Source: Corynebacterium kutscheri
Lineage (GTDB): Bacteria > Actinomycetota > Actinomycetes > Mycobacteriales > Mycobacteriaceae
Direction: 5' to 3'
Assembly (NCBI RefSeq): GCF_000980835.1
Contig: NZ_CP011312.1
Coordinates: 248,001-312,000, forward strand
DNA: 64,000 nucleotides
Positions within the stretch are counted from its first letter, which is position 1. Every line of letters begins with the position of its first letter. The notes under the pieces are model-generated. The model saw only the letters and a list, made by a program, of their open reading frames with translations, made no database searches and was not told where the DNA came from. This document shows positions 1 through 64,000 of the stretch, piece after piece. The translations under genes were made by a program, and so were the position numbers.

Positions 1-586
1 GTAGCCGTTCAGCGATGTCTGAAGGCTTTTCGACGTCAAATGGGTCCCATGAGAGGGTCAGAGTTTGAGGACCAGTGTGATCAAGTACTATCCAGGTTGC
101 CCGACGCCCGAGCTCATCACAAGTTCCTTCAACGAATTTCCCTTCCGGGCGCAGCCGACTTAACACCATCTCCCAGGCGGATTCGACTTGTGAAACATCG
201 TATTGCCGCAACACATTAAAAGCGCGCACAATATCGGGGGTATAGCCGGCAAGTTCAAAACCACCGAGTTCGAAACTGACTCCATCACGTGGTGGCAAGA
301 TTCGTTGCGGGTCGATTTCTAATCCGATGATCCGAATATCAGATCGGGTTTTTCTTAACCAGCGTGCCCACTCGACGGTCGTCGTAAAGCTTGCTCCGTA
401 GCCTACATCGAGGGCAAGGGGATTAAGACTGTGGTGTAATAGGCGCGAAAAATCCGCATTAAAGTGCATCCAACGGTCGACGCGGCGTAAACGCTGAAAA
501 CCCGTCGTGCCACGAGTAATGACACCGACGGGTGCGCCACGACCACTGGCGAAATTGGTGCGCATATTATGCGCGTGGTCAGCCAT
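1..586 (-). CDS. Class I SAM-dependent methyltransferase (3' end outside window)
   Basis: The reading frame starts at ATG 586 on the minus strand and runs open off the left edge, so the C-terminus is missing; about 195 residues are visible. A glycine-rich SAM-binding motif (LDVGYGAS) lies near residue 64, with an acidic end-of-strand-2 motif (IIGLEID) about 30 residues later, the usual order for a class I methyltransferase fold. The substrate cannot be read from the sequence. The start lies 3 bp after the stop of the DUF2505 gene, so the two are probably co-transcribed. An RNA or small-molecule substrate are both possible. Confidence 0.75.
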   Translation of the reverse strand, partial: MADHAHNMRTNFASGRGAPVGVITRGTTGFQRLRRVDRWMHFNADFSRLLHHSLNPLALDVGYGASFTTTVEWARWLRKTRSDIRIIGLEIDPQRILPPRDGVSFELGGFELAGYTPDIVRAFNVLRQYDVSQVESAWEMVLSRLRPEGKFVEGTCDELGRRATWIVLDHTGPQTLTLSWDPFDVEKPSDIAERL

Positions 587-589
587 AGA

Positions 590-1093
590 TTAGAGGTTTT
601 CAGAAATCCACTGTTCGGTCAGAGCACCTTCGTTGGCAAAAAGCTCGCCAAGTGCTTCAGCAACTTTAGGTTCGATCGCTGGACCCATGAAAGGAATATT
701 CACATTGACTTCATTGGCATAACTGAGAGTGGTTTGCTCGTTTTCACCGTGAAGAGAAATCTGACCTTTGAAATCAACAGGTGTGCCTTTAACATCGGCA
801 GTGTAGCTGATTGCTGCGTCATTTCCTTCTAAACCAGCGACGGTAACTACGCGCTTAACCTTGAGCGCCTGGCTAATCATGGCGCGAACGGCTTCCGGAA
901 GAATGTCGAGCGGAAGGATCTCGAACAAGGTTGCAACTGCGCCGCCATTAGCATCGGTGAACTCGTGAAGCTCACCTGGTTCCGGAGAAAGTGTGGTTGC
1001 AATGAAGGTCCAATAGTCGGCGTTGGTTAGCGCCTGGTGAACTTTTTCAGCAGAATGATTAATTGTTACGGTGTTCTCACTACGAGTTGTCAT
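590..1093 (-). CDS. DUF2505 family protein (SRPBCC-like fold)
   Basis: The protein has 167 residues with no signal peptide or membrane segment. Its opening (VTINHSAEKVHQAL), alternating strands and C-terminal amphipathic helix resemble the DUF2505 family of actinobacteria, which is thought to adopt a START/SRPBCC lipid- or ligand-binding fold. Function is unknown. It is divergent from murB, with only 39 bp between the starts, so the promoters must overlap. It is followed 3 bp later by the methyltransferase. The same neighbour of murB is seen in mycobacteria (near Rv0481c), which supports a real conserved gene. Confidence 0.8.
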   Translation of the reverse strand: MTTRSENTVTINHSAEKVHQALTNADYWTFIATTLSPEPGELHEFTDANGGAVATLFEILPLDILPEAVRAMISQALKVKRVVTVAGLEGNDAAISYTADVKGTPVDFKGQISLHGENEQTTLSYANEVNVNIPFMGPAIEPKVAEALGELFANEGALTEQWISENL

Positions 1094-1132
1094 GAGCTAC
1101 AGACTACCCTTAACAGAGTGAGAGACACATTT

Positions 1133-2218
1133 ATGGCACTCGAATCCATTCCCGGAAGCGAAATTCGGGAAACAAATTTTGCGGAATTAACTACTCTGCA
1201 TCTCGGTGGAACCCCGATATGCGCTGTGGAATGCACAACAAGTGAAGCCTTATGCGAAGTGGTGAAGCTTTTCGACGATAACCGCATTAAACAACTCATT
1301 GTCGGAGGCGGCTCGAATTTAGTTGTCGCAGACGGCGCATTAGATATATGTGCAGTGATTGTTGCCACCAAAAAAATTACTATCGACCCAGATACCGGCA
1401 TTGTTCGTGCTGAAGCCGGTGCTTGTTGGGATGATGTTGTAGCAGCGAGCGTTCATGCGGGTCTAGGTGGAATTGAGTGTTTATCTGGTATCCCGGGTTC
1501 AGCGGGGGCAACACCGGTGCAAAATGTGGGTGCTTATGGTGTTGAAATTGCTGATGTTTTGACCCAAGTAAAACTTTATGATCGAACAACTGGTGAGGTT
1601 TCGTGGGTACCAGCAAGTGGATTGGAGTTGGCTTATCGTTATTCCAATCTTAAATTCACGCATCGGGCAGTAGTACTAGAAATTGAGTTGCAGCTTACTA
1701 CTGATGGACTTTCAGCTCCGCTGCGTTTTGGTGAGTTAGCAAGAAAACTTGGGGTTGATACTGAGGGTGATACATTGCGGGTGGATGCGAGATTAGTGCG
1801 TGATGCGGTTATGGAACTGCGTCGTGGAAAAGGGATGGTTTATGACGAAGCGGACCATGATACGTGGTCAGCGGGCTCATTTTTTACTAATCCGATTGTT
1901 AGCGTTGAAACTGCGCAAAAAGTGCGGGCTTCTTTAAGTGAGGCTGATGCACAAACTATGCCGTGTTTTGATGCTGGGGGAAAAAAGAAATTATCTGCAG
2001 CATGGTTGATTGATCGAGCTGGTTTGACGAAAGGCTACCCTGGGCAGGGCTTGGTGCGATTGTCGTCGAAACATACATTGGCTTTAACTAATCGAGGCGG
2101 TGCCAGTACTGCCGAGTTGGTGGAATTAGCTCGTGATGTGCGCGCAAAAGTTCAGCAACGATTTGGGGTGTTATTAGAACCTGAGCCTGTATGGGTAGGG
2201 GTAAGTATCGATAACTAG
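1133..2218 (+). CDS. murB: UDP-N-acetylenolpyruvoylglucosamine reductase
   Basis: MurB reduces UDP-GlcNAc-enolpyruvate to UDP-MurNAc with NADPH and FAD in the cytoplasm, the second committed step of peptidoglycan synthesis. FAD-binding motifs are present: VGGGSNLVVAD near residue 64 and GIPGSAGATPVQNVGAYG near residue 120. The C-terminal substrate domain has AGSFFTNP, carrying the proton-donor Ser, and a closing LEPEPVWVG. The 361-residue length is normal for the actinobacterial type. An upstream in-frame extension exists, but it would run into the divergent gene's start; ATG 1133 is preferred because homology begins there. No strong ribosome binding site is seen, so a leaderless or very short leader mRNA is possible. 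Confidence 0.95.
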   Translation: MALESIPGSEIRETNFAELTTLHLGGTPICAVECTTSEALCEVVKLFDDNRIKQLIVGGGSNLVVADGALDICAVIVATKKITIDPDTGIVRAEAGACWDDVVAASVHAGLGGIECLSGIPGSAGATPVQNVGAYGVEIADVLTQVKLYDRTTGEVSWVPASGLELAYRYSNLKFTHRAVVLEIELQLTTDGLSAPLRFGELARKLGVDTEGDTLRVDARLVRDAVMELRRGKGMVYDEADHDTWSAGSFFTNPIVSVETAQKVRASLSEADAQTMPCFDAGGKKKLSAAWLIDRAGLTKGYPGQGLVRLSSKHTLALTNRGGASTAELVELARDVRAKVQQRFGVLLEPEPVWVGVSIDN

Positions 2219-2280
2219 TTAAGTTTAATTGCTTTTTCACTTGTGCGTTGCTCAGAGTAAAACCAGTAGGCTGTAAAACT

Positions 2281-3336
2281 ATGGGCTTGTCAGATATTGT
2301 GCGCAGCATCGAACATGCATATAACCGCTATAACGTAGCTAAAAAAGAAAAAGCTGGGTGGCAGCGCAGTATTGTTCCTTATCGCGGGTTTGGTTCGCAA
2401 GACAGAGTGCATGTGATTGGGCGAATTCTTATGGAGGATCCAGATGATTCGCTTCTGATCGATTTCCGTGATGGTGCGCTGAAAAACCTGAGTGAGGATG
2501 TTCAGCGTGGTTGGCGACAATTTTTTACTGCACAAGTAGAAGGGGTGCCGGTAAGAGTAAAAGTTGGCAAGCAAATAGTTGACACATTGAGTAATGCTAA
2601 TGGCTATTTCGATGTCATTATTCACGATCATGGTTTAGCAACTGGTTGGCAGCAGGTACATATTAGTGCTGAAGGGGCTCAAGATGTGAGTACAGAGGTA
2701 CTTATTGTCGCCCCAGAGACTAAAATCGGTGTGATATCTGATATTGATGACACGATTATGGTGACTTGGCTACCACGGGCTTTGCTTGCCGCCTGGAATT
2801 CTTGGGTGAAGGACACGAACAGTCGTGAACCGGTAGATGGAATGAGCCAGTTTTACCAGGAGATATTGAGCAAATACCCGGAAGCGCCTGTTTTTTACTT
2901 ATCGACGGGAGCTTGGAATACCTACGACACTTTAGTTCGGTTCATCGATAAGCATAATTTCCCACCTGGCCCACTACTGCTTACCGATTGGGGCCCAACG
3001 CCAACGGGACTCTTCCGTTCAGGTCAAGAGCATAAGAAGGTACAAATACGCAATCTTTTTATTGAGTATCCAGATATTCAGTGGATACTTATCGGCGACA
3101 ATGGGCAACATGATCCACTCACTTATGGTGAGGCGGCAGTAGATCATCCCGAGCTGGTACAAGGGATTGCGATTCGGGAATTAACGCCAACGGAGCATGT
3201 GCTATCCCATGGCACAGTTTCGGAATTATCAGGTACTCGTTCTAACGCTGTGCATGATGTGCCGACGATTTCAGGTTCAGATGGTTATGAATTACTGAGG
3301 TTGTACCAGCAGCATCCTTTTAAAGATAATCAGTAG
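2281..3336 (+). CDS. App1-like phosphatase domain protein (DUF2183)
   Basis: The protein has 351 residues. A central ISDIDDTIM motif (DxDDT, near residue 156) is the nucleophile motif of the HAD-like catalytic domain in the APP1/DUF2183 family, known in yeast as a phosphatidate phosphatase. A second acidic motif, IGDNGQHD near residue 275, fits the metal site. The N-terminal part (about 1-150) is a beta-rich domain typical of bacterial members. A lipid phosphate substrate is an inference from the yeast enzyme. ATG 2281 is chosen over the upstream GTG-type starts because the conserved sequence begins here. The gene stands alone 62 bp after murB and ends at a strong terminator shared with the convergent fadD. 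Confidence 0.85.
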   Translation: MGLSDIVRSIEHAYNRYNVAKKEKAGWQRSIVPYRGFGSQDRVHVIGRILMEDPDDSLLIDFRDGALKNLSEDVQRGWRQFFTAQVEGVPVRVKVGKQIVDTLSNANGYFDVIIHDHGLATGWQQVHISAEGAQDVSTEVLIVAPETKIGVISDIDDTIMVTWLPRALLAAWNSWVKDTNSREPVDGMSQFYQEILSKYPEAPVFYLSTGAWNTYDTLVRFIDKHNFPPGPLLLTDWGPTPTGLFRSGQEHKKVQIRNLFIEYPDIQWILIGDNGQHDPLTYGEAAVDHPELVQGIAIRELTPTEHVLSHGTVSELSGTRSNAVHDVPTISGSDGYELLRLYQQHPFKDNQ

Positions 3337-3340
3337 CAAA

Positions 3341-3375
3341 ATGCCCGCATAGAACTTCTATGCGGGCATTTTTTA
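3341..3375. terminator. Bidirectional intrinsic terminator between App1-like gene and fadD
   Basis: A perfect 13-bp stem (ATGCCCGCATAGA and its complement) with a 3-nt loop is followed by a T-run on the plus strand and preceded by A residues that act as the T-run on the minus strand. It overlaps the fadD stop codon and serves both convergent genes. Confidence 0.92.
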
Positions 3376-5070
3376 ATTGTTGATTCTGTTTAACACGATG
3401 TCGCGGACGTCGTGACGGCGAACCTTGCCGAGCTGATCAGATGGTAGCTCTTCGAAATGATAGAAAGTACGCGGTACTTTATAGCGAGTGAGCCTTTCAC
3501 GGCAGAACTCTTTTAGTCCTTCTGGATCTAGGGCAGCACCTTCGCGCAATGTGATTGCTGCAACGACATATTCGGAACCGTCTTCACGAGGTAAACCCAC
3601 TACCGTTGAATTAGTAATATCGGGGTGGGCATTTAGTGTTTCTTCAACTTCTGCTGGGTAAACATTGAAACCACCAGTGATAATGACTTCTTTAATACGG
3701 GCGACGAGGCGGATAAAGCCATCTTCTTCCATAATTCCGACATCCCCAGTGCGGTACCAACCATTGTGGAAACTAGCTGCTGTGGCTTCTGGTTGGTTGA
3801 GGTATCCCTTAAATATCTGGGGGCCACGTACAAGTAGCTCGCCTTCTTTACCATCGGGCATTGTTTCATCGAGGTTATCTGGATTAGCGATGCGCACTTC
3901 AGTATCTGGGAAAGGGATACCTACGTAGTTGGGGCGTCGATTGGTATTCATTGGATTGCCTACAATGATTGGGGAAGTTTCGGTAAGACCGTAGCCTTCA
4001 ACAAGAAGTCCACCGGTAAGGGCTTCCCAGTCTTCAACGACGTGGCTTGGCAGAGTCGATGCTCCAGAAAAAGAATTGCGCACCCCAGAGATTGAGATAC
4101 CTTTTTCTTTTGCTGCTTCCACGATTTTTTGATACAGCGTTGGCACACCCGGTACCCATGTGGGAGTGTGCTTTTTCATGATCTCCATAATCAATGGAAT
4201 TTGTGGTGACGGTAATAAAACAATTTCACCGCCGATGTATACCGCTAAATTAAGCACAATAGTTAGTCCATAGGCATGAAAAAATGGCAATGCTGCTAGA
4301 CAACGTTCTGGCTTATCACCAAGATGTGGTACCCATGCTTTGCCTTGTAGCAAATTGGCAAAGAGGCTGCCGTGGGTTAGTTGGGCTCCTTTAGGGGTAC
4401 CAGTTGTCCCGGAGGTGTACAGGATAACCGCAACGGAGTCGGTGGTGATCTGCGGGTCAAAAATGTCGCTTCCGTTACCGCCCATTGCGTCAGAAATAAG
4501 CACTTCCCATGGAATAGTGTTTGCTGCCGGCATCGAGATTTGCTCGTGCCGATTCTTCATTATTGGAAGAGCTAGTGCGAATCGCTTCAGTGGTGGCATG
4601 GCATTAATCATGTTGACTGAAACAATGGTTTCTAGCGGTGTGCTGTGGCGTAATTTTTCTAAAGTAGTAGCAGCTTTATCCCACACGATAGCTACTCGTG
4701 CTTTATGATCTTGGAAAGGTGCTTCAAGTTCATGTGCGGTATACAGCGGATTATGCTCGACGACGATAGCGCCGAGTTTGAGTATCGCAAAATAGGCGGC
4801 GATGTGTTGTGGGCAGTTAGGCAGAATAAGCGCAACTCGATCGCCGGCGCGAACACCAAGTGCACGTAAACCAGCAGCGGCTGCGCGAACCTGTTTATCT
4901 AACTCGCCGTAATTTTGGCTGCGCCCAAAGAAATAAGTAGCAGGTTTAGTTGCGTTGAGAGCAAGATTATTGTTGTAAATATCAATCAGTGTTGTTGATG
5001 AGTAATCGAGTGAGTGTGGTGTCCATTCGCCGTAGTATTGCAACCAAGCTTTGGATTCATATGCTGACAA
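3373..5070 (-). CDS. fadD: Long-chain fatty acid--CoA ligase
   Basis: This 565-residue ATP-dependent acyl-CoA synthetase activates fatty acids through an acyl-adenylate. The AMP-binding signature LYTSGTTGTPKG is near residue 217, GYGLTETSP near 355, and the TGD...GFI...RIKEVIITGGFNVYPAEVE hinge region near 440. The C-terminal catalytic Lys lies in DQLGKVRR near 550. The start is a TTG at 5070 with AAGGAC about ten bases upstream; no ATG lies near the conserved N-terminus. It diverges from mshA with a 124-bp intergenic region holding one copy of a dispersed repeat. Substrate chain length cannot be told from sequence. Confidence 0.93.
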   Translation of the reverse strand: MSAYESKAWLQYYGEWTPHSLDYSSTTLIDIYNNNLALNATKPATYFFGRSQNYGELDKQVRAAAAGLRALGVRAGDRVALILPNCPQHIAAYFAILKLGAIVVEHNPLYTAHELEAPFQDHKARVAIVWDKAATTLEKLRHSTPLETIVSVNMINAMPPLKRFALALPIMKNRHEQISMPAANTIPWEVLISDAMGGNGSDIFDPQITTDSVAVILYTSGTTGTPKGAQLTHGSLFANLLQGKAWVPHLGDKPERCLAALPFFHAYGLTIVLNLAVYIGGEIVLLPSPQIPLIMEIMKKHTPTWVPGVPTLYQKIVEAAKEKGISISGVRNSFSGASTLPSHVVEDWEALTGGLLVEGYGLTETSPIIVGNPMNTNRRPNYVGIPFPDTEVRIANPDNLDETMPDGKEGELLVRGPQIFKGYLNQPEATAASFHNGWYRTGDVGIMEEDGFIRLVARIKEVIITGGFNVYPAEVEETLNAHPDITNSTVVGLPREDGSEYVVAAITLREGAALDPEGLKEFCRERLTRYKVPRTFYHFEELPSDQLGKVRRHDVRDIVLNRINN

Positions 5071-5123
5071 TTGAAATGTCCTTAAAAGTTACGAAATAGT
5101 AAGTACTGTGTGTGAGCTTAGCA

Positions 5124-5162
5124 AAAATAGCAATTGAGCTAGATGTTTTTGCTTTTCGACGA
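5124..5162 (+). repeat. Dispersed repeat copy A (fadD-mshA intergenic)
   Basis: The segment carries AAAATAGCAATTGAG followed by TTTTTGCTTTTCGACGA. The same two blocks in the same order occur at 46785-46823. It overlaps the divergent fadD/mshA promoter region. Confidence 0.55.
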
Positions 5163-5181
5163 TGATTCTTGCATACATGCA

Positions 5182-5187
5182 TAGAAT
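5182..5187 (+). promoter_or_regulatory. -10 element for leaderless mshA transcript
   Basis: TAGAAT lies seven bases before the chosen mshA ATG (5195), the spacing expected when transcription starts at the initiation codon. No Shine-Dalgarno sequence is present. The -35 region is weak. Confidence 0.5.
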
Positions 5188-5194
5188 GTTGGTC

Positions 5195-6466
5195 ATGCGT
5201 ATTGCCATGATTTCTATGCATACTTCTCCGCTGACTCAACCTGGCTTAGGTGATGCCGGTGGCATGAATGTTTATGTACTCAACATTGCTCGTAATCTCG
5301 CGCGACAAGGCGTTGAAGTAGATATTTTCACCCGCGCTACTCGAGCTAGCCAAGGTGAGATAGTAGATGTTGAGCCAGGTTTACGGGTAATTAATATCGT
5401 GGCGGGTCCTTATGAAGGGCTCAATAAGGAAGAATTGCCTACCCAGTTAGCTGCTTTTGCAGGTGGGATTGTGCAATTTTCTAAGTGTCAAGGTGTTGTT
5501 TATGAACTTATTCATTCGCACTATTGGTTATCTGGACAAGTTGGTTGGTTGTTGCGTGATCTATGGGAAAAACCGCTTGTGCATACTGCGCACACCTTAG
5601 CGACGGTAAAAAATATTCATCGTGGCGAAAACGATACTCCCGAATCAGAGGCACGACGTATTTGCGAACAACAACTTGTCGATAATGCCGATGTATTGGT
5701 TGTTAACACCAGTGAAGAAGCGAAGGATTTAGTTCGTCATTATGATGCGGATCTTAATCGGGTAGCGGTGATCGCGCCGGGGACTGACACACAATTGTTT
5801 ACTCCAGGAACGAATCGTAATACGGAAGTGGCGCGGCGTAATTTAGGTATACCGTTGCATACAAAAGTCGTTGCTTTTGTTGGACGATTGCAGCAATTTA
5901 AGGGGCCTCATATTTTGTTGCAAGCAGTCAGTGAGTTAGTTGAGCATGATCCGCAACGCAATTTACGTGTTCTTATTTGTGGTGGTGCTTCTGGAGCGCT
6001 AGCAAGCGTGGATTACTACAAGGATATGGTGAAGTCTTTAGGTATTGCGCATCGAGTGCGGTTTTTGGATCCGCGTCCGCCACAAGAGTTGGTTAGTATT
6101 TATCAGGCAGCAGATATTGTTGCTGTGCCTAGCTACAATGAATCGTTTGGTTTAGTTGCTATGGAAGCCCAGGCTAGCGGCACACCAGTAATTGCAGGCC
6201 GTGTGGGTGGATTACCAATTGCGGTTTCTGATGGAGTTACCGGAGTACTTGTTGACGGGCATAACCCACATGATTGGGCTTATGCATTAGGGCAATTACT
6301 CGATGATGATGAGACTCGGATCAAGATGGGTAAAAATGCGGTAAAACATGCAGCGAATTTTTCTTGGACCGCATCGGCATCAAAATTAATTGAAGTGTAT
6401 TCTTCTGCGACATTGGCTGAAATATCTGAGTGTACTGGTCGGCAAGCAAGTGGCATGGAACCGTGA
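5195..6466 (+). CDS. mshA: D-inositol-3-phosphate glycosyltransferase
   Basis: MshA transfers GlcNAc from UDP-GlcNAc to 1L-myo-inositol-1-phosphate, the first step of mycothiol synthesis. The 423-residue length matches the family. The GT4 fold shows the N-terminal [20 protein letters not shown] loop, HSHYWLSG near residue 115, the domain linker [12 protein letters not shown] near 228, and the C-terminal EX7E motif in [21 protein letters not shown] near 315. ATG 5195 is chosen because family homology begins MRIAMIS and a -10 box lies just upstream; an in-frame ATG 33 bp earlier is less likely. mshA immediately before gpmA and senX3-regX3 is the conserved actinobacterial order. Confidence 0.95.
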
Positions 6467-6568
6467 TGTGGCCGTCGATAAGCAAAAAGAAACGGGCAGA
6501 AGTGTAAAGAATCCCACATTTTTGGTTATAGGATGACTACTATCGGTAACCGTGGCACACTGTGAAAT

Positions 6569-7315
6569 ATGAGTAATGGAAAACTGATTCTTCTGCGCCA
6601 CGGACAGTCTGAATGGAATGCTTCTAATCAATTCACGGGTTGGGTTGATGTTAACCTCACCGCCCAGGGTGAAGAGGAAGCAAAAAATGGCGGCAAGCTA
6701 ATGAAGGAAGCTGGCGTTTTGCCAAACGTCGTGTACACCTCTTTGCTGCGTCGTGCCATCCGTACTGCAAATATTGCACTTAATGCAGCAGATCGTCACT
6801 GGATTCCAGTTGTTCGCGACTGGCGGCTTAATGAGCGCCACTATGGTGCATTGCAAGGTCTTAATAAGGCAGAGACCAAGGAGAAGTACGGTGACGAGCA
6901 GTTTATGGAGTGGCGTCGCTCTTATGGCACTCCACCACCAGAGCTAGATGATGCTAACGAGTACTCGCAAGCAAATGATGTTCGCTACGCAAATCTTGAG
7001 ACCGTCCCACGTACCGAATGCCTTAAAGATGTTGTTGTGCGATTCGTTCCTTACTTTGAGGAGGAAATTCTTCCTCGGGTTAAAAACGGTGAGACTGTTC
7101 TTGTTGCTGCACATGGAAATTCTTTGCGCGCACTAGTCAAACATTTGGACAATATCTCTGATGACGATATCGCAGAGCTTAATATTCCTACCGGTATTCC
7201 ACTAGTTTATGAATTGACTGCCGACGGTGAAGTTGTAAACCCAGGTGGTACTTATCTTGATCCAGCTGCCGCTGCAGCTGGAGCTGCTGCCGTTGCAGCA
7301 CAGGGTGGGAAGTAA
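6569..7315 (+). CDS. gpmA: 2,3-bisphosphoglycerate-dependent phosphoglycerate mutase
   Basis: The enzyme interconverts 3- and 2-phosphoglycerate in glycolysis. The RHG motif LRHGQSEWN at residues 8-16 carries the phospho-histidine, FTGWVDV follows, and the second histidine is in [14 protein letters not shown] near residue 185. The 248-residue length is standard for the dPGM family. The C-terminus ends in an alanine-rich tail (residues about 231-246). Conserved order upstream of senX3-regX3; the 31-bp gap to senX3 suggests read-through transcription. Confidence 0.96.
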
Positions 7316-7346
7316 AATTTGTTCAAGCCAGCTACAGTAGTAGCTG

Positions 7347-8462
7347 GTGACAACATTAGTAGCATTTTTGTTGGGCGTGACTCTTATGGGTCTCGCCCTA
7401 CTGGCATTTCAGGGGATGAGACGAAGAATCACATCGCGGTACAAAAACGTTGATGCGGTTAGTCGGGTATTACAGCTATCAGTGCAGGAAGCTCCCATTG
7501 GGATTACGGTTATTGATCACAATGAAGATATCAACCTGTGCAATTACCGTGCACAGGATATGGGTGTGGTACATAATCAGATGTTGCACCAAGAAATTCG
7601 TCCCTTAGTGAAACAGTGCTTTACTGATCGAGAAACCCGTATTTGTGATTTCACCCCGATAAAAAAACGACTTCGGGTTACAAGTGTGCGCGCAATTATT
7701 CAACCGCTTGTCCTGAATGACGATTGCTTTGTGATTATTTATTCCACCGATGAGTCTGAAAATGTTCGCATGGAAGCAGCGCGACGTGATTTTGTTGCTA
7801 ATGTTTCGCATGAGTTAAAAACACCCGTAGGCGGGGTGGCATTGCTTACCGAAGCTCTTTTGGAGGGTACTGATGACCGGGAGCATGTGGAGTATTTCGC
7901 CACACTTATTCACAAAGAAGCATTGCGGCTTGGTGAAATGATTACCGAACTGATTTCTTTATCTAAGCTCCAAGGTGCAGAAGCTCTTCCAGACATGCAG
8001 CCAGTGCTTGTCGACGATATTGTTTCTGACGCAGTTAACCGGAATAAAGTTGCTGCGGATGCAGCCGAGATTGTGCTGACGAGAAAAAATAAAAGTGGTG
8101 CGATGGTAATGGGAGATCGACTCTTACTTGTTACTGCAGTAAGCAATCTGATTAGTAATGCGATTAATTATTCACCAGCAAAAATGCCAGTGATCGTGGC
8201 TACGGAAGTAATTGAAGATACTGTGCATATTCAAGTTAGAGATCAAGGCATTGGTATTGCACCAAAATATCAGGAACGGGTGTTTGAACGCTTTTTTCGA
8301 GTAGATAAGGCCCGCTCCCGGTCGACTGGCGGAACTGGGTTAGGGCTAGCCATTGTTAAGCATGTTACAGCTAACCATGATGGCGAAGTGACTCTTCACT
8401 CAGAGTTATCGAAAGGGGCAACGTTTACGATGAAGCTGCCGATTTATCGAGGCATGCAGTAA
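7347..8462 (+). CDS. senX3: Sensor histidine kinase SenX3 (phosphate response)
   Basis: This 371-residue membrane sensor kinase pairs with RegX3 and in mycobacteria controls the response to inorganic phosphate. It starts at GTG 7347. A transmembrane helix spans about residues 3-23, followed by a PAS-like domain (about 45-135). The H-box FVANVSHELKTPVGG has His155, the N-box is ISNAINYSP near 265, and the G-boxes are DQGIGIAP and GGTGLGLAIVKH near 297 and 330. A TACAGT hexamer eight bases before the GTG could give a leaderless transcript, but read-through from gpmA is equally plausible. Confidence 0.93.
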   Translation: MTTLVAFLLGVTLMGLALLAFQGMRRRITSRYKNVDAVSRVLQLSVQEAPIGITVIDHNEDINLCNYRAQDMGVVHNQMLHQEIRPLVKQCFTDRETRICDFTPIKKRLRVTSVRAIIQPLVLNDDCFVIIYSTDESENVRMEAARRDFVANVSHELKTPVGGVALLTEALLEGTDDREHVEYFATLIHKEALRLGEMITELISLSKLQGAEALPDMQPVLVDDIVSDAVNRNKVAADAAEIVLTRKNKSGAMVMGDRLLLVTAVSNLISNAINYSPAKMPVIVATEVIEDTVHIQVRDQGIGIAPKYQERVFERFFRVDKARSRSTGGTGLGLAIVKHVTANHDGEVTLHSELSKGATFTMKLPIYRGMQ

Positions 8463-8559
8463 ATAATGGTGTTATTTCTGCACTGTCGGAATTAAACTTA
8501 AGCGTGGCGTACCTGTTGATTCAGAACATCGAAAAGCGAAAACAAGGACATATGGGCGT

Positions 8560-9249
8560 ATGACTTCTATCTTGTTAGTTGAAGACGAAGAATCCCTTGC
8601 CGAACCACTAATTTTTTTGTTGAAAAAAGAAGGATTTCAGGTTAGTCATGCTGCTGATGGCCCCTCTGCATTGGTGGAATTTGAAAACAATAGCATTGAT
8701 ATTGTGCTACTTGATCTTATGCTGCCAGGTATGTCCGGTACAGAAGTTTGTCGACGCCTACGTGAATTAAGCACTGTCCCTGTCATTATGGTAACCGCTA
8801 GAGATTCTGAAACCGATAAAGTTATTGGTTTAGAACTTGGTGCAGATGATTATGTGACCAAACCATATTCTTCACGTGAGCTTATTGCCCGAGTAAGAGC
8901 AGTCCTTCGTCGTGGTGGTGAGGCTACCGTCGAGGAAAATTATGATGATCAGATTCTAATAGGTGGACGTATTCATATGGATTTGGAACGTCATTTAGTT
9001 ACAGTAAACGGACAAGAAATTGCGATGCCGCTGAAAGAGTTTGATCTTTTGGAATATCTGATGCGGAATATGGGCTGTGTTCTTACCCGTGGACAATTGA
9101 TTGATCGCATTTGGGGCGCTGATTACGAGGGAGATACAAAAACTCTCGACGTGCATATTAAACGTTTGCGCTCCAAAATAGAAGAGGAGCCCTCACAGCC
9201 ACATCATTTATTAACTGTGCGCGGAGTGGGCTATAAATTCGAAGCCTAA
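8560..9249 (+). CDS. regX3: Response regulator RegX3 (OmpR family)
   Basis: This 229-residue DNA-binding response regulator is the partner of SenX3. The receiver domain (1-120) has the acidic pair VEDEE, phospho-acceptor Asp52 in VLLDLMLPG, the Thr switch in VTARDSE and the conserved Lys in YVTKPYSSREL. The C-terminal winged helix (about 130-229) ends in LLTVRGVGYKFEA, a typical OmpR-family tail. The 97-bp gap from senX3 has no obvious terminator. In mycobacteria RegX3 activates phosphate uptake genes; the same role here is inferred. Confidence 0.95.
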   Translation: MTSILLVEDEESLAEPLIFLLKKEGFQVSHAADGPSALVEFENNSIDIVLLDLMLPGMSGTEVCRRLRELSTVPVIMVTARDSETDKVIGLELGADDYVTKPYSSRELIARVRAVLRRGGEATVEENYDDQILIGGRIHMDLERHLVTVNGQEIAMPLKEFDLLEYLMRNMGCVLTRGQLIDRIWGADYEGDTKTLDVHIKRLRSKIEEEPSQPHHLLTVRGVGYKFEA

Positions 9250-9251
9250 AG

Positions 9252-10175
9252 TTAATCGGTATCAAAGTCATGTGTTTGTGCATATTGTGTAGCAGGGTGG
9301 CTAGTAAAGGCTTCTGGCATTAATGTACGTGCTGCGGCACGCTGTGTGCATACTTTAACGACGTAGTTATAGTTGTGCTCTCCCATCAGTGCAATGAGTT
9401 CCGATGCACATGTTTTCCATAGTGGTTCAGTATTAGTGTGGCATGTTGGGGCAGTTGTACAGTACCAATCGAAGTCTTCGCCACCATTACCCCAGCCGCG
9501 TCGGTCATACTCAGTAATCGTGGTGCGAAGAATTTCGATGCCGTCAGCGCGTGTCTCATAAGCTTCTAGCCGACGTAAAGGCAGTTGCCAACATACTTCT
9601 GGTTTGACAATGGTTAAATCTTTATTTTCTGCGAGTGCCCATTGGTGGATTGCGCAACCAATACCTGTATCCCATCCACGACGATTAGCAAAGATACAAG
9701 CACCATCGACAAGTTTTGTTTTTAGTGCGGGTTCGGCAATACCTTCTTCGTTATCAAGCTCATCCCATTCCAACCATGGTTCGATATCAGTGTGTGCACT
9801 GGTGATAAATTTGGTTATTTCTTGGGGACGGTATTGCCAGAAGCGTGCTGGCATTTCTACAACTGCATTGTATAGCTGATTGCGGTCTTCTTCATCAGAA
9901 AGAAAAGCCCCATGATTACAGCATCCAACTTCAGCAAGCTCACTATCGATGCCTTGACATTCTGGAGTACCGAATTTACAAGAATAGTGTGATTCAAGCC
10001 ATGTTAAGTCGATGCTGAAAATATGTTCGGGATCTTGGACATCGACAAATTCTAACCATTGCCTTGGGAAATCAGGAGGAAGTTCTTTTCCCGCTGTGAT
10101 GGAATTAGCTGCTGGAGAGGAAAGAGGGAAGCCTAAATAGACTGATTGCGAAGCGAAATCCTGACTGTAATTCAC
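9252..10175 (-). CDS. Conserved cysteine-rich cytosolic protein (Rv0495c-like position)
   Basis: The protein has 307 residues with no signal peptide or membrane segment. Cysteines cluster as C-x7-C then GCC-NHG in residues about 66-90, with further Cys in the GACIFANR...GIGCAIHQW segment near 177 and in EVCWQL near 200. Such spacing suggests a metal or Fe-S site, resembling zinc/iron-chelating families with a CC motif, but I cannot assign it. It begins with GTG 10175, diverges from ppx with 31 bp between starts, and ends 2 bp from the convergent regX3. Its place just before ppx equals Rv0495c of M. tuberculosis, a conserved protein of unknown biochemistry. Confidence 0.7.
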
Positions 10176-10194
10176 ACTTGGACACGCTACCGTC

Positions 10195-10200
10195 TAACCT
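10195..10200 (+). promoter_or_regulatory. -10 element for leaderless ppx transcript
   Basis: TAACCT lies six bases before GTG 10207 and no ribosome binding site is present, fitting a leaderless mRNA. Confidence 0.4.
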
Positions 10201-10206
10201 GAAAGA

Positions 10207-11166
10207 GTGCGATTAGGTGTATTAGACGTGGGAAGCAACACGGTTCATCTGGTGGCGGTTGATGCTAGACAAGGCGGCAGACCGTCACCGATGAGTGATT
10301 GGAAAACCACGTTGAAACTTGTTGAATTTCTTGACAAAGATGGAGCGATTAATCGACGTGGTATTGAGAAACTAACAAAATCGGTTGATGAGGCTCAGCA
10401 ATTAGCTACACAATTAGGCTGTGAAGAAATCATGCCGTTTGCTACTTCTGCTGTGCGTTCTGCAGTAAATGCAGAAGAAGTACTTAACCATGTTGAAAAA
10501 GAGACCGGGGTGCGTCTGCAAATCCTTTCTGGGGCAGATGAGGCACGATTAACATTTTTGTCTGTGCGTCGTTGGTATGGCTGGTCGGCTGGTCGAATAA
10601 TAAACCTCGATATTGGTGGTGGATCTTTGGAAATGTCTACCGGAATTGATGAGGAACCTGATGTGGCGAGATCATTAGATTTAGGCGCTGCACGGCTTAC
10701 CCATAATTGGTTTCATACCGATCCACCTGCACGAAAGAAGATAAATCTTTTACGAGATTATATTGATGCTGAACTTGCTGATGCAGCGAAGGATCTTCGT
10801 GTTCATGGTTCGGCACGTGTTGCTGTGGGCACATCAAAGACGTTTAGAACGCTTGCCCGACTTACCGGTGCGGCACCTTCTTCTGCTGGTTTGCATGTCG
10901 TTCGCGAACTTACTGCCCCAGGTTTGCGACAATTAATCGCCTTTATTTCTCGCATGACTGCCGCAGACAGGGCAGAATTAGAAGGTGTGAGTGCTGATCG
11001 CTCTCATCAAATTGTTGCAGGAGCGCTTGTAGCTGAGGCTGCGATGCGTGCCTTAAATATCGAACGCTTGGAGATTTGTCCATGGGCGTTACGCGAAGGA
11101 GTTATCTTTCGACGTATCGAACAAGGACTACCCACCCGACTAGTGGAGGAAAAGAAAGCGCAATGA
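10207..11166 (+). CDS. ppx2: Exopolyphosphatase / Ppx-GppA family
   Basis: The 319-residue actin-like ATPase-fold protein hydrolyses terminal phosphate of polyphosphate. The phosphate-1 motif [14 protein letters not shown] is at residues 5-18, the phosphate-2 motif [11 protein letters not shown] near 136, and [13 protein letters not shown] near 207. It is the short actinobacterial form lacking the C-terminal HD domain of E. coli Ppx. Its position downstream of senX3-regX3 fits a phosphate theme, and C. glutamicum Ppx2 occupies the same place. The stop overlaps the next gene's start (ATGA), so they are translationally coupled. GppA-type pppGpp hydrolysis cannot be excluded. Confidence 0.88.
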
Positions 11167-11933
11167 GTGAAAAACAACTAACTGTTGCAGAGCTTCTTGC
11201 CCGATCAGGTAAAAAAACGCAAGACTCCACTCCTCGTCGACGTCGTCGAAGTATTGAGGAGGGTGGCGTCTCGATTGCCGAGCTCACAGGCAACTTACCT
11301 AAAGTTGATGCAACCCCGAAACAAGGAAGACACACCTCAGAGTCTCTGAGCGAAGAGAAAACACTTGCTGAAGCAGAGCTTGTTACTCAAGAGGATGGGG
11401 TTACACATGCTTCTGGAGAAGATCAACCAGCTGTAGCAGAAGAGACAGCTTTTGAGAAGTCTGTTGCACCAAGTGATGACGAAACAATTGTGTTGAGCGT
11501 CGTTAGTGAAGACGATCCAGTTCGGTTAACCACTGACACCTTCCCTGCAGTAGATCCGGATGAAGCTGCAACAACGGTTATCCCAGTTAGTGCTGAGCTG
11601 GCTGAAATTGAAGAGACTAAGACCGTCGCCCCGGCTGTTGAGTTGATTGATGACACAGTAGTTGCTGAGGATGAGAATGAGGAAAAGATTTCTTATCGGA
11701 GTGTATTGGGTATGGCAGTAGTCGGTATTGTTCTTGGAGTTGCCGTATTTTTGGGGTTCCAGCAGTTATGGCAAACCCTGAATCGGCCTATCGTGGCTGC
11801 GCTTGCTCTAGCCGTTACTGGTGCAATGATTGGTTTAGTTCATGCGCTTCGCACTAATCGTGATGGACTAAGTATGGTGTTAGCCGGAATCGTTGGTTTA
11901 GTGATGACTTTCGGACCATTGTTTATTATTTGA
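11163..11933 (+). CDS. Conserved membrane protein with acidic N-terminal region (Rv0497-like)
   Basis: The protein has 256 residues and starts at ATG 11163, overlapping the ppx stop by 4 bp. Residues 1-45 hold a basic patch (PRRRRRS) and a conserved EEGGVSIAELTG motif. Residues about 60-180 are low-complexity, rich in Glu, Ala, Val and Thr, and likely disordered in the cytoplasm. The C-terminal 80 residues form three hydrophobic helices. The same arrangement after ppx is found in mycobacteria (Rv0497). Function is unknown. Coupling to ppx suggests a linked role, which is inference. A strong terminator follows. Confidence 0.8.
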   Translation: MSEKQLTVAELLARSGKKTQDSTPRRRRRSIEEGGVSIAELTGNLPKVDATPKQGRHTSESLSEEKTLAEAELVTQEDGVTHASGEDQPAVAEETAFEKSVAPSDDETIVLSVVSEDDPVRLTTDTFPAVDPDEAATTVIPVSAELAEIEETKTVAPAVELIDDTVVAEDENEEKISYRSVLGMAVVGIVLGVAVFLGFQQLWQTLNRPIVAALALAVTGAMIGLVHALRTNRDGLSMVLAGIVGLVMTFGPLFII

Positions 11934-11943
11934 CAACATTCAT

Positions 11944-11980
11944 AAAAGAAGCCGAAGTAACTCTTACTTCGGCTTCTTTT
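11944..11980 (+). terminator. Intrinsic terminator after ppx operon
   Basis: A perfect 17-bp stem (AAAAGAAGCCGAAGTAA and complement) with a CTC loop ends in TTTT; A-rich on the other side. Confidence 0.92.
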
Positions 11981-12017
11981 ATGTGCATGATAGATCTATT
12001 CGTGGCAGGGTGGACGT

Positions 12018-12824
12018 ATGAAAACTATTGCAGTAATTGGTGGCGGAAAAATTGGTGAGTCGCTTATCGTTGGGCTCATTAAGAATGGGCATAATCCCAA
12101 AGATATTCGAGTTACTAATCGCAATGCAGAACGAGGGCACTATTTAAAGGAGACTTATCAGGTACAAACCTCTCAAGATAATGCGGCAGTTGTAGATGAT
12201 GCAGACTTCGTTTTTTTATGTGTAAAACCGAAGCAGAGTATTGCTGTTGTTGAAGAGATTGCGAGTGTGATTGATAACAATGATTCGACAATATTAGTTT
12301 CTATGGCTGCGGGTATTTCAACAGCGAAGATAGAAGAAATTCTAGCTGTGGGGGCGCCTGTAGTAAGAGTAATGCCAAATACACCTATGTTGGTTGGACA
12401 GGGAATGAGTGCGCTGTCGGCTGGAAAATTTGTCAGTAAAGAGCAGCTTAGTGAAGTTGTTGATTTGCTTAGTTCTGTGGGTAAAGTGCGAATAGTTGAT
12501 GAAACCGATATGGATGCAGTCACCGCTATGTCTGGTTCATCACCAGCGTATTTATTTTTCCTCTCGGAAGCGCTTATAGATGCAGGTGTAAATCTTGGTT
12601 TAACGCGTAGTGCAGCTCGTGAACTTAGTGTGCAGGCTCTTTATGGCGCAGCAACAATGTTGGCTGAAACTGATGAAGAACCAGTGATATTGCGTGCGAA
12701 TGTATCCTCGCCAGCTGGGGCTACAGTAGCTGCTATTCGTGAGTTTGAAGAGTCAGGACTGCGTGGTGCTGTTTATCGAGCTACACATGCTTGTGCAGAG
12801 CGTTCAGCAGAGTTAGGTAAATAA
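12018..12824 (+). CDS. proC: Pyrroline-5-carboxylate reductase
   Basis: ProC makes L-proline from 1-pyrroline-5-carboxylate with NAD(P)H. The Rossmann motif [11 protein letters not shown] is at residues 6-16. The C-terminal domain has [16 protein letters not shown] near residue 170 and the family signature [21 protein letters not shown] near 233. The 268-residue length is typical. It lies alone between two terminator-bounded regions; the same ppx-proC-HTH-bS22 order occurs in mycobacteria (Rv0496-Rv0500B). Confidence 0.95.
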
Positions 12825-13064
12825 TAAAAATCAAGCATCTCCTTAACAACTGTGACAAATGTCGCCTTCTGTGCTGCCGAGTGAAAAAACATTAAGAGCA
12901 GTGCTTTTCTGTAGCCTCAGGGGTGAATTTGTGTCACAGCATTAAAATTTTTCTCTTTAAGTCGCATTAGTCACAGGGTTCACGCTAAGCTTTTTGAAGC
13001 ACGTGCGTGACCGTTCTGCGGGAGGGGAAGCCTGCAGCGCGCCACTTGCTGAAGGGTTAAAATT
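12825..13064. other. proC-HTH intergenic region with repeated GTGAC/GTCAC motifs
   Basis: In 240 bp there are TGTGACAAATGTC (about 12850), TGTGTCACAG (about 12932) and TTAGTCACAG (about 12967). These resemble half-sites or imperfect versions of the GlxR/CRP box TGTGA-N6-TCACA, but none matches fully. It probably contains the promoter for the small HTH gene; no clear -35/-10 pair was chosen. Confidence 0.3.
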
Positions 13065-13256
13065 ATGGCAAATGAAGATAAAGGAACTTTTTTAACTGTC
13101 GCAGAGGTTGCGGAGATTATGCGTGTCTCTAAGATGACAGTTTATCGCTTAGTTCACTCTGGTGATCTTCCAGCGGTTCGCGTTGGACGTTCCTTCCGTG
13201 TTCATGAAAAGACCGTTAATGAGTATTTATCCTCTTCGTACTATCAAGCAGGTTAG
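13065..13256 (+). CDS. Small MerR/excisionase-type HTH DNA-binding protein (BldC/Rv0500A-like)
   Basis: The 63-residue protein is a single winged-helix of the excisionase/MerR class: LTVAEVAEIMRVSKMTVYRLVHSGDLPAVRVGR followed by SFRVHEKTVNEYL. It lacks any effector domain. Homologues are Rv0500A in mycobacteria and BldC in Streptomyces, a developmental regulator that binds DNA cooperatively. It is not linked to any integrase here, so it is not a phage excisionase. AAGGGT upstream of ATG 13065 is a weak ribosome site. A strong terminator follows. Confidence 0.85.
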   Translation: MANEDKGTFLTVAEVAEIMRVSKMTVYRLVHSGDLPAVRVGRSFRVHEKTVNEYLSSSYYQAG

Positions 13257-13283
13257 AAAACTGTTAATTGGTTTTTTCTTCAG

Positions 13284-13320
13284 AATCGATATCACGTGAA
13301 AGTGATATCGATTTTGTTTT
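13284..13320 (+). terminator. Intrinsic terminator after HTH gene
   Basis: A 12-bp perfect stem (AATCGATATCAC and complement), loop GTGAAA, followed by TTGTTTT. Confidence 0.88.
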
Positions 13321-13647
13321 ATCGCTGCCATATAGAAACAACATTAAATGTAGGCAAACATACATAATGTTGAGAGGAACTATTGACGGAATTCAAAGTG
13401 GTTTTTGGTTGTTTTTATGCCCTTTACCGGCGCGAATTTGTTCAATGGTTTCCCTACTTTTGTAACAAGGTGCAGGTAAACGGTATGATATTCAGCGTTC
13501 GTGTCAGCACTTTGTCTCTTACGGTGACCGGCTATTTTATTAGCTTGGTTCTGCTTGCAGGCGATGTGCACGTCGGCTGCATTGTTTTCCGACCTAAGAG
13601 CGCTGGCAGGCAAGTACGTACACCAACGAAAAGCGAGGATTGCCGTT
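13321..13647 (+). other. Leader/promoter region of bS22 with inverted repeat
   Basis: This 327-bp gap has no convincing gene; open frames here lack start signals and homology. It holds an inverted repeat at 13339-13372 (CAACATTA ... TAATGTTG with inner ATGTA/TACAT) and a likely promoter at 13460-13489. The long transcribed leader (about 150 nt) before bS22 has no structure I can name. Confidence 0.5.
13460..13489 (+). promoter_or_regulatory. Probable promoter for bS22
   Basis: TTGTAA (13460-13465) and TATGAT (13484-13489) are separated by 18 bp, a reasonable sigma-A-type pair. It is the best match in the gap before bS22. Confidence 0.45.
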
Positions 13648-13749
13648 ATGGGTTCCGTCATTAAAAAGCGTCGTAAGCGCATGTCCAAGAAGAAGCACCG
13701 TAAGCTGCTTCGCCGCACTCGTGTTCAGCGTCGTAAACTCGGCAAGTAA
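13648..13749 (+). CDS. Small ribosomal subunit protein bS22 (33 aa)
   Basis: The 33-residue protein is almost entirely Lys/Arg (begins [17 protein letters not shown], ends [12 protein letters not shown]). It matches the actinobacterial protein Rv0500B, seen in mycobacterial ribosome structures as bS22 near the decoding region of the 30S subunit. AGGA lies about nine bases before ATG 13648. It is too short for many gene finders. It follows the small HTH gene as in mycobacteria and ends just before a terminator. Confidence 0.93.
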
Positions 13750-13760
13750 GTCGAATATCT

Positions 13761-13803
13761 ATGCCCACTCTTTAGCTAATGGAAAAGGGTGGGTATTTTT
13801 TAT
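13761..13803 (+). terminator. Intrinsic terminator after bS22
   Basis: TGCCCACTCTTT pairs with AAAGGGTGGGTA (one G-T pair and slight end mismatch), loop about ten bases, followed by TTTTTT. Confidence 0.75.
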
Positions 13804-13929
13804 CCCTTATTTAGGGGTAATAGAAAAAATTTTCACGAGAGGTTGTCACTGTGAGGCCTAAAAAAGCGTCTAACTTCTTTGAACGTCGTAATTCCGCGGC
13901 GAGCACAGTGCCAAAACAAGGAGTATTTA

Positions 13930-14712
13930 ATGACATCCTCACAAAATGTGGAAGAAGTTTATTACAGTCACTGCAACCCACATGATACAGTCCACGCGAA
14001 GTATCATATGAAGCGAAATCGAGAAGAGCTTGCATATTGGGATAGCATTGTCGCTACAGAAGTAGTAGACCTTATGGCAGAGGCACGGAAGCTTAGTAAA
14101 TATTTGCCACTCGGTGCTGCTGAAATCCGAAAAAATATTAAAGCTATTCAATTTTTGCGTCTTGTTCCTGAGTTTTTCTTATATCTCAAAGAAAGCGGTG
14201 CTTTTGATATTGGGAGGATAGCTGCCTTAGCACAAGGACATGAGCATCTGAGTGAAAAAGAAATTATAGGTAAAGACACGCAATTATGTAAGCGGTTTCG
14301 TCCAGAAACTCAGGGACAGAAATTACCTTGTGCTGGTTATTTGCTAAGGACTATACGTCAAGATACTGGTGCTCCAGTGCAATCGTTAAAGAAGGATGCT
14401 GATAGAAGCAGTAATCGAAGTGTAGATCGTAATGAACCTGGAGTTTATACAGAGCGTCTTGCCAATGGGTTAATGTCTATCGTTGGTGTTTTTGATAAAG
14501 ACGATGCACTATTGCTTATGAACTGTATTCAGCGCTGCGCGGAGATACTTGGTATTACACGGGCAGAAGCATTAGTAGGCTTAATTACTTTTAGTTTTCA
14601 AGAATTAGTGCGCAGCAAAGATACTAAAGGCTTTGTTCAAAGTAGTAATACTAAACGACAACGAGATCTTGATCGTCGTAATCGACGGCGGGCGAGGCGA
14701 CGGAATCATTAG
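13930..14712 (+). CDS. DUF222/13E12-like protein without HNH domain (orphan)
   Basis: The protein has 260 residues; ATG 13930 has a good AAGGAG site at 13917-13922. The middle (FLYLKESGAFDIGRIAAL) and the segment LANGLMSIVGVFDKDDALLLMNCIQR...TRAEALVGL resemble the helical DUF222 region of actinobacterial 13E12-repeat proteins, which normally precedes an HNH nuclease domain. Here no HNH motif follows: the protein ends in a strongly basic tail (DRRNRRRARRRNH). No membrane segment is seen. It has no counterpart at this place in mycobacteria, so it is probably lineage-specific. The stop overlaps the convergent HAD gene's stop by 3 bp. Family assignment is tentative. Confidence 0.5.
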   Translation: MTSSQNVEEVYYSHCNPHDTVHAKYHMKRNREELAYWDSIVATEVVDLMAEARKLSKYLPLGAAEIRKNIKAIQFLRLVPEFFLYLKESGAFDIGRIAALAQGHEHLSEKEIIGKDTQLCKRFRPETQGQKLPCAGYLLRTIRQDTGAPVQSLKKDADRSSNRSVDRNEPGVYTERLANGLMSIVGVFDKDDALLLMNCIQRCAEILGITRAEALVGLITFSFQELVRSKDTKGFVQSSNTKRQRDLDRRNRRRARRRNH

Positions 14713-15767
14713 TCCGATAGTTGTGATCTAATACGCTGAAGCATTTTAATTATGGAGAAGAATATAGCTGCGCTAAGCGTTGGGATTCCGTAGTTGTTGA
14801 TAGCTTTTCGCCAACTTCGAAAATCACGGATCGGCCAGTTATTTTGCTTTGCTACTCGACGTAGATGTTTATCTGGATTGATAGCTACAGCGGTGCCAAC
14901 CATGTTGAGCATAGGAAGGTCATTAATAGAATCTGAATACGCTGTGCACTTGCTTAGGTCTAATCGTTCTAGACTCGACAATGCAGCAACGGCGTAGCTC
15001 TTTCCTGGTCCGTGGAGAATATCGCCAACAAGACGGCCAGTGAAATAGCCATCTTTTTGCTCAGGTACAGTACCAATTGCCCCGGTGAAACCTAAGCGCT
15101 GCGCAAGTACTTGCCCCAGTTGTACAGGTGTGGCAGAAACTAGCCACACCTGTTGTCCGCGTGCAATATGTTCTTCGGCTAGCTGTTGAGTTCCTGGCCA
15201 TAGTTTTTCGCTGATATTAGTATCAACGATTTCTTCACATAATTGAGTTAGTTCTTTAACGGAACGCCCTTTGATAAAAGCTAGTGCTTGTTGTCGACCT
15301 TCCATGATGTCACTGAAGTTTTCTGATCCTGTGACGCGAAATTTAATTTGTTTCCATGCCACAGGGATAATTTCTGAGATTTTAAAATAGCGTCTTTTAG
15401 CAAGTCCATAAGCGAATGCGATGAGTGATGACCCCTGTATGAGGGTGTTATCAATATCGAAGAAAGCAGCTACACCATTATCTGGAGTGATGTGTGGGTC
15501 AGGTGTGGTTGTGGAGGTGTTTATTGCAGCTTGAAAAGAACCGCTAACAGTTTCAAGACCAGTAGTAAAGTCGGAAAATTCCAGTCCATAAAGATCTGCA
15601 ATGGCTTGTGCTGCTGCAGCTTCACCGGCAGATCGTTGAGTCATATTATTGACTGGAGGCAAAGCATGTTTTTCGAAAAAACGGCGTAAATTTCCGCGTG
15701 TTGCACTCCATTCAGCAAGGAATTCTTCTGGGCTAAGCTGCCAATTTTCGTCTGCATGGGAATTCAT
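14709..15767 (-). CDS. HAD-IB family phosphatase (SerB1-like)
   Basis: The protein has 352 residues. After an N-terminal region of about 100 residues comes the HAD core: FFDIDNTLIQGSS (nucleophile DxD, residue about 101), SATPV (motif II) near 218, and YSDSINDLPML (motif IV, acidic pair) near 283. The C-terminus has a hydrophobic stretch (TLSAAIFFSIIKML) that may anchor it. It matches the family annotated as SerB1 (Rv0505c) in mycobacteria; phosphoserine as substrate is unproven. ATG 15767 is chosen; a longer frame starts upstream but overlaps the divergent glutaredoxin gene. Upstream GGAGAAAG lies somewhat far. Confidence 0.8.
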   Translation of the reverse strand: MNSHADENWQLSPEEFLAEWSATRGNLRRFFEKHALPPVNNMTQRSAGEAAAAQAIADLYGLEFSDFTTGLETVSGSFQAAINTSTTTPDPHITPDNGVAAFFDIDNTLIQGSSLIAFAYGLAKRRYFKISEIIPVAWKQIKFRVTGSENFSDIMEGRQQALAFIKGRSVKELTQLCEEIVDTNISEKLWPGTQQLAEEHIARGQQVWLVSATPVQLGQVLAQRLGFTGAIGTVPEQKDGYFTGRLVGDILHGPGKSYAVAALSSLERLDLSKCTAYSDSINDLPMLNMVGTAVAINPDKHLRRVAKQNNWPIRDFRSWRKAINNYGIPTLSAAIFFSIIKMLQRIRSQLSD

Positions 15768-15835
15768 GATGGTAGTAGCAGTCTTTCTCCAATAAACGAG
15801 TAATCTAATTGATTCATCGTACTGTGTGAAGGAGA

Positions 15836-16078
15836 ATGAATGTGCAACACATTGTGGAGTTAATGGTGCGGGAAACATGTGGTTCATGTAAGCGGATAGC
15901 TGAGCAAATAAGACCTGTTATTAAACAGTACAATGCGATTTTTATTATCCGAGATGTTGACTTAGATCCTGCACTGAGTTCAGAATTTGGCGATAGGGTT
16001 CCCGTTATCGTTGTAGATGGTGAAGAATTTGCATGTTGGGAAGTTGATAATAACGAGTTAGCACAGGCTTTGTTGTAG
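15836..16078 (+). CDS. Glutaredoxin-like / thioredoxin-fold protein
   Basis: The 80-residue protein has a redox motif CGSC (about residues 15-18), preceded by LMVRET, and cis-proline in RVPVIVVDGEEF, typical of the small glutaredoxin-like DUF836 family. It equals Rv0508 just upstream of hemA. GGAG is only two bases from the ATG at 15836, so GTG 15842, eight bases from that site, may be the true start. Redox partner is unknown; mycothiol is the likely thiol in this organism. Confidence 0.85.
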   Translation: MNVQHIVELMVRETCGSCKRIAEQIRPVIKQYNAIFIIRDVDLDPALSSEFGDRVPVIVVDGEEFACWEVDNNELAQALL

Positions 16079-16111
16079 CAACCCTCTAAAATAACTAGCG
16101 TTAATACATCG

Positions 16112-16160
16112 ACCTAACCGCCTAGCTATCCATCTTTTGGTGGATGTATTCTTGTTAGGT
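16112..16160 (+). promoter_or_regulatory. Nested hairpin in hemA upstream region
   Basis: ACCTAAC (16112-16118) pairs with GTTAGGT (16154-16160), and inside it ATCCA (16128-16132) pairs with TGGAT (16141-16145). It lies between the glutaredoxin stop and the hemA start. There is no T-run, so it is more likely a regulatory element or operator than a terminator. In C. diphtheriae hemA is repressed by the heme-responsive HrrA and ChrA regulators; whether this is their site is unknown. Confidence 0.35.
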
Positions 16161-16250
16161 TATTGATGGAAAAATTTAGGGCAGAAATGTGCTTAAGAGA
16201 ACATTAAACTATCTTGGGCTTAGCAGGGAATTGAAAGCGGTGGTTGCACA

Positions 16251-17600
16251 GTGAGCGTGCTTGTTGTGGGGATGTCTCATAGATCAGCACCCGTAGCGCT
16301 TTTAGAGCAGCTCAGTATGGCCGATGATATCCGGACTCGAACAGTTGCCGAGTTGGTGAGTTCTCCTTCCCTAAGCGAGGCGATGATTGTTTCTACGTGT
16401 AATCGCCTTGAGGTTTATGCGGTTACCAATAGTTTCCATACGGGCGTTTCTGATGTGGTAAGTATTTTGCATGAGATGAGTGGGGTAGAGATTGATTCTC
16501 TGCGCAGCTATCTCTATGTTCGTTATGCTGATGCTGCTGCTGAACACATGATGGTGGTAGCAAGCGGAATGGACTCCATGGTAGTTGGAGAGCAGCAAAT
16601 AATCGGTCAGGTGCGTGCCGCTTATCAGCATGCGACTGCAGCGGGTACTGTTGGTGCTGCTTTACATGGTTTGGTTCAAGCTGCACTACACGCAGGTAAA
16701 CGCGTTCATTCGGAGACAGCTATTGATGAAGCTGGTGGCTCTATGGTGACCTTCGCGTTCGATGAAGTCCTGGATTTGTATGATCTTCACGAGATCGAGT
16801 TACCGTTGCGTGGTCGCAGCGCACTTGTACTTGGTGCTGGGGCGATGGCATCGCTTGCAGCTACTCACCTAGGAAAACTAGGTATTGATTCGCTTATCAT
16901 TGCAAGCCGAACGAAAGATCGTGCCCAACGTTTAGCTGATCATTCTGTTGAAGCTGGTGTTCCAGCAATAGTTGTTGATTTTGAGGATCGGTTTAGTGTT
17001 CTTCGTGACGTTGACATTGTAGTCAGTGCAACTGGAGCAAATACTTACACAATAAGTGCGGCTGATATGAGTGATTATGGAGAATCGCTTATGGCAGTAG
17101 ATTTATCTTTACCCAGAGACATTAATGATGATGTATCTGTGCTTTCTGGGGTTCAGTTAGTAAACATTGAGAAATTACACGCGCGAAAATATGAAGGTAC
17201 CGGTTCAGTAGGTGATGCACAGCGGATTGTTTCCGAAGAGCTTGCTGCGTATACCTCTGCCCAAAGGGTAAAAGATGTTGCTCCAGCAGTATCTGCTTTA
17301 CGACGGCATGCAGCAGAATTAGTTAGTAATGAATTAGAACGCTTGCATTCGCGCACTCCTGATATGAGCGATCGTGAATTTAACGAGGTTCAGAAGACAG
17401 TGCGTCGTGTCGTCGATAAACTTTTACACCAGCCTATGGTGAGAGTTAAAGAACTAGCAGCAGAGGAAGGGGTAGTAAGTTATGAGTCTGCATTACAAGA
17501 ATTATTTGGACTAGGTGCAGGCGTAAAAGTTGATGTTGCTGAACTGCCGAAAGCGGAAGTAATTCAAGGTGCATCTGAAAAACTTAAAGAAACCCTATAA
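16251..17600 (+). CDS. hemA: Glutamyl-tRNA reductase
   Basis: HemA reduces glutamyl-tRNA to glutamate-1-semialdehyde, the entry step of the C5 heme pathway. The 449-residue protein starts at GTG 16251 ([15 protein letters not shown]). The catalytic Cys is in [11 protein letters not shown] near residue 50. The substrate helix has [19 protein letters not shown] near 106, the NADPH domain [11 protein letters not shown] near 195, and [10 protein letters not shown] near 285. The dimerisation domain follows. First gene of hemA-hemC-hemD-hemB; gaps are 8, 8 and about 100 bp. Confidence 0.96.
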
Positions 17601-17608
17601 GGAACGTA

Positions 17609-18496
17609 ATGTTTAAAATTGGTACTCGCGGAAGCTTGTTAGCAACTACTCAAGCTGGTCATATTCGTGATGCCCTTGTTGGTAATGGGTTTGATAGTGA
17701 CCTGCATATAGTAACTACAGTAGGCGATGTGAATATGGCGCCAGTAGAACGCATTGGCGTGGGGGTTTTTACACAAAAATTGCGTGATGCTCTTTTCCGC
17801 GGTGAGTGCGATATTGCAGTCCATTCCTTTAAAGATCTTCCTACCGAACCTGATGCTAGGTTTCGTCTTATTGTTCCACGACGTGTAGATGCTAGAGATT
17901 GTCTTGTCGCACGAGATTCCCTGACTCTTGATCAATTGCCTTTAGGCGCAAAAGTAGGTACTGGTGCTCCCCGGCGAATTTCGCAATTGCGAGTATTGCG
18001 GCCTGATTTAGAAATTCTTGGTTTGCGCGGAAATATTGATTCGAGAATGGACCGTGTGAAAAATGGTGAACTTGATGCGGTCGTATTGGCGTATGCAGGA
18101 CTATTGCGGGTAGAACGTGGTGATATGGCTACAGAAGTTTTTTCGCCAGAGCAAATGGTACCTGCGCCGGCACAAGGGGCATTAGCTATTGAATGTCGAG
18201 TAGATGATCAGGCAGCGATTGAGGCTATTAATTCGATTCTGGATGAGCAAGCTATGATTTGTGCAGTAGCAGAGCGTATTGTTCTCAATCGTCTAGAGGC
18301 TGGATGTACTGCTCCAGTTGCAGCTTATGCGTTCATTGAGAATAAAGATATTATTATCACTGCTGTTGTAGTGGCGTTAGATGGCACTCGCGTATTAAAG
18401 GAAATTATTCGAGGGCGTAGTAATGATTATCTGCGACTTAGTGAAGAATTAGCTAGTAAACTAATTGCTTCTGGGGCAAAAGATATATTGAGCTAG
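17609..18496 (+). CDS. hemC: Porphobilinogen deaminase (hydroxymethylbilane synthase)
   Basis: HemC polymerises four porphobilinogens to hydroxymethylbilane on a covalent dipyrromethane cofactor. The 295-residue protein shows [15 protein letters not shown] at 3-17, [11 protein letters not shown] near 70, [11 protein letters not shown] near 115, and Cys233 in [12 protein letters not shown], the cofactor attachment site. AAGGAACG lies before ATG 17609. It is translationally close to hemA (8 bp) and hemD (8 bp). Confidence 0.96.
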
Positions 18497-18504
18497 GCCA
18501 TTTT

Positions 18505-19335
18505 ATGGTTATTAAGTCCATTGATCAGGAAAAAAGCGATTTTAGACCTCTTAACGGGTGGAAAGTACTTGTGCCGCGTTCGGCACAACAAGCAGCTTCA
18601 ATGAGTAAGCAACTGCGTTTGTTAGGTGCGTTTCCAGCAGAAGTACCAACAATTTCTATTGTTCCACCACAGGATTTGAAGCCAATAGATATGGCTGTTC
18701 GTCAAATAGCAGAGGGATATTATCAGTGGCTTGTGGTAACCAGTATTAATGCGGTAAATGCACTTGAAGCTTCGTTACGACGTCTTGGATTATCAACAAC
18801 TATTTTTGATCAGGTCAAGATAGCTTGTGTGGGGATCAAAACCGCAAACGCTTTAGAGAAAATTGGTATTCGCACGGATATACAGCCATCAAAAACAAAT
18901 CAGCATGCTACAGGGTTAGTGGAAATTTTTCCACAACATGATGCACGAGCGAATCCAACAAAATCCGTATTACTTCCGCGAGCTGATATCGCAACGCAAG
19001 AATTGCCAGTTGGCCTGCAAAAGCTAGGGTGGCAAGTAGATGATGTTATTGCATATAGTACTGCTTTAGCGCCTGTGCCTTCTCAAGATGTGCAGGAAAG
19101 GATCACCGGGGGAGATTTTGATGCAATTTGTTTCACATCGGCATCAACCGTACGAAATTTAGTAAAACTTGTTGGTAGACCGCATAAACGTACTGTGATT
19201 GCATGCATAGGTTCTAAAACTGCTTATGCAGCAAGCGAATTGGGAATTCGGGTAGATGTTATTCCAGAAATCTCTACGGTGCCCCATCTTATTGAGGAGT
19301 TGGCGAAGTATGTACAAGCTGGTCGTATTGATTAG
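18505..19335 (+). CDS. hemD: Uroporphyrinogen-III synthase (stand-alone)
   Basis: HemD closes and rearranges hydroxymethylbilane to uroporphyrinogen III. The 276-residue protein begins with PLNGWKVLVPRSAQQA (residues 14-29) and has the two alpha/beta lobes of the family, with VVTSINAVNAL near 78 and ICFTSASTVRNLVKL near 212. In many actinobacteria, M. tuberculosis included, the gene at this place encodes a fusion with uroporphyrinogen-III C-methyltransferase; here there is no methyltransferase domain (no GxGPGD motif) and only 8 bp separate it from hemC. So the SUMT half is absent at this locus. Confidence 0.9.
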   Translation: MVIKSIDQEKSDFRPLNGWKVLVPRSAQQAASMSKQLRLLGAFPAEVPTISIVPPQDLKPIDMAVRQIAEGYYQWLVVTSINAVNALEASLRRLGLSTTIFDQVKIACVGIKTANALEKIGIRTDIQPSKTNQHATGLVEIFPQHDARANPTKSVLLPRADIATQELPVGLQKLGWQVDDVIAYSTALAPVPSQDVQERITGGDFDAICFTSASTVRNLVKLVGRPHKRTVIACIGSKTAYAASELGIRVDVIPEISTVPHLIEELAKYVQAGRID

Positions 19336-19436
19336 AAGCTTTTATTGTTTTTAGTGCAGTATCGTAGTCGTAAAAAATATAATGATTATTTGCGTTTGTG
19401 TTAGTGAAAGTTAAGTCGTTGCCGGAAGGATTGATT

Positions 19437-20459
19437 ATGACGAAGAAACCTATAACAACTGAGCATATTCTTCGACGTCCTCGGCGATTGCGAACCAACT
19501 CTGTGATGCGTGAACTTGTTGCTGAAACGTCTCTTCGTCCGGCTGATCTCATTCTGCCTATGTTTGTTGTCGATGGGTTAGATAATCCTCAGGAGATACC
19601 TAGTATGCCGGGGGTCTATCAGCACACCATGGATTCTTTAGTAGAAGCAGTTGATGAAGCAGTTTCAGTAGGGATCAAATGCGTTGATCTTTTTGGCGTT
19701 CCGTTAACTGAGAATAAAGACGCACGAGGAACACAAGCATGGGCTCAGGATGGAATCCTTAATAGAGCTGCCGGTGTGTTACGTAAAAATTTTGGTGATG
19801 AAGTCTTGATCATGACCGACACATGTCTAGATGAATTTACCGATCATGGCCATTGTGGGGTTCTTAATACTGATGCTTATGGAAACAGTTATGTTGATAA
19901 TGATGAGACCTTAGCTTTGTATCAAGCGATGGCGGTTTCTCAGGCTCAAGCTGGCGCTCATATTGTAAGTCCTTCTGGCATGATGGACGGTCAAATCCTC
20001 GCTATTAGACAAGCTCTTGACGCAGCAGGTTTTCGCGATACCGCGATTATGGCTTATTCCGCTAAGTACGCGTCTGCTTTTTACGGTCCTTTTCGTGATG
20101 CAGTTGGTTCCTCTCTAGAAGGTGACCGGCGAACTTATCAACAAAATCCGGCTAATCTTCGAGAGTCATTATTAGAAGTTACTCTGGATATAGCAGAGGG
20201 AGCAGACTTTGTTATGGTCAAACCTGCTTTATCATATTTAGATGTTGTAAAAGAAGTTTCTCGGATTAGTAGTGTTCCTGTTGCCGCGTACCAGGTTTCT
20301 GGTGAATACTCGGCGCTGTATGCAGCAGCAGCACATGGTTGGTTAGATCTTGATGCGGTGATGATGGAATCGTTATTGTCCATCAAACGGGCAGGTGCTA
20401 ATCAAATTCTTACGTATTTTGCGGTTCAAGCCGCTCGAAAATTGCAAGATGGTGCATAA
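19437..20459 (+). CDS. hemB: Delta-aminolevulinic acid dehydratase (porphobilinogen synthase)
   Basis: HemB condenses two 5-aminolevulinates to porphobilinogen. The 340-residue protein starts at ATG 19437 with GGAAGGA eight bases upstream; an earlier in-frame start lacks a site. The Schiff-base Lys262 is in VMVKPALSYLD, with Lys210 in YSAKYASAFYGPF. The metal-site loop reads DTCLDEFTDHGHCG: Cys130, Asp132 and Cys140, so the middle Cys of the three-Cys zinc type is Asp. A 101-bp gap separates it from hemD. Confidence 0.96.
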   Translation: MTKKPITTEHILRRPRRLRTNSVMRELVAETSLRPADLILPMFVVDGLDNPQEIPSMPGVYQHTMDSLVEAVDEAVSVGIKCVDLFGVPLTENKDARGTQAWAQDGILNRAAGVLRKNFGDEVLIMTDTCLDEFTDHGHCGVLNTDAYGNSYVDNDETLALYQAMAVSQAQAGAHIVSPSGMMDGQILAIRQALDAAGFRDTAIMAYSAKYASAFYGPFRDAVGSSLEGDRRTYQQNPANLRESLLEVTLDIAEGADFVMVKPALSYLDVVKEVSRISSVPVAAYQVSGEYSALYAAAAHGWLDLDAVMMESLLSIKRAGANQILTYFAVQAARKLQDGA

Positions 20460-20464
20460 AACCA

Positions 20465-21016
20465 ATGGTTGAGCAACAGTTAGAAAAGAAAACGGAGACA
20501 AGTACAACAAAACTGCCTGAGAAATTAATGTTTCTTTGGCAAGTGTGGATGGTGTTTTTAATTTTAGAATTAGTACACCAGATATTAAATATAGCTATGT
20601 CCATTGGGACAATGGATGAAATAAAGTTTGCATTGGCATCTAATTTAAAAGATTCTGGATACCAGGATGCAGGCGATAATCTTATTGCTCTGGCTGCTTG
20701 GCTATCTATTGGATTAGCTTTTGCTTTCTCTGTCGTTATATTAATAATTGCATTTTTCTTGGGTCGAAGAATGCGTCACGGTGGTATGAAAGCAGTAACT
20801 CCTAGGCTTTTCATGTTGATATTAAGCTATTACATGATCTTCCGTGGATTGCTTGTTTTTGTAGTCGAACCGACTAATTCTTTGCATATTGCCTATTATG
20901 CTGTTGATGGTGTACTTCAGTTGATTATTGCGGTAGTAAGCAGCGTTATTGTTTACGTGCTATCAACTAAAGAAATTTTGGCTTGGGTTTACAACGAAAT
21001 AGAGAAAAAGGCATAG
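20465..21016 (+). CDS. Conserved membrane protein, four TM helices (Rv0513-like position)
   Basis: The 183-residue protein has a charged N-terminal tail (about 1-20) and hydrophobic helices at about 21-48, 75-100, 113-134 and 140-168, followed by a short charged tail. There is no recognisable catalytic motif. It starts 5 bp after the hemB stop and should be in the same transcript. A membrane protein in this position is also found in mycobacteria and C. glutamicum. Function is unknown. Confidence 0.75.
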   Translation: MVEQQLEKKTETSTTKLPEKLMFLWQVWMVFLILELVHQILNIAMSIGTMDEIKFALASNLKDSGYQDAGDNLIALAAWLSIGLAFAFSVVILIIAFFLGRRMRHGGMKAVTPRLFMLILSYYMIFRGLLVFVVEPTNSLHIAYYAVDGVLQLIIAVVSSVIVYVLSTKEILAWVYNEIEKKA

Positions 21017-21136
21017 TTTTTCGAAATCAGCTTTATTGGTTGAAGTATTAATGGTCTTGCAGTTTCTGTGTCGCAAAGCGCATACTTGATGTTTCAATTT
21101 GTTTTTGGTTGAGATCAAAAGTGATCCCTAATCTAA

Positions 21137-21173
21137 AAAAGGTTGTTAATACTTTAGATATTAATAACCTTTT
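21137..21173 (+). terminator. AT-rich hairpin between membrane protein and P-type ATPase genes
   Basis: AAAAGGTTGTTAATA (21137-21151) pairs with TATTAATAACCTTTT (21159-21173) with one G-T mismatch and a 7-nt loop. The run of T in the 3' arm could terminate transcription, but the strand after it is not T-rich; an operator is equally possible. Confidence 0.45.
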
Positions 21174-21224
21174 GGTTATAGCTGGTTATGGCTTTAACCT
21201 CAAATAATACGTAGAGGTTTTATT

Positions 21225-23873
21225 ATGGTTGATGTTCCATCGCAGAAATCTTCACATTCATTAGATACTGATTTGGAATCATCAATCAGGGCTGCAAAGG
21301 TTGCCGCCGAAAAGGCTGGCGTTAACACATCAACGATGCATGCGATTGATCCTGATGAAGCTTTCGTTGGTGCACTACATTCCGGGCGCACTTCTTTTTC
21401 TTTTGAATTGGAAAATCTACCAAGTGCGTCTTCAATTGCCGAGGTAGAAGCAGAAATTAATGCAATTGCTGGCATTGACGTGCGTATTGTTTATGCAAGT
21501 GCAACAGCTTGGGTAACTGCCTTACGCACAGTAGACCCAATGGCTATAGTTAATGCTTTTGCTAATTTTGGAATTACCGCCACCTTAACGGATTCCTCGC
21601 TTCGACGTCGGATAGCATGGGCAGATGTTGAAGACAGACGATACCAACAATCTCATCGACGCTATCGTCGGCGTAATTATATTTCGCAGATGTCTTCTCA
21701 GCTTCGTAGACAAGCTGAAGAAGAGGAAAAGAAATTAGAGTCAGCGCGTACTAGTGGATTTTTTAAAGAGAATACTTATGCTAAAAAATCTCAGGAAGAA
21801 CCAAGCGACGTTCTTTTTACAGCGCGTGCTTTATTGACGAAAAAACGACTCATTGTTTCAATAATCTTGACTATTCCCGTTATGCTCATTGGGTATTTTC
21901 CTGATTTCCAATTCAACTATTGGCAGTATGTTCTTTTGGCTCTGTCGGCGCCTGTGGTTTTTTATGGGGCATGGCCTTTTCATCGAGCAATGATTGGTGG
22001 CGCTAGGCGGGCTAAATCTGCCCTTGATGCTGCAAGTTCGGTAGCAATATTGGGAGCATGGTTGTGGTCAGCAGCAATGATTCTTTTTACAAGTGTTGGC
22101 GATTTGCATCATCGTGCTAATCCTCAGTGGACTTCCTTGGATCCCACAAAATTAGAAGATGGGGCGCTTTTTTTCGATGTTGCCTGTGGAATGACAGTGT
22201 TTTTGTTGATTGGGCGTATTTTTATTCGAAAAACACGACCGAGTTATTTCGAGTGGATTCATCAATTCAAAACAGCGTATTCTTCAGAAGTTCTTGTAGT
22301 AGTGAAGAACCGCAAAACAGGAAAAATTAATAAAGAATTGCTTCCATTGCAGAAGTTAAAGCCAGGTGACGATATTATTGTTGAACCGAGACAGACAATT
22401 CCGGTGGATGGATATGTCATTGGCGGATCGGCGATTATTGATGCGCGGGCAATTGGCTTGGAACCAATGATGGTAAAAGTTAATGACAGTGTGTACGCCG
22501 GATGCGTTAATGGTGATAAACCACTAAAGATTCGTGTGCAACATACTGGTTATAGAACTTGGTTGGCTGCAATTTACCGATGGGTAATGAATGCATCGGT
22601 AAACCAGAATAAGGCTGACATGATTGCGATTCAATCAGCATCGGTGCTTGTTCCTATTTCTTTTGTTATTGCTGCAAGTTCTTTTGCTATGTGGGCTTTG
22701 CTAACAAACAATCTTAACCAGGCATTTGCTACTAGTTTAGCTACTTTAGGTTGTGTGGCTCCTGTGGCAGTTGCTTTGTGTTCTTCCTTGCCTTCTCGTT
22801 TAGGTATTGAAGCGATGGCCCGTCGGGGAGTGCTAATTAGGAATTCACAGACAATTCATGAGCTAGATGTTGTTGATACGGTGATCATGAATAGGTGGGG
22901 AAGCCTCAGCGATAGTGAAATGAATGTGGAGACTGTAACTGCTGAACGTGGTGAGAATCCAGAACTTGTAGTTCGTGTTGCTGCAGCATTGAGTTTAGAG
23001 AGCGAGCATCCCGTTGCACGTGCACTGATTCGCGCGGCACGAGAATCACGTGATGCTTTGCATGATGATTCCATTCCAAGTTGGATTGAAGCATCACAAA
23101 TTACGCTTGATCATGATGGAAATTTTCATGCATTAGTAGAATTACCATTAAAAGACAGTACTGGTGAAGCAGAAATGCGAACTGTAGAAGCTGTTTTGTG
23201 GCGTCCGAAAGACTTATCCTCGTTAGAAGGCCGTTTGGCTGCGGCAGCCGTATCTGGTGGAACACCATTGGTTGTGACTTGGAAGGGCAAGGATAGGGGT
23301 GTGATTACCTTGCACGATTCTCCTAAAGATGATGCAACTACTGCAGTAGATGCCATGGAAGCATTAGGTTTAGAGACCGTCATGCTTAGCCGAGATACTT
23401 ATCCGGTGGCGCGACGTTATGGTGACTCTATGGGAGTATCTCATGTTTTAGCAGGTATTCAGCCGAGGCAGAAACCGCAAACTGTTCGTTCTGTGCGTAG
23501 CCATGGGGCTAAAGTCGCTATGGTTGGTGATTCTTCAGTTAATGAGTGTTTCCGAGTTGCTAATGTTGGTATTCTCCTAGGTGCTCTTCGCTCGATAAAA
23601 GATACAAGCGAGTTGGAACACCCTGCAGCAGATATTGTTATGTTGGATTCTAAAGTAATGTCGATTGCTCAGATATTTAGATTTTCATATCGTCTTAATC
23701 GTCTGATCCGCAATAGTCTTATATTGGTATGGGCATATAATGTTGTTGCAATACTTGCTGCCGTATCAGGAATTCTGCACCCCATGCTCGCTACGATATT
23801 GATGTTGGGTTTTTCTCTTATTATTGAGTTTCGTTCTGGTCGCGCCGCGAATCTGCAATCTAGCTATAATTAA
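21225..23873 (+). CDS. P1B-type ATPase homologue lacking catalytic residues (pseudo-ATPase)
   Basis: The 882-residue protein has the layout of a heavy-metal P-type ATPase: an N-terminal HMA-like domain (about 40-130, no CxxC), a basic cytoplasmic linker, several TM helices, actuator-like and P/N-like domains, and two C-terminal TM helices. Key motifs are degraded. DKTGTLT is NRWGSLS, with Asn556 in place of the phosphorylated Asp. The membrane CPC is C510-VAP. The TGE loop reads IGLE. GDGxND is GDSSVNE near 769. It should not form a phosphoenzyme. The frame is intact and codon use normal, so it is a diverged protein, not a decayed gene. It lies between hemB and hemE, which suggests a heme- or metal-linked role (inference). 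A RTSFSFELENLPS-type beta pattern in the N-domain remains. Confidence 0.8.
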   Translation: MVDVPSQKSSHSLDTDLESSIRAAKVAAEKAGVNTSTMHAIDPDEAFVGALHSGRTSFSFELENLPSASSIAEVEAEINAIAGIDVRIVYASATAWVTALRTVDPMAIVNAFANFGITATLTDSSLRRRIAWADVEDRRYQQSHRRYRRRNYISQMSSQLRRQAEEEEKKLESARTSGFFKENTYAKKSQEEPSDVLFTARALLTKKRLIVSIILTIPVMLIGYFPDFQFNYWQYVLLALSAPVVFYGAWPFHRAMIGGARRAKSALDAASSVAILGAWLWSAAMILFTSVGDLHHRANPQWTSLDPTKLEDGALFFDVACGMTVFLLIGRIFIRKTRPSYFEWIHQFKTAYSSEVLVVVKNRKTGKINKELLPLQKLKPGDDIIVEPRQTIPVDGYVIGGSAIIDARAIGLEPMMVKVNDSVYAGCVNGDKPLKIRVQHTGYRTWLAAIYRWVMNASVNQNKADMIAIQSASVLVPISFVIAASSFAMWALLTNNLNQAFATSLATLGCVAPVAVALCSSLPSRLGIEAMARRGVLIRNSQTIHELDVVDTVIMNRWGSLSDSEMNVETVTAERGENPELVVRVAAALSLESEHPVARALIRAARESRDALHDDSIPSWIEASQITLDHDGNFHALVELPLKDSTGEAEMRTVEAVLWRPKDLSSLEGRLAAAAVSGGTPLVVTWKGKDRGVITLHDSPKDDATTAVDAMEALGLETVMLSRDTYPVARRYGDSMGVSHVLAGIQPRQKPQTVRSVRSHGAKVAMVGDSSVNECFRVANVGILLGALRSIKDTSELEHPAADIVMLDSKVMSIAQIFRFSYRLNRLIRNSLILVWAYNVVAILAAVSGILHPMLATILMLGFSLIIEFRSGRAANLQSSYN

Positions 23874-23876
23874 TCA

Positions 23877-23904
23877 AAATTTAACCGATAAGTGGTTAAT
23901 TTTT
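23877..23904 (+). terminator. Possible terminator after pseudo-ATPase gene
   Basis: TTAACC (23881-23886) pairs with GGTTAA (23894-23899), flanked by A-rich and T-rich arms, then TTTTTAG. The stem is short and AT-rich, so termination may be partial. Confidence 0.5.
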
Positions 23905-23970
23905 AGATAAAAAGTTCTATAAGGGTGTACTTCCTTTTATTTAGGGCTACCTCAGGGCAAGATAAGGGAC

Positions 23971-25044
23971 ATGTCAAAGAAGCGCTTGAACCTTAAATCC
24001 CCGCTTATCGATGCTGCAATAGGGAAAACACCTTCGCGCCGGCCAGTATGGTTTATGAGACAAGCAGGACGGTCATTACCTGAATATCGTGAAGTGCGTC
24101 AAGGCATTGATATGCTTGATTCTTGCTTTATGCCGGAGTTGCTAGCTGAGATTACCTTACAACCGGTGCGTAGACATGATGTTGATGCAGCAATCCTTTT
24201 TTCGGACATAGTTGTACCGCTTAAAGCGGCAGGTGTTGAAGTTGATATTGTGCCAGGACGTGGTCCCGTTATGGCACAAGCATTACGCACTAAAAATGAT
24301 GTGCAAAAACTACCGATTTTAGATGGTGATGTGCCGGAAGTTTCAGCAGGAATTCAAATTATTCTTGATGAGTTAAATGATGCTCAAGCGCTTATAGGTT
24401 TTGCAGGTGCGCCGTTTACTTTAGCTAGTTATTTGGTGGAGGGGGGTCCAAGTCGAAACCACGAGAAGACAAAGGCAATGATGCATGCTGATCCTGAGGC
24501 GTGGCATCTGCTTATGGAACGTCTAGTTCCTAGTATTGTGCATTTTTTAAAAGTACAAATAGATGCAGGTATTGATGCTTTACAGCTGTTTGATTCCTGG
24601 GCGGGTTTCTTAACTCAACGTGATTATCGTGAATTTGTTTTGCCCTATTCACGGCAGATTTTGACAGAAGTAGAAGTGATACCACGGATTCATTTTGGTG
24701 TTGGCACCGGTGAGCTATTAGGGGCAATGAGTGAGGTTGGTAGTGAAGTTATGGGGGTAGATTGGCGAGTTCCCCTTGATGAGGCTGCTCGACGTATTAC
24801 TTCAATAACATCGCCGCGGGTTCTTCAAGGTAATCTTGATCCCGCGATGCTCTTTGCAGGGGAAGAGGTTTTACGTAAAGAAGTTGCGCGTATTTGTCAG
24901 GAGGCAGATAAAGCAATTGCAGATGGTATTGCATTAGGGCACATTTTTAATCTTGGACATGGTGTGCTTCCAACAACTGATCCTGATGCAATTACACAAG
25001 CTGTAAATATCATTCATGATCATCTTCCTTTGAAAACCGTCTAG
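23971..25044 (+). CDS. hemE: Uroporphyrinogen decarboxylase
   Basis: HemE converts uroporphyrinogen III to coproporphyrinogen III. The 357-residue protein has the N-terminal signature PVWFMRQAGRSLPEYR (residues 21-36), AILFSDIVVPL near 74 with the catalytic Asp, the GAPFTLASYLVEGG motif near 145, and the C-terminal FNLGHGVLPTTDP near 330. ATG 23971 has AAGATAAGGG upstream. It is 19 bp before cgoX, forming a hemE-cgoX unit. Confidence 0.96.
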   Translation: MSKKRLNLKSPLIDAAIGKTPSRRPVWFMRQAGRSLPEYREVRQGIDMLDSCFMPELLAEITLQPVRRHDVDAAILFSDIVVPLKAAGVEVDIVPGRGPVMAQALRTKNDVQKLPILDGDVPEVSAGIQIILDELNDAQALIGFAGAPFTLASYLVEGGPSRNHEKTKAMMHADPEAWHLLMERLVPSIVHFLKVQIDAGIDALQLFDSWAGFLTQRDYREFVLPYSRQILTEVEVIPRIHFGVGTGELLGAMSEVGSEVMGVDWRVPLDEAARRITSITSPRVLQGNLDPAMLFAGEEVLRKEVARICQEADKAIADGIALGHIFNLGHGVLPTTDPDAITQAVNIIHDHLPLKTV

Positions 25045-25063
25045 AAAAAGAAAGACATTACGC

Positions 25064-26452
25064 GTGCGTATCGCTATTATTGGAGCCGGATTAGCTGGTC
25101 TAACCGCAGCTTATGAGCTGAAAAAATTAGATAAGAATGTTGAAATCGAGGTCTTTGAAGCAGCTGACCGAATCGGCGGAAAGCTATATACAGTGCCTTT
25201 TGCATCCGGTCCGACAGATATGGGGGCTGAGGCTTTCGTCGATCCTACTGGATCTGTGCAAGAGTTTTTAAAAGAACTTGATCTTGAAAATGAACTTGTT
25301 GAACCTTCTGGATTAAGTAGCCTAATTTACGCCAATGGCAAGCTTTTTTCTTTGCCAAAGGGAACTTTGATGGGGATTCCGGCAACGTCGGAAGGTTTTG
25401 CGGAGATTGTTGATCAGCAAACATGTGATCGTATCGATAATGAAGCGAATCAGGACTCTATTGTTTGGGATGAACAAGATCAAAGTCTTGGAGCCTTGAT
25501 TGAACAACGCTATGGCGCGCAAGTTTCTGATCGAGTAGTTTCAGCGTTACAAGGAGGCGTGTATTCTGCAGCATCTTCTGATTTAGGGATTAGAGCAACT
25601 ATTCCACAGTTGGCACAGGAGTTTGATCGTATGAAGGAACAAGGCGAGAAAATAACGCTATCTCATGCGATAAAAAATATTCTTGAAATGCGTGCTGCTA
25701 ACCAAGTTGCAGGGTATAAGCCTTCGCTATTTAAAACTTTTAATGACGGTTATCATCTGCTTTATGAGGCGTTAGCTGAAAAATCAGAAGCAATTATTCA
25801 TGTTGATGCATTTATTTCTGGTGTGACAAAGGAAAAAGGGAAGTTTCATATTAAGGGTGCCGGTGATTCCTTATTTGATAAGGTCCTTTTCGCAACTCCA
25901 GCACCGACAACGGCAATGTTGGTTAAAACTCTTGTGCCAGAAATTGTTGAACCTTTAAAAACAATTCCGTTAGCAAGTTCTGTAGTCGTTGGGATGAAAT
26001 TTGACTCAGATGAGGGGCTACCAGATAATTCCGGAGTTCTGGTAGCACTTGATGAGGAGTTTGTGCATGCTAAAGCTTTTACTTTTGCTTCAAAGAAATG
26101 GCCGCATTTAGCTAAGCGTGGGGGAGCTTTAGTTCGCGCTTCTTTCGGACGTTATCGAGATGATATTGCTATGCGTGTTGATGAGGATACGCTTGTTGAT
26201 TACGCACTTGATGATTTACAACGTATAACCGGTTTTGATGGTAGAACAGCGGGATTATCTGAGATCTATGTGCAACGTTGGTTTGGTGGTTTACCGGTTT
26301 ATAACGAGAAACATTTAGCTACTGTAAATGCAATCAATGACGTAGTAGAACAATATGATGATTTAGCTTTATGCGGGGCATGGGCTTATGGTGTGGGAGT
26401 TCCTGCGGTTATTGCTCATGCACGTGCGATAGCGAAAAAACTTATTAGTTAA
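25064..26452 (+). CDS. cgoX: Coproporphyrinogen III oxidase CgoX (HemY type)
   Basis: The 462-residue FAD enzyme oxidises coproporphyrinogen III to coproporphyrin III with O2 in the coproporphyrin-dependent pathway of Gram-positives (older name hemY, protoporphyrinogen oxidase). The FAD motif IIGAGLAGLTAAYELKK is at residues 4-20, then EVFEAADRIGGKL near 28, and a closing FAD segment LCGAWAYGVGVPAVIAHARAIAK near 435. Starts at GTG 25064. Partners CpfC and ChdC are not in this window. Confidence 0.93.
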   Translation: MRIAIIGAGLAGLTAAYELKKLDKNVEIEVFEAADRIGGKLYTVPFASGPTDMGAEAFVDPTGSVQEFLKELDLENELVEPSGLSSLIYANGKLFSLPKGTLMGIPATSEGFAEIVDQQTCDRIDNEANQDSIVWDEQDQSLGALIEQRYGAQVSDRVVSALQGGVYSAASSDLGIRATIPQLAQEFDRMKEQGEKITLSHAIKNILEMRAANQVAGYKPSLFKTFNDGYHLLYEALAEKSEAIIHVDAFISGVTKEKGKFHIKGAGDSLFDKVLFATPAPTTAMLVKTLVPEIVEPLKTIPLASSVVVGMKFDSDEGLPDNSGVLVALDEEFVHAKAFTFASKKWPHLAKRGGALVRASFGRYRDDIAMRVDEDTLVDYALDDLQRITGFDGRTAGLSEIYVQRWFGGLPVYNEKHLATVNAINDVVEQYDDLALCGAWAYGVGVPAVIAHARAIAKKLIS

Positions 26453-26573
26453 TTTTGATGTATAAGCTATGTAGTAATAACACCTCAAAATAAAAGTGAA
26501 ATGAAGAAATGTAGCGGTTTTCATTACTTTTTCTATGGGGTACCAACTTTTGTTATAGAAGGACTGAACTAGA

Positions 26574-27899
26574 ATGAGCGCTATGGATAATATAAAGCTT
26601 AGCTCGACAAATGTAGATCATTCACGAGAGCTTTATAACCGCGCACAGAAACTTATTCCCGGAGGCGTAAATTCTCCTGTCCGTGCTTTTGGTTCTGTTG
26701 GTGGTCAAACTCGCTTTATTAAAAAAGCTTATGGTTCAACATTAGTTGATGTTGATGGTAATGAGTATGTTGATCTTGTGTGCTCATGGGGTCCGATGCT
26801 TATGGGCAATGCACATCCAGAGATTCTTGATGCAGTGGCTAAAACTATGGCGAATGGTTTAAGTTTTGGTGCTCCTACTGAAGCTGAATTATTGCTAGCC
26901 GAAAAAATAATTGAACGCACTAGTGTCGAAGAAGTTCGAATGGTGAATTCCGGTACTGAAGCAACAATGTCTGCAGTCCGTTTGGCGCGTGGATTTACTG
27001 GTCGAAGTAAAATTATCAAGTTTGCTGGTTGCTATCATGGGCATGTTGATGCACTTCTTGCATCTGCAGGATCGGGAGTAGCAACTTTTTCTTTACCGGA
27101 AAGTCCAGGAGTAACTGGGGCACAAGCTGCAGATACTATTGTGGTAGATTACAACGATCTTGAAGCAGTTAAGCGGGCTTTTGCACAAAATCCAGATGAA
27201 ATTGCTTGCATTATTACTGAAGCAGCAGCTGGCAATATGGGAACCGTAGCGCCGCTGAATAATTTTAATGCTGAGCTCAAGAAAGTTGCCCATGAAAATG
27301 GTGCATTGCTGATTCTTGATGAGGTAATGACTGGTTTTAGAACCTCATATAAAGGCTGGTATGGCATAGATAATGTCTCTGGAGATTTAACGACTTTCGG
27401 AAAAGTAATTTCAGGTGGTCTTCCTGCAGCAGCTTTTGGCGGCCGTGCTGACATCATGAATCATTTAGCTCCTGTTGGTGCGGTATATCAAGCAGGAACA
27501 CTATCTGGTAATCCAGTGGCGATGGCAGCAGGGCTGAAATCTTTGGAGTTGGCAGATGAATCTGTATATGACACAGTACGTAAAAATGCTGATCAGTTAG
27601 CGAACCTTATTACAGAGGCACTTGCTAAAGAAGGCGTTGTTCATCATATACAGCGCGCAGCCACGATGTTGTCTATTCGTTTTGCAGAAGGAGAAGGTCA
27701 TAATTTCTCCGATATGAAAGAAGCCGAGACATTTAGGTTTATCCCATTTTTTCATGCGCTATTAGATCATGGCGTGTATGCGCCACCAAGTGTTTTCGAA
27801 ACATGGTTTGTATCTTCTGCTTTGACTGATAATGATTTTGAATGCATTGAAAAAGCATTAAGCATTGCAGCAAAAGAAGCTGCACGCGCAAAAAATTAA
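26574..27899 (+). CDS. hemL: Glutamate-1-semialdehyde 2,1-aminomutase
   Basis: HemL converts glutamate-1-semialdehyde to 5-aminolevulinate with PLP. The 441-residue protein has [12 protein letters not shown] near residue 28, [13 protein letters not shown] near 127, DEVMTGFR near 248, and the PLP Lys277 in [17 protein letters not shown]. The start may be ATG 26574 or ATG 26583, with AGAAGGA in front of both. The 121-bp gap from cgoX may hold a promoter of its own. It completes the C5 branch together with hemA. Confidence 0.96.
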
Positions 27900-27991
27900 G
27901 TTACTGCTGGGTATGTTAGCTTTACCAGTATGCATTAATCAGTCCGGCGTAATAAATACGTGTCGTAGAACATAATTAAAAGAAGGATCTT

Positions 27992-28600
27992 ATGACTACA
28001 ACGATCGTTCACCTTGTGCGCCACGGCGAGGTGTTTAACCCATCCAAGATTCTTTATGGCCGCTTGCCTGATCGTCATTTATCGGCTCGTGGAGTTTCCA
28101 TGGCGCATCGTACAGCAGAGTCTTTCCGCAGTCATGATGTTACGGTGTTGAAGTCGTCACCGCTTGAGCGTGCTCAAGAAACAGCGGCACCTATTGCTGA
28201 AATCGTCGGGCTGGATATTGCCATTGATCAAGATCTTTTAGAAGCGGGTAATCGTTTTGAAGGATTACGTGTACGTGGATGGCGCTCACAATTATGGAAT
28301 CCTGTTCGATGGCCATTATTAAAAGATCCACGAATTCCTAGCTGGGGTGAGCCCTATATCGAGATTCGCGATCGCATGATGAAAGCGGTTGAGAAAGCAC
28401 GCCAGGAAGCTGAGGGACATGAGGCTATTTTGGTAAGCCATCAATTACCTATTGTGTGTATACAAAGAGATGCACAAAATTTGCCTCTGTATCATAATCC
28501 AGCTAGTCGCCGCTGTAATCTCGCTAGTGTTACTTCATTAGTTTTTCAAGATGATGAGCTTATTGATTATCGCTACAACGAACCAGCCCAGGACATTTAG
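27992..28600 (+). CDS. Histidine phosphatase family protein (phosphoglycerate mutase-like)
   Basis: The 202-residue protein has the RHG motif VHLVRHGEVFNP (residues 6-17), the second conserved His in ILVSHQLPIVC near 150, and SSPLERAQETAAP near 56. It is shorter and divergent from gpmA, so it is a broad-specificity histidine phosphatase rather than the glycolytic enzyme. A good GAAGGA site precedes ATG 27992. It leads the cytochrome c maturation cluster with 3-5 bp gaps to the next genes, the same order as Rv0525-Rv0529; its link to that process is unknown. Confidence 0.88.
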   Translation: MTTTIVHLVRHGEVFNPSKILYGRLPDRHLSARGVSMAHRTAESFRSHDVTVLKSSPLERAQETAAPIAEIVGLDIAIDQDLLEAGNRFEGLRVRGWRSQLWNPVRWPLLKDPRIPSWGEPYIEIRDRMMKAVEKARQEAEGHEAILVSHQLPIVCIQRDAQNLPLYHNPASRRCNLASVTSLVFQDDELIDYRYNEPAQDI

Positions 28601-28603
28601 TTT

Positions 28604-29191
28604 ATGAATATTGTTAAGTTAGGTTCGACTATTGTTTTAGCATCAGTCTTACTTATTGGGTGTAATTCTGAAAATACAGCAGGTACTGATGCTGTCGCTA
28701 TCGGTGGAACTTTTCAATTTTATTCTCCTGATGGTGCAACAGAAATTTTTTATCCTGAAGAGCAACGTTCCCAGATTAAAGAAATTACAGGTGATTCTTT
28801 AACTGAACCTGGTCAACAGATTGCTTTATCGGATTATTCGGATCAAATAGTAGTTTTAAATGCTTGGGGGCAATGGTGTGCACCATGTCGCTCTGAGTCA
28901 GATGATTTACAAGAAGTACAAGAATACTTCGAATTAGCTGGATCTGGGACTGTTTTGGGAATCAATATCCGCGACTATAATCCAGATATTTCTCGTGATT
29001 TTCTTAGCGATAATGGTATTACTTACCCCAGCATTTATGATCCACCATTTAAAACAGCTGCCTTATTAGGTGGAATACCTGCTTCAGTTGTTCCTACAAC
29101 AATTGTTCTTGATCGACAGCATCGACCGGCAGCCGTGTTTCTCCGCGAAATTACCGCACATGAACTTCTTAATGTCGTGAAAGATCTATAA
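28604..29191 (+). CDS. TlpA/ResA-like thioredoxin-fold lipoprotein
   Basis: The 195-residue protein has a lipoprotein signal peptide with lipobox LLIGC (Cys20), placing it outside the membrane. The thioredoxin-like domain (about 70-195) has the redox motif WCAPC (Cys92, Cys95) and cis-Pro in VVPTTIVLD. It probably reduces the haem-binding cysteines of apocytochrome c, receiving electrons from the CcdA protein encoded 5 bp downstream. It equals Rv0526 in mycobacteria. Confidence 0.92.
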   Translation: MNIVKLGSTIVLASVLLIGCNSENTAGTDAVAIGGTFQFYSPDGATEIFYPEEQRSQIKEITGDSLTEPGQQIALSDYSDQIVVLNAWGQWCAPCRSESDDLQEVQEYFELAGSGTVLGINIRDYNPDISRDFLSDNGITYPSIYDPPFKTAALLGGIPASVVPTTIVLDRQHRPAAVFLREITAHELLNVVKDL

Positions 29192-29196
29192 GACCT

Positions 29197-30000
29197 ATGA
29201 CAGCGATTCTTGCTTCAGGAGTAGGATCTTATTTTGCTGATGCAGTGCAAACAGGACCGCTATTAGTCGGGTTATTTGCAGCAGCGTTGGCTGGTTTAGT
29301 GTCTTTTGCTAGCCCATGCGTGATCCCATTGGTTCCTGGTTATATTTCTTATTTGGCGGGTGTAGTAGGTGCGCAGGTAGAATTTGATGAGAATGGTCCG
29401 CGAGTTTCGCGGGGACGGTGGCGTGCTGCTGGTGCTGCTTCGCTATTTATCTTGGGTTTTACTATTGTTTTTTTGCTTGCAACAGTAACTGCTTTTGGGG
29501 CAATTAGCGCACTGACATTAAACGCGGAGTCTCTTATGCGTGCAGGTGGGATCATTACGATTTTTATGGGACTCATTTTCATGGGAGCAGTTCCTTTTTT
29601 ACAAGAAGATCGTCGTTTTCAACCTAAACGTATTTCAACCTGGCTGGGTGCATTAATGCTCGGCGGTATTTTTGCTTTAGGTTGGACGCCTTGTCTTGGT
29701 CCAACACTTGCTGCAATTATCTCTATATCAGCGGGTACAGAAGGTGTCACTGCCTTACGTGGTGTGTTGTTGATTATTAGCTATTGCATGGGACTGGGGC
29801 TGCCATTTTTATTTGTAGCCTTTGGTTCTGCAAAAGCAATGGTTGGGGTTGGTTTTCTCAATCGGCATTCTCGCATAATTCAAGTTATTGGTGGCATGTT
29901 GCTTATTTGCGTTGGTATAGCCTTACTTACTGGATTATGGAGTGAGTTTATTAATTGGATCCGGCAGTGGACAGTCCAGTATGGTGCAACGTTTATCTAA
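29197..30000 (+). CDS. ccdA: Cytochrome c biogenesis protein CcdA
   Basis: The 267-residue polytopic membrane protein of the DsbD/CcdA family moves reductant across the membrane. It has about six TM helices, with the two conserved cysteines in FASPCVIPLVPGY (near residue 47) and GWTPCLGPTLAAI (near 167). It feeds the thioredoxin-fold lipoprotein upstream. The next gene follows after 63 bp. Equivalent to Rv0527. Confidence 0.95.
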   Translation: MTAILASGVGSYFADAVQTGPLLVGLFAAALAGLVSFASPCVIPLVPGYISYLAGVVGAQVEFDENGPRVSRGRWRAAGAASLFILGFTIVFLLATVTAFGAISALTLNAESLMRAGGIITIFMGLIFMGAVPFLQEDRRFQPKRISTWLGALMLGGIFALGWTPCLGPTLAAIISISAGTEGVTALRGVLLIISYCMGLGLPFLFVAFGSAKAMVGVGFLNRHSRIIQVIGGMLLICVGIALLTGLWSEFINWIRQWTVQYGATFI

Positions 30001-30063
30001 TTTGTATCTTTTCATGCTAAGAAAGATGCAATTCGTATTAGGACGTCAGTTAAAGGAATAAAG

Positions 30064-31704
30064 GTGAAACACGTGGACACTATCTTTATCTACGTCAAGA
30101 AAATATGGCATTGGCTTACTAGCATGCGTACCGCATTGGTCTTGCTATTCTTACTTGCTTTAGCTGCGATTCCAGGTGCATTGCTGCCTCAGCGTTCACT
30201 TAATGAAACTAACGTTAACGAATATATTGTTAACAATGGCCGACTTGCAGAAGTTTACGATAAGTTACAACTTTTCGACGTCTTTAGCTCTACCTGGTTT
30301 ACTTCTATTTTTGTATTGCTGTTTATTTCTCTGGTTGGATGTATTATTCCTCGATCGTGGGATCACTATAAAGCGATGAAAACCCCGCCTGCGCGGGCAC
30401 CTAAAAATCTTCAGCGATTACCCTTGTACGGTTCAGGAAGTGTTGAGAAACCTTTAGCAGAAGTAGAAGATGATACTCGGCGGTTGTTGAAAAAATGGCA
30501 TTTAGCTGCTTATTCTCCAGAAGAAGATAGAGCAGGGGCGCGTTCTTTTGCTGCTGAGCGCGGATACGCAAGAGAATTTTGTAACTTAGTTTTCCACCTT
30601 GGCGTGTGTGCGATGCTTATTTCTATAGCTATTGGAAGACTTTATTTCTATGAAGGCCAAGTTATCGTTATTGCAAGCGATGAAGAAGACACTAATAACG
30701 AATTTTGTAATACCGCGACCGCTAATTACGATTCATTTAAAGCCGGAGCAGCATTTGACGGAACTGGTTTAGAGACCTTCTGTTTTGATGTGCATAACTT
30801 TTCAGCAGAATATTTACCTAATGGTCAGGCGTCGAACTTTAGCTCTGATATTTCTTATGCAGTCGGTAATAATATCTACTCCAATTCTTCGAATTGGCAA
30901 GATTACACATTAAAAGTGAATAGTCCGTTGCGGATAGCAGGGGATCGAGTATATCTGCAAGGGCATGGTTTCGCTCCTACTTTTACTGTTACCTGGCCTA
31001 ATGGTGAATCAAGAACGCAAAGTGTGCAGTGGATTCCTAGCGATCTGACTTATTTTTTGTCTTCAGGGGCACTACGTTTTGATCCGCCTGCAGGTATGTA
31101 CGAAGATTTGTATGAACGTCGACAGCATCAATTAGCAATACAAGGTTTATTTGCACCAACAGCGCAGTGGGACGGGGCGAATGGTGAATTATTAACTTCG
31201 TCATACCCTGCTATGACGAACCCAGCAGTCGCTATTGATATATATCGAGGAGACAACGGTTTAGACACAGGTGTGGGGCAAAATCTTTTTAGTTTGGATC
31301 CCACTTTGATTCATTCTGGCCAACTTCAGCGTATTGAACGCGTCAATTTAATGTTGGGAGAGTCAGTGACGCTTGACGATGGTACAACCATTACTTTTAA
31401 TGGAGCATATGAATTTGCTAATTACCAGATTAGTCACGATCCCTCACAATATTTGACGTTGTTTTTCACCTTAATAACTTTGGTGGGGCTCGTGGGATCA
31501 TTAACTATTAAACGACGTCGTATTTGGGTGCGTGTACGTCCAGTGAGTGATGATATTACTTTTATTGAAACTGCTGGCTTGGCGCGTACTGATCGTGCAG
31601 GGTGGGGAAGTGAATATAAAGAATTTCATCGCTGCTTGTTAAATTTAGAAGAAATAGATGAGGATGAAGATATAAATCCAGGATCTAGTAATAATTTTAT
31701 GTGA
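30064..31704 (+). CDS. resB: Cytochrome c biogenesis protein ResB
   Basis: The 546-residue protein is the ResB (Ccs1) half of the system II haem export/ligation complex. TM helices lie near residues 20-40, 82-100, 180-205 and 470-490, with a large external domain (about 210-465) between the last two; LALAAIPGALLPQRSLNE near 33 is the family signature. GTG 30064 follows AAAGGAATAAAG. The C-terminal tail is acidic. It works with CcsB encoded 86 bp downstream. Confidence 0.93.
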   Translation: MKHVDTIFIYVKKIWHWLTSMRTALVLLFLLALAAIPGALLPQRSLNETNVNEYIVNNGRLAEVYDKLQLFDVFSSTWFTSIFVLLFISLVGCIIPRSWDHYKAMKTPPARAPKNLQRLPLYGSGSVEKPLAEVEDDTRRLLKKWHLAAYSPEEDRAGARSFAAERGYAREFCNLVFHLGVCAMLISIAIGRLYFYEGQVIVIASDEEDTNNEFCNTATANYDSFKAGAAFDGTGLETFCFDVHNFSAEYLPNGQASNFSSDISYAVGNNIYSNSSNWQDYTLKVNSPLRIAGDRVYLQGHGFAPTFTVTWPNGESRTQSVQWIPSDLTYFLSSGALRFDPPAGMYEDLYERRQHQLAIQGLFAPTAQWDGANGELLTSSYPAMTNPAVAIDIYRGDNGLDTGVGQNLFSLDPTLIHSGQLQRIERVNLMLGESVTLDDGTTITFNGAYEFANYQISHDPSQYLTLFFTLITLVGLVGSLTIKRRRIWVRVRPVSDDITFIETAGLARTDRAGWGSEYKEFHRCLLNLEEIDEDEDINPGSSNNFM

Positions 31705-31790
31705 TTAGTTTTCTTGGGCTGCTGCTCACTCTAGGGTAGTCTTATCTTATTCTTTTGGCGTCTGTGCATAGAAACTAGGGATATTTGTCC

Positions 31791-32783
31791 ATGAACGTGA
31801 ATAGCAACCTTGCTCAACTTTCTGATTGGGCATTTGCATCGGCACTCGTGATTTATTTTATTGCCTTGATTTTGTCCATTATCTATTACATGAAAGCGCG
31901 CACACTCATTGATACGCAGCGCGAGCAGATGGAAATAAATCAAGAGGTGTTGGTTCACACCGATAGTGCGGGTCCCACTATGCAGACGTCGAATGCGCAA
32001 GAGCGGATTGTGGAGAAAGAAGCCTCGGCAGAAAAATTTGCCGGTATGACACAAACTATGGTGTGGCTAGGTGTTCTTGTTCATTTAGCTTCCGTGATAT
32101 TACGTGCATTGTCTGCTTCACGATTCCCTTTTGGAAATCTCTATGAGTACATTTTGGTGATTACCGTACTTACTATGATTGTGGCGGCGATCTACCTTGT
32201 ACGACGTGACTTAAGAATTATGTGGACATGGGTACTTACACCTGTTCTTGCTTTGCTTCTCGTTGGAGGTACCAAATTATATGCTGACTCTGCTCCGCTA
32301 GTTCCAGCACTCAAATCAAATTGGCTCTCGATTCACGTATCGACAGTTGCTACTGGTGCCTCTATTGGCATTATCTCTGGTATTGCATCAGTGCTTTATC
32401 TTTTGCGCATGTACCAACCAGTCGGTCAAGAGCATGGTTCTCTTGGGTCACTTATTAAACCGCTTCCCTCAGCGAAGATCCTTGATATGGTTGCTTACCG
32501 AACTGCTATCCTAGCGGTGCCAATATTTGGTCTCGGTATTGTGCTCGGAGCAATTTGGGCGGAAGCTGCATGGGGGCGGTATTGGAATTGGGATCCTAAA
32601 GAGACTGGTTCTTTTATTACTTGGATTTTGTATGCAGCTTATTTGCATGCTCGTGCGACTGCTGGGTGGCGTAATATAAAAGCAGCGTGGATTAATATTT
32701 TTGCCCTAGCTACGATGCTTTTTAACATTATTGTGATTAATACTTTGGTTTCAGGTTTGCACTCGTATGCTGGGTTGAATTAA
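31791..32783 (+). CDS. ccsB: Cytochrome c biogenesis protein CcsB (CcsA/ResC type)
   Basis: The 330-residue polytopic protein carries the haem-handling WWD motif WGRYWNWDPKETGSFITW near residue 263, with eight or so TM helices and conserved histidines. It exports haem and ligates it to apocytochrome c with ResB. ATG 31791 is taken as the start; a TTG two codons earlier is possible. A strong terminator follows the stop. Equivalent to Rv0529. Confidence 0.94.
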   Translation: MNVNSNLAQLSDWAFASALVIYFIALILSIIYYMKARTLIDTQREQMEINQEVLVHTDSAGPTMQTSNAQERIVEKEASAEKFAGMTQTMVWLGVLVHLASVILRALSASRFPFGNLYEYILVITVLTMIVAAIYLVRRDLRIMWTWVLTPVLALLLVGGTKLYADSAPLVPALKSNWLSIHVSTVATGASIGIISGIASVLYLLRMYQPVGQEHGSLGSLIKPLPSAKILDMVAYRTAILAVPIFGLGIVLGAIWAEAAWGRYWNWDPKETGSFITWILYAAYLHARATAGWRNIKAAWINIFALATMLFNIIVINTLVSGLHSYAGLN

Positions 32784-32801
32784 AAGCGAAAGCTAACGTA
32801 A

Positions 32802-32848
32802 AAATGGCCGGGTGTGGGAAATCTTTCCACACCCGGCCATTTGTTTTT
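32802..32848. terminator. Bidirectional terminator between ccsB and arsR-type gene
   Basis: A perfect 16-bp stem (AAATGGCCGGGTGTGG and complement) with a 9-nt loop is followed by TTGTTTTT on the plus strand and preceded by AAAA, so it can serve the convergent regulator too. Confidence 0.92.
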
Positions 32849-33143
32849 ACAAAGTATTAACAAGTTTGTTAATTTTGTTGAATTCTGTTCTGTTTACCTC
32901 ATAAAATGTCCATTTTCCGTGTTTGCGTCGAAAAACGAGATTAACGGCTTCAAGTTTTTTCATATGGTGTGTCACAGTTGGGGCAGAGATATTTAATGAT
33001 TCTGATAGATCTACGCAACACAGTCTTGAACGCGTTTCATTGGCGATGAGGTAAAGCAAATGAAGTCTAGTGGGGTCTCCTAAAATTTTAAATAGTTGTG
33101 ATGCTTTATGATTTTGGGCATCGGCTAATACGGCAGAAGGCAT
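32847..33143 (-). CDS. ArsR family transcriptional regulator
   Basis: The 98-residue protein is a dimeric winged-helix of the ArsR/SmtB class: KILGDPTRLHLLYLI, then CCVDLSESLNISAPTVTHHMKKLEAVNLVFRRKHGKWTFY split over the recognition helix and wing. CxVDL with two adjacent Cys (residues about 42-43) resembles the alpha-3N metal site of CadC/ArsR, but one site is not proof of metal sensing. C. glutamicum has an ArsR-type regulator (cg0527, GlyR) after the ccs genes. A TATATA -10 region and a DtxR-like box lie just upstream. Confidence 0.88.
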   Translation of the reverse strand: MPSAVLADAQNHKASQLFKILGDPTRLHLLYLIANETRSRLCCVDLSESLNISAPTVTHHMKKLEAVNLVFRRKHGKWTFYEVNRTEFNKINKLVNTL

Positions 33144-33160
33144 GCATTAAACTATATATA

Positions 33161-33179
33161 CAAGGGTAGCCTAAGTAAA
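33161..33179. promoter_or_regulatory. DtxR-like iron box upstream of arsR-type gene
   Basis: Read by eye, the 19 bp centred on GGGTAGCCTAAG match 14 of 19 positions of the DtxR consensus TWAGGTTAGSCTAACCTWA. It overlaps the promoter of the ArsR gene (-10 TATATA near 33152). Iron control is a hypothesis only. Confidence 0.35.
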
Positions 33180-33180
33180 C

Positions 33181-33474
33181 CTAGGGTGAGTCTATGTTAC
33201 CTTCATTTTCTTCTTGATTTTCTTGGCTAAGATATTTCTTTTTTGTTTTCTTGATTCGTTCTTGCTCTTCTCGGGCAGCTTCTTCTCTTGCCCTTTGTTC
33301 TTTAAAGCGTTTCTTTTCTAATTCCCAAAGGAAATCTTCATCGTCATCGGGACCTTTGATGATTGGTTTTTCTGGTTCCAATTGTTTGCGAGAAGACCAA
33401 GTTTGAGGGCCAAATGCTTTCCAAATAAGGTAAGCGGCTGCGATGAGCAAAAGCAAAAGGATGAGCCGACCCAT
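33181..33474 (-). CDS. Small membrane-anchored protein with charged C-terminal helix
   Basis: The 97-residue protein has one N-terminal TM helix (residues 3-20, LILLLLLIAAAYLIWKAF) and a cytoplasmic region rich in Glu, Lys and Arg (about 45-85, EKKRFKEQRAREEAAREEQ) that should form a long helix or coiled coil. No family recognised. GGAGAACC lies upstream of ATG 33474 on the minus strand. It may be co-transcribed with the ArsR gene, which starts 37 bp downstream. Confidence 0.7.
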   Translation of the reverse strand: MGRLILLLLLIAAAYLIWKAFGPQTWSSRKQLEPEKPIIKGPDDDEDFLWELEKKRFKEQRAREEAAREEQERIKKTKKKYLSQENQEENEGNIDSP

Positions 33475-33557
33475 GAGGAGAACCTTTCTTGTAAAAAAAT
33501 GATGGTGTAGATTACTAGCCTACCTGCTAGGCATAAGCCGTGAGGTATGGTTGTCTG

Positions 33558-33950
33558 GTGAGCGATGAAACAAAAACTAGTGCGCATCATGAGGAAACTA
33601 CTGTGGAATCAAAGCATGTAGAAGCTAATTCTTTGGCTATGAGATCGGAAAAAGAACCAGAGCTTGATCCACATGTACGTGCGCTCGCTCGTAAAAATAT
33701 CGCGTTGTATAGCTTTGCACGGTTGGGTTTATTTGTAGCTCTTACTGCTGTTATTCAATTAGCTGCGCTAGCTATTGGCGCACCAGTTCCTTTGCTTATT
33801 TCTGCTACGTTAGCGCTGATTGTTGCCATGCCATTATCGATGTTTGTTTTTAAGCAAATGCGTCTTCAAGCTACCGAAGCTCTTGCAGCATGGGATACGC
33901 AAAGAAAAGCGCATAAAGAGTGGGTAAAGAAAGAATTGGCTTCTCGGTAG
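33558..33950 (+). CDS. DUF4229-like membrane protein
   Basis: The 130-residue protein has a hydrophilic N-terminus (about 1-45) and two TM helices (about 55-77 and 80-102), then a basic helix KQMRLQATEALAAWDTQRKAHKEWV, typical of the DUF4229 family of actinobacteria. GTG 33558 is chosen: TATGGT six bases upstream fits a leaderless start. Function unknown. A membrane protein near menA is also seen in mycobacteria (Rv0531 region). Confidence 0.75.
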   Translation: MSDETKTSAHHEETTVESKHVEANSLAMRSEKEPELDPHVRALARKNIALYSFARLGLFVALTAVIQLAALAIGAPVPLLISATLALIVAMPLSMFVFKQMRLQATEALAAWDTQRKAHKEWVKKELASR

Positions 33951-33979
33951 TACTACCAGTGACTGTTTTAAGTTTTTGG

Positions 33980-34870
33980 TTAAGGAAATACGAAAAAGGC
34001 AATAGAGCTTGCAATTGCCCAAACCACCATAGCGCGTCCGGTTTTTCCTAATACAGGAATAAGAGCTTTGCCTTTTTTGCCGTGACATACTGGTTGAGCT
34101 GCATGAAAAACAAGTGGTATATACAAATATCCTAATGCGTTCCACCGGGAATTAAGCAGCAGTATCGTTGTAACGATAAAAGGAACTGTAATTAAAAAAA
34201 GGAAGAGAATACGAGTTCGTTTATCGCCAAGGCGCACGGCTAAAGTAATTTTTCCAGAAACCGTGTCGGTAGGAATGTCGCGAAGGTTATTTACCAAATT
34301 CACCCCAGCTGACATTGATCCTATAGCAATTGCAGCAAGTAATCCTTCTCGAGTAATGGATCCCAGTTGGGTAAATTGTGTTCCCATGACAGCTACTAGC
34401 CCAAAGAAAATAAAAACTGCGACTTCCCCAAGTCCACGATATCCATAGGGATTTTTTCCTCCGGTATAAAACCAAGCAGCTAAAACACACAGTAGACCGA
34501 CAGCAATAAGCCACCAATTGCTGCTGATACTTAGTACTATTCCGGCAACACCGGCAGCACTGAAAGCAATAAAAGCAGCTCGTTTTACTTGTGTAGGTTG
34601 TGCTATTCCAGAACCTGTTAATCGAAGTGGGCCTGAGCGATCTGTGTCTGTGCCACGAATCCCATCAGAATAATCGTTGGCATAATTAACTCCAACGATC
34701 AAGGCCCAGGAAACAAATGCAGCTAGAATGGCTTTCCACCATACAAATCCATCGTGGATAGCGGCTGTACCACTTCCGACGATAACTGGCGCGAAAGCAT
34801 TAGCCCAGGTGTGTGGGCGGGTACCTTCTAACCAGTGCTTGAAAGTAGGGCGTAAAGATTCTTCAGACAT
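33980..34870 (-). CDS. menA: 1,4-dihydroxy-2-naphthoate polyprenyltransferase
   Basis: MenA attaches the polyprenyl chain to 1,4-dihydroxy-2-naphthoate at the membrane, forming demethylmenaquinone. The 296-residue UbiA-family protein has the first Asp motif NDYSDGIRGTDTDR near residue 66 and the second NNLRDIPTDTVSGKITLAVRLG near 192, with about eight TM helices. It stands apart from the other men genes by the 166-bp region holding a perfect palindrome. Confidence 0.95.
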   Translation of the reverse strand: MSEESLRPTFKHWLEGTRPHTWANAFAPVIVGSGTAAIHDGFVWWKAILAAFVSWALIVGVNYANDYSDGIRGTDTDRSGPLRLTGSGIAQPTQVKRAAFIAFSAAGVAGIVLSISSNWWLIAVGLLCVLAAWFYTGGKNPYGYRGLGEVAVFIFFGLVAVMGTQFTQLGSITREGLLAAIAIGSMSAGVNLVNNLRDIPTDTVSGKITLAVRLGDKRTRILFLFLITVPFIVTTILLLNSRWNALGYLYIPLVFHAAQPVCHGKKGKALIPVLGKTGRAMVVWAIASSIAFFVFP

Positions 34871-34952
34871 GTGCTCTATTATTCCTTACAGTTACTTTGA
34901 GGCAGAAAGTTAGCGTCGGCGCCTTAAGGAAAGACTCTGTACATATCTACAC

Positions 34953-34972
34953 TTCACTGCAAGTGCAGTGAA
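34953..34972. promoter_or_regulatory. 20-bp perfect palindrome upstream of menA
   Basis: TTCACTGCA and TGCAGTGAA flank AG. No T-run follows on either strand, so an operator is more likely than a terminator. It lies 83-102 bp upstream of the menA start and 64 bp after the menE stop. Confidence 0.45.
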
Positions 34973-35036
34973 TAATAGTTAGCTTATTTACTGGTTAAAA
35001 AGTATTTCTGAAAACAATAAAAGTGCTCAAATCACC

Positions 35037-36158
35037 TTAAGCGGAGAGGAAATTTAACACTGCTTGTCGATCAATTTTTCCGGATGCGGTTAGTGGAAGT
35101 GACTGCACCCGTTTGAGTTGCCTGGGTAGCTGCCATCGGGGAAGATCAGAAAGTATTTCGATAATCTCTTCTGGCGATAGTGAGCCAACATAAGCTGCTG
35201 CGATTGCTTGGCCTAAACGATCATCAGGAATACCTACGACGCATGCTGCACTTACTTTGGGGTGATCAGTAAGTGCTCTTTCAATTACTTCAGGATGAAT
35301 TTTTAGCCCACCGGAATCGATAATTGTATCCAAGCGTCCGGTCACAATGAGTTTTCCTTCGTCGAAATAACCGGTGTCATTGGTGATAAACCAGTCGTTG
35401 TGGAACGCTAATGAATCAATATTGCGGTAACCTTTTGCAATCATTGGTCCACCGAGATGAATGCGTTCGCCAACTAACCGTACCTTCGCACCAGGCAGGC
35501 AGAACCCATCATAAATAACCCCTCCAGCAGTTTCTGAGGAACCGTAGGTGGTTACCAAGTTGATGCCTAGTTCTTTAGCAGCACGTCGATCATCTGCTCT
35601 TAGCGGAGCTCCACCGATGAGGATTGCATCATAAAGTCTTAATGCCTCTATGCCAACTAGAGTGTTCATTGCTTTAAGCAATTGCATGGGGGTTAGCGAG
35701 GTGTATATTCGGTTGCTTTCTTGGCGTAATAAATTTGTAGAATTCGCAAAATGCTCGATATTAAAGCCCTGGGAAACATCAACAACCATGGGGTATGCCC
35801 CAGTGACAAGGCACCGAACTAAAACTTGAATACCGGCAATGTAATGAGCTGGCATTGCTAGCAACCAATCACCTGCACCACCGAGAAATTGGTGTGTAGC
35901 ATCAGCAGAACTGATCAGATTGGCAGCGGTAAGCATTGCTCCTTTAGGGGTTCCTGTTGATCCAGAAGTAGAAACTACTAAGGCAATTTCTTCGTCTATG
36001 GGTTGCCCGACAGCTTGGGTGTTTTTCAGTAATTGTGCCTGGCCGGGATCATGTGCTGGAACTGGTAAAAGGCTTCTTGAGCCCACTATGGCTTCCTCTA
36101 AGGCGTCGAGAAACGGAGTGAGGTTTTTCGGATTGACCGTAAACGACTCAAGTAGCAT
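35037..36158 (-). CDS. menE: o-Succinylbenzoate--CoA ligase
   Basis: MenE activates o-succinylbenzoate to its CoA ester for menaquinone ring closure. The 373-residue ANL-family protein has the AMP motif VVSTSGSTGTPKGAM near residue 83, TTYGSSETAGG near 205, the hinge VTGRLDTIIDSGGLKIHPEVIE near 282, and C-terminal Lys in LPLTASGKIDRQAVL near 355. It is shorter than FadD (565 aa) in the usual way. ATG 36158 is chosen over an upstream TTG. Confidence 0.94.
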   Translation of the reverse strand: MLLESFTVNPKNLTPFLDALEEAIVGSRSLLPVPAHDPGQAQLLKNTQAVGQPIDEEIALVVSTSGSTGTPKGAMLTAANLISSADATHQFLGGAGDWLLAMPAHYIAGIQVLVRCLVTGAYPMVVDVSQGFNIEHFANSTNLLRQESNRIYTSLTPMQLLKAMNTLVGIEALRLYDAILIGGAPLRADDRRAAKELGINLVTTYGSSETAGGVIYDGFCLPGAKVRLVGERIHLGGPMIAKGYRNIDSLAFHNDWFITNDTGYFDEGKLIVTGRLDTIIDSGGLKIHPEVIERALTDHPKVSAACVVGIPDDRLGQAIAAAYVGSLSPEEIIEILSDLPRWQLPRQLKRVQSLPLTASGKIDRQAVLNFLSA

Positions 36159-36179
36159 TAGAGGGTTCTTTCTTAACAA

Positions 36180-36430
36180 CAGAAAATTGAATAAATATGA
36201 CGATAAAAAATCATTAGGACACAGTGATTAGCAGAGCATCATAAAAACAAAGACTTTAGTTTCTAATTTGAAGAATCAGTATCCAAATTTTTGTTTAAGT
36301 GGAAAACCACAGAAGCATTAGCCAACCAGTTTGGGCGCTGAATAACTGCTGAATAACTATCGTAGATGTTTGTACAAAGTAGCAGTATTACTTTGTACAA
36401 AAGACGTTAGTTAACAGCACTCAAATTGCC
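36180..36430. other. menB-menE intergenic region with palindromes and short tandem repeat
   Basis: The 250-bp gap carries two adjacent copies of GCTGAATAACT (36337-36358), the large inverted repeat at 36369-36401, and the AAATTGCCCTAG motif at 36423-36434 that supplies the menB stop. menE probably has its promoter here. Confidence 0.55.
36369..36401. promoter_or_regulatory. Double TTTGTACAAA palindrome, likely operator
   Basis: TTTGTACAAAGTA and TACTTTGTACAAA form a perfect 13-bp inverted repeat with loop GCAGTAT. Each arm contains the self-palindrome TTTGTACAAA, the two centres 20 bp apart, about two helical turns. This looks like paired binding sites for a dimeric regulator upstream of menE. 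Confidence 0.55.
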
Positions 36431-36434
36431 CTAG
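36423..36434. repeat. AAATTGCCCTAG motif at menB stop
   Basis: On the minus strand the menB stop TAG is part of CTAGGGCAATTT. A member of the CCCTAGG motif family described at 42499-42625. Confidence 0.6.
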
Positions 36435-37390
36435 TAGTAGTAGGGGAAAGGCGTCCAATCCGGTGCTCTTTTTTCTAGGAACGAATTTTTTCCTTCCACG
36501 GCTTCATCGGTCATATACGCTAATCTAGTAGCTTCGCCGGCGAATACTTGCTGCCCCATGAGTCCGTCGTCAGTGAGATTGAAAGCAAACTTTAACATTC
36601 GTTGGGCGGTCGGCGATTTAGTATTGATTTCTCTAGCCATTTTGATGGCTTCATCTTCTAATTGTGCGTGGTCTGCGACAAGGTTAACTGCTCCCATGCG
36701 CTGCATTGTTTCGGCATCATAGGTGCGGCCGAGAAAGAAGATTTCGCGTGCGAATTTTTGCCCTACCATTTTGGCTAGGTAAGCAGATCCATAACCGGCG
36801 TCGAAGGAGCCAACGTCGGCGTCGGTCTGTTTAAAACGTGCTTCTTGACGTGAAGCAATGGTCATATCGCACACCACGTGCAAGGAATGCCCGCCGCCTG
36901 CTGCCCAGCCATTCACTACGGCGATAACAACCTTTGGCATGGTTCGAATAAGACGCTGTACTTCTAAAATATGTAGTCGTCCGCCTTCTGCTTTTTCGCG
37001 TGCAGTATCTACACTAGATTCATCTGCACTGGCATCGTCATGTTCATGTTGGGTGGCGTAGCGGTATCCTGAACGCCCTCGAATTCGTTGATCTCCACCT
37101 GAGCAAAATGCCCAGCCACCGTCTTTCGTGCTAGGTCCATTGCCGGTGATAAGTACGGTGCCGATATCGGGGCTGCGTCGTGCATGATCAAGTACTTGGT
37201 AAAGTTCATCAACGGTATGAGGACGAAATGCATTGCGCACTTCGGGGCGGTCAAAGGCGATTCGTACAATCCCGTATTCGCGTCCTTGTCCAATGTGGCG
37301 GTGATAAGTGATATCGGTGAGTTCATCAAAACCTGGAACTGGTTGCCAAAGCTGGGTATTAAACGGATTATCGGTGCAATAAGAGCTCAT
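36431..37390 (-). CDS. menB: 1,4-dihydroxy-2-naphthoyl-CoA synthase
   Basis: MenB (crotonase family) closes the naphthoquinone ring from o-succinylbenzoyl-CoA. The 319-residue protein has FCSGGDQRIRGRSGY near residue 94, VVNGWAAGGGHSLHVVCDMTIAS near 158, TDADVGSFDAGYGSAYL near 189 and the C-terminal DWTPFPYYY. These are family-specific (oxyanion loop and the DAGYG catalytic segment). It is divergent from menC; their starts are 57 bp apart. Confidence 0.96.
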   Translation of the reverse strand: MSSYCTDNPFNTQLWQPVPGFDELTDITYHRHIGQGREYGIVRIAFDRPEVRNAFRPHTVDELYQVLDHARRSPDIGTVLITGNGPSTKDGGWAFCSGGDQRIRGRSGYRYATQHEHDDASADESSVDTAREKAEGGRLHILEVQRLIRTMPKVVIAVVNGWAAGGGHSLHVVCDMTIASRQEARFKQTDADVGSFDAGYGSAYLAKMVGQKFAREIFFLGRTYDAETMQRMGAVNLVADHAQLEDEAIKMAREINTKSPTAQRMLKFAFNLTDDGLMGQQVFAGEATRLAYMTDEAVEGKNSFLEKRAPDWTPFPYYY

Positions 37391-37435
37391 AATTTAAAAA
37401 TCTACCTGAAGGTGCCGTTAAAAACTTGGTGCAGG

Positions 37436-37441
37436 TACGCT
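37436..37441 (+). promoter_or_regulatory. -10 element for leaderless menC transcript
   Basis: TACGCT six bases before the menC ATG 37448, no ribosome binding site. Confidence 0.35.
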
Positions 37442-37447
37442 GTTCTC

Positions 37448-38455
37448 ATGCTTAATGTTGCTGACATTTTGGATCGTTGCACAGTTGTTTCGCTTCCCAT
37501 GCGCCTTCGCTTCCGGGGAGTTACTCAGCGTGAAGCCGTGCTTATCGACGGCCCTTGCGGCTGGGGTGAATTTGCTCCTTTTAAGGAGTACGATGCTTGC
37601 GAGTCTGCATCATGGCTAGAAAGTGCCTTAGAGATGGCCTATGAGGGGCCGCCAGTTTTTCACCGTAGTAGCATTCCGATCAATGCTACTATTCCTGCTG
37701 TTGCTCCAGATAAAGTAGAAGAGATCTTGGCGCGCTTTCCTGGTTGCGATACCGTCAAAGTGAAAATCGCAGAACCAGGACAATCTTTGAAAGACGATAT
37801 TGCGCGAGTAGCTGCAGTGCGCGAAATTTTACCCCTCAGCAAAATTCGAGTAGATGCAAATGGCGCATTAACTGTTGCTGAAGCGGTTAAAACAGCACAC
37901 GCGTTAGGCCCATTGGATTATTTGGAGCAGCCGTGCGCAAGTGTGATTGAACTTGCCGAATTACGTCAACAATTAATTCGGGCGGGTTTATTTATACGTG
38001 TGGCAGCAGATGAATCTATTAGGCGTGTACGCGATCCTTATGAAGTAGCAAAAAAACAGGCGGTTGATGTTGCAGTGATTAAGGCTGCCCCAATGGGTGG
38101 CCCGCGCCGGGTAGGTGAAATTGCTGAATTTATGCGAAGCCGTGGTTTAGATATAACCGTCAGTTCTGCCCTAGATATGGGGGTAGGAATGAATGCCGGT
38201 ATTGCAGCGGTAGCGGCGCTTCCAAGGATGAGTGATGATGAGGAATTTGATGTTCCACCGGCAGCTGCAGGTTTAGGTACACAGCAGTTCTTTGTCGAGG
38301 ATATTACCCCGAAACGCACAATTGAAGCAGGTCATATTGCTGTTGAGATGTTAGATCCTTGTCCGGATCGTTTGGCAGAATTTAGGCTCAATGGCAAAGA
38401 CAAGGACTGGTGGTTTGATCGTTTAACGCAATGTTTTGCATATCTTGATCGCTAG
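37448..38455 (+). CDS. menC: o-Succinylbenzoate synthase
   Basis: MenC dehydrates SHCHC to o-succinylbenzoate (enolase superfamily). The 335-residue protein has the catalytic Lys in VKVKIAEPG near residue 100, metal ligands DANGAL near 136, DYLEQP near 158 and AADESIRR near 187, with the second Lys in DVAVIKAAPMGG near 212. ATG 37448 is the sensible start; an in-frame extension upstream would overlap menB. Followed 9 bp later by menD. Confidence 0.94.
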   Translation: MLNVADILDRCTVVSLPMRLRFRGVTQREAVLIDGPCGWGEFAPFKEYDACESASWLESALEMAYEGPPVFHRSSIPINATIPAVAPDKVEEILARFPGCDTVKVKIAEPGQSLKDDIARVAAVREILPLSKIRVDANGALTVAEAVKTAHALGPLDYLEQPCASVIELAELRQQLIRAGLFIRVAADESIRRVRDPYEVAKKQAVDVAVIKAAPMGGPRRVGEIAEFMRSRGLDITVSSALDMGVGMNAGIAAVAALPRMSDDEEFDVPPAAAGLGTQQFFVEDITPKRTIEAGHIAVEMLDPCPDRLAEFRLNGKDKDWWFDRLTQCFAYLDR

Positions 38456-38464
38456 AATAAAAAC

Positions 38465-40075
38465 ATGACTTCTTCGCCTGAACTTGCCGCTCGTATTGCT
38501 GATGAACTCTCGAATTACCTTACCGATGTAGTGATTTGTCCCGGATCACGTAATTCAGCATTATCTTTAGCACTGATTGCTCGTAGTGATATCCGAGTGC
38601 ATGTGCGTATCGACGAACGCAGTGCAGCCTTTTTTGCCCTAGGCATGGCACGAGTAGCACAGCGGCATGTTGGTGTAATAACAACTTCTGGCACGGCAGT
38701 AGCAAATTGTTTACCAGCAATGATTGAAGCAGAGTATGCACATGTGCCGCTGGCAATAATCTCTGCAGACAGACCAGCACGCCTTCGCGGTACCGGGGCT
38801 AGCCAGACTATTAATCATGATGGTTTATTAGGTATTCCGACGCTACATATTCAAACCTTAGAAGATGTCGAAGCCATTGCAGATCGTTTTTCTTCTGCAC
38901 AGGTGCATATCAATATAAACTTCGTTGATCCATTGGTGGCAGGGTTACCGGAGATTGTCGATAAGCCAGCAAAAGTGATACCGCCGTTTAGCGATTATCA
39001 TGATCACGGTGAAATTGAACTAGACCTTAGTAAAAATACGATTGTAGTTGCCGGTGACGAAGCATGGGACGTTGAAGAGCTTGCTGATGTTCCTACTATT
39101 GCCGAACCTACTACTATCTCACCTTTATGGCCGATACATTCTTTAGGTGCAGCGATTTTTCTTCAAGAAAAAGTACGTATTAATGGCACGATGGTTTATC
39201 CGAAACCAGAACAAATTGTTGTGGTAGGGCATCCTACATTGCATCGTCATGTGTTTCAGTTAATGGCGGATCCACAGATTGATTATTATGTGTTGACCAG
39301 GACGGAAACGATTACTAATCCGTTGGGGCGTGAAGTAACTGTTGGCAGCAGGGTGAAAACCACCGGTAAACCAAGTAAAGAATGGAAGAACATTTGCGCT
39401 GCGCTGAGCCATCAAGGTGCAGAAGCCGTACGATCTGTTGTCGTTGGTAAAGAGCATGGTTTCACCGGATTACATGTTGCTGCAGCAATCACCGACACCC
39501 TTGGTACTGGTGATGCATTTTTCGTTGGCGCATCTAACCCTATTCGTGATGTTAGTTTTACTGGTTTGCCGTTTTATGGAACGGATACTTTTTCCCCACG
39601 TGGTGCAGCAGGCATCGACGGTAGTGTTTCCCAAGCCATCGGGATAGCTATTGCCACTCAAGCAGCGCACCCGGAAGAGCCACGTGCGCCGCGCACAATA
39701 GCTTTATTAGGTGATGTTACTTTCTTGCATGATGTTGGCGGTCTTTTTTTCGGACCCGAAAGTCCTAAACCAGAAAATCTGACAATTGTGGTGGCTAATG
39801 ATTCAGGTGGCGGTATTTTCGAAATTTTAGAAGTCGGTGAGAAAGAGTATCGCAGCTCTTTTGAACAAGCTTTTGGCGCTAAACACAGGGTATCTATTAA
39901 AGATATCGCAAAAGCATACGGGGTGAAATACCACTGTGTTAAGGACGTAAACGGATTGCTCGAACAGCTTCATGCGGCCATTGAAGTTCCTGGCTTTAAA
40001 ATTATTGAGGCAAAAACTACCCGCAATACTCGTATTGCGATGCATCGCGCACTTGCAGCTGGTGTTGGCTTTTGA
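38465..40075 (+). CDS. menD: 2-succinyl-5-enolpyruvyl-6-hydroxy-3-cyclohexene-1-carboxylate synthase
   Basis: MenD is the ThDP-dependent first committed enzyme of menaquinone synthesis. The 536-residue protein has CPGSRNSALSLAL near residue 25, the catalytic Glu region RIDERSAAFFALGMAR near 52, TSGTAVANCLPAMIEA near 77, and the ThDP motif GDVTFLHDVGGL...NDSGGGIF near 420-445. One CCCTAGG motif copy (38629-38644) lies in the coding sequence, reading FFALG. Confidence 0.95.
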   Translation: MTSSPELAARIADELSNYLTDVVICPGSRNSALSLALIARSDIRVHVRIDERSAAFFALGMARVAQRHVGVITTSGTAVANCLPAMIEAEYAHVPLAIISADRPARLRGTGASQTINHDGLLGIPTLHIQTLEDVEAIADRFSSAQVHININFVDPLVAGLPEIVDKPAKVIPPFSDYHDHGEIELDLSKNTIVVAGDEAWDVEELADVPTIAEPTTISPLWPIHSLGAAIFLQEKVRINGTMVYPKPEQIVVVGHPTLHRHVFQLMADPQIDYYVLTRTETITNPLGREVTVGSRVKTTGKPSKEWKNICAALSHQGAEAVRSVVVGKEHGFTGLHVAAAITDTLGTGDAFFVGASNPIRDVSFTGLPFYGTDTFSPRGAAGIDGSVSQAIGIAIATQAAHPEEPRAPRTIALLGDVTFLHDVGGLFFGPESPKPENLTIVVANDSGGGIFEILEVGEKEYRSSFEQAFGAKHRVSIKDIAKAYGVKYHCVKDVNGLLEQLHAAIEVPGFKIIEAKTTRNTRIAMHRALAAGVGF

Positions 40076-40533
40076 TTCCGCACATTCCTAATTACCATCC
40101 ACTGCGTATCCGACATCGGTTATATCAATTAATTCTTTTACTTTATATAACCGCGATTGTTGGCTGTGCAGCGATGGTAATTGGTCCATTAAAAAATGAT
40201 CGTGAAATTGAGGCCAGTCCCCAACGCACCCTAGCGCGGGTTACTAATGTTTCCCCAAATCGCACTACTGTGGAATATCAAGATAATCAGGGGATGTACC
40301 ACTCGCCGGAGACCGGGTTGCTATATCCAACTGGGCTTGGCGAAGGCCAACGGGTTTGGGTTGACTACGCTGAAACTAATCCCGATTTAGTAAAAGTGGC
40401 AGGGCGCTCATGGACACTGTCGGTTGTTCCTGCACTGAGTAGCGCGCTGGTGGTAACAGTTATTGCCGCATTACTGTGGTGGGGCATAAGCGTTATTACC
40501 TCCTGGTACCTTAGACGTCGATCAACCGAGTGA
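40072..40533 (+). CDS. DUF3592-like membrane protein (Rv0556-like)
   Basis: The 153-residue protein has TM helices at about 18-42 and 115-140 flanking an external beta-rich domain (about 50-110, with VTNVSPNRTTVEYQDNQG), like the DUF3592 family. The TTG start at 40072 overlaps the menD stop by 4 bp (TTGA), so it is translationally coupled. A membrane protein between menD and mgtA occurs in mycobacteria (Rv0556). Function unknown. Confidence 0.7.
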   Translation: MIPHIPNYHPLRIRHRLYQLILLLYITAIVGCAAMVIGPLKNDREIEASPQRTLARVTNVSPNRTTVEYQDNQGMYHSPETGLLYPTGLGEGQRVWVDYAETNPDLVKVAGRSWTLSVVPALSSALVVTVIAALLWWGISVITSWYLRRRSTE

Positions 40534-40604
40534 TGGCAAAGACAAGCGACCTTATTTTTAAGGTTAAAGAATATTTATGAAAAATTTGGGGAAACTACCA
40601 CTTT

Positions 40605-41741
40605 ATGCGTATTGCCATTGTTGCCGAATCCTTTTTGCCAGAGATAAATGGCGTCAGTAATTCCGTAGCGCGCATTCTTGACTATGCAGCTGACCACGGA
40701 CACGAGGTAATTATTATCGCGCCGGGAAAAGCAATAAATAAACGTACTAGAGACGATCGTAAGAATGATGAGGTAACTGCTCATACACCCCAAAGTTACG
40801 CCGGGTTTCCCATTATTCGCGTTCCTAGTATTTACCCGCCATTGATTGATTCTTTTGCTGTGGGGGTACCTACTCGAACACTGTCAAAAGCTTTAACTAA
40901 TTTTCGCCCAGATATTGTTCATCTTGCATCCCCTTTTGTTTTAGGTGGTGTGGCGTCTTTTATTGCTCGGTGCAAGAAAATACCAACAGTGGCGGTGTAT
41001 CAAACTGATATTGCTGGTTTTGCGAACCGTTATCACCTAAGCCAATGTGCTACTGCAAGTTGGTGGTGGACTCGGATGGTTCACAATAATTGTCAGCGTA
41101 CTTTAGCCCCAAGTCGTACGAGTATGCTTGAGTTGCGTCGCCGGGGAATTAAAAACCTGTATTGTTGGGCAAGGGGAGTGGATACGATGCTCTTTCACCC
41201 CGATAACGGTGATCAGAAATTACGCTTGGCTTGGGATCCTACCGGTAAGAAAACCATTGTGGGTTATGTTGGGCGTTTGGCTGCGGAAAAAGGGGTACAC
41301 CGCCTGCGGGTACTGGAACAACGTCGCGATATGCAGCTGATTATCGTTGGTGATGGTCCAGAGCGGAAACAATTGGCCACGCTGTTGCCGTCGGCGATTT
41401 TTCTTGGGGCACGCACTGGTAAAGAGCTTTCTCGAATATATGCGAGTTTTGATGTTTTCGTTCATCCAGGAGAATTCGAAACTTTTTGTCAGACCATTCA
41501 AGAAGCACATGCTTCTGGCGTTTCGACGATCGCCCCACGAGCAGGTGGCCCTATTGATTTGATTAACAGCGACAATGGTTTATTGCTTGATCTTGAGCAT
41601 TTTGAAACAGATTTAGTAGCAGCCGTCGATAAGCTGCGAGGTTTATCTAGCGATAGTGTTCGTCAAACTGTTTTAGGAAAAACCTGGCCGGCAGTATGCG
41701 AACAGCTTTTTGAACATTATCGGTGCGTACAAGATTCATAA
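40605..41741 (+). CDS. mgtA: GDP-mannose-dependent alpha-mannosyltransferase MgtA (GT4)
   Basis: The 378-residue GT4 glycosyltransferase has EINGVSNSVARI at residues 12-23, YQTDIAGFANRY near 130, FVGR-like VGYVGRLAAEKGVHRL near 224, and the EX7E motif in PGEFETFCQTIQEAHASG near 288. The position between menD and menG equals Rv0557 (mgtA, formerly pimB) and the C. glutamicum enzyme that mannosylates glucuronyl-diacylglycerol in lipomannan synthesis. Substrate is assigned by synteny. Separated by 71 bp from the upstream gene. Confidence 0.86.
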   Translation: MRIAIVAESFLPEINGVSNSVARILDYAADHGHEVIIIAPGKAINKRTRDDRKNDEVTAHTPQSYAGFPIIRVPSIYPPLIDSFAVGVPTRTLSKALTNFRPDIVHLASPFVLGGVASFIARCKKIPTVAVYQTDIAGFANRYHLSQCATASWWWTRMVHNNCQRTLAPSRTSMLELRRRGIKNLYCWARGVDTMLFHPDNGDQKLRLAWDPTGKKTIVGYVGRLAAEKGVHRLRVLEQRRDMQLIIVGDGPERKQLATLLPSAIFLGARTGKELSRIYASFDVFVHPGEFETFCQTIQEAHASGVSTIAPRAGGPIDLINSDNGLLLDLEHFETDLVAAVDKLRGLSSDSVRQTVLGKTWPAVCEQLFEHYRCVQDS

Positions 41742-41800
41742 CCTATGAGAAACTATCCTGTCAGCAACGATGCGCACTCAGCCGGTAAGAAAGGATGCAG

Positions 41801-41806
41801 TACACT
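41801..41806 (+). promoter_or_regulatory. -10 element for menG, probably leaderless
   Basis: TACACT lies eight bases before GTG 41815. AAGGATG further upstream is too far to serve as ribosome site. Confidence 0.45.
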
Positions 41807-41814
41807 GTTAAATC

Positions 41815-42504
41815 GTGGCTAAGGCAGATCTGGAAAAGAAACCTTTCGACGTTGCATCTATGTTCGATGGCGTCGGGGAGAAATACGACCTTACAAATAC
41901 CATTGTCAGCTTCGGCCAAGACCGTAGATGGCGTCGGCGCACACGTGAACGACTTAACCTTCAGCCAGGGCAAAAAGTCCTTGATCTTGCTGCTGGAACT
42001 GCCGTCTCGACCATTGAATTAAGCAAATCAGGTGCCTGGTGTGTGGCCTGTGATTTTTCTTTAGGCATGCTTGCCGCCGGACACGATCGTGATGTGGCGA
42101 AAGTGTGCGGCGATGGGATGAATCTACCCTTTCCCGATAACACCTTTGACGCGGTGACCATTTCGTATGGATTACGCAACATTCATGATTACCAAGCTGG
42201 ATTACGCGAAATGGCACGAGTAACTAAACCTGGTGGGACTTTGACAGTCGCGGAATTTTCTACTCCGATTGTGCCTGGTTTTTCCCTTGTGTATAAGGAA
42301 TACTTGATGCGGTTTTTGCCTCGGGTTGCGAAAATTTTTTCTTCCAACCCAGAAGCATATGAATATCTTGCAGATTCAATCCGGGCTTGGCCAGACCAGG
42401 AAGACTTGGCACGCGCTATTAACGCAAATGGGTGGCAAAATTGTGGGTGGCAAAACCTCACTTTAGGCATTGTGTCATTGCATTCTGCCACCAAACCCTC
42501 CTAG
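41815..42504 (+). CDS. menG: Demethylmenaquinone methyltransferase
   Basis: MenG (UbiE family) methylates demethylmenaquinone with SAM, the last ring step. The 229-residue protein has [25 protein letters not shown] at its start, the SAM motif [15 protein letters not shown] near residue 59, and [17 protein letters not shown] near 116, all UbiE signatures. The stop codon TAG is the TAG of CCTAGGGCAATTT, the left arm of an inverted repeat. Equivalent to Rv0558. Confidence 0.95.
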
Positions 42505-42625
42505 GGCAATTTCAGCGCACAGGCTAGCAGCGATAGCATCGACGAAAATAGTAATTTGAGTGTTTTCAGAGTTATTTTGAATTACTACTGTGAATTGATC
42601 TGCAATGCGCAAAATTGCCCTAGGA
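42499..42625. repeat. 127-bp segment bounded by 14-bp inverted CCTAGG motif
   Basis: TCCTAGGGCAATTT (42499-42512) and AAATTGCCCTAGGA (42612-42625) form a perfect inverted pair enclosing the menG-menJ convergent gap. Both genes end on the TAG within the motif. Inside lies AAAATAGTAATTTGAG (42545-42560), also found in the secE-nusG repeat. It may be a MITE-like element, or a shared transcription-end element for the two convergent genes. Confidence 0.7.
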
Positions 42626-43870
42626 CCACAGTGGAGTATTGCTAAACCGTCGTGTGGCAGATCCTGCTCCACGCCATAGTCGAGCTACGAAATCATGATC
42701 CTCGTCGCTAATTAGGTTGCCCATAAGTCGTGCTGCTATCGGCATTGCTTTTTGCCCTAGGCGACCGCGTAGACCTAACGGCCCGAGTGCTGGTAGCAAC
42801 TGTGGATATGTCAGCGCACGCGCTAGGGTGCGCGCCAGGCTAAACGCATTTCCGTAGTTTTCTCTTAGGACAAGTGGCCACAGATTAGTGAGATCAACGT
42901 GGTCGTCGAAAAGCTCTATTGCTTTAGCGGCGGTTTCTAATCCGTAGTCAATTCCTTCGCCATTCAGCGGATTTACACAGGCTGCGGCATCGCCAATGAG
43001 AACCCAGTTTTTACCGGAGACACCGCTTACCGCACCACCCATTGGCAGTAGTGCAGAGGTGACTTTTTCGGGAGTGGAAAATTCCCATTCTTCGTGTAAT
43101 TTATCTGCGTAAAAATGCAGTAGCTTTTTGGTATTAATTTTTGCTGGACGACGATCAGTCGATAGCGCCCCACAACCAACATTGGCGTGTCCATTACCCA
43201 GTGGAAATACCCAACCGTAGCCAGGCTGAACATTACCGTTGTTGTCGCGTAGTTCAAGATGGGAATGAATCCACGGTTCATTGCTATACGCAGTAGCACA
43301 GTAACTGCGGGCAGCAATTCCATAAACTTCTTCTTTATGCCATTTTCGCCCTAGGGTTTTGCCAAAAGTAGAACGTACCCCATCAGCGACCACAACAAAG
43401 CGAGTTTTAATGAGCTTGCCATCTGAAAGCTCAATGCTGTTGATACGATGATCGTGTCCCATATGGGCGCGTAAGGCGGTACCAAAGATCGTGTTGGTCT
43501 CCTCATATGCGTTAGCAGTGGCATGAAGTAGTTGGTCAAACTCTATGCGGGGCATAGCTGAGCCCACCTGGCCGAAGACACTATTGGGCCATGGTACGGT
43601 CACGGATCCACCAAAACCATGTAATTTCAGCCCTTGAGAGCTGTATCGTTTGGTGATTTCCGTAGCGATGTTAAGTAGTTGTAATTGGTATATCGCACGG
43701 GGGGTTAAGCCATCGCCACAGGTTTTATCGCGTGGAAAGGGCGATTGTTCCACGATAATAGTGTGAAAACCACGGCGCGCGGCATGAATAGCCGCAGCTG
43801 AACCAGCTGGTCCACCGCCGATAATAACGATATCTGCATGATGGACTAAAGAAGAATTATTGCTTGGCAC
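42620..43870 (-). CDS. menJ: Menaquinone reductase MenJ (geranylgeranyl reductase family)
   Basis: The 416-residue FAD protein reduces one double bond of the menaquinone isoprenyl chain in mycobacteria (MenJ, Rv0561c). The FAD motif IVIIGGGPAGSAAAIHAARRG is near residue 14, split by CGDGLTPRAI near 50, and the GD motif WVLIGDAAACVNPLNGEGIDYGLE near 285. Two CCCTAGG motif copies lie in the coding sequence (RLGQKA and TLGRKW segments) and one at the stop. It is divergent from the polyprenyl synthase gene. Confidence 0.9.
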   Translation of the reverse strand: MPSNNSSLVHHADIVIIGGGPAGSAAAIHAARRGFHTIIVEQSPFPRDKTCGDGLTPRAIYQLQLLNIATEITKRYSSQGLKLHGFGGSVTVPWPNSVFGQVGSAMPRIEFDQLLHATANAYEETNTIFGTALRAHMGHDHRINSIELSDGKLIKTRFVVVADGVRSTFGKTLGRKWHKEEVYGIAARSYCATAYSNEPWIHSHLELRDNNGNVQPGYGWVFPLGNGHANVGCGALSTDRRPAKINTKKLLHFYADKLHEEWEFSTPEKVTSALLPMGGAVSGVSGKNWVLIGDAAACVNPLNGEGIDYGLETAAKAIELFDDHVDLTNLWPLVLRENYGNAFSLARTLARALTYPQLLPALGPLGLRGRLGQKAMPIAARLMGNLISDEDHDFVARLWRGAGSATRRFSNTPLWS

Positions 43871-44073
43871 AACAGTTTATTGTTCCAGTTCATACCCTAC
43901 TTATGCCACCCAATGGTGTGTGAGCACTATATCTTCGACTACGGTATAAGGGTTAGTTCTAATACTTTGCGATCTGTTCTTGATATCAGTTGGCTTTGCA
44001 CGGCCGGCCGATGTGTGCATGTGATGTGTATAAATCAAGGGAAAGATCATTGACCTAGAGAAAGCTTGAAAGC

Positions 44074-45102
44074 ATGAGCAACGGCGCCGCAGGAAATCGA
44101 AAAAATAGTGTAGAACCTGCTACCCACGTTGATCTAGGGGATGAACCCCTTAATCTGGCTATCGCTGAGGGAATGCAGCGAGTAGAGGAGCTATTGCTTG
44201 CTGAATTGGCTGTAGGCGAGGATTTTATCGTCGAAAAAGTATTGCATCTGGCCCGAGCTGGGGGTAAGCGTTTTCGCCCGATGATGGCACTCTTGGCTTC
44301 AAATTATGGGTCTAATCCGCTTAATCTCAATGTGATTAGAGCAGCCGTTGTTGTAGAGATGACTCATTTAGCCACTTTGTATCACGATGATGTGATGGAT
44401 GAATCAGATAAGCGGCGAGGGGTCGAAAGTGCCAATTCGCGTTGGGATAATTCGGTGGCGATTCTTGCTGGCGATATTTTGCTTGCTCACGTATCTCGTT
44501 TGATGGCGGTTCTAGGAACTGATACTGTTGCGCATTTCTCAGAAACCTTTGGCACTTTGGTTACTGGCCAGATGCGAGAAACCATCGGTGCTCAAGATGG
44601 TGATCCTGTGGCGCACTATATGAAGGTTATTGAAGAGAAAACTGGTGTGTTGATTGCCTCCGCAGGCTATCTAGGTGCGTTACATTCAGGTGCGAAGTCA
44701 GAACATATCGAAGCATTGCGTGGTTTTGGTGCGGCCATTGGAATGGTATTCCAAATTGTCGATGACATTATCGACATTTTTTCCGATACTACTGAGTCTG
44801 GAAAAGTTCCGGGTACTGACCTTCGTGAGGGTGTTTTTACCCTGCCAGTTTTGTATGCACTTCGAGAAGATACCCCCGTTGGGGCACAGTTGCGTGAACT
44901 TTTAACTGGCCCTATACACGAAGATGACAGCGTAACACGTGCACTTGATTTGCTTACTCAATCAACTGGGCGAGAACAAGCGCTTGCCGACGTTTATCGC
45001 TATCTTGAGATAGCCGAATCTCATTTAGCGCAATTACCGGATAATGAGACTACTGTTGCGCTGCGTAATTTAGCACGGTTTACAGTGCAACGAGTTGGTT
45101 AA
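44074..45102 (+). CDS. Polyprenyl diphosphate synthase
   Basis: The 342-residue trans-prenyltransferase elongates allylic diphosphates with IPP, probably making the menaquinone side chain (inferred from context). The first Asp-rich motif is LYHDDVMDESDKRRG near residue 106, preceded by GGKRFRPMMALLAS, and the second is IVDDIIDIFSD near 229; residues before the first motif are bulky-free, as in long-chain synthases. Equivalent to Rv0562 (grcC1); C. glutamicum calls it ispB. Separate from crtE, which is not in this window. Confidence 0.9.
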   Translation: MSNGAAGNRKNSVEPATHVDLGDEPLNLAIAEGMQRVEELLLAELAVGEDFIVEKVLHLARAGGKRFRPMMALLASNYGSNPLNLNVIRAAVVVEMTHLATLYHDDVMDESDKRRGVESANSRWDNSVAILAGDILLAHVSRLMAVLGTDTVAHFSETFGTLVTGQMRETIGAQDGDPVAHYMKVIEEKTGVLIASAGYLGALHSGAKSEHIEALRGFGAAIGMVFQIVDDIIDIFSDTTESGKVPGTDLREGVFTLPVLYALREDTPVGAQLRELLTGPIHEDDSVTRALDLLTQSTGREQALADVYRYLEIAESHLAQLPDNETTVALRNLARFTVQRVG

Positions 45103-45177
45103 AAAAAGTGTGTTAAGCGCCCGATTTGTTATCTAACTAGTAAATCGGTGTAAAGTGTGTAACGCACCAACGGTGCT

Positions 45178-45260
45178 TGCCAGGTTGCCCGAGCGGCCAA
45201 AGGGAGCGGACTGTAAATCCGTCGGCGTTGCCTACAGAGGTTCGAATCCTCTACCTGGCA
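45178..45260 (+). tRNA. tRNA-Tyr(GTA)
   Basis: The acceptor arms TGCCAGG and CCTGGCA pair. The anticodon loop is CTGTAAA with GTA, and a long variable arm makes 83 nt, as expected for bacterial tRNA-Tyr. No CCA is encoded. A stem CCGATTT/AAATCGG (45121-45148) precedes it. Confidence 0.95.
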
Positions 45261-45265
45261 CAGTT

Positions 45266-45290
45266 ACCCCAGTCGAAAGACTGGGGTTTT
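45266..45290 (+). terminator. Intrinsic terminator after tRNA-Tyr
   Basis: CCCCAGTC and GACTGGGG close a GAAA tetraloop, followed by TTTT. Confidence 0.92.
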
Positions 45291-45586
45291 CTGCATGTTA
45301 GGACCGTTCTCATGTTGTTTCAATGATGAGGTGCTTAGTTTTATTAAAAACACATCCATGTTTGGACGCCATGTTGTAGTTACCCGAAAACTCCTAATCA
45401 AAAATAATGGTTTAAAAATAACTGGTTTGGTGTAGTTGTTTTTGCCCTAAGGGGTTTGGGGTGGGTGGTAGCCAATCAAAAGCTAGCGTGTGCTGCTGAT
45501 TTGTAATGTTTATTGAATGTGGGTTAATCTTTAGCAGTCCACAACGGAGAGTGAGACAGAAACTCTGTTCATAATCCTTTGGATGT
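45291..45586 (+). other. tRNA-Tyr to tRNA-Thr intergenic region
   Basis: This 296-bp region has no gene. It contains a degenerate copy of the CCCTAGG motif (TTTTTGCCCTAAGGGG, 45439-45454) and must hold the tRNA-Thr promoter, which I cannot place with confidence. Confidence 0.5.
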
Positions 45587-45659
45587 GCCCCCTTAGCTCA
45601 GTCGGCAGAGCGTTTCCATGGTAAGGAAAAGGTCGACAGTTCGATTCTGTCAGGGGGCT
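45587..45659 (+). tRNA. tRNA-Thr(GGT)
   Basis: The acceptor pair is GCCCCCT/AGGGGGC. The anticodon stem TTTCC/GGAAA encloses loop ATGGTAA with anticodon GGT. 73 nt, no encoded CCA. Confidence 0.95.
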
Positions 45660-45699
45660 CTGTTCTTTTCTTGGGTATAATGCTTAAGAAGGTAACAAT

Positions 45700-45771
45700 G
45701 GCGGTGTAGCTCAGTGGTAGAGCAAGCGACTCATAATCGCTGTGTCGCGAGTTCAATTCTCGCCATCGCTA
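45700..45771 (+). tRNA. tRNA-Met(CAT), elongator type
   Basis: The acceptor arm GGCGGTG pairs with CATCGCT allowing two wobble pairs. The anticodon stem AGCGA/TCGCT encloses loop CTCATAA. The first pair is not the mismatch typical of initiator tRNA, so elongator is preferred. 72 nt. Confidence 0.9.
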
Positions 45772-45920
45772 CGCGGAAGTAATTTCTTATCACGTCGCTG
45801 GTTTTCTTTTTTCTGTAGAGTTAAGAAAACGCGGCGCTTTATCTGTAAGATATTGCTGGCCGGTTGCTTTGGGTTTGATTCAAGGCAACAACCGATATGA
45901 GAATTGTCGGATAACTGCAT

Positions 45921-45996
45921 AGGGGCGTGGCGCAATTGGTAGCGCAACGGTCTCCAAAACCGTAGGTTGCAGGTTCGAGTCCTGTCGCCCCTGCCA
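45921..45996 (+). tRNA. tRNA-Trp(CCA)
   Basis: The acceptor pair is AGGGGCG/CGCCCCT. The stem ACGGT/ACCGT encloses loop CTCCAAA with anticodon CCA. The GCCA end is encoded, unlike the other three tRNAs here. tRNA-Trp upstream of secE-nusG is a common arrangement. Confidence 0.95.
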
Positions 45997-45999
45997 AAT

Positions 46000-46045
46000 A
46001 AACAGGCATGAGATTCACCATGAATTTCGTGCCTGTTTTTATTTA
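46000..46045 (+). terminator. Intrinsic terminator after tRNA-Trp
   Basis: AAACAGGCA pairs with TGCCTGTTT, about 21-nt loop, followed by TTATTTATT. Confidence 0.8.
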
Positions 46046-46221
46046 TTACCCACCGTTAATTAAGGGGTAATCAGTCGGCGGTATTTTTCGTCGTTAGGTA
46101 TTTTTATCTTTTGTTCTTAGTATTTTCTTACCTATTTGTCCGAGAGTATGTATAGGTGGTGGCGAATATGGTGGGATTTTATCCTAAAATGGGCACTCAA
46201 GTTTTGCGCATTGTTAAGCTT

Positions 46222-46230
46222 TGCTATATT
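46222..46230 (+). promoter_or_regulatory. Extended -10 promoter for secE
   Basis: TGCTATATT is an extended -10 (TGn then TATATT) about 100 bp before secE. A weak TTGCGC -35 lies 15 bp upstream. The only convincing promoter in the 286-bp gap. Confidence 0.5.
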
Positions 46231-46331
46231 CGTAGAGTTAGCGATGAGTTCTTAAAAAGAGAACTAGGTTCTGATTGTTTGATTGTTAATAACTCTCAGA
46301 AACGTATTGTCAGTACTGTGAAAGGAACGCT

Positions 46332-46655
46332 GTGACTGAGGAACAGCCGGAAAAGGCATCTGCCGCTCGGCCAACGGGCAAACGCCAACTTGCTGGTGTG
46401 AGTACCACTTCGACCGCAGCTTATGAGGCAAAACAGGTCGCTCCTGCTGGCGACGGTGAAGAGAAGACTGGCAATAAAGTGCTTCGGTTTTTCCCTGAGG
46501 TTGCTACGGAAATTAGAAAGGTCATTTGGCCAACCGCTGCCCAGATGGTGAATTACACGATCATTGTGTTCGCTTTCTTGATTATTCTTACTGCTTTGGT
46601 TGCAGGTGTTGATTTCCTTGCCGGCCTTGGAGTTGAGAAAGTTCTTACTCCTTAG
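46332..46655 (+). CDS. secE: Preprotein translocase subunit SecE
   Basis: SecE stabilises SecY in the Sec translocon. The 107-residue protein has a disordered N-terminal region (1-50) typical of actinobacterial SecE, then the conserved amphipathic helix FFPEVATEIRKVIWPTAAQM near 52-72 and a single TM helix (about 74-95). The GTG start 46332 follows GAAAGGAACG. A terminator separates it from nusG. Confidence 0.93.
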   Translation: MTEEQPEKASAARPTGKRQLAGVSTTSTAAYEAKQVAPAGDGEEKTGNKVLRFFPEVATEIRKVIWPTAAQMVNYTIIVFAFLIILTALVAGVDFLAGLGVEKVLTP

Positions 46656-46677
46656 CTAGGATATTTTTCAAAAGTTC

Positions 46678-46713
46678 TATCCCGTCAGATGCATGTCTGA
46701 CGGGATAATTTAT
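46678..46713 (+). terminator. Intrinsic terminator after secE
   Basis: A perfect 12-bp stem (TATCCCGTCAGA and complement) with loop TGCATG, followed by ATTTATT. The T-run is short, so read-through into nusG is possible. Confidence 0.75.
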
Positions 46714-46783
46714 TGGCCACTTCAACATTGTGTCTGCTTATTGTGCTGGCATAATCCGTATTTGAGAAGTTCTAGAACCATAC

Positions 46784-46837
46784 CAAAATAGTAATTTGAG
46801 AAAGCTTTTTTGCTTTTCGACGAAATTGCCCTAGGGG
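46784..46837 (+). repeat. Dispersed repeat copy B (secE-nusG intergenic)
   Basis: Modules in order: AAAATAGTAATTTGAG, TTTTTGCTTTTCGACGA, then AAATTGCCCTAGGGG. The first two match the copy at 5124-5162 and the last matches the CCCTAGG family, so this is the most complete composite copy. Confidence 0.65.
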
Positions 46838-46918
46838 TGTGGGGGAGAATGCGCTAAGACGGGTAGCATAGTGTGAAACGGTGCGCAGCATTGAGATGAA
46901 CAGGAGTTTTAAAAGATC

Positions 46919-47740
46919 ATGAGTGATGAGAACATTGGCGGTTCTTTCGCAGAAGCTTTTGATGAGGTTATCGAAGAAGCTTTAGACAATGAGGTGGCTC
47001 AGGCTGCTGAGGAACAGGCAGCTTCAGAGATTGAGGTTGTTGATGCGACTGTAGATATTGCTACTGGAGCGATTGAAACCGAGGTCGTTGAGCCAGATGC
47101 GGAATATAAGTCCAGGTTGCGTGCTTTTACTCGTGAGCTGAAGAAACTTCCTGGCCAGTGGTACATCATTCAGTGCTACTCGGGTTATGAGAACAAGGTA
47201 AAGACGAACCTTGATATGCGTGCTCAGACTCTTGAGGTAGAGGATTCTATTTACGACGTTGTTGTTCCGATTGAGCAGGCAATGGAAATCCGCGATGGTA
47301 AGCGCAAGCTAGTGAAGCGGAAGCTGCTTCCGGGCTATGTGCTGGTTCGTATGGATATCAATGACCGAGCTTGGTCGGTTGTTCGTGATACCCCAGGTGT
47401 GACCAGCTTCGTAGGCAATGAAGGCAACGCCACTCCGGTGAAACACCGTGATGTAGCTAAGTTCTTGATGCCACAGGAAGAAACTGCTGGTGCGGCTGCT
47501 GCTACCACTGCCGAAGGCGAGCAGGTTATTGCTATGCCAACGGACGCCGCTACTACGAAGGTGTCGGTAGATTTCGAGGTTGGCGAGGCAGTGACCATCC
47601 TCACCGGTGCTTTGGCTTCGGTTTCGGCAACTATCGCAGAAATTGATGTGGAGAACTCCAAGCTGCAAGCTCTGGTCTCTATCTTTGGCCGGGAAACTCC
47701 AGTTGAGCTTAATTTTGACCAGGTGGAAAAAGTTAACTAA
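46919..47740 (+). CDS. nusG: Transcription termination/antitermination factor NusG
   Basis: The 273-residue protein couples RNA polymerase with Rho and ribosomes. The first 75 residues are a very acidic extension typical of actinobacteria. The NGN domain begins [18 protein letters not shown] (near 80) and has [13 protein letters not shown] near 128; the C-terminal KOW domain reads [16 protein letters not shown] near 220 to end. The KOW core GALA-x-V replaces the common GPF motif. AGGAG lies 12 bases before ATG 46919. Confidence 0.93.
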
Positions 47741-47810
47741 TTTTCTCGCGCGTTTGAGCGACATATTTAAAGTGGCGTGAGTAGCTAGATAACCGTCGAC
47801 AAGCATTATT

Positions 47811-47849
47811 GCCCCGTGATTGTGGAATTTCCTCGTCACGGGGCTTTGT
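47811..47849 (+). terminator. Intrinsic terminator after nusG
   Basis: GCCCCGTGA pairs with TCACGGGGC across a 16-nt loop, followed by TTTGTTG. Confidence 0.8.
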
Positions 47850-48003
47850 TGTAGACTAAACGATCGCGTGTTCTACGCGACAATTATGTAATCCCCGGTG
47901 GCTTGGGCAATAAGCGTACTGCTGTTGCTGGGCATCCGGACGGGTGGCTTAAGAATTTGGACCATCACACTTAAGTCTTATCCCGGTACCAAGGAGGTAA
48001 AAG

Positions 48004-48435
48004 ATGGCTCCTAAGAAGAAGGTCTCTGGCCTTATTAAGTTGCAGATTGAAGCCGGTCAGGCAAATCCAGCTCCACCAGTTGGTCCTGCTCTCGGTGCTC
48101 ATGGTGTGAACATCATGGAATTCTGCAAGGCGTATAACGCTGCAACTGAGTCTCAGCGTGGTAATGTGGTTCCTGTTGAAATCACTGTCTACGAAGATCG
48201 TTCTTTCACCTTCAAGCTTAAGACTCCTCCCGCAGCGAAACTTCTGCTTAAGGCCGCTGGCCTGCAGAAGGGTTCGGGTGTTCCACACACTCAGAAGGTG
48301 GGCAAGGTAACCATGGCTCAGGTCAAGGAAATTGCTCAAACCAAGATGGAAGACCTTAACGCCAACGACATCGATATGGCTGCTCGCATTATTGCCGGCA
48401 CCGCCCGTTCCATGGGTATTGAGGTCGAAAACTAA
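48004..48435 (+). CDS. rplK: Ribosomal protein uL11
   Basis: The 143-residue protein of the GTPase-associated centre binds 23S rRNA. N-terminal [23 protein letters not shown] (proline-rich, two domains) and the C-terminal MDDLNANDI-type segment ([27 protein letters not shown]) are conserved. AAGGAGGT precedes ATG 48004. Confidence 0.98.
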
Positions 48436-48634
48436 GCCATCTTGTATCGGCAGTAGTAGCTGATATGCCTGCATTAGGGCGCAAAATATTTCTTGAACCG
48501 GTGTCTACATGGCCAACATAAGACATAGTTTCTATAGCTACTACCGCTTTTACGGCACGCTTTATTACCCAATTTAACCGTGGCAGGGTCAGCTTCGACT
48601 CGCACCACGATTCCTAAATTTTAAGGATTTTACT

Positions 48635-49342
48635 ATGAGCAAGCGTTCAAAGGCATATCTCGCCGCCGCTGAAAAGGTTGACAAGAACCGTCTCTACCGT
48701 CCCCTAGAGGCTGCTGAGTTGGTTAAGGAAACCTCCTCGAAGAATACTGATGCTACCGTTGATGTTGCTATCCGCTTGGGCGTTGACCCACGCAAGGCAG
48801 ACCAGTTGGTTCGCGGCACTGTTTCTTTGCCTCATGGCACCGGTAAGTCTGTTCGCGTTGTTGTTTTTGCTGCTGGCGAAAAGGCAACCGAGGCTTTGGA
48901 AGCTGGTGCTGAGGAAGTCGGTACCGACGAGCTGATCGAGAAGATCACCGGTGGCTGGACTGATTTCGATGTTGCTATCGCCACCCCAGATCAGATGGCT
49001 AAGGTTGGCCGAGTAGCTCGTGTTCTTGGTCCTCGTGGTTTGATGCCTAACCCTAAGACCGGCACCGTGACCACTGATGTTGCCAAGGCTGTAGCTGATG
49101 TTAAGGGCGGTAAGATTTCTTTCCGTGTTGATAAGGCTGCTAACCTACACGCCATTATCGGTAAGTCTTCGTTTAGCGCAGTACAGCTTGCTGAAAACTA
49201 CGGTGCACTATTGGATGAGGTTAACCGCATTAAGCCTTCTTCCTCCAAGGGCATTTACATTAAGAAGGTTACTTTTGCTTCGACCTTCGGCCCAGGTGTT
49301 CCAGTAGACACCAGCATTCAGAAGAACTACAGCGAGGCTTAA
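48635..49342 (+). CDS. rplA: Ribosomal protein uL1
   Basis: The 235-residue protein of the L1 stalk, a known translational repressor of its own operon. MSKRSKAY start, [29 protein letters not shown] near 43 (split motifs), and [17 protein letters not shown] near 130. TAAGGATT precedes ATG 48635. The 199-bp gap after rplK has a long-range stem. Confidence 0.98.
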
Positions 49343-49367
49343 AATTTTCATTGTGCCTCGCAATGAG

Positions 49368-49404
49368 CTCCCCGACATGTCATCGTGTTGGGGAGTTATT
49401 TTTT
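49368..49404 (+). terminator. Intrinsic terminator after rplA
   Basis: CTCCCCGACA pairs with TGTTGGGGAG (one G-T pair), loop about 8 nt, followed by TTATTTTTT. Confidence 0.85.
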
Positions 49405-49463
49405 ATTGCTTGTCGACGACTAGCGTTAGAACCACAACCGAGATAAATAAGGGGGCTGCTCTG

Positions 49464-50366
49464 GTGGTAAAAGCCGAACAATGCGCTAACCTGGATCGCT
49501 ATGATGCTATGGCAATTGCAGCAGCCAAACAGGTTATAGCGCGCTATTCAACCAGTTTTAGTCTTGCTACCGCGTTATTACCCCCACGAATTAAAGAAGA
49601 CATCACTAATCTTTACGCGATGGTGCGTATCGCTGATGAAATCGTTGACGGCCTAGGGCAATGTGGTGCAGTAGACGTCGAAAAGCTCCTGGAGCAATAC
49701 GCTTGTACCGTGATTGCCGCCCCACTAGGGCAGTTTCATAGTGATGTGATCGTTCACGCCTATGCAATTACTGCGCGTCGGTGTGGGTTTCCCAAAGAGT
49801 ATGTTTTAGCCTTTTTCGATTCAATGCGTATGGATCTTAGCCCGCAGGAATACGATCAGGCAGCTTTAGCACGCTATATTTACGGTTCGGCAGAAGTGAT
49901 CGGTTTATTGTGCTTACGCTGTTTTTATGCACAAGATTTTAACGAGCTTTCCCCTACTAGGCAGAAAAATTTAGAAAAAGGCGCTCGACATTTGGGGGCG
50001 GCTTTTCAAAAAATTAACTTTTTGCGTGATATTGCCGAGGACACAAATACTTTAGGGCGCAATTATTTTTCATCTTTTTCGCTAGGAAAACGATTAACTG
50101 AAAATGCCAAAAAGGAGATTATTGCCGATATTCGCAGCGATATTGCTAGCGCAGAAATAGCAGTACAAGAACTAAAACCTAGTGTTTATATGGCAGTAGC
50201 TAGCGCAATGGCACTTTTTAACGGGTTAACTGACAAACTTGCGGCAACGAGTGTGGATAAACTATATGCCGGTCGAGTGCGGTTATCAGCATGGGAAAAA
50301 ACTCGCATAATTTCCAAAATTGCCCTAGGAGGGTGGGGAAAAGAAAGAAGGACAACCAATGCCTAA
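49464..50366 (+). CDS. crtB: Phytoene (or diapophytoene) synthase
   Basis: The 300-residue prenyl-condensing enzyme joins two C20 (or C15) diphosphates for carotenoid synthesis. The motif RYSTSFSLATALLPPRIKED is near residue 28, the first Asp-rich motif VRIADEIVDG near 52-61, and the second FLRDIAEDTNTLGRNYF near 188. GTG 49464 after GGGGG is chosen because a longer frame would cross the rplA terminator. Three copies of the CTAGGGCAA motif lie inside, one (50316-50338) near the 3' end. It overlaps crtI by 8 bp. Confidence 0.9.
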   Translation: MVKAEQCANLDRYDAMAIAAAKQVIARYSTSFSLATALLPPRIKEDITNLYAMVRIADEIVDGLGQCGAVDVEKLLEQYACTVIAAPLGQFHSDVIVHAYAITARRCGFPKEYVLAFFDSMRMDLSPQEYDQAALARYIYGSAEVIGLLCLRCFYAQDFNELSPTRQKNLEKGARHLGAAFQKINFLRDIAEDTNTLGRNYFSSFSLGKRLTENAKKEIIADIRSDIASAEIAVQELKPSVYMAVASAMALFNGLTDKLAATSVDKLYAGRVRLSAWEKTRIISKIALGGWGKERRTTNA

Positions 50367-51891
50367 ACCGAAATCAGCCGTTGTGATTGGCGCTGGAATT
50401 GCTGGTTTAGCCACTGCTGGGCTGCTTGCTAAAGAGGGCCTTGACGTAACAGTGCTAGAAAAAGGTGATTGGTTAGGCGGTCGCGCGGGCGAATATTATC
50501 TGGATGGTTTTTGCTTCGAGACCGGGCCGTCATGGTACCTTATGCCCGAAGCTTTTGATCGGTTCTTTGAATTAATGGGCACAACCACAAATAAAGAGCT
50601 TGATCTTATTTCACTTGATCCTGGGTATCGAGTTTTTCCAGAAGGCGCAGATTTTATCGACATCCCCCTAGGGCAAAAACGAGTATGTGCGCTTTTCGAC
50701 GAATTAAGCCCCGGTGCTGGCCCACAATTACAAAATTATTTGGCTAGTGCGCAAGAAATATATGAGATTGCGTTGCAGCGATTTTTGTACACCAATTTTG
50801 TTTCTCCTGCACCATTTATGGGGATGGTGGTGTTGCGCCGCGCATTGCGGTTAATGTACTTGTTGTGTGAACCGTTGGATAGGTTCGTCGAAAAGCAATT
50901 TTTAGATCTGCGTTTGCAACAGATTTTGCAATATCCGGCGGTTTTCTTATCCACCCAGCCACGTAGTGCGCCGAGTTTGTATCATTTGATGAGTCACACT
51001 GATTTAACGCAAGGGGTGCGTTATCCGCAGGGTGGTTTTACTTCTATTGTTTCTGCCCTAGAGAAGTTGGCACGTGAATATGGCGCGCGCATTGAGCTTA
51101 ATGCTGAGGTAACTGAGATTATCGTCAAGAGTAAGCAGGCAAGAGGGGTGCGTTATAACCATGAGGGTCAGCAGGTAAACCTGGCGGCAGATATGGTGGT
51201 TGGTGCGTGCGATATTGAGCATGTGGAGAGTCAGCTTATCCCCAGTCAGCTGCGCACGTATTCGCCGCGGTATTTTGCTCAGCGGGATCCAGGAGTGGGG
51301 GCTGTGTTGGTGCTACTTGGGGTGCGAGATCCCTTAGGGCAATTACAGCATCATAATTTGTTTTTCTCTCGCGATTGGGACAGGGACTTTACTGCGGTTT
51401 TCCCTGATAAAACATTTGCGTTACGACGCGACTCCCAGTCGATGTATGTGTGCAAGCCTTCGCATACCGATAACACAGTTGCCCCATCAGGGATGGAAAA
51501 CTTATTTGTGCTCATTCCAGTGGCTGCTGATCCTTCGATTGGTCATGGTGATGCCTACCATGAGCAGGCTTCAGCAGAGGTTGCTGCGATTGCCGAGCGT
51601 GCTATTGACTTTATTGCGCAGCGCGCTGAAATTCCTGATTTACGCGATCGTATTGTGGTGCACAAGACGATTGGGCCACAGGATTTTCAAGAGCGTTATT
51701 ACTCTTTTTGTGGTGGTGCGATTGGGCCGGCACATACGTTACGGCAGTCGGCGTTTTTGCGGGGGAGCAATCGATCGAAAAAAATTGCCAACCTTTATTA
51801 TGCCGGTGGTACTACTACACCTGGTGTGGGGGTTCCACTGTGTTTAATTTCTGCAGAAAATATTCTTACTAGACTACGAAGCGAAAAATAA
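50359..51891 (+). CDS. crtI: Phytoene desaturase
   Basis: The 510-residue FAD enzyme introduces double bonds into phytoene. The FAD motif VIGAGIAGLATAGLLAKEG is at residues 10-28, GGRAGEYYLDGFCFETGPSWYLMPE follows near 46 (in parts), and the C-terminal LYYAGGTTTPGVGVPLCLISA near 475 is the carotenoid-desaturase signature. ATG 50359 overlaps crtB; AGAAGGA precedes. No crtE or cyclase gene adjoins the pair, so the end product is not predictable here. Confidence 0.92.
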   Translation: MPKPKSAVVIGAGIAGLATAGLLAKEGLDVTVLEKGDWLGGRAGEYYLDGFCFETGPSWYLMPEAFDRFFELMGTTTNKELDLISLDPGYRVFPEGADFIDIPLGQKRVCALFDELSPGAGPQLQNYLASAQEIYEIALQRFLYTNFVSPAPFMGMVVLRRALRLMYLLCEPLDRFVEKQFLDLRLQQILQYPAVFLSTQPRSAPSLYHLMSHTDLTQGVRYPQGGFTSIVSALEKLAREYGARIELNAEVTEIIVKSKQARGVRYNHEGQQVNLAADMVVGACDIEHVESQLIPSQLRTYSPRYFAQRDPGVGAVLVLLGVRDPLGQLQHHNLFFSRDWDRDFTAVFPDKTFALRRDSQSMYVCKPSHTDNTVAPSGMENLFVLIPVAADPSIGHGDAYHEQASAEVAAIAERAIDFIAQRAEIPDLRDRIVVHKTIGPQDFQERYYSFCGGAIGPAHTLRQSAFLRGSNRSKKIANLYYAGGTTTPGVGVPLCLISAENILTRLRSEK

Positions 51892-51956
51892 TTCTCCATA
51901 CCGCAAAACGAGCTGGAAAAGCAGATCGTTTCCGGTAGCGCACTTAGACAATCGAT

Positions 51957-51986
51957 AAAAATAGCAGAAGTGCTTTTTGCTATTTT
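51957..51986 (+). terminator. Hairpin after crtI, possible terminator
   Basis: AAAATAGCA (51958-51966) and TGCTATTTT (51978-51986) pair over an 11-nt loop; the T-rich arm could terminate crtBI. AT-rich, moderate confidence. Confidence 0.45.
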
Positions 51987-52008
51987 CGTGGGTTGGAAAT
52001 TTTTTACT

Positions 52009-52025
52009 CAAATTGCCCTAGGGGG
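52009..52025. repeat. CAAATTGCCCTAGGGGG motif upstream of L10 leader
   Basis: A strong copy of the CCCTAGG family in non-coding DNA, followed by ATTTGGTAAAAG as in the copy in crtB (GGTGGGGAAAAG). Confidence 0.6.
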
Positions 52026-52096
52026 ATTTGGTAAAAGTTGTATTTCTAGCGTAGATTGTCTACCGAAGTTTGAAATGGCTTTTAGCCATGCTCAAG

Positions 52097-52240
52097 TTTC
52101 ACCGAAGACCGTCGGTCAGCAGAAATGCTCGAAGGTATCCGCACCGGCTTGCCGGGTGGAACGGCCCACGCAGGAGTAACTGAGTTCACCTCCTTTTGGA
52201 GTGTTGTGCCTCGTGCTCTTGCACGAGGTTTTTTGTTTTT
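52097..52240 (+). promoter_or_regulatory. Ribosomal protein L10 leader with attenuator
   Basis: The transcribed leader before rplJ has paired segments CCGAAGACCGTCGG and GCCGGGTGGAACGGC typical of L10 binding leaders, and ends in a terminator hairpin: CCTCGTGC (52209-52216) and GCACGAGG (52221-52228), loop TCTT, T-run to 52240. L10(L12) binding controls the operon in other bacteria; here by analogy. Confidence 0.8.
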
Positions 52241-52329
52241 TAAAATGTGTTCGGGTTAAGAATGCAGAAGAAAATCGAAAAACCTCGGCGGATCAATGCA
52301 CATACGTAATTGAGGAAGGAGGCGAAGTA

Positions 52330-52845
52330 ATGGCAAACCCGAAGAACGAGTCTTCGCTTGCTGAGCTAAAGCAGCGTTTTGCGAACACTGACGCATTTGT
52401 ACTTACTGAGTACCGTGGTCTTAGTGTTGCTCAGACAACCGAACTGCGTAAGTCTCTCGGTGCTGACGTCCAGTACTCCGTCGCCAAGAACACCCTTTTG
52501 AAGTTGGCAGCTAAAGATGCCGGTGTCGAAGGCCTTGATGATCTTCTTGTTGGTCCTACCGCTGTTGCCTTTATTCAGGGCGAAGCTGTAGATGCTGCGA
52601 AGGTTTTGAAGAAGTTCGCTTCTGATAATAAGGCATTCGTTATCAAGGGTGGCTACATGGATGGCAACGCTCTGAGCGCAGCTCAGGTCGATGCAATTGC
52701 TGAGCTAGATAACCGTGAGACCACTCTCGCAAAGCTGGCTGGCGCCATGAAGGGCAACTTGGCAAAGGCCGCAGGCCTATTCAATGCTCCTGCTTCCCAG
52801 GTCGCACGCCTTGCTGCTGCGCTCCAGGAGAAGAAGGACGCTTAA
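52330..52845 (+). CDS. rplJ: Ribosomal protein uL10
   Basis: The 171-residue base of the ribosomal stalk binds 23S rRNA and L7/L12 dimers. [20 protein letters not shown] near residue 24, [14 protein letters not shown] near 54, and a C-terminal helix for L12 dimers. ATG 52330 with GAAGGAGG at 52315-52322 is the true start; a longer frame would begin in the attenuator. Confidence 0.97.
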
Positions 52846-52978
52846 AACGTCGCTCTTGCTGTTGGTTTTTGCCGGCGCATAGAGAACATAGAGCAACGTT
52901 TTACTACACAACACTTAAAAATGGCGCAAAGCTGAACACATATGATGGCTTTGAGTCAAAACCGAAAGGAATACCATT

Positions 52979-53365
52979 ATGGCTAAGCTCACCAAGGACG
53001 AGCTCATTGAGGCTTTCAAGGAGATGACCCTCATCGAGCTTTCCGAGTTCGTTAAAGAATTCGAAGAGGTCTTCGAGGTCACCGCTGCTGCTCCAGTTGC
53101 TGTTGCTGCTGCTGGCGCTGCTGCTCCAGGCGCTGCTGCTGAGGAAGAGAAGGACGAGTTCGACGTTGTTCTTGAGGATGCAGGCGCTAAGAAGATTGGC
53201 GTAATTAAGGTTGTCCGCGAGATCGTTTCCGGCCTAGGCCTGAAGGAAGCTAAGGAGCTCGTTGAGGGCGCACCTAAGGCTATCCTTGAGGGTGCAAGCA
53301 AGGACGATGCTGAGGCTGCTAAGGCTAAGCTCGAAGAGGCTGGCGCAAAGGTTACCCTTAAGTAA
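52979..53365 (+). CDS. rplL: Ribosomal protein bL12 (L7/L12)
   Basis: The 128-residue acidic stalk protein recruits translation factors. N-terminal dimer domain (1-30), an alanine-rich hinge ([15 protein letters not shown], about 38-55) and C-terminal domain [22 protein letters not shown] near 60 with [15 protein letters not shown] near 84. AAAGGA precedes ATG 52979. Confidence 0.98.
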
Positions 53366-53390
53366 TACTGCCGCTTATTCTAAGCATTTC

Positions 53391-53426
53391 AACTCCCGTT
53401 CCCGCATTGTGGGACGGGAGTTTTTC
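53391..53426 (+). terminator. Intrinsic terminator after rplL
   Basis: ACTCCCGTTCCC pairs with GGGACGGGAGT (one bulged base), followed by TTTTT. Confidence 0.9.
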
Positions 53427-53555
53427 ATGTGCCGCTAGCGTATGGCGGCGGTATGGTGGCTATAAAATTTTTCCTTTACTCACTGTTGTGTGCACTAAGA
53501 CAGTGAAGACAAACACTGTGTTCTCGTTACCAGTTGAGGCTGCATATTCAGTACA

Positions 53556-53580
53556 GTGATTTTTGCCCTAGGAAAATCAC
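53556..53580. promoter_or_regulatory. Palindrome around CCCTAGG upstream of MFS gene
   Basis: GTGATTTT (53556-53563) and AAAATCAC (53573-53580) are perfect complements around TGCCCTAGG. It lies 68 bp before the MFS start. Could be an operator. Confidence 0.55.
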
Positions 53581-53647
53581 GACCTCATTTATTCACCATG
53601 AGCCAAGCCCATTTTGAGCTAGTTCATTTATTAAGGAGACCCCCGCC

Positions 53648-54931
53648 GTGCACCACACTGATTATTCGCTGCGAACACAGGCACGTCGGTTTTCTAAAAT
53701 TTCTCTAGAGCTTAAATTACTGCTAAGCACGCAAATGCTTTTTAATATTGGTTTTTATCTTGTGGTTCCTTTTCTGGCTGTGTATATGTCAGAGGATTTG
53801 CGGCTTGGTGGCGCAATGATTGGTCTAGTGCTGGGTGTGCGAACCTTTAGCCAGCAGGGCATGTTTTTCTTGGGCGGAGCTTTAGCAGATCGTTTTGGTA
53901 TGAAGCCGATTCTGCTTACCGGTATTGCTATTCGTATTGCGGGGTTTACTGCGGCAGGTTTATCGACGTCGGTAAGTACTCTTATGGTTGGTGTGATTCT
54001 TATCGGCTTTGGTGCTGCTCTTTTTTCACCTGCGGTGGAAGCTGCCCTAGCTGCTAGCAGTGCTCAATCACGTGGTGGAATGAGCCGAGCGGATATTTTT
54101 GCCCTTGACTCGCTATTTTTGAATATTGGGTCGGTGTTAGGTCCGGTACTTGGTGCGTTGCTGATACCTTTTGGGTTTAAGACGGTGGCGCTTATCGGTG
54201 CGGTCATTTTTGGTGCCATTTTTATCACCCATGCTTTTGTGGTTAAAAATATTGAGACTGTGCGTGAAAAATCGCTTTTTGATGGTCTGAATAAGGTTAT
54301 TCGCAACCCATTATTTATTATTTTTGGGGTGGCCTACTCGGCAAACCTGGTGGCCTATAATCTGATGTATTTAGGGCTACCGGTGGAATTGCATCGGGTG
54401 ACCGGGCATCAGGGCGCACTTGGTTGGCTTTTTGCCTATGTCAGTATTTTGACGATCGTGGTGCAAATGCCGCTTTCAACATGGGCACAGAAACTTAATA
54501 TTGCTATGGCTACTTCGGCAGGCACTATTATTCAAGGAATTGGTTTTTTCTTGTTAGGAGTATGCGCGATTTTTACTCCGCTGCCTGGGCTTGCTGCGTT
54601 ACTTCCATCACTACTGATGCTAACGCTTTTGCATGTGGGACAAATGATTGCAATTCCAGTTTCACGGGATCTCGTTGGGGTGATTGCTCAAGAGCAAAAT
54701 CTCGGCACATATTTTGGGGTGCTGAACTCTTTTGGTGGTTTTGCAGTGATGATAAGTTCCTTAGCAATGGGGTATCTACTCGATCTTGCCCTCATTACTC
54801 AACCGCAGGCGATTATTCCCTGGGCAGTTGCCGGCTTTATGATGCTTTTTTCTGCTCTCGGGCTAGTACTTACTGTTAAAAAAGTACATAACATTAATAC
54901 CGGTGATATTGTGCATCCGGAAACACTATAA
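53648..54931 (+). CDS. MFS transporter (MdtH-like)
   Basis: The 427-residue protein has twelve predicted TM helices. Motif A-like sequence GALADRFGMKPILLTG near residue 77 lies between TM2 and TM3, as in drug:H+ antiporters of the MFS. GTG 53648 is preceded by AAGGAG ten bases upstream. It sits between rplL and rpoB together with the DUF3068 gene, and is flanked by inverted CCCTAGG motif copies. Substrate unknown. Confidence 0.85.
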   Translation: MHHTDYSLRTQARRFSKISLELKLLLSTQMLFNIGFYLVVPFLAVYMSEDLRLGGAMIGLVLGVRTFSQQGMFFLGGALADRFGMKPILLTGIAIRIAGFTAAGLSTSVSTLMVGVILIGFGAALFSPAVEAALAASSAQSRGGMSRADIFALDSLFLNIGSVLGPVLGALLIPFGFKTVALIGAVIFGAIFITHAFVVKNIETVREKSLFDGLNKVIRNPLFIIFGVAYSANLVAYNLMYLGLPVELHRVTGHQGALGWLFAYVSILTIVVQMPLSTWAQKLNIAMATSAGTIIQGIGFFLLGVCAIFTPLPGLAALLPSLLMLTLLHVGQMIAIPVSRDLVGVIAQEQNLGTYFGVLNSFGGFAVMISSLAMGYLLDLALITQPQAIIPWAVAGFMMLFSALGLVLTVKKVHNINTGDIVHPETL

Positions 54932-54940
54932 AAAATCTTG

Positions 54941-54961
54941 TTTTTTCCCTAGGGCAAAAAG
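54941..54961. repeat. Palindromic CCCTAGGG copy after MFS gene
   Basis: TTTTTCCCTAGGGCAAAAA is nearly a perfect palindrome. The 13-mer CCTAGGGCAAAAA (54948-54960) is the inverse of TTTTTGCCCTAGG at 53561-53573. May act as terminator for the MFS gene. Confidence 0.6.
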
Positions 54962-55078
54962 AGGATTTTAGTATCGTGTTATCGCAGCAGATTAGCAGTA
55001 ACAAAGGGCTTATTTTTGTTCTTGGTATCCAACCAGTTTTCAAGGGAAATTTCGACTCATTTTTAACCCGCAGGTAAC

Positions 55079-56047
55079 ATGCAAATCATGCTGCCTACTT
55101 CTCGCATTCTTTCGGTTATCGTTCTTGGGCTAGGTTTAGCCTTAGTGGCGTGGGGGATTGCTGCGCCACGCGTGATTGATGCGGATGCGCGGATGCCCTT
55201 GGATTTAGAAAAAACCACTTTTAGGCTTATCGACGATAGTGCGACGACTCGTCTTATCCATAATGGCCAGATTATTCAGGTGCCTTTTACTCGTCAGCTG
55301 CATATGACCATTTTGCCGCCGAGTGATAATGACACGGCAACGGTTCGCGTGGGCTATACGGATATGCGCACGAGTATGCAGTCGGAAAATGAGCGTTTGA
55401 GTACGGCTTCGGTGTGGTCATATTCCTTTGATCGGGTTTCTGGTGAGTCAACAAGTGCAGCAGTGGTAGCAGATCAGTTGGCTAGTCCTACCCAAGAGGT
55501 CGAACTTTCTGGTGGGTGGCTAAAGTTTCCCGTCGATACGCAGCAAACCTCTTATGACATTTTCGATGTCACTGCTAGACAGAGTATTCCCGCAGTATTT
55601 AGTGCTGCTGAGCAAAGAGACGGTCGCACAGTTTATCGCTTTGTGCAAGAAATCGAGCCAATCAATGTTGCTCGCAACTATAACTCGGTTGCCAATACTA
55701 TCGAGGTGGACGTCGACGGTGAAGCACAAACAGCATATTTATATCACTCGGGTACTCGTGAGTTATATGTGGATCAAATAACCGGCTTAATTGTTGATTG
55801 GCACGAAAATATTGATGATTACTATGGCGATGAGCAGGGAAAAAAGCTTGAACAAGCATTGCTTTTTCAGGGCTCTCTTGCTGCCGAAGATGCGCAGGCG
55901 TTGTTAGTTCAGGCTTCTGGCGTGTCGGATGGACACACCTTCCGTTTGGTTAATTACATTGTCCTTGGGTTTGGTATTGTGCTGAGCATTATCGGCATGG
56001 CCGGAGCATTTTTGGTAGGTCGTCGTCGATTGGCAACTGAAGGATAA
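55079..56047 (+). CDS. DUF3068 (PorA family) protein
   Basis: The 322-residue protein has an N-terminal TM helix (about 7-26), an external beta-rich domain (about 30-275, with VRVGYTDMRTSMQSENERLSTASVWSYSFDR in parts) and a C-terminal TM helix (about 285-312) before RRR. This layout is the DUF3068/PorA family of Mycobacteriales. Role unknown; no channel activity can be claimed. ATG 55079 lies after GCAGGTAAC. Confidence 0.8.
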   Translation: MQIMLPTSRILSVIVLGLGLALVAWGIAAPRVIDADARMPLDLEKTTFRLIDDSATTRLIHNGQIIQVPFTRQLHMTILPPSDNDTATVRVGYTDMRTSMQSENERLSTASVWSYSFDRVSGESTSAAVVADQLASPTQEVELSGGWLKFPVDTQQTSYDIFDVTARQSIPAVFSAAEQRDGRTVYRFVQEIEPINVARNYNSVANTIEVDVDGEAQTAYLYHSGTRELYVDQITGLIVDWHENIDDYYGDEQGKKLEQALLFQGSLAAEDAQALLVQASGVSDGHTFRLVNYIVLGFGIVLSIIGMAGAFLVGRRRLATEG

Positions 56048-56327
56048 TCGAATAAGCAGGGATTTTTGGCTGGAATTTGATTTTTTTCGGCTGAACAATT
56101 AAAGCGCCTTTACAAACCTGGCCTAAAGGTATAGGCTGTATCGTTGCGCTGGAATGCAAATCTAGTAGTATTTTTTGACCTTGATCGCTTGGTGAGTTCG
56201 AAATCGAAAATCATCGACTTGACAAGGTCATTCCGTGCTATCTAGGTAAGGCATTTCTTAGCAGACCGAATTGCTCATTTACCAGCGGTTTTGGCAGCCA
56301 ATATTGCGGGGCTGCCATCCGCGTGAG
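56048..56327 (+). other. rpoB upstream region
   Basis: The 280-bp gap contains two plausible promoters: TTTACA (56109-56114) with TAGGCT (56132-56137), and TTGACA (56219-56224) with TAGGTA (56243-56248). No terminator or gene seen. Confidence 0.5.
56219..56248 (+). promoter_or_regulatory. Probable rpoB promoter
   Basis: Consensus TTGACA and TAGGTA separated by 18 bp, about 80 bp before the rpoB start. Confidence 0.5.
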
Positions 56328-59300
56328 GTGCTGGAAGGACCCATCTTGGCAGTCTCCCGCCAGACCAAGGCCACTATCCCTGGGGCTACCGAACGTAAGT
56401 CGTTCGCGAAAATTACGGAACCTATCGAGGTCCCGGGGCTTCTTGATGTACAGCTTAACTCTTTTGCGTGGTTAATCGGCAGCCCCGAATGGCGCGCCCG
56501 CAAGCAAGAGGAGTTGGGCGAGGGTGTTCGCGTAACAAGCGGACTTGAGGATATCCTCGAAGAGCTCTCGCCAATTCAGGATTACTCTGGAAATATGTCC
56601 CTGTCGCTATCCGCGCCACGTTTCGAAGACATGAAAAACACTGTCGACGAAGCTAAAGACAAGGACATCAACTACTCTGCGCCACTATATGTGACCGCTG
56701 AGTTTATTAACAACGAAACCCAAGAGATCAAGTCGCAGACTGTCTTTATCGGCGATTTCCCGATGATGACAGATAAAGGTACCTTCATCGTGAATGGTAC
56801 CGAGCGCGTTGTGGTCTCTCAGCTGGTGCGTTCACCTGGTGTGTACTTCGATCAGTCGATTGATAAGTCCACTGAACGCCCCTTGCACTCGGTGAAGGTT
56901 ATTCCTTCTCGCGGTGCGTGGCTGGAGTTTGACGTCGATAAGCGTGACACCGTTGGTGTGCGTATCGACCGTAAGCGCCGCCAGCCAGTGACTGTGCTAC
57001 TGAAGGCTCTCGGTTGGACTACCGAACAAATTGTTGAACGTTTTGGTTTCTCCGAAATCATGATGTCAACACTAGAAGCTGATGGTGTTGCCAATACCGA
57101 TGAAGCACTTTTGGAGATCTACCGCAAGCAGCGCCCAGGTGAGCAGCCAACCCGTGATTTGGCACAGTCGCTTCTCGACAACTCCTTCTTTAGGGCGAAA
57201 CGCTACGATCTAGCCAAGGTCGGCCGGTATAAGGTTAACCGCAAGCTGGGTCTTGGTGGCGATAATGATGGTTTGATGACTCTGACTGAAGAAGACATCG
57301 CTACCACCATCGAATACTTGGTGCGCTTGCATGCTGGTGAGCATTCAATGACTTCGCCACAAGGTGTCACCATTCCAGTCGAGACCGACGATATTGACCA
57401 CTTTGGTAATCGTCGTCTGCGTACTGTTGGCGAGCTCATTCAGAATCAGGTTCGAGTTGGCCTCTCGCGTATGGAACGTGTTGTGCGTGAACGTATGACC
57501 ACCCAGGACGCTGAGTCAATTACTCCTACCTCGCTGATTAACGTTCGTCCGGTTTCTGCTGCCATTCGCGAATTCTTCGGTACTTCGCAGCTGTCGCAGT
57601 TTATGGATCAGAACAATTCGCTGTCTGGTTTGACTCATAAGCGTCGTCTTTCTGCACTCGGCCCAGGTGGTCTGTCGCGTGAGCGCGCCGGCATTGAGGT
57701 GCGTGACGTGCACGCCTCGCACTATGGCCGTATGTGTCCTATTGAGACTCCCGAAGGTCCAAACATTGGCCTGATTGGTTCTTTGGCTTCGTATGCTCGA
57801 GTTAATGATTTCGGCTTTATTGAGACTCCATACCGCAAGGTAGAAAATGGTGTGCTCACCGACCAGATTGATTATCTCACCGCAGATGAGGAAGATCGCT
57901 TCGTGGTTGGTCAGGCCAACGTTGAAGTTGATGGTCAAGGCCGTATTACCGCTGAGCGTGTGACTGTTCGCGTGAAGAACGGTGATATTCAGGTTGTTAG
58001 CCCAGAAGCTGTGGAATATCTTGACGTTTCACCACGTCAGATGGTTTCTGTGGCAACCGCTATGATTCCGTTCCTTGAGCACGACGACGCTAACCGTGCC
58101 TTGATGGGCGCAAACATGCAGCGCCAGGCTGTGCCGCTGGTACGTTCCGAGGCTCCTTTTGTGGGTACCGGTATGGAGCTGCGTGCTGCGTATGACGCTG
58201 GCGATATGGTGATTAGCAAGAAGTCCGGTGTGGTAGAAAACCTTTCTGCTGACTTCATCACCATTATGGATGACACTGGTATTCGCGATACCTACTTGTT
58301 GCGTAAATTTGAGCGCACCAACCAAGGTAACAACTACAACCAGAAGCCTTTGGTCGACATTGGCGATCGCGTTGAAGCTGGCCAGGTTATTGCTGATGGT
58401 CCTGGTACTCACAATGGTGAAATGGCATTGGGACGCAACCTTTTGGTCGCCTTCATGCCATGGGAAGGCCATAACTACGAGGACGCTATCATCTTGAATC
58501 AGCGCCTGGTAGAAGAGGATATCCTGACCTCGATTCACATTGAGGAGCACGAGATTGATGCCCGCGACACTAAGCTTGGTGCCGAGGAAATCACTCGGGA
58601 AATCCCTAACGTTTCCGAGGACGTACTGCGCGATCTCGATGAGCGCGGTATTGTGCGCATCGGTGCTGATGTTCGTGACGGCGATATTCTTGTTGGTAAG
58701 GTCACTCCGAAGGGCGAAACCGAGCTCACCCCAGAAGAGCGTTTGCTGCGTGCCATCTTTGGTGAGAAGGCACGTGAGGTTCGCGATACCTCTATGAAGG
58801 TGCCACACGGTGAAACCGGCAAGGTTATCGGTGTGCGTCGTTTCTCCCGCGAGGATGATGACGATCTAGCACCGGGTGTCAATGAGATGATCCGCGTGTA
58901 TGTCGCCCAAAAGCGCAAGATTCAGGACGGCGATAAGCTCGCTGGCCGCCACGGCAACAAGGGTGTTGTGGGTAAGATCTTGCCGCAGGAAGATATGCCA
59001 TTTATGCCAGATGGCACCCCAGTGGATATCATCTTGAACACCCACGGTGTGCCCCGTCGTATGAACATTGGCCAGGTGCTTGAAGTTCACCTTGGTTGGC
59101 TAGCTGCTGCTGGTTGGAAGATTGATACCGAAGACCCAGCCAATGCTGAGCTGATGAAGATGCTGCCAGAGGATCTCTATGAGGTTCCAGCAGGCACTTT
59201 GACAGCTACCCCAGTGTTCGACGGTGCTTCTAATGATGAGCTGAAAGGCCTGCTGGGCAATACTCGTCCAAACCGTGACGGTGATGTCATGGTTGACTCC

Positions 59301-59822
59301 GACGGTAAGGCACAGCTTTTCGACGGTCGTTCCGGTGAGCCATTCCCATACCCAGTTTCGGTCGGCTACATGTACATCTTGAAGCTGCACCACTTGGTTG
59401 ACGAGAAGATCCACGCTCGTTCCACCGGTCCATACTCCATGATTACTCAGCAGCCACTTGGTGGTAAGGCTCAGTTCGGTGGTCAGCGCTTCGGCGAAAT
59501 GGAGGTGTGGGCAATGCAAGCATATGGTGCCGCCTACACCTTGCAGGAGCTACTAACCATTAAGTCCGATGACGTGGTGGGTCGTGTGAAGGTCTATGAA
59601 GCCATTGTCAAGGGTGAAAACATCCCTGACCCAGGCATTCCAGAGTCCTTCAAGGTGCTGCTCAAAGAATTGCAGTCACTGTGTCTGAATGTGGAAGTTC
59701 TCTCTGCAGATGGCACCCCAATGGAGTTGTCCGGTTCCGATGACGACGATTACGACCAGGCAGGAGTTTCCCTTGGAATCAACCTGTCTCGTGACGAGCG
59801 TTCCGACGCGGACATCGCTTAA
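56328..59822 (+). CDS. rpoB: DNA-directed RNA polymerase subunit beta
   Basis: The 1164-residue catalytic subunit begins [13 protein letters not shown] as in other corynebacteria, fixing GTG 56328 as start; a longer frame upstream (to 56271) is not conserved. The rifampicin region (about 420-448, [21 protein letters not shown]) has the wild-type Gln, Asp, His and following LSALGPGG Ser residues, so no rifampicin-resistance change is seen. Other conserved blocks: [14 protein letters not shown] near 866 and [18 protein letters not shown] near 1045. Weak ribosome binding site. Confidence 0.97.
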
Positions 59823-59938
59823 CGCCAAGGTTTTCTGGTTTTATTTTCTTCTCGAAGCAGATAAAACCAGGTAACGGATACTTTAGTCAAACAAGATTCA
59901 CAACTATCCCTTGAATAATCGAGGGGAAAGGGAGTTAC

Positions 59939-62900
59939 GTGCTAGACGTCAACTTCTTCGACGAGCTCCGCATCGGCCTGGCAACTGCCGACGACATCCG
60001 TCGTTGGTCTAAAGGCGAGGTCAAGAAGCCGGAGACTATTAACTACCGTACGTTAAAGCCAGAAAAGGACGGTCTTTTCTGCGAGCGTATCTTTGGTCCT
60101 ACCCGCGACTGGGAGTGTGCTTGCGGTAAGTACAAGCGTGTTCGCTACAAGGGCATCATTTGTGAGCGCTGTGGCGTTGAGGTGACCAAGTCCAAGGTGC
60201 GCCGTGAGCGAATGGGACACATTGAGCTTGCTGCACCAGTAACTCACATCTGGTACTTCAAGGGTGTTCCTTCCCGCCTGGGTTATTTGCTTGACCTAGC
60301 GCCAAAGGATCTTGAGCGCATTATTTACTTCGCCGCCAACATCATCACCAGCATTGATGAAGAGGCACGCCATAACGACCGCACTACTTTGGAAGCAGAA
60401 ATGCTTTTGGAGAAGAAAGACGTTGAGGCGGATATGGAGTCTGAGATCGCATCTCGGGCTCAGAAGCTAGAAGAAGATCTCGCTGAGCTAGAGGCTGCGG
60501 GCGCAAAAGCAGATGCTCGTCGCAAAGTACAAAGCGCTGCCGAAAAAGAAATGCAGCACATCCGTGAGCGCGCCGAGCGTGAGATTGATCGCTTAGAAGA
60601 AATCTGGCAGACCTTCTTAAAGCTGGCACCAAAGCAGATGATTATCGACGAAAGCATTTATGAAGAGCTCGTCGATCGCTATGAGGATTACTTCACCGGT
60701 GGTATGGGCGCTGAGGCAATCCAGACGCTGATCCGCAATTTTGATCTTGATGCCGAGGCTGAGGAGCTTCGCGAGATCATTAACAGCGGCAAGGGACAAA
60801 AGAAGATGCGTGCCCTGAAGCGTTTGAAAGTTGTTGCAGCTTTCCAGCGTTCTGGTAATGATCCTGCAGGTATGGTGCTTGATTGCATTCCGGTTATTCC
60901 GCCTGAGTTGCGTCCAATGGTGCAGCTTGACGGTGGCCGTTTTGCCACCTCAGATCTCAATGATCTGTACCGTCGTGTGATTAACCGCAATAATCGCTTG
61001 AAGCGCATGATTGATCTGGGTGCACCTGAGATCATCGTGAATAACGAAAAGCGCATGTTGCAGGAATCTGTCGACGCACTCTTTGATAATGGTCGTCGCG
61101 GACGTCCAGTAACCGGTCCAGGCAACCGCCCACTGAAGTCTTTGAGCGATTTGCTCAAGGGTAAGCAGGGTCGTTTCCGCCAGAACCTGCTGGGTAAGCG
61201 TGTTGATTACTCGGGTCGTTCGGTTATTATCGTTGGTCCGCAGTTGAAGCTGCACGAGTGCGGTCTGCCTAAGTTGATGGCACTTGAGCTATTCAAGCCA
61301 TTCGTTATGAAGCGACTGGTGGAAAATGAGTACGCGCAAAACATTAAGTCTGCTAAGCGCATGGTGGAACGTCAGCGCCCTGAGGTGTGGGATGTTTTGG
61401 AAGAAGCTATTGCTGAACACCCAGTGATGCTCAACCGTGCACCGACTCTACACCGCCTAGGCATCCAGGCATTCGAGCCGAAACTCATTGAGGGTAAGGC
61501 TATTCAGCTGCACCCACTAGCTTGTGAAGCTTTTAACGCCGACTTCGACGGTGACCAGATGGCGGTTCACTTGCCATTATCCGCCGAGGCACAGGCAGAA
61601 GCACGCGTTCTTATGCTTGCCTCCAACAACATTCTCTCGCCAGCATCCGGTAAGCCTTTGGCCATGCCACGTTTGGACATGGTTACTGGTTTGTACTATC
61701 TGACGATGGACAAGACAGTAGAAGAGTACGGCGGCCAGGGTGTGTATACACCAGCAACCGATACCGCTGTGGCACAAGGTGTCTATTCTTCCTACGCCGA
61801 GGCAATTATGGCTTATGACCGTGGCGTACTTGGTCTACAGGCTAAGATCAAGGTGCGTATTTCGCACCTGCGTCCGCCAGCAGATATTGAAGCTGAGCAG
61901 TTCCCCGATGGTTGGGAGCAAGGCCAGGCCTGGTTGGCAGATACCACCTTGGGTCGAGTTATGTTCAATGACCTCTTGCCATGGAATTACCCATACCTTG
62001 AGGGGGTCATGGTGCGTAAGGGCGGCGGCTCAGACAAGATCATGCTTGGCGACGTGATTAACGATCTCGCCGCTAAGTACCCAATGATTACCGTGGCCCA
62101 GACCATGGACAAGATGAAGGATGCCGGTTTCTACTGGGCAACCCGATCTGGCGTGACCATTGCTATGTCTGACGTGCTGGTTCTTCCTAACAAGGATGAG
62201 ATCTTGGATTCTTATGAGTCCGAGGCACGCAAGATTGAACGCAAGTACTGGGAGCAGGGTGCGCTAACTGAGCGTGAGCGTTATGATCGCCTTGTTGAGT
62301 TGTGGAAGGACGCAACCGATACCGTTGGTAAGGCCGTCGAGGAACTTTACCCAGATGACAACCCAATTCCGATGATCGTGAAGTCCGGTGCTGCCGGTAA
62401 CATGCGTCAGATTTGGACCTTGGCTGGCATGAAGGGCATGGTTGTGAACTCGAAGGGTGACTACATCACCCGTCCGATTAAGACCTCCTTCCGTGAAGGC
62501 CTATCGGTGCTTGAGTACTTCAACAACTCTCACGGTTCGCGTAAGGGTCTTGCCGATACCGCGCTGCGTACCGCCGACTCCGGTTACTTGACTCGTCGTC
62601 TAGTCGACGTGGCTCAGGATGTTATTGTCCGCGAAGAGGACTGCAACACTCGCCAGGGTATTCGCGTTCCAGTAGCTGAGGCTATTAAGGACGCAGAAGG
62701 CAACATCACTGGTTACCGAGCACACTCACTTATTGAGACCTCGGTATCTGGTCGTGTGGTAGCAACGGATGTGAAATCCGGCGATGAGGTTATCGTGTCA
62801 GCAGGTGCGAACCTTAGCGATGAGCTTATCGACGTTCTAGTTGCTCAGGGTATTGAAGAAGTCAAGGTTCGTTCGGTATTAACCTGTCAAACCGCTACCG

Positions 62901-63946
62901 GCGTGTGCGCTAAGTGCTACGGCAAGTCCATGGCATCTGGCCAATTGGTTGATATTGGCGAGGCAGTTGGTATTGTTGCTGCACAGTCGATTGGTGAGCC
63001 AGGTACTCAGCTTACAATGCGTACCTTCCACCAGGGTGGTGTCGGTGGCGACATTACCGGCGGTTTGCCACGTGTTCAGGAACTCTTCGAGGCTCGTATT
63101 CCTAAGAACCGGGCACCTATTGCTTCGGTAGCTGGTACGGTTCACTTGGAAGATGAAGGCAACTTCTGGACCCTATCGATTACTCCAGACGACGGTTCAG
63201 ATATCGTTGAGTACGAGAAACTGTCCAAGCGTCAGGGCCTAGCAACCGTGCGCGTGCCAATGGAATCCAACCCAGGGGCATGGATCGAACGCACGCTGCA
63301 AGAAGGCGATCACGTTGATGTCGGTGATCGTTTGCTGCGTGGTCCAGCTGATCCACATGATGTGCTTGAGGTTTTGGGTCGTCGTGGCGTGGAACAGCAC
63401 CTGGTTGACGAAGTGCAGGCAGTTTACCGTGCACAGGGTGTGGCGATTCACGATAAGCATATCGAGATTATTATTCGCCAGATGTTGCGTCGCGGTACGG
63501 TCATTGAATCCGGTTCTACTGAGTTCCTACCTGGTACCTTGGTTGATCTTTCGGAGGCTAAGGCAGCTAATTCTGAGGCTATTGCAGCTGGCGGTCAGCC
63601 TGCTGAGCTGCGCAGTGAGATCATGGGTATCACCAAGGCCTCTTTGGCTACCGAGTCTTGGCTATCGGCTGCGTCCTTCCAGGAGACCACTCGTGTGCTT
63701 ACCGATGCCGCTATTAACAAGCGCTCCGATAAGCTCATTGGTCTAAAGGAAAACGTGATTATCGGTAAGCTGATCCCAGCTGGTACCGGTATTGCCCGTT
63801 ACCGCAATATTGCTGTAAAGCCAACCGAGGCAGCACGTAATGCGGCTTACTCGATTCCAACCTATGGTGATTCCATCTACGGTGACGACGGTTACGGCGA
63901 GTTCACTGGCGCCTCGGTGCCACTGGATGAGGCTTATGATCTTTAA
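59939..63946 (+). CDS. rpoC: DNA-directed RNA polymerase subunit beta'
   Basis: The 1335-residue subunit has the zinc-binding segment [20 protein letters not shown] near residue 60, the catalytic [12 protein letters not shown] with Asp535, Asp537 and Asp539, and the bridge/trigger region [18 protein letters not shown] near 1028. GTG 59939 follows AAGGGAG. The stop is at 63944-63946; the terminator lies beyond the window. A 116-bp gap separates it from rpoB. Confidence 0.98.
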
Positions 63947-64000
63947 ACATGCGCTAGTTGGTTAACTTAGCGCTAGGTTAAAGCCTTTTAGATAAGGGTC
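63947..64000 (+). other. Downstream of rpoC, window edge
   Basis: GCGCTAG with GGTTAA occurs twice in 30 bp (about 63952-63980). No gene or complete terminator is visible before the window ends. Confidence 0.4.

What the first reader, a model, noticed from the sequence alone, without database searches (positions are those of the whole stretch)
21225..23873. Catalytically dead P1B-type ATPase inside the heme biosynthesis locus
The full-length frame keeps P-type ATPase layout but DKTGTLT is NRWGSLS (Asp to Asn556), CPC is CVAP, TGE is lost and GDGxND is GDSSVNE. Loss of all four motifs with an intact 882-codon frame implies selection for a non-pumping role, perhaps a heme/metal sensor, scaffold or membrane partner. 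Position between hemB and hemE supports a link to heme.
Basis: partly seen in the sequence, partly recalled or inferred. Interest (0 to 1): 0.75.

Follow-up and report, generated by a model that had tools for sequence, protein, structure and literature searches.

The report
Conserved dead copper pump in corynebacteria
A membrane protein built like a copper pump has lost the parts it needs for pumping, yet most Corynebacterium species examined keep it, with the same altered active site, beside their heme genes, so it probably does a different, still unknown job.

Summary
Confirmed: 21225-23873 (+) encodes an intact 882-aa P1B-type ATPase relative whose phosphorylated Asp is Asn556. It is not local decay. 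In 169 listed protein clusters the site is Asn in 168, His in 1, Asp in 0; R557, R723, D724 and K750 are invariant; none has CPC, TGE or GDGxND in place. All 43 CopA-type controls keep DKTG, CPC-type and GDGxND motifs. In 120 distinct DNA copies Asn-Arg is fixed while synonymous codons vary. dN/dS is 0.02-0.24, like the neighbouring hem genes. The family was seen only in Corynebacterium: 157 of 201 sampled genomes have it, 44 do not. It forms one clade with a very long stem among Cu+ pumps. The heme link is positional and not strict: hemE/hemG left the locus in 30 of 105 distinct copies, all 44 genomes without it have hemE, and one genome without detectable hemA, hemB and hemE keeps it. Best reading: a genus-specific non-pumping pseudo-Cu+-ATPase acting as membrane receptor, scaffold or regulator; its partner is unknown. 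Ten paper searches found nothing on it.

The parts
21225..23873 (+). pseudo-P1B-type ATPase gene (882 aa), here called PSA
21387..21587 (+). HMA-like ferredoxin fold (aa 55-121) without CxxC
   Evidence: strand/helix order in the AF2 model; Cys at 67 or 70 in 0 of 169
21840..22244 (+). first membrane helices (aa 206-340): WPFHRA platform kept, Met267 of controls is Leu, new Cys321
   Evidence: that 267 is a Cu entry position is recalled from LpCopA
22185..22187 (+). Cys321, 167 of 169 in the family; Ala, Ser or Thr in 43 controls
22287..22544 (+). actuator-like domain (aa 355-440)
22455..22463 (+). former TGE loop (GLE, aa 411-413), variable in the family
22752..22766 (+). former CPC region C510-V-A-P-V514; Pro513 invariant, CPC cysteines gone
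22890..22907 (+). former phosphorylation site DKTGTL, here N556-R-W-G-S-L561
22944..23261 (+). nucleotide-binding-like domain (aa 574-679): His595 mostly kept, GxG lost
23391..23396 (+). R723-D724 (G-D of TGD in active pumps), Arg in 169 of 169
23472..23474 (+). Lys750, invariant as in active pumps
23526..23546 (+). former GDGxND, here GDSSVNE
20465..21016 (+). 183-aa membrane ORF between hemB and PSA, no Pfam or NCBIfam match; also found where PSA is absent
19398..20459 (+). hemB (context)
23971..25044 (+). hemE (context)

Best explanation
This is a genus-specific pseudoenzyme. A Cu+-exporting P1B-1 ATPase gene in the hem cluster, early in Corynebacterium, lost phosphorylation (D to N, K to R), the CPC metal site, the entry Met, the TGE dephosphorylation loop, GDGxND and CxxC, and then settled into a new, strongly conserved form. 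It keeps the whole fold but cannot run the phosphorylation cycle. Shown: intact frame, loss of the catalytic residues, genus-wide conservation of the altered residues, purifying selection, one clade, divergence in step with hemB. Inferred: one early origin followed by losses; work as a non-pumping membrane receptor or scaffold, in which the rebuilt P-domain pocket (N556, R557, R723, D724, K750) holds a shape or ligand rather than reacting and the N and P domains dock a partner. Most likely that partner belongs to respiratory cofactor handling (heme, copper, cytochrome c assembly), because the gene stays in that cluster; tetrapyrrole synthesis itself is not required.
Against: No data on expression, partner or phenotype. 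44 of 201 genomes do without it, and one orthologue (G176) ends early in the last helix. In the passages of PMC3140484 seen, the copper-induced hem/ccs genes start at hemL; neither hemB, hemE nor this gene is named among them, so the copper link is by neighbourhood only. The E1-like shape of the model is no evidence for locking: an intact CopA modelled the same way also fits E1 structures far better than E2P. The long stem invites tree error; its place among CopA proteins has support 81-85. Partner and role are inferred from position.
Confidence: 0.72

Rival explanations
1. It is a dedicated factor of heme biosynthesis: a membrane scaffold or heme/metal sensor that organises or regulates HemB, HemE and neighbours.
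For: Of 105 distinct copies, 65 have hemB and hemE on the two sides and 30 have hemB and hemL; same strand and short gaps in the window.
Against: Kept in G140, which lacks detectable hemA, hemB and hemE, and in G055, which lacks hemA and hemE; hemE present in all 44 genomes without PSA; hemE/hemG can leave without it.
Confidence: 0.22
2. It is a regulatory partner of an active P1B pump, for instance a heterodimer or a decoy for a copper chaperone.
For: Placed among Cu+ pumps; keeps the WPFHRA membrane platform and the P/N fold; the same genome has two intact P1B pumps.
Against: The genome's two intact pumps lie far from it; CxxC lost, so HMA metal exchange is unlikely; pairing was not testable.
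Confidence: 0.15
3. It is a passive conduit or a metal/tetrapyrrole-binding protein that uses new membrane residues.
For: Near-invariant residues that differ from controls: D318 (160 of 169), C321 (167), E868 (161), R262 (168), R525 (160); the G048 protein has a His-rich stretch where TGE was.
Against: CPC cysteines and the entry Met gone (only 2 of 169 have one Cys, as CPV); a stretch with 7 or more His in 20 residues occurs in 1 of 169 clusters, that of G048; binding was not testable.
Confidence: 0.15
4. It still hydrolyses ATP by unusual chemistry.
For: D724 and K750 (169 of 169), H595 (159) and D769 (158) are kept.
Against: No carboxylate at the nucleophile position in 169 of 169; Gly 631 in 7 and Gly 633 in 6 of 169; TGE and GDGxND 0 of 169.
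Confidence: 0.03
5. It is a decaying pseudogene or a sequencing artefact.
For: Loss of several catalytic motifs at once; absent from 44 of 201 genomes; one early stop in the last helix (G176).
Against: The same altered residues in 120 of 120 distinct copies and, but for one His, in 169 clusters; low dN/dS.
Confidence: 0.01

Closest known systems
P1B-1 Cu+-exporting ATPases (CopA type; TIGR01511, AfCopA 7r0g)
   Different: No catalytic Asp, CPC, entry Met, TGE, GDGxND or HMA CxxC; scores under the curated cut-offs of TIGR01511 (213 against 397) and TIGR01525 (262 against 346).
HAD-IC family P-type ATPases in general (TIGR01494)
   Same: 107.5 bits, above the cut-off of 62.3; databank names such as 'heavy metal translocating P-type ATPase'.
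   Different: Those names imply pumping, which the residues speak against.
Active pumps with a proposed pump-independent role, e.g. C. elegans CATP-1 (PMC11631496, passages)
   Same: A P-type ATPase proposed to act partly without pumping.
   Different: CATP-1 is described there as a working pump, impaired by the D409E change, and the paper leaves the pump-independent role open; here the Asp is absent from a whole bacterial family.
Pseudoenzymes in general (pseudokinases and the like; recalled)
   Same: Dead active site kept in a fixed, altered form under selection.
   Different: No P-type ATPase pseudoenzyme turned up in the paper searches for it (12 of 16 papers listed).

Membership tests
P1B-type ATPase (active) | Asp nucleophile in DKTGT | tested here: not met
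   N556; Asp in 0 of 169 family clusters and 43 of 43 controls
P1B-type ATPase (active) | CPC/SPC metal site in M4 | tested here: not met
   A512-P513-V514; CPC, CPH, SPC or CPS in 0 of 169 and 43 of 43 controls; CPV in 2 of 169
P1B-type ATPase (active) | TGE loop of the A domain | tested here: not met
   GLE here; TGE at the aligned place in 0 of 169
P1B-type ATPase (active) | GDGxND Mg/phosphate motif | tested here: not met
   GDSSVNE; 0 of 169, 43 of 43 controls
P1B-type ATPase (active) | HP motif and GxG in the N domain | tested here: not met
   HP kept here (H595 in 159 of 169) but D631 and N633 for the two Gly; Gly in 7 and 6 of 169
P1B-type ATPase (fold and descent) | P1B architecture and common descent | tested here: met
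   Pfam, phmmer E 9e-45 to 3rfu, AF2 and fold match, tree
Heme biosynthesis factor | conserved position in the hem cluster | tested here: met
   107 of 120 PSA loci, 95 of 105 distinct copies, have hemB on one side and hemE or hemL on the other
Heme biosynthesis factor | present and absent together with the pathway | tested here: not met
   44 genomes with hemE and without PSA; G140 with PSA but without detectable hemA, hemB or hemE
Heme biosynthesis factor | effect on heme or porphyrin levels | not testable with these tools
   needs a deletion mutant

The most novel reading that the evidence does not exclude
A complete copper pump was converted, once, into a signalling or assembly receptor: its rebuilt phosphorylation pocket is a new fixed ligand or partner site, and it couples copper or heme status to respiratory-chain assembly across Corynebacterium. 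It would be a conserved bacterial family of non-pumping P-type ATPases, of which I found none described in the papers searched.
Probability: 0.3. Interest if true: 0.8.

Novelty: new variant of a known kind. Interest (0 to 1): 0.62.

Why it matters
P-type ATPases are defined by their phosphorylated aspartate. A family that has lost it and kept a new fixed pocket across a genus is a natural test of what the rest of the pump can do without pumping. It also means that proteins named 'heavy metal translocating P-type ATPase' or 'copper exporter' in Corynebacterium records are probably misnamed, and it gives a defined knock-out target in a well-studied gene cluster.

Tried and rejected
Pseudogene or relaxed selection: rejected, although one orthologue, G176, ends early in the last helix. 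Intact DKTGT relative in the same place: none in 169 clusters or 120 distinct DNA copies; the single 'DKTG' string, in P0082, starts near residue 427, and the five [TS]GE[SP] strings lie near the N-terminus or beside the P site, not in the A-domain loop. Locked E1 conformation: dropped, because the intact CopA control behaves the same. Partner membrane ORFs: a second membrane ORF sits before PSA in many species but also where PSA is absent, and the window has none. Own promoter or terminator: the scan gave no more sites than shuffles. Wider spread: two class-wide searches failed on the tool side; the database searches and the genome scan (80 of 102 loci kept) stand in. Of 739 and 163 hits only 120 each were listed, so weaker members elsewhere are not excluded. 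The hemB tree needs at least 7 changes of presence and absence, but its well-supported branches force only 1, so the number of losses is open. The eight-position pocket test was set up after the positions were seen to be conserved; the test on all 14 motif positions is the fairer one. dN/dS: 45 pairs passed the score cut, 40 were within the identity limits and printed, 4 of these had no usable dS, and some pairs repeat a genome.

Papers: ten searches found none on this protein. Searches used C. glutamicum locus numbers guessed from memory and neighbours; none of the papers listed (20 of 67, 10 of 26) is about Corynebacterium. I saw passages only of PMC3140484, PMC6160403, PMC10991733 and PMC11631496, and search listings of the rest.

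Full report
What was claimed.

The ORF at 21225-23873 (+) is 882 aa. Pfam finds E1-E2_ATPase (87.6 bits) and HAD hydrolase (40 bits). NCBIfam finds a general P-type ATPase match (TIGR01494, 107.5 bits against a cut-off of 62.3) but heavy-metal models under cut-off (TIGR01525 262 against 346; TIGR01511 213 against 397). The motif letters were read back from the DNA. CPC corresponds to A512-P513-V514, and the TGE position reads GLE. Between hemB and the gene lies a 183-aa membrane ORF.

It is a family, not an accident. In 201 Corynebacterium genomes drawn by the tool (window genome included), 156 gave a strong match at once (E 1.1e-131 or better). The other 45 were searched again with an alignment, and one more (G048) had a divergent copy, so 157 of 201. 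For 39 of the remaining 44 I fetched the hem locus; in the 38 that include both hemB and hemE there is no match to the protein and the two genes are 512-2602 bp apart. The other 6 rest on the searches alone or on a partial locus. Outside the genus, 113 genomes of 30 other genera of the family gave nothing above 401 bits, while 7 of the 8 Corynebacterium genomes in that sample gave 885-1438 bits. In the protein database the listed family members run down to 577 bits; where a species name is shown it is Corynebacterium, except one record labelled Staphylococcus chromogenes. Then the scores drop to 274 bits and ordinary CopA proteins. All 80 loci kept from the named genome collection are Corynebacterium.

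The altered residues are fixed. Fifty-five distinct loci all have N556, R557, G559, R723, D724 and K750, while 13 intact P1B pumps from this and related genomes all have D, K, T and G of DKTGT. In 169 protein clusters against 43 CopA-type controls, site 556 is N 168, H 1, D 0; R557, R723, D724, K750 and P513 are 169 of 169; CPC-type and GDGxND motifs are 0 of 169; two clusters have a single Cys at the CPC site. TGE is 0 of 169 and neither HMA cysteine is left in any. Met267 of the controls is Leu in 169 of 169 and Asp469 is Thr in 124 of 169 (that these lie on the copper path is recalled from LpCopA). All 14 positions of the DKTGT, TGD, K and GDGxND motifs average 0.853 identity against 0.655 for the P domain (10 of 10,000 random sets as high). 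The eight kept positions among them, a set chosen after seeing them, average 0.988 (0 of 10,000). The TGE loop, by contrast, varies. In 120 distinct DNA copies (154 loci) all read Asn at 556 (AAC 110, AAT 10) and Arg at 557 (five of its six codons). So mutation reaches these codons and selection holds the residues.

Selection. Close pairs give dN/dS of 0.018 to 0.243 (36 usable of 40 printed, some from the same genomes). In eight pairs with full loci it is 0.040-0.243, against 0.010-0.207 for the hem genes in the same pairs. Of the matches listed, seven were flagged with one stop. Six are at the C-terminal end or, in G060, before the likely start; in G176 the frame ends inside the last membrane helix.

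Descent. A tree of 18 family members and 20 other P1B pumps puts the family on one branch (SH-aLRT 100, stem 2.43 changes per column) among Cu+ pumps; the nearest rows are actinobacterial CopA proteins, with support of 81 and 85 only. Protein distances among 90 copies track those of hemB (r 0.75, 0 of 1000 permutations as high), as expected if it was inherited with the genome. On a hemB tree of 150 rows presence and absence need at least 7 changes, but the well-supported branches force only 1. One early gain and several losses is the simplest reading; it is inferred.

The heme link. Of 120 loci with the gene, 70 have hemB and hemE around it, 37 have hemB and hemL because hemE and hemG left, 4 have hemB and neither, 1 lacks hemB too, and 8 were too short to tell. 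Counted by distinct DNA copy: 65, 30, 2, 1 and 7 of 105. hemE was found away from the locus in G056, G001, G174, G034 and G153, and present at an unlisted place in G028, G160 and G157. Three of 201 genomes had no hemE at E 1e-30: G055, G140 and G118, the last only 53% complete. G055 and G140 have no hemA match; G140 also has no hemB match, and its locus runs hemD, membrane ORFs, pseudo-pump, shortened hemG. Both keep ferrochelatase. Both are draft assemblies, rated 99 and 100% complete. Their pseudo-pump pair has dN/dS 0.075, though part of that divergence may predate the gene losses. So synthesis of tetrapyrroles is not what keeps the protein.

What it may do. The gene stays in a cluster that continues into hemG, a hemL-type gene (26574-27899; name recalled from gene order, not run against a family library) and cytochrome c assembly genes: a histidine phosphatase, an AhpC/TSA-type thioredoxin, a DsbD-like membrane protein just under its cut-off, ResB and Cytochrom_C_asm. 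In C. glutamicum hemL and these neighbours rise 3.6- to 4.6-fold under copper excess; this gene, hemB and hemE are not among those named in the passages I saw (PMC3140484). A copper-pump descendant kept beside heme and cytochrome c genes fits a receptor or assembly role in respiratory cofactor handling. This last step is inference; I put it at about 0.3, while the conserved non-pumping status stands at about 0.9.

Noticed in passing
L061 (G048; 97% identical to P0121, C. frankenforstense), PSA A-domain loop: A His-rich stretch (GHGEGHTHMHGHGLGHHRH) sits at the former TGE loop of this divergent family member and could bind metal; among 169 clusters only P0121 has 7 or more His in 20 residues.
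   Followed up: partly
L094 and L095 (G055, G140): Two related corynebacteria lack hemA and hemE matches (G140 also hemB) and carry a shortened hemG, but keep ferrochelatase, so they probably depend on imported heme or precursors.
   Followed up: partly
L076, L077, L081, L097-L103, L110-L113: hemE and hemG have left the hem cluster in a large group of species, leaving PSA directly before hemL.
   Followed up: partly
window 18505-19335: hemD stands alone here (276 aa), whereas in L094 and L095 it is part of a frame of about 585 aa, and in many loci it lies about 1 kb after hemC, as if fused to another domain.
   Followed up: no
window 20465-21016: The 183-aa membrane protein after hemB has no Pfam or NCBIfam match; its relatives have a higher dN than every other gene compared in 5 of 5 pairs.
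   Followed up: partly
L215 (G176): The pseudo-pump frame ends inside the last membrane helix in this one genome.
   Followed up: partly
P0059: A record labelled Staphylococcus chromogenes carries a Corynebacterium-type pseudo-pump, probably contamination or a wrong label.
   Followed up: no
window 13879-14712: A 277-aa ORF without Pfam match upstream of the hem genes.
   Followed up: no
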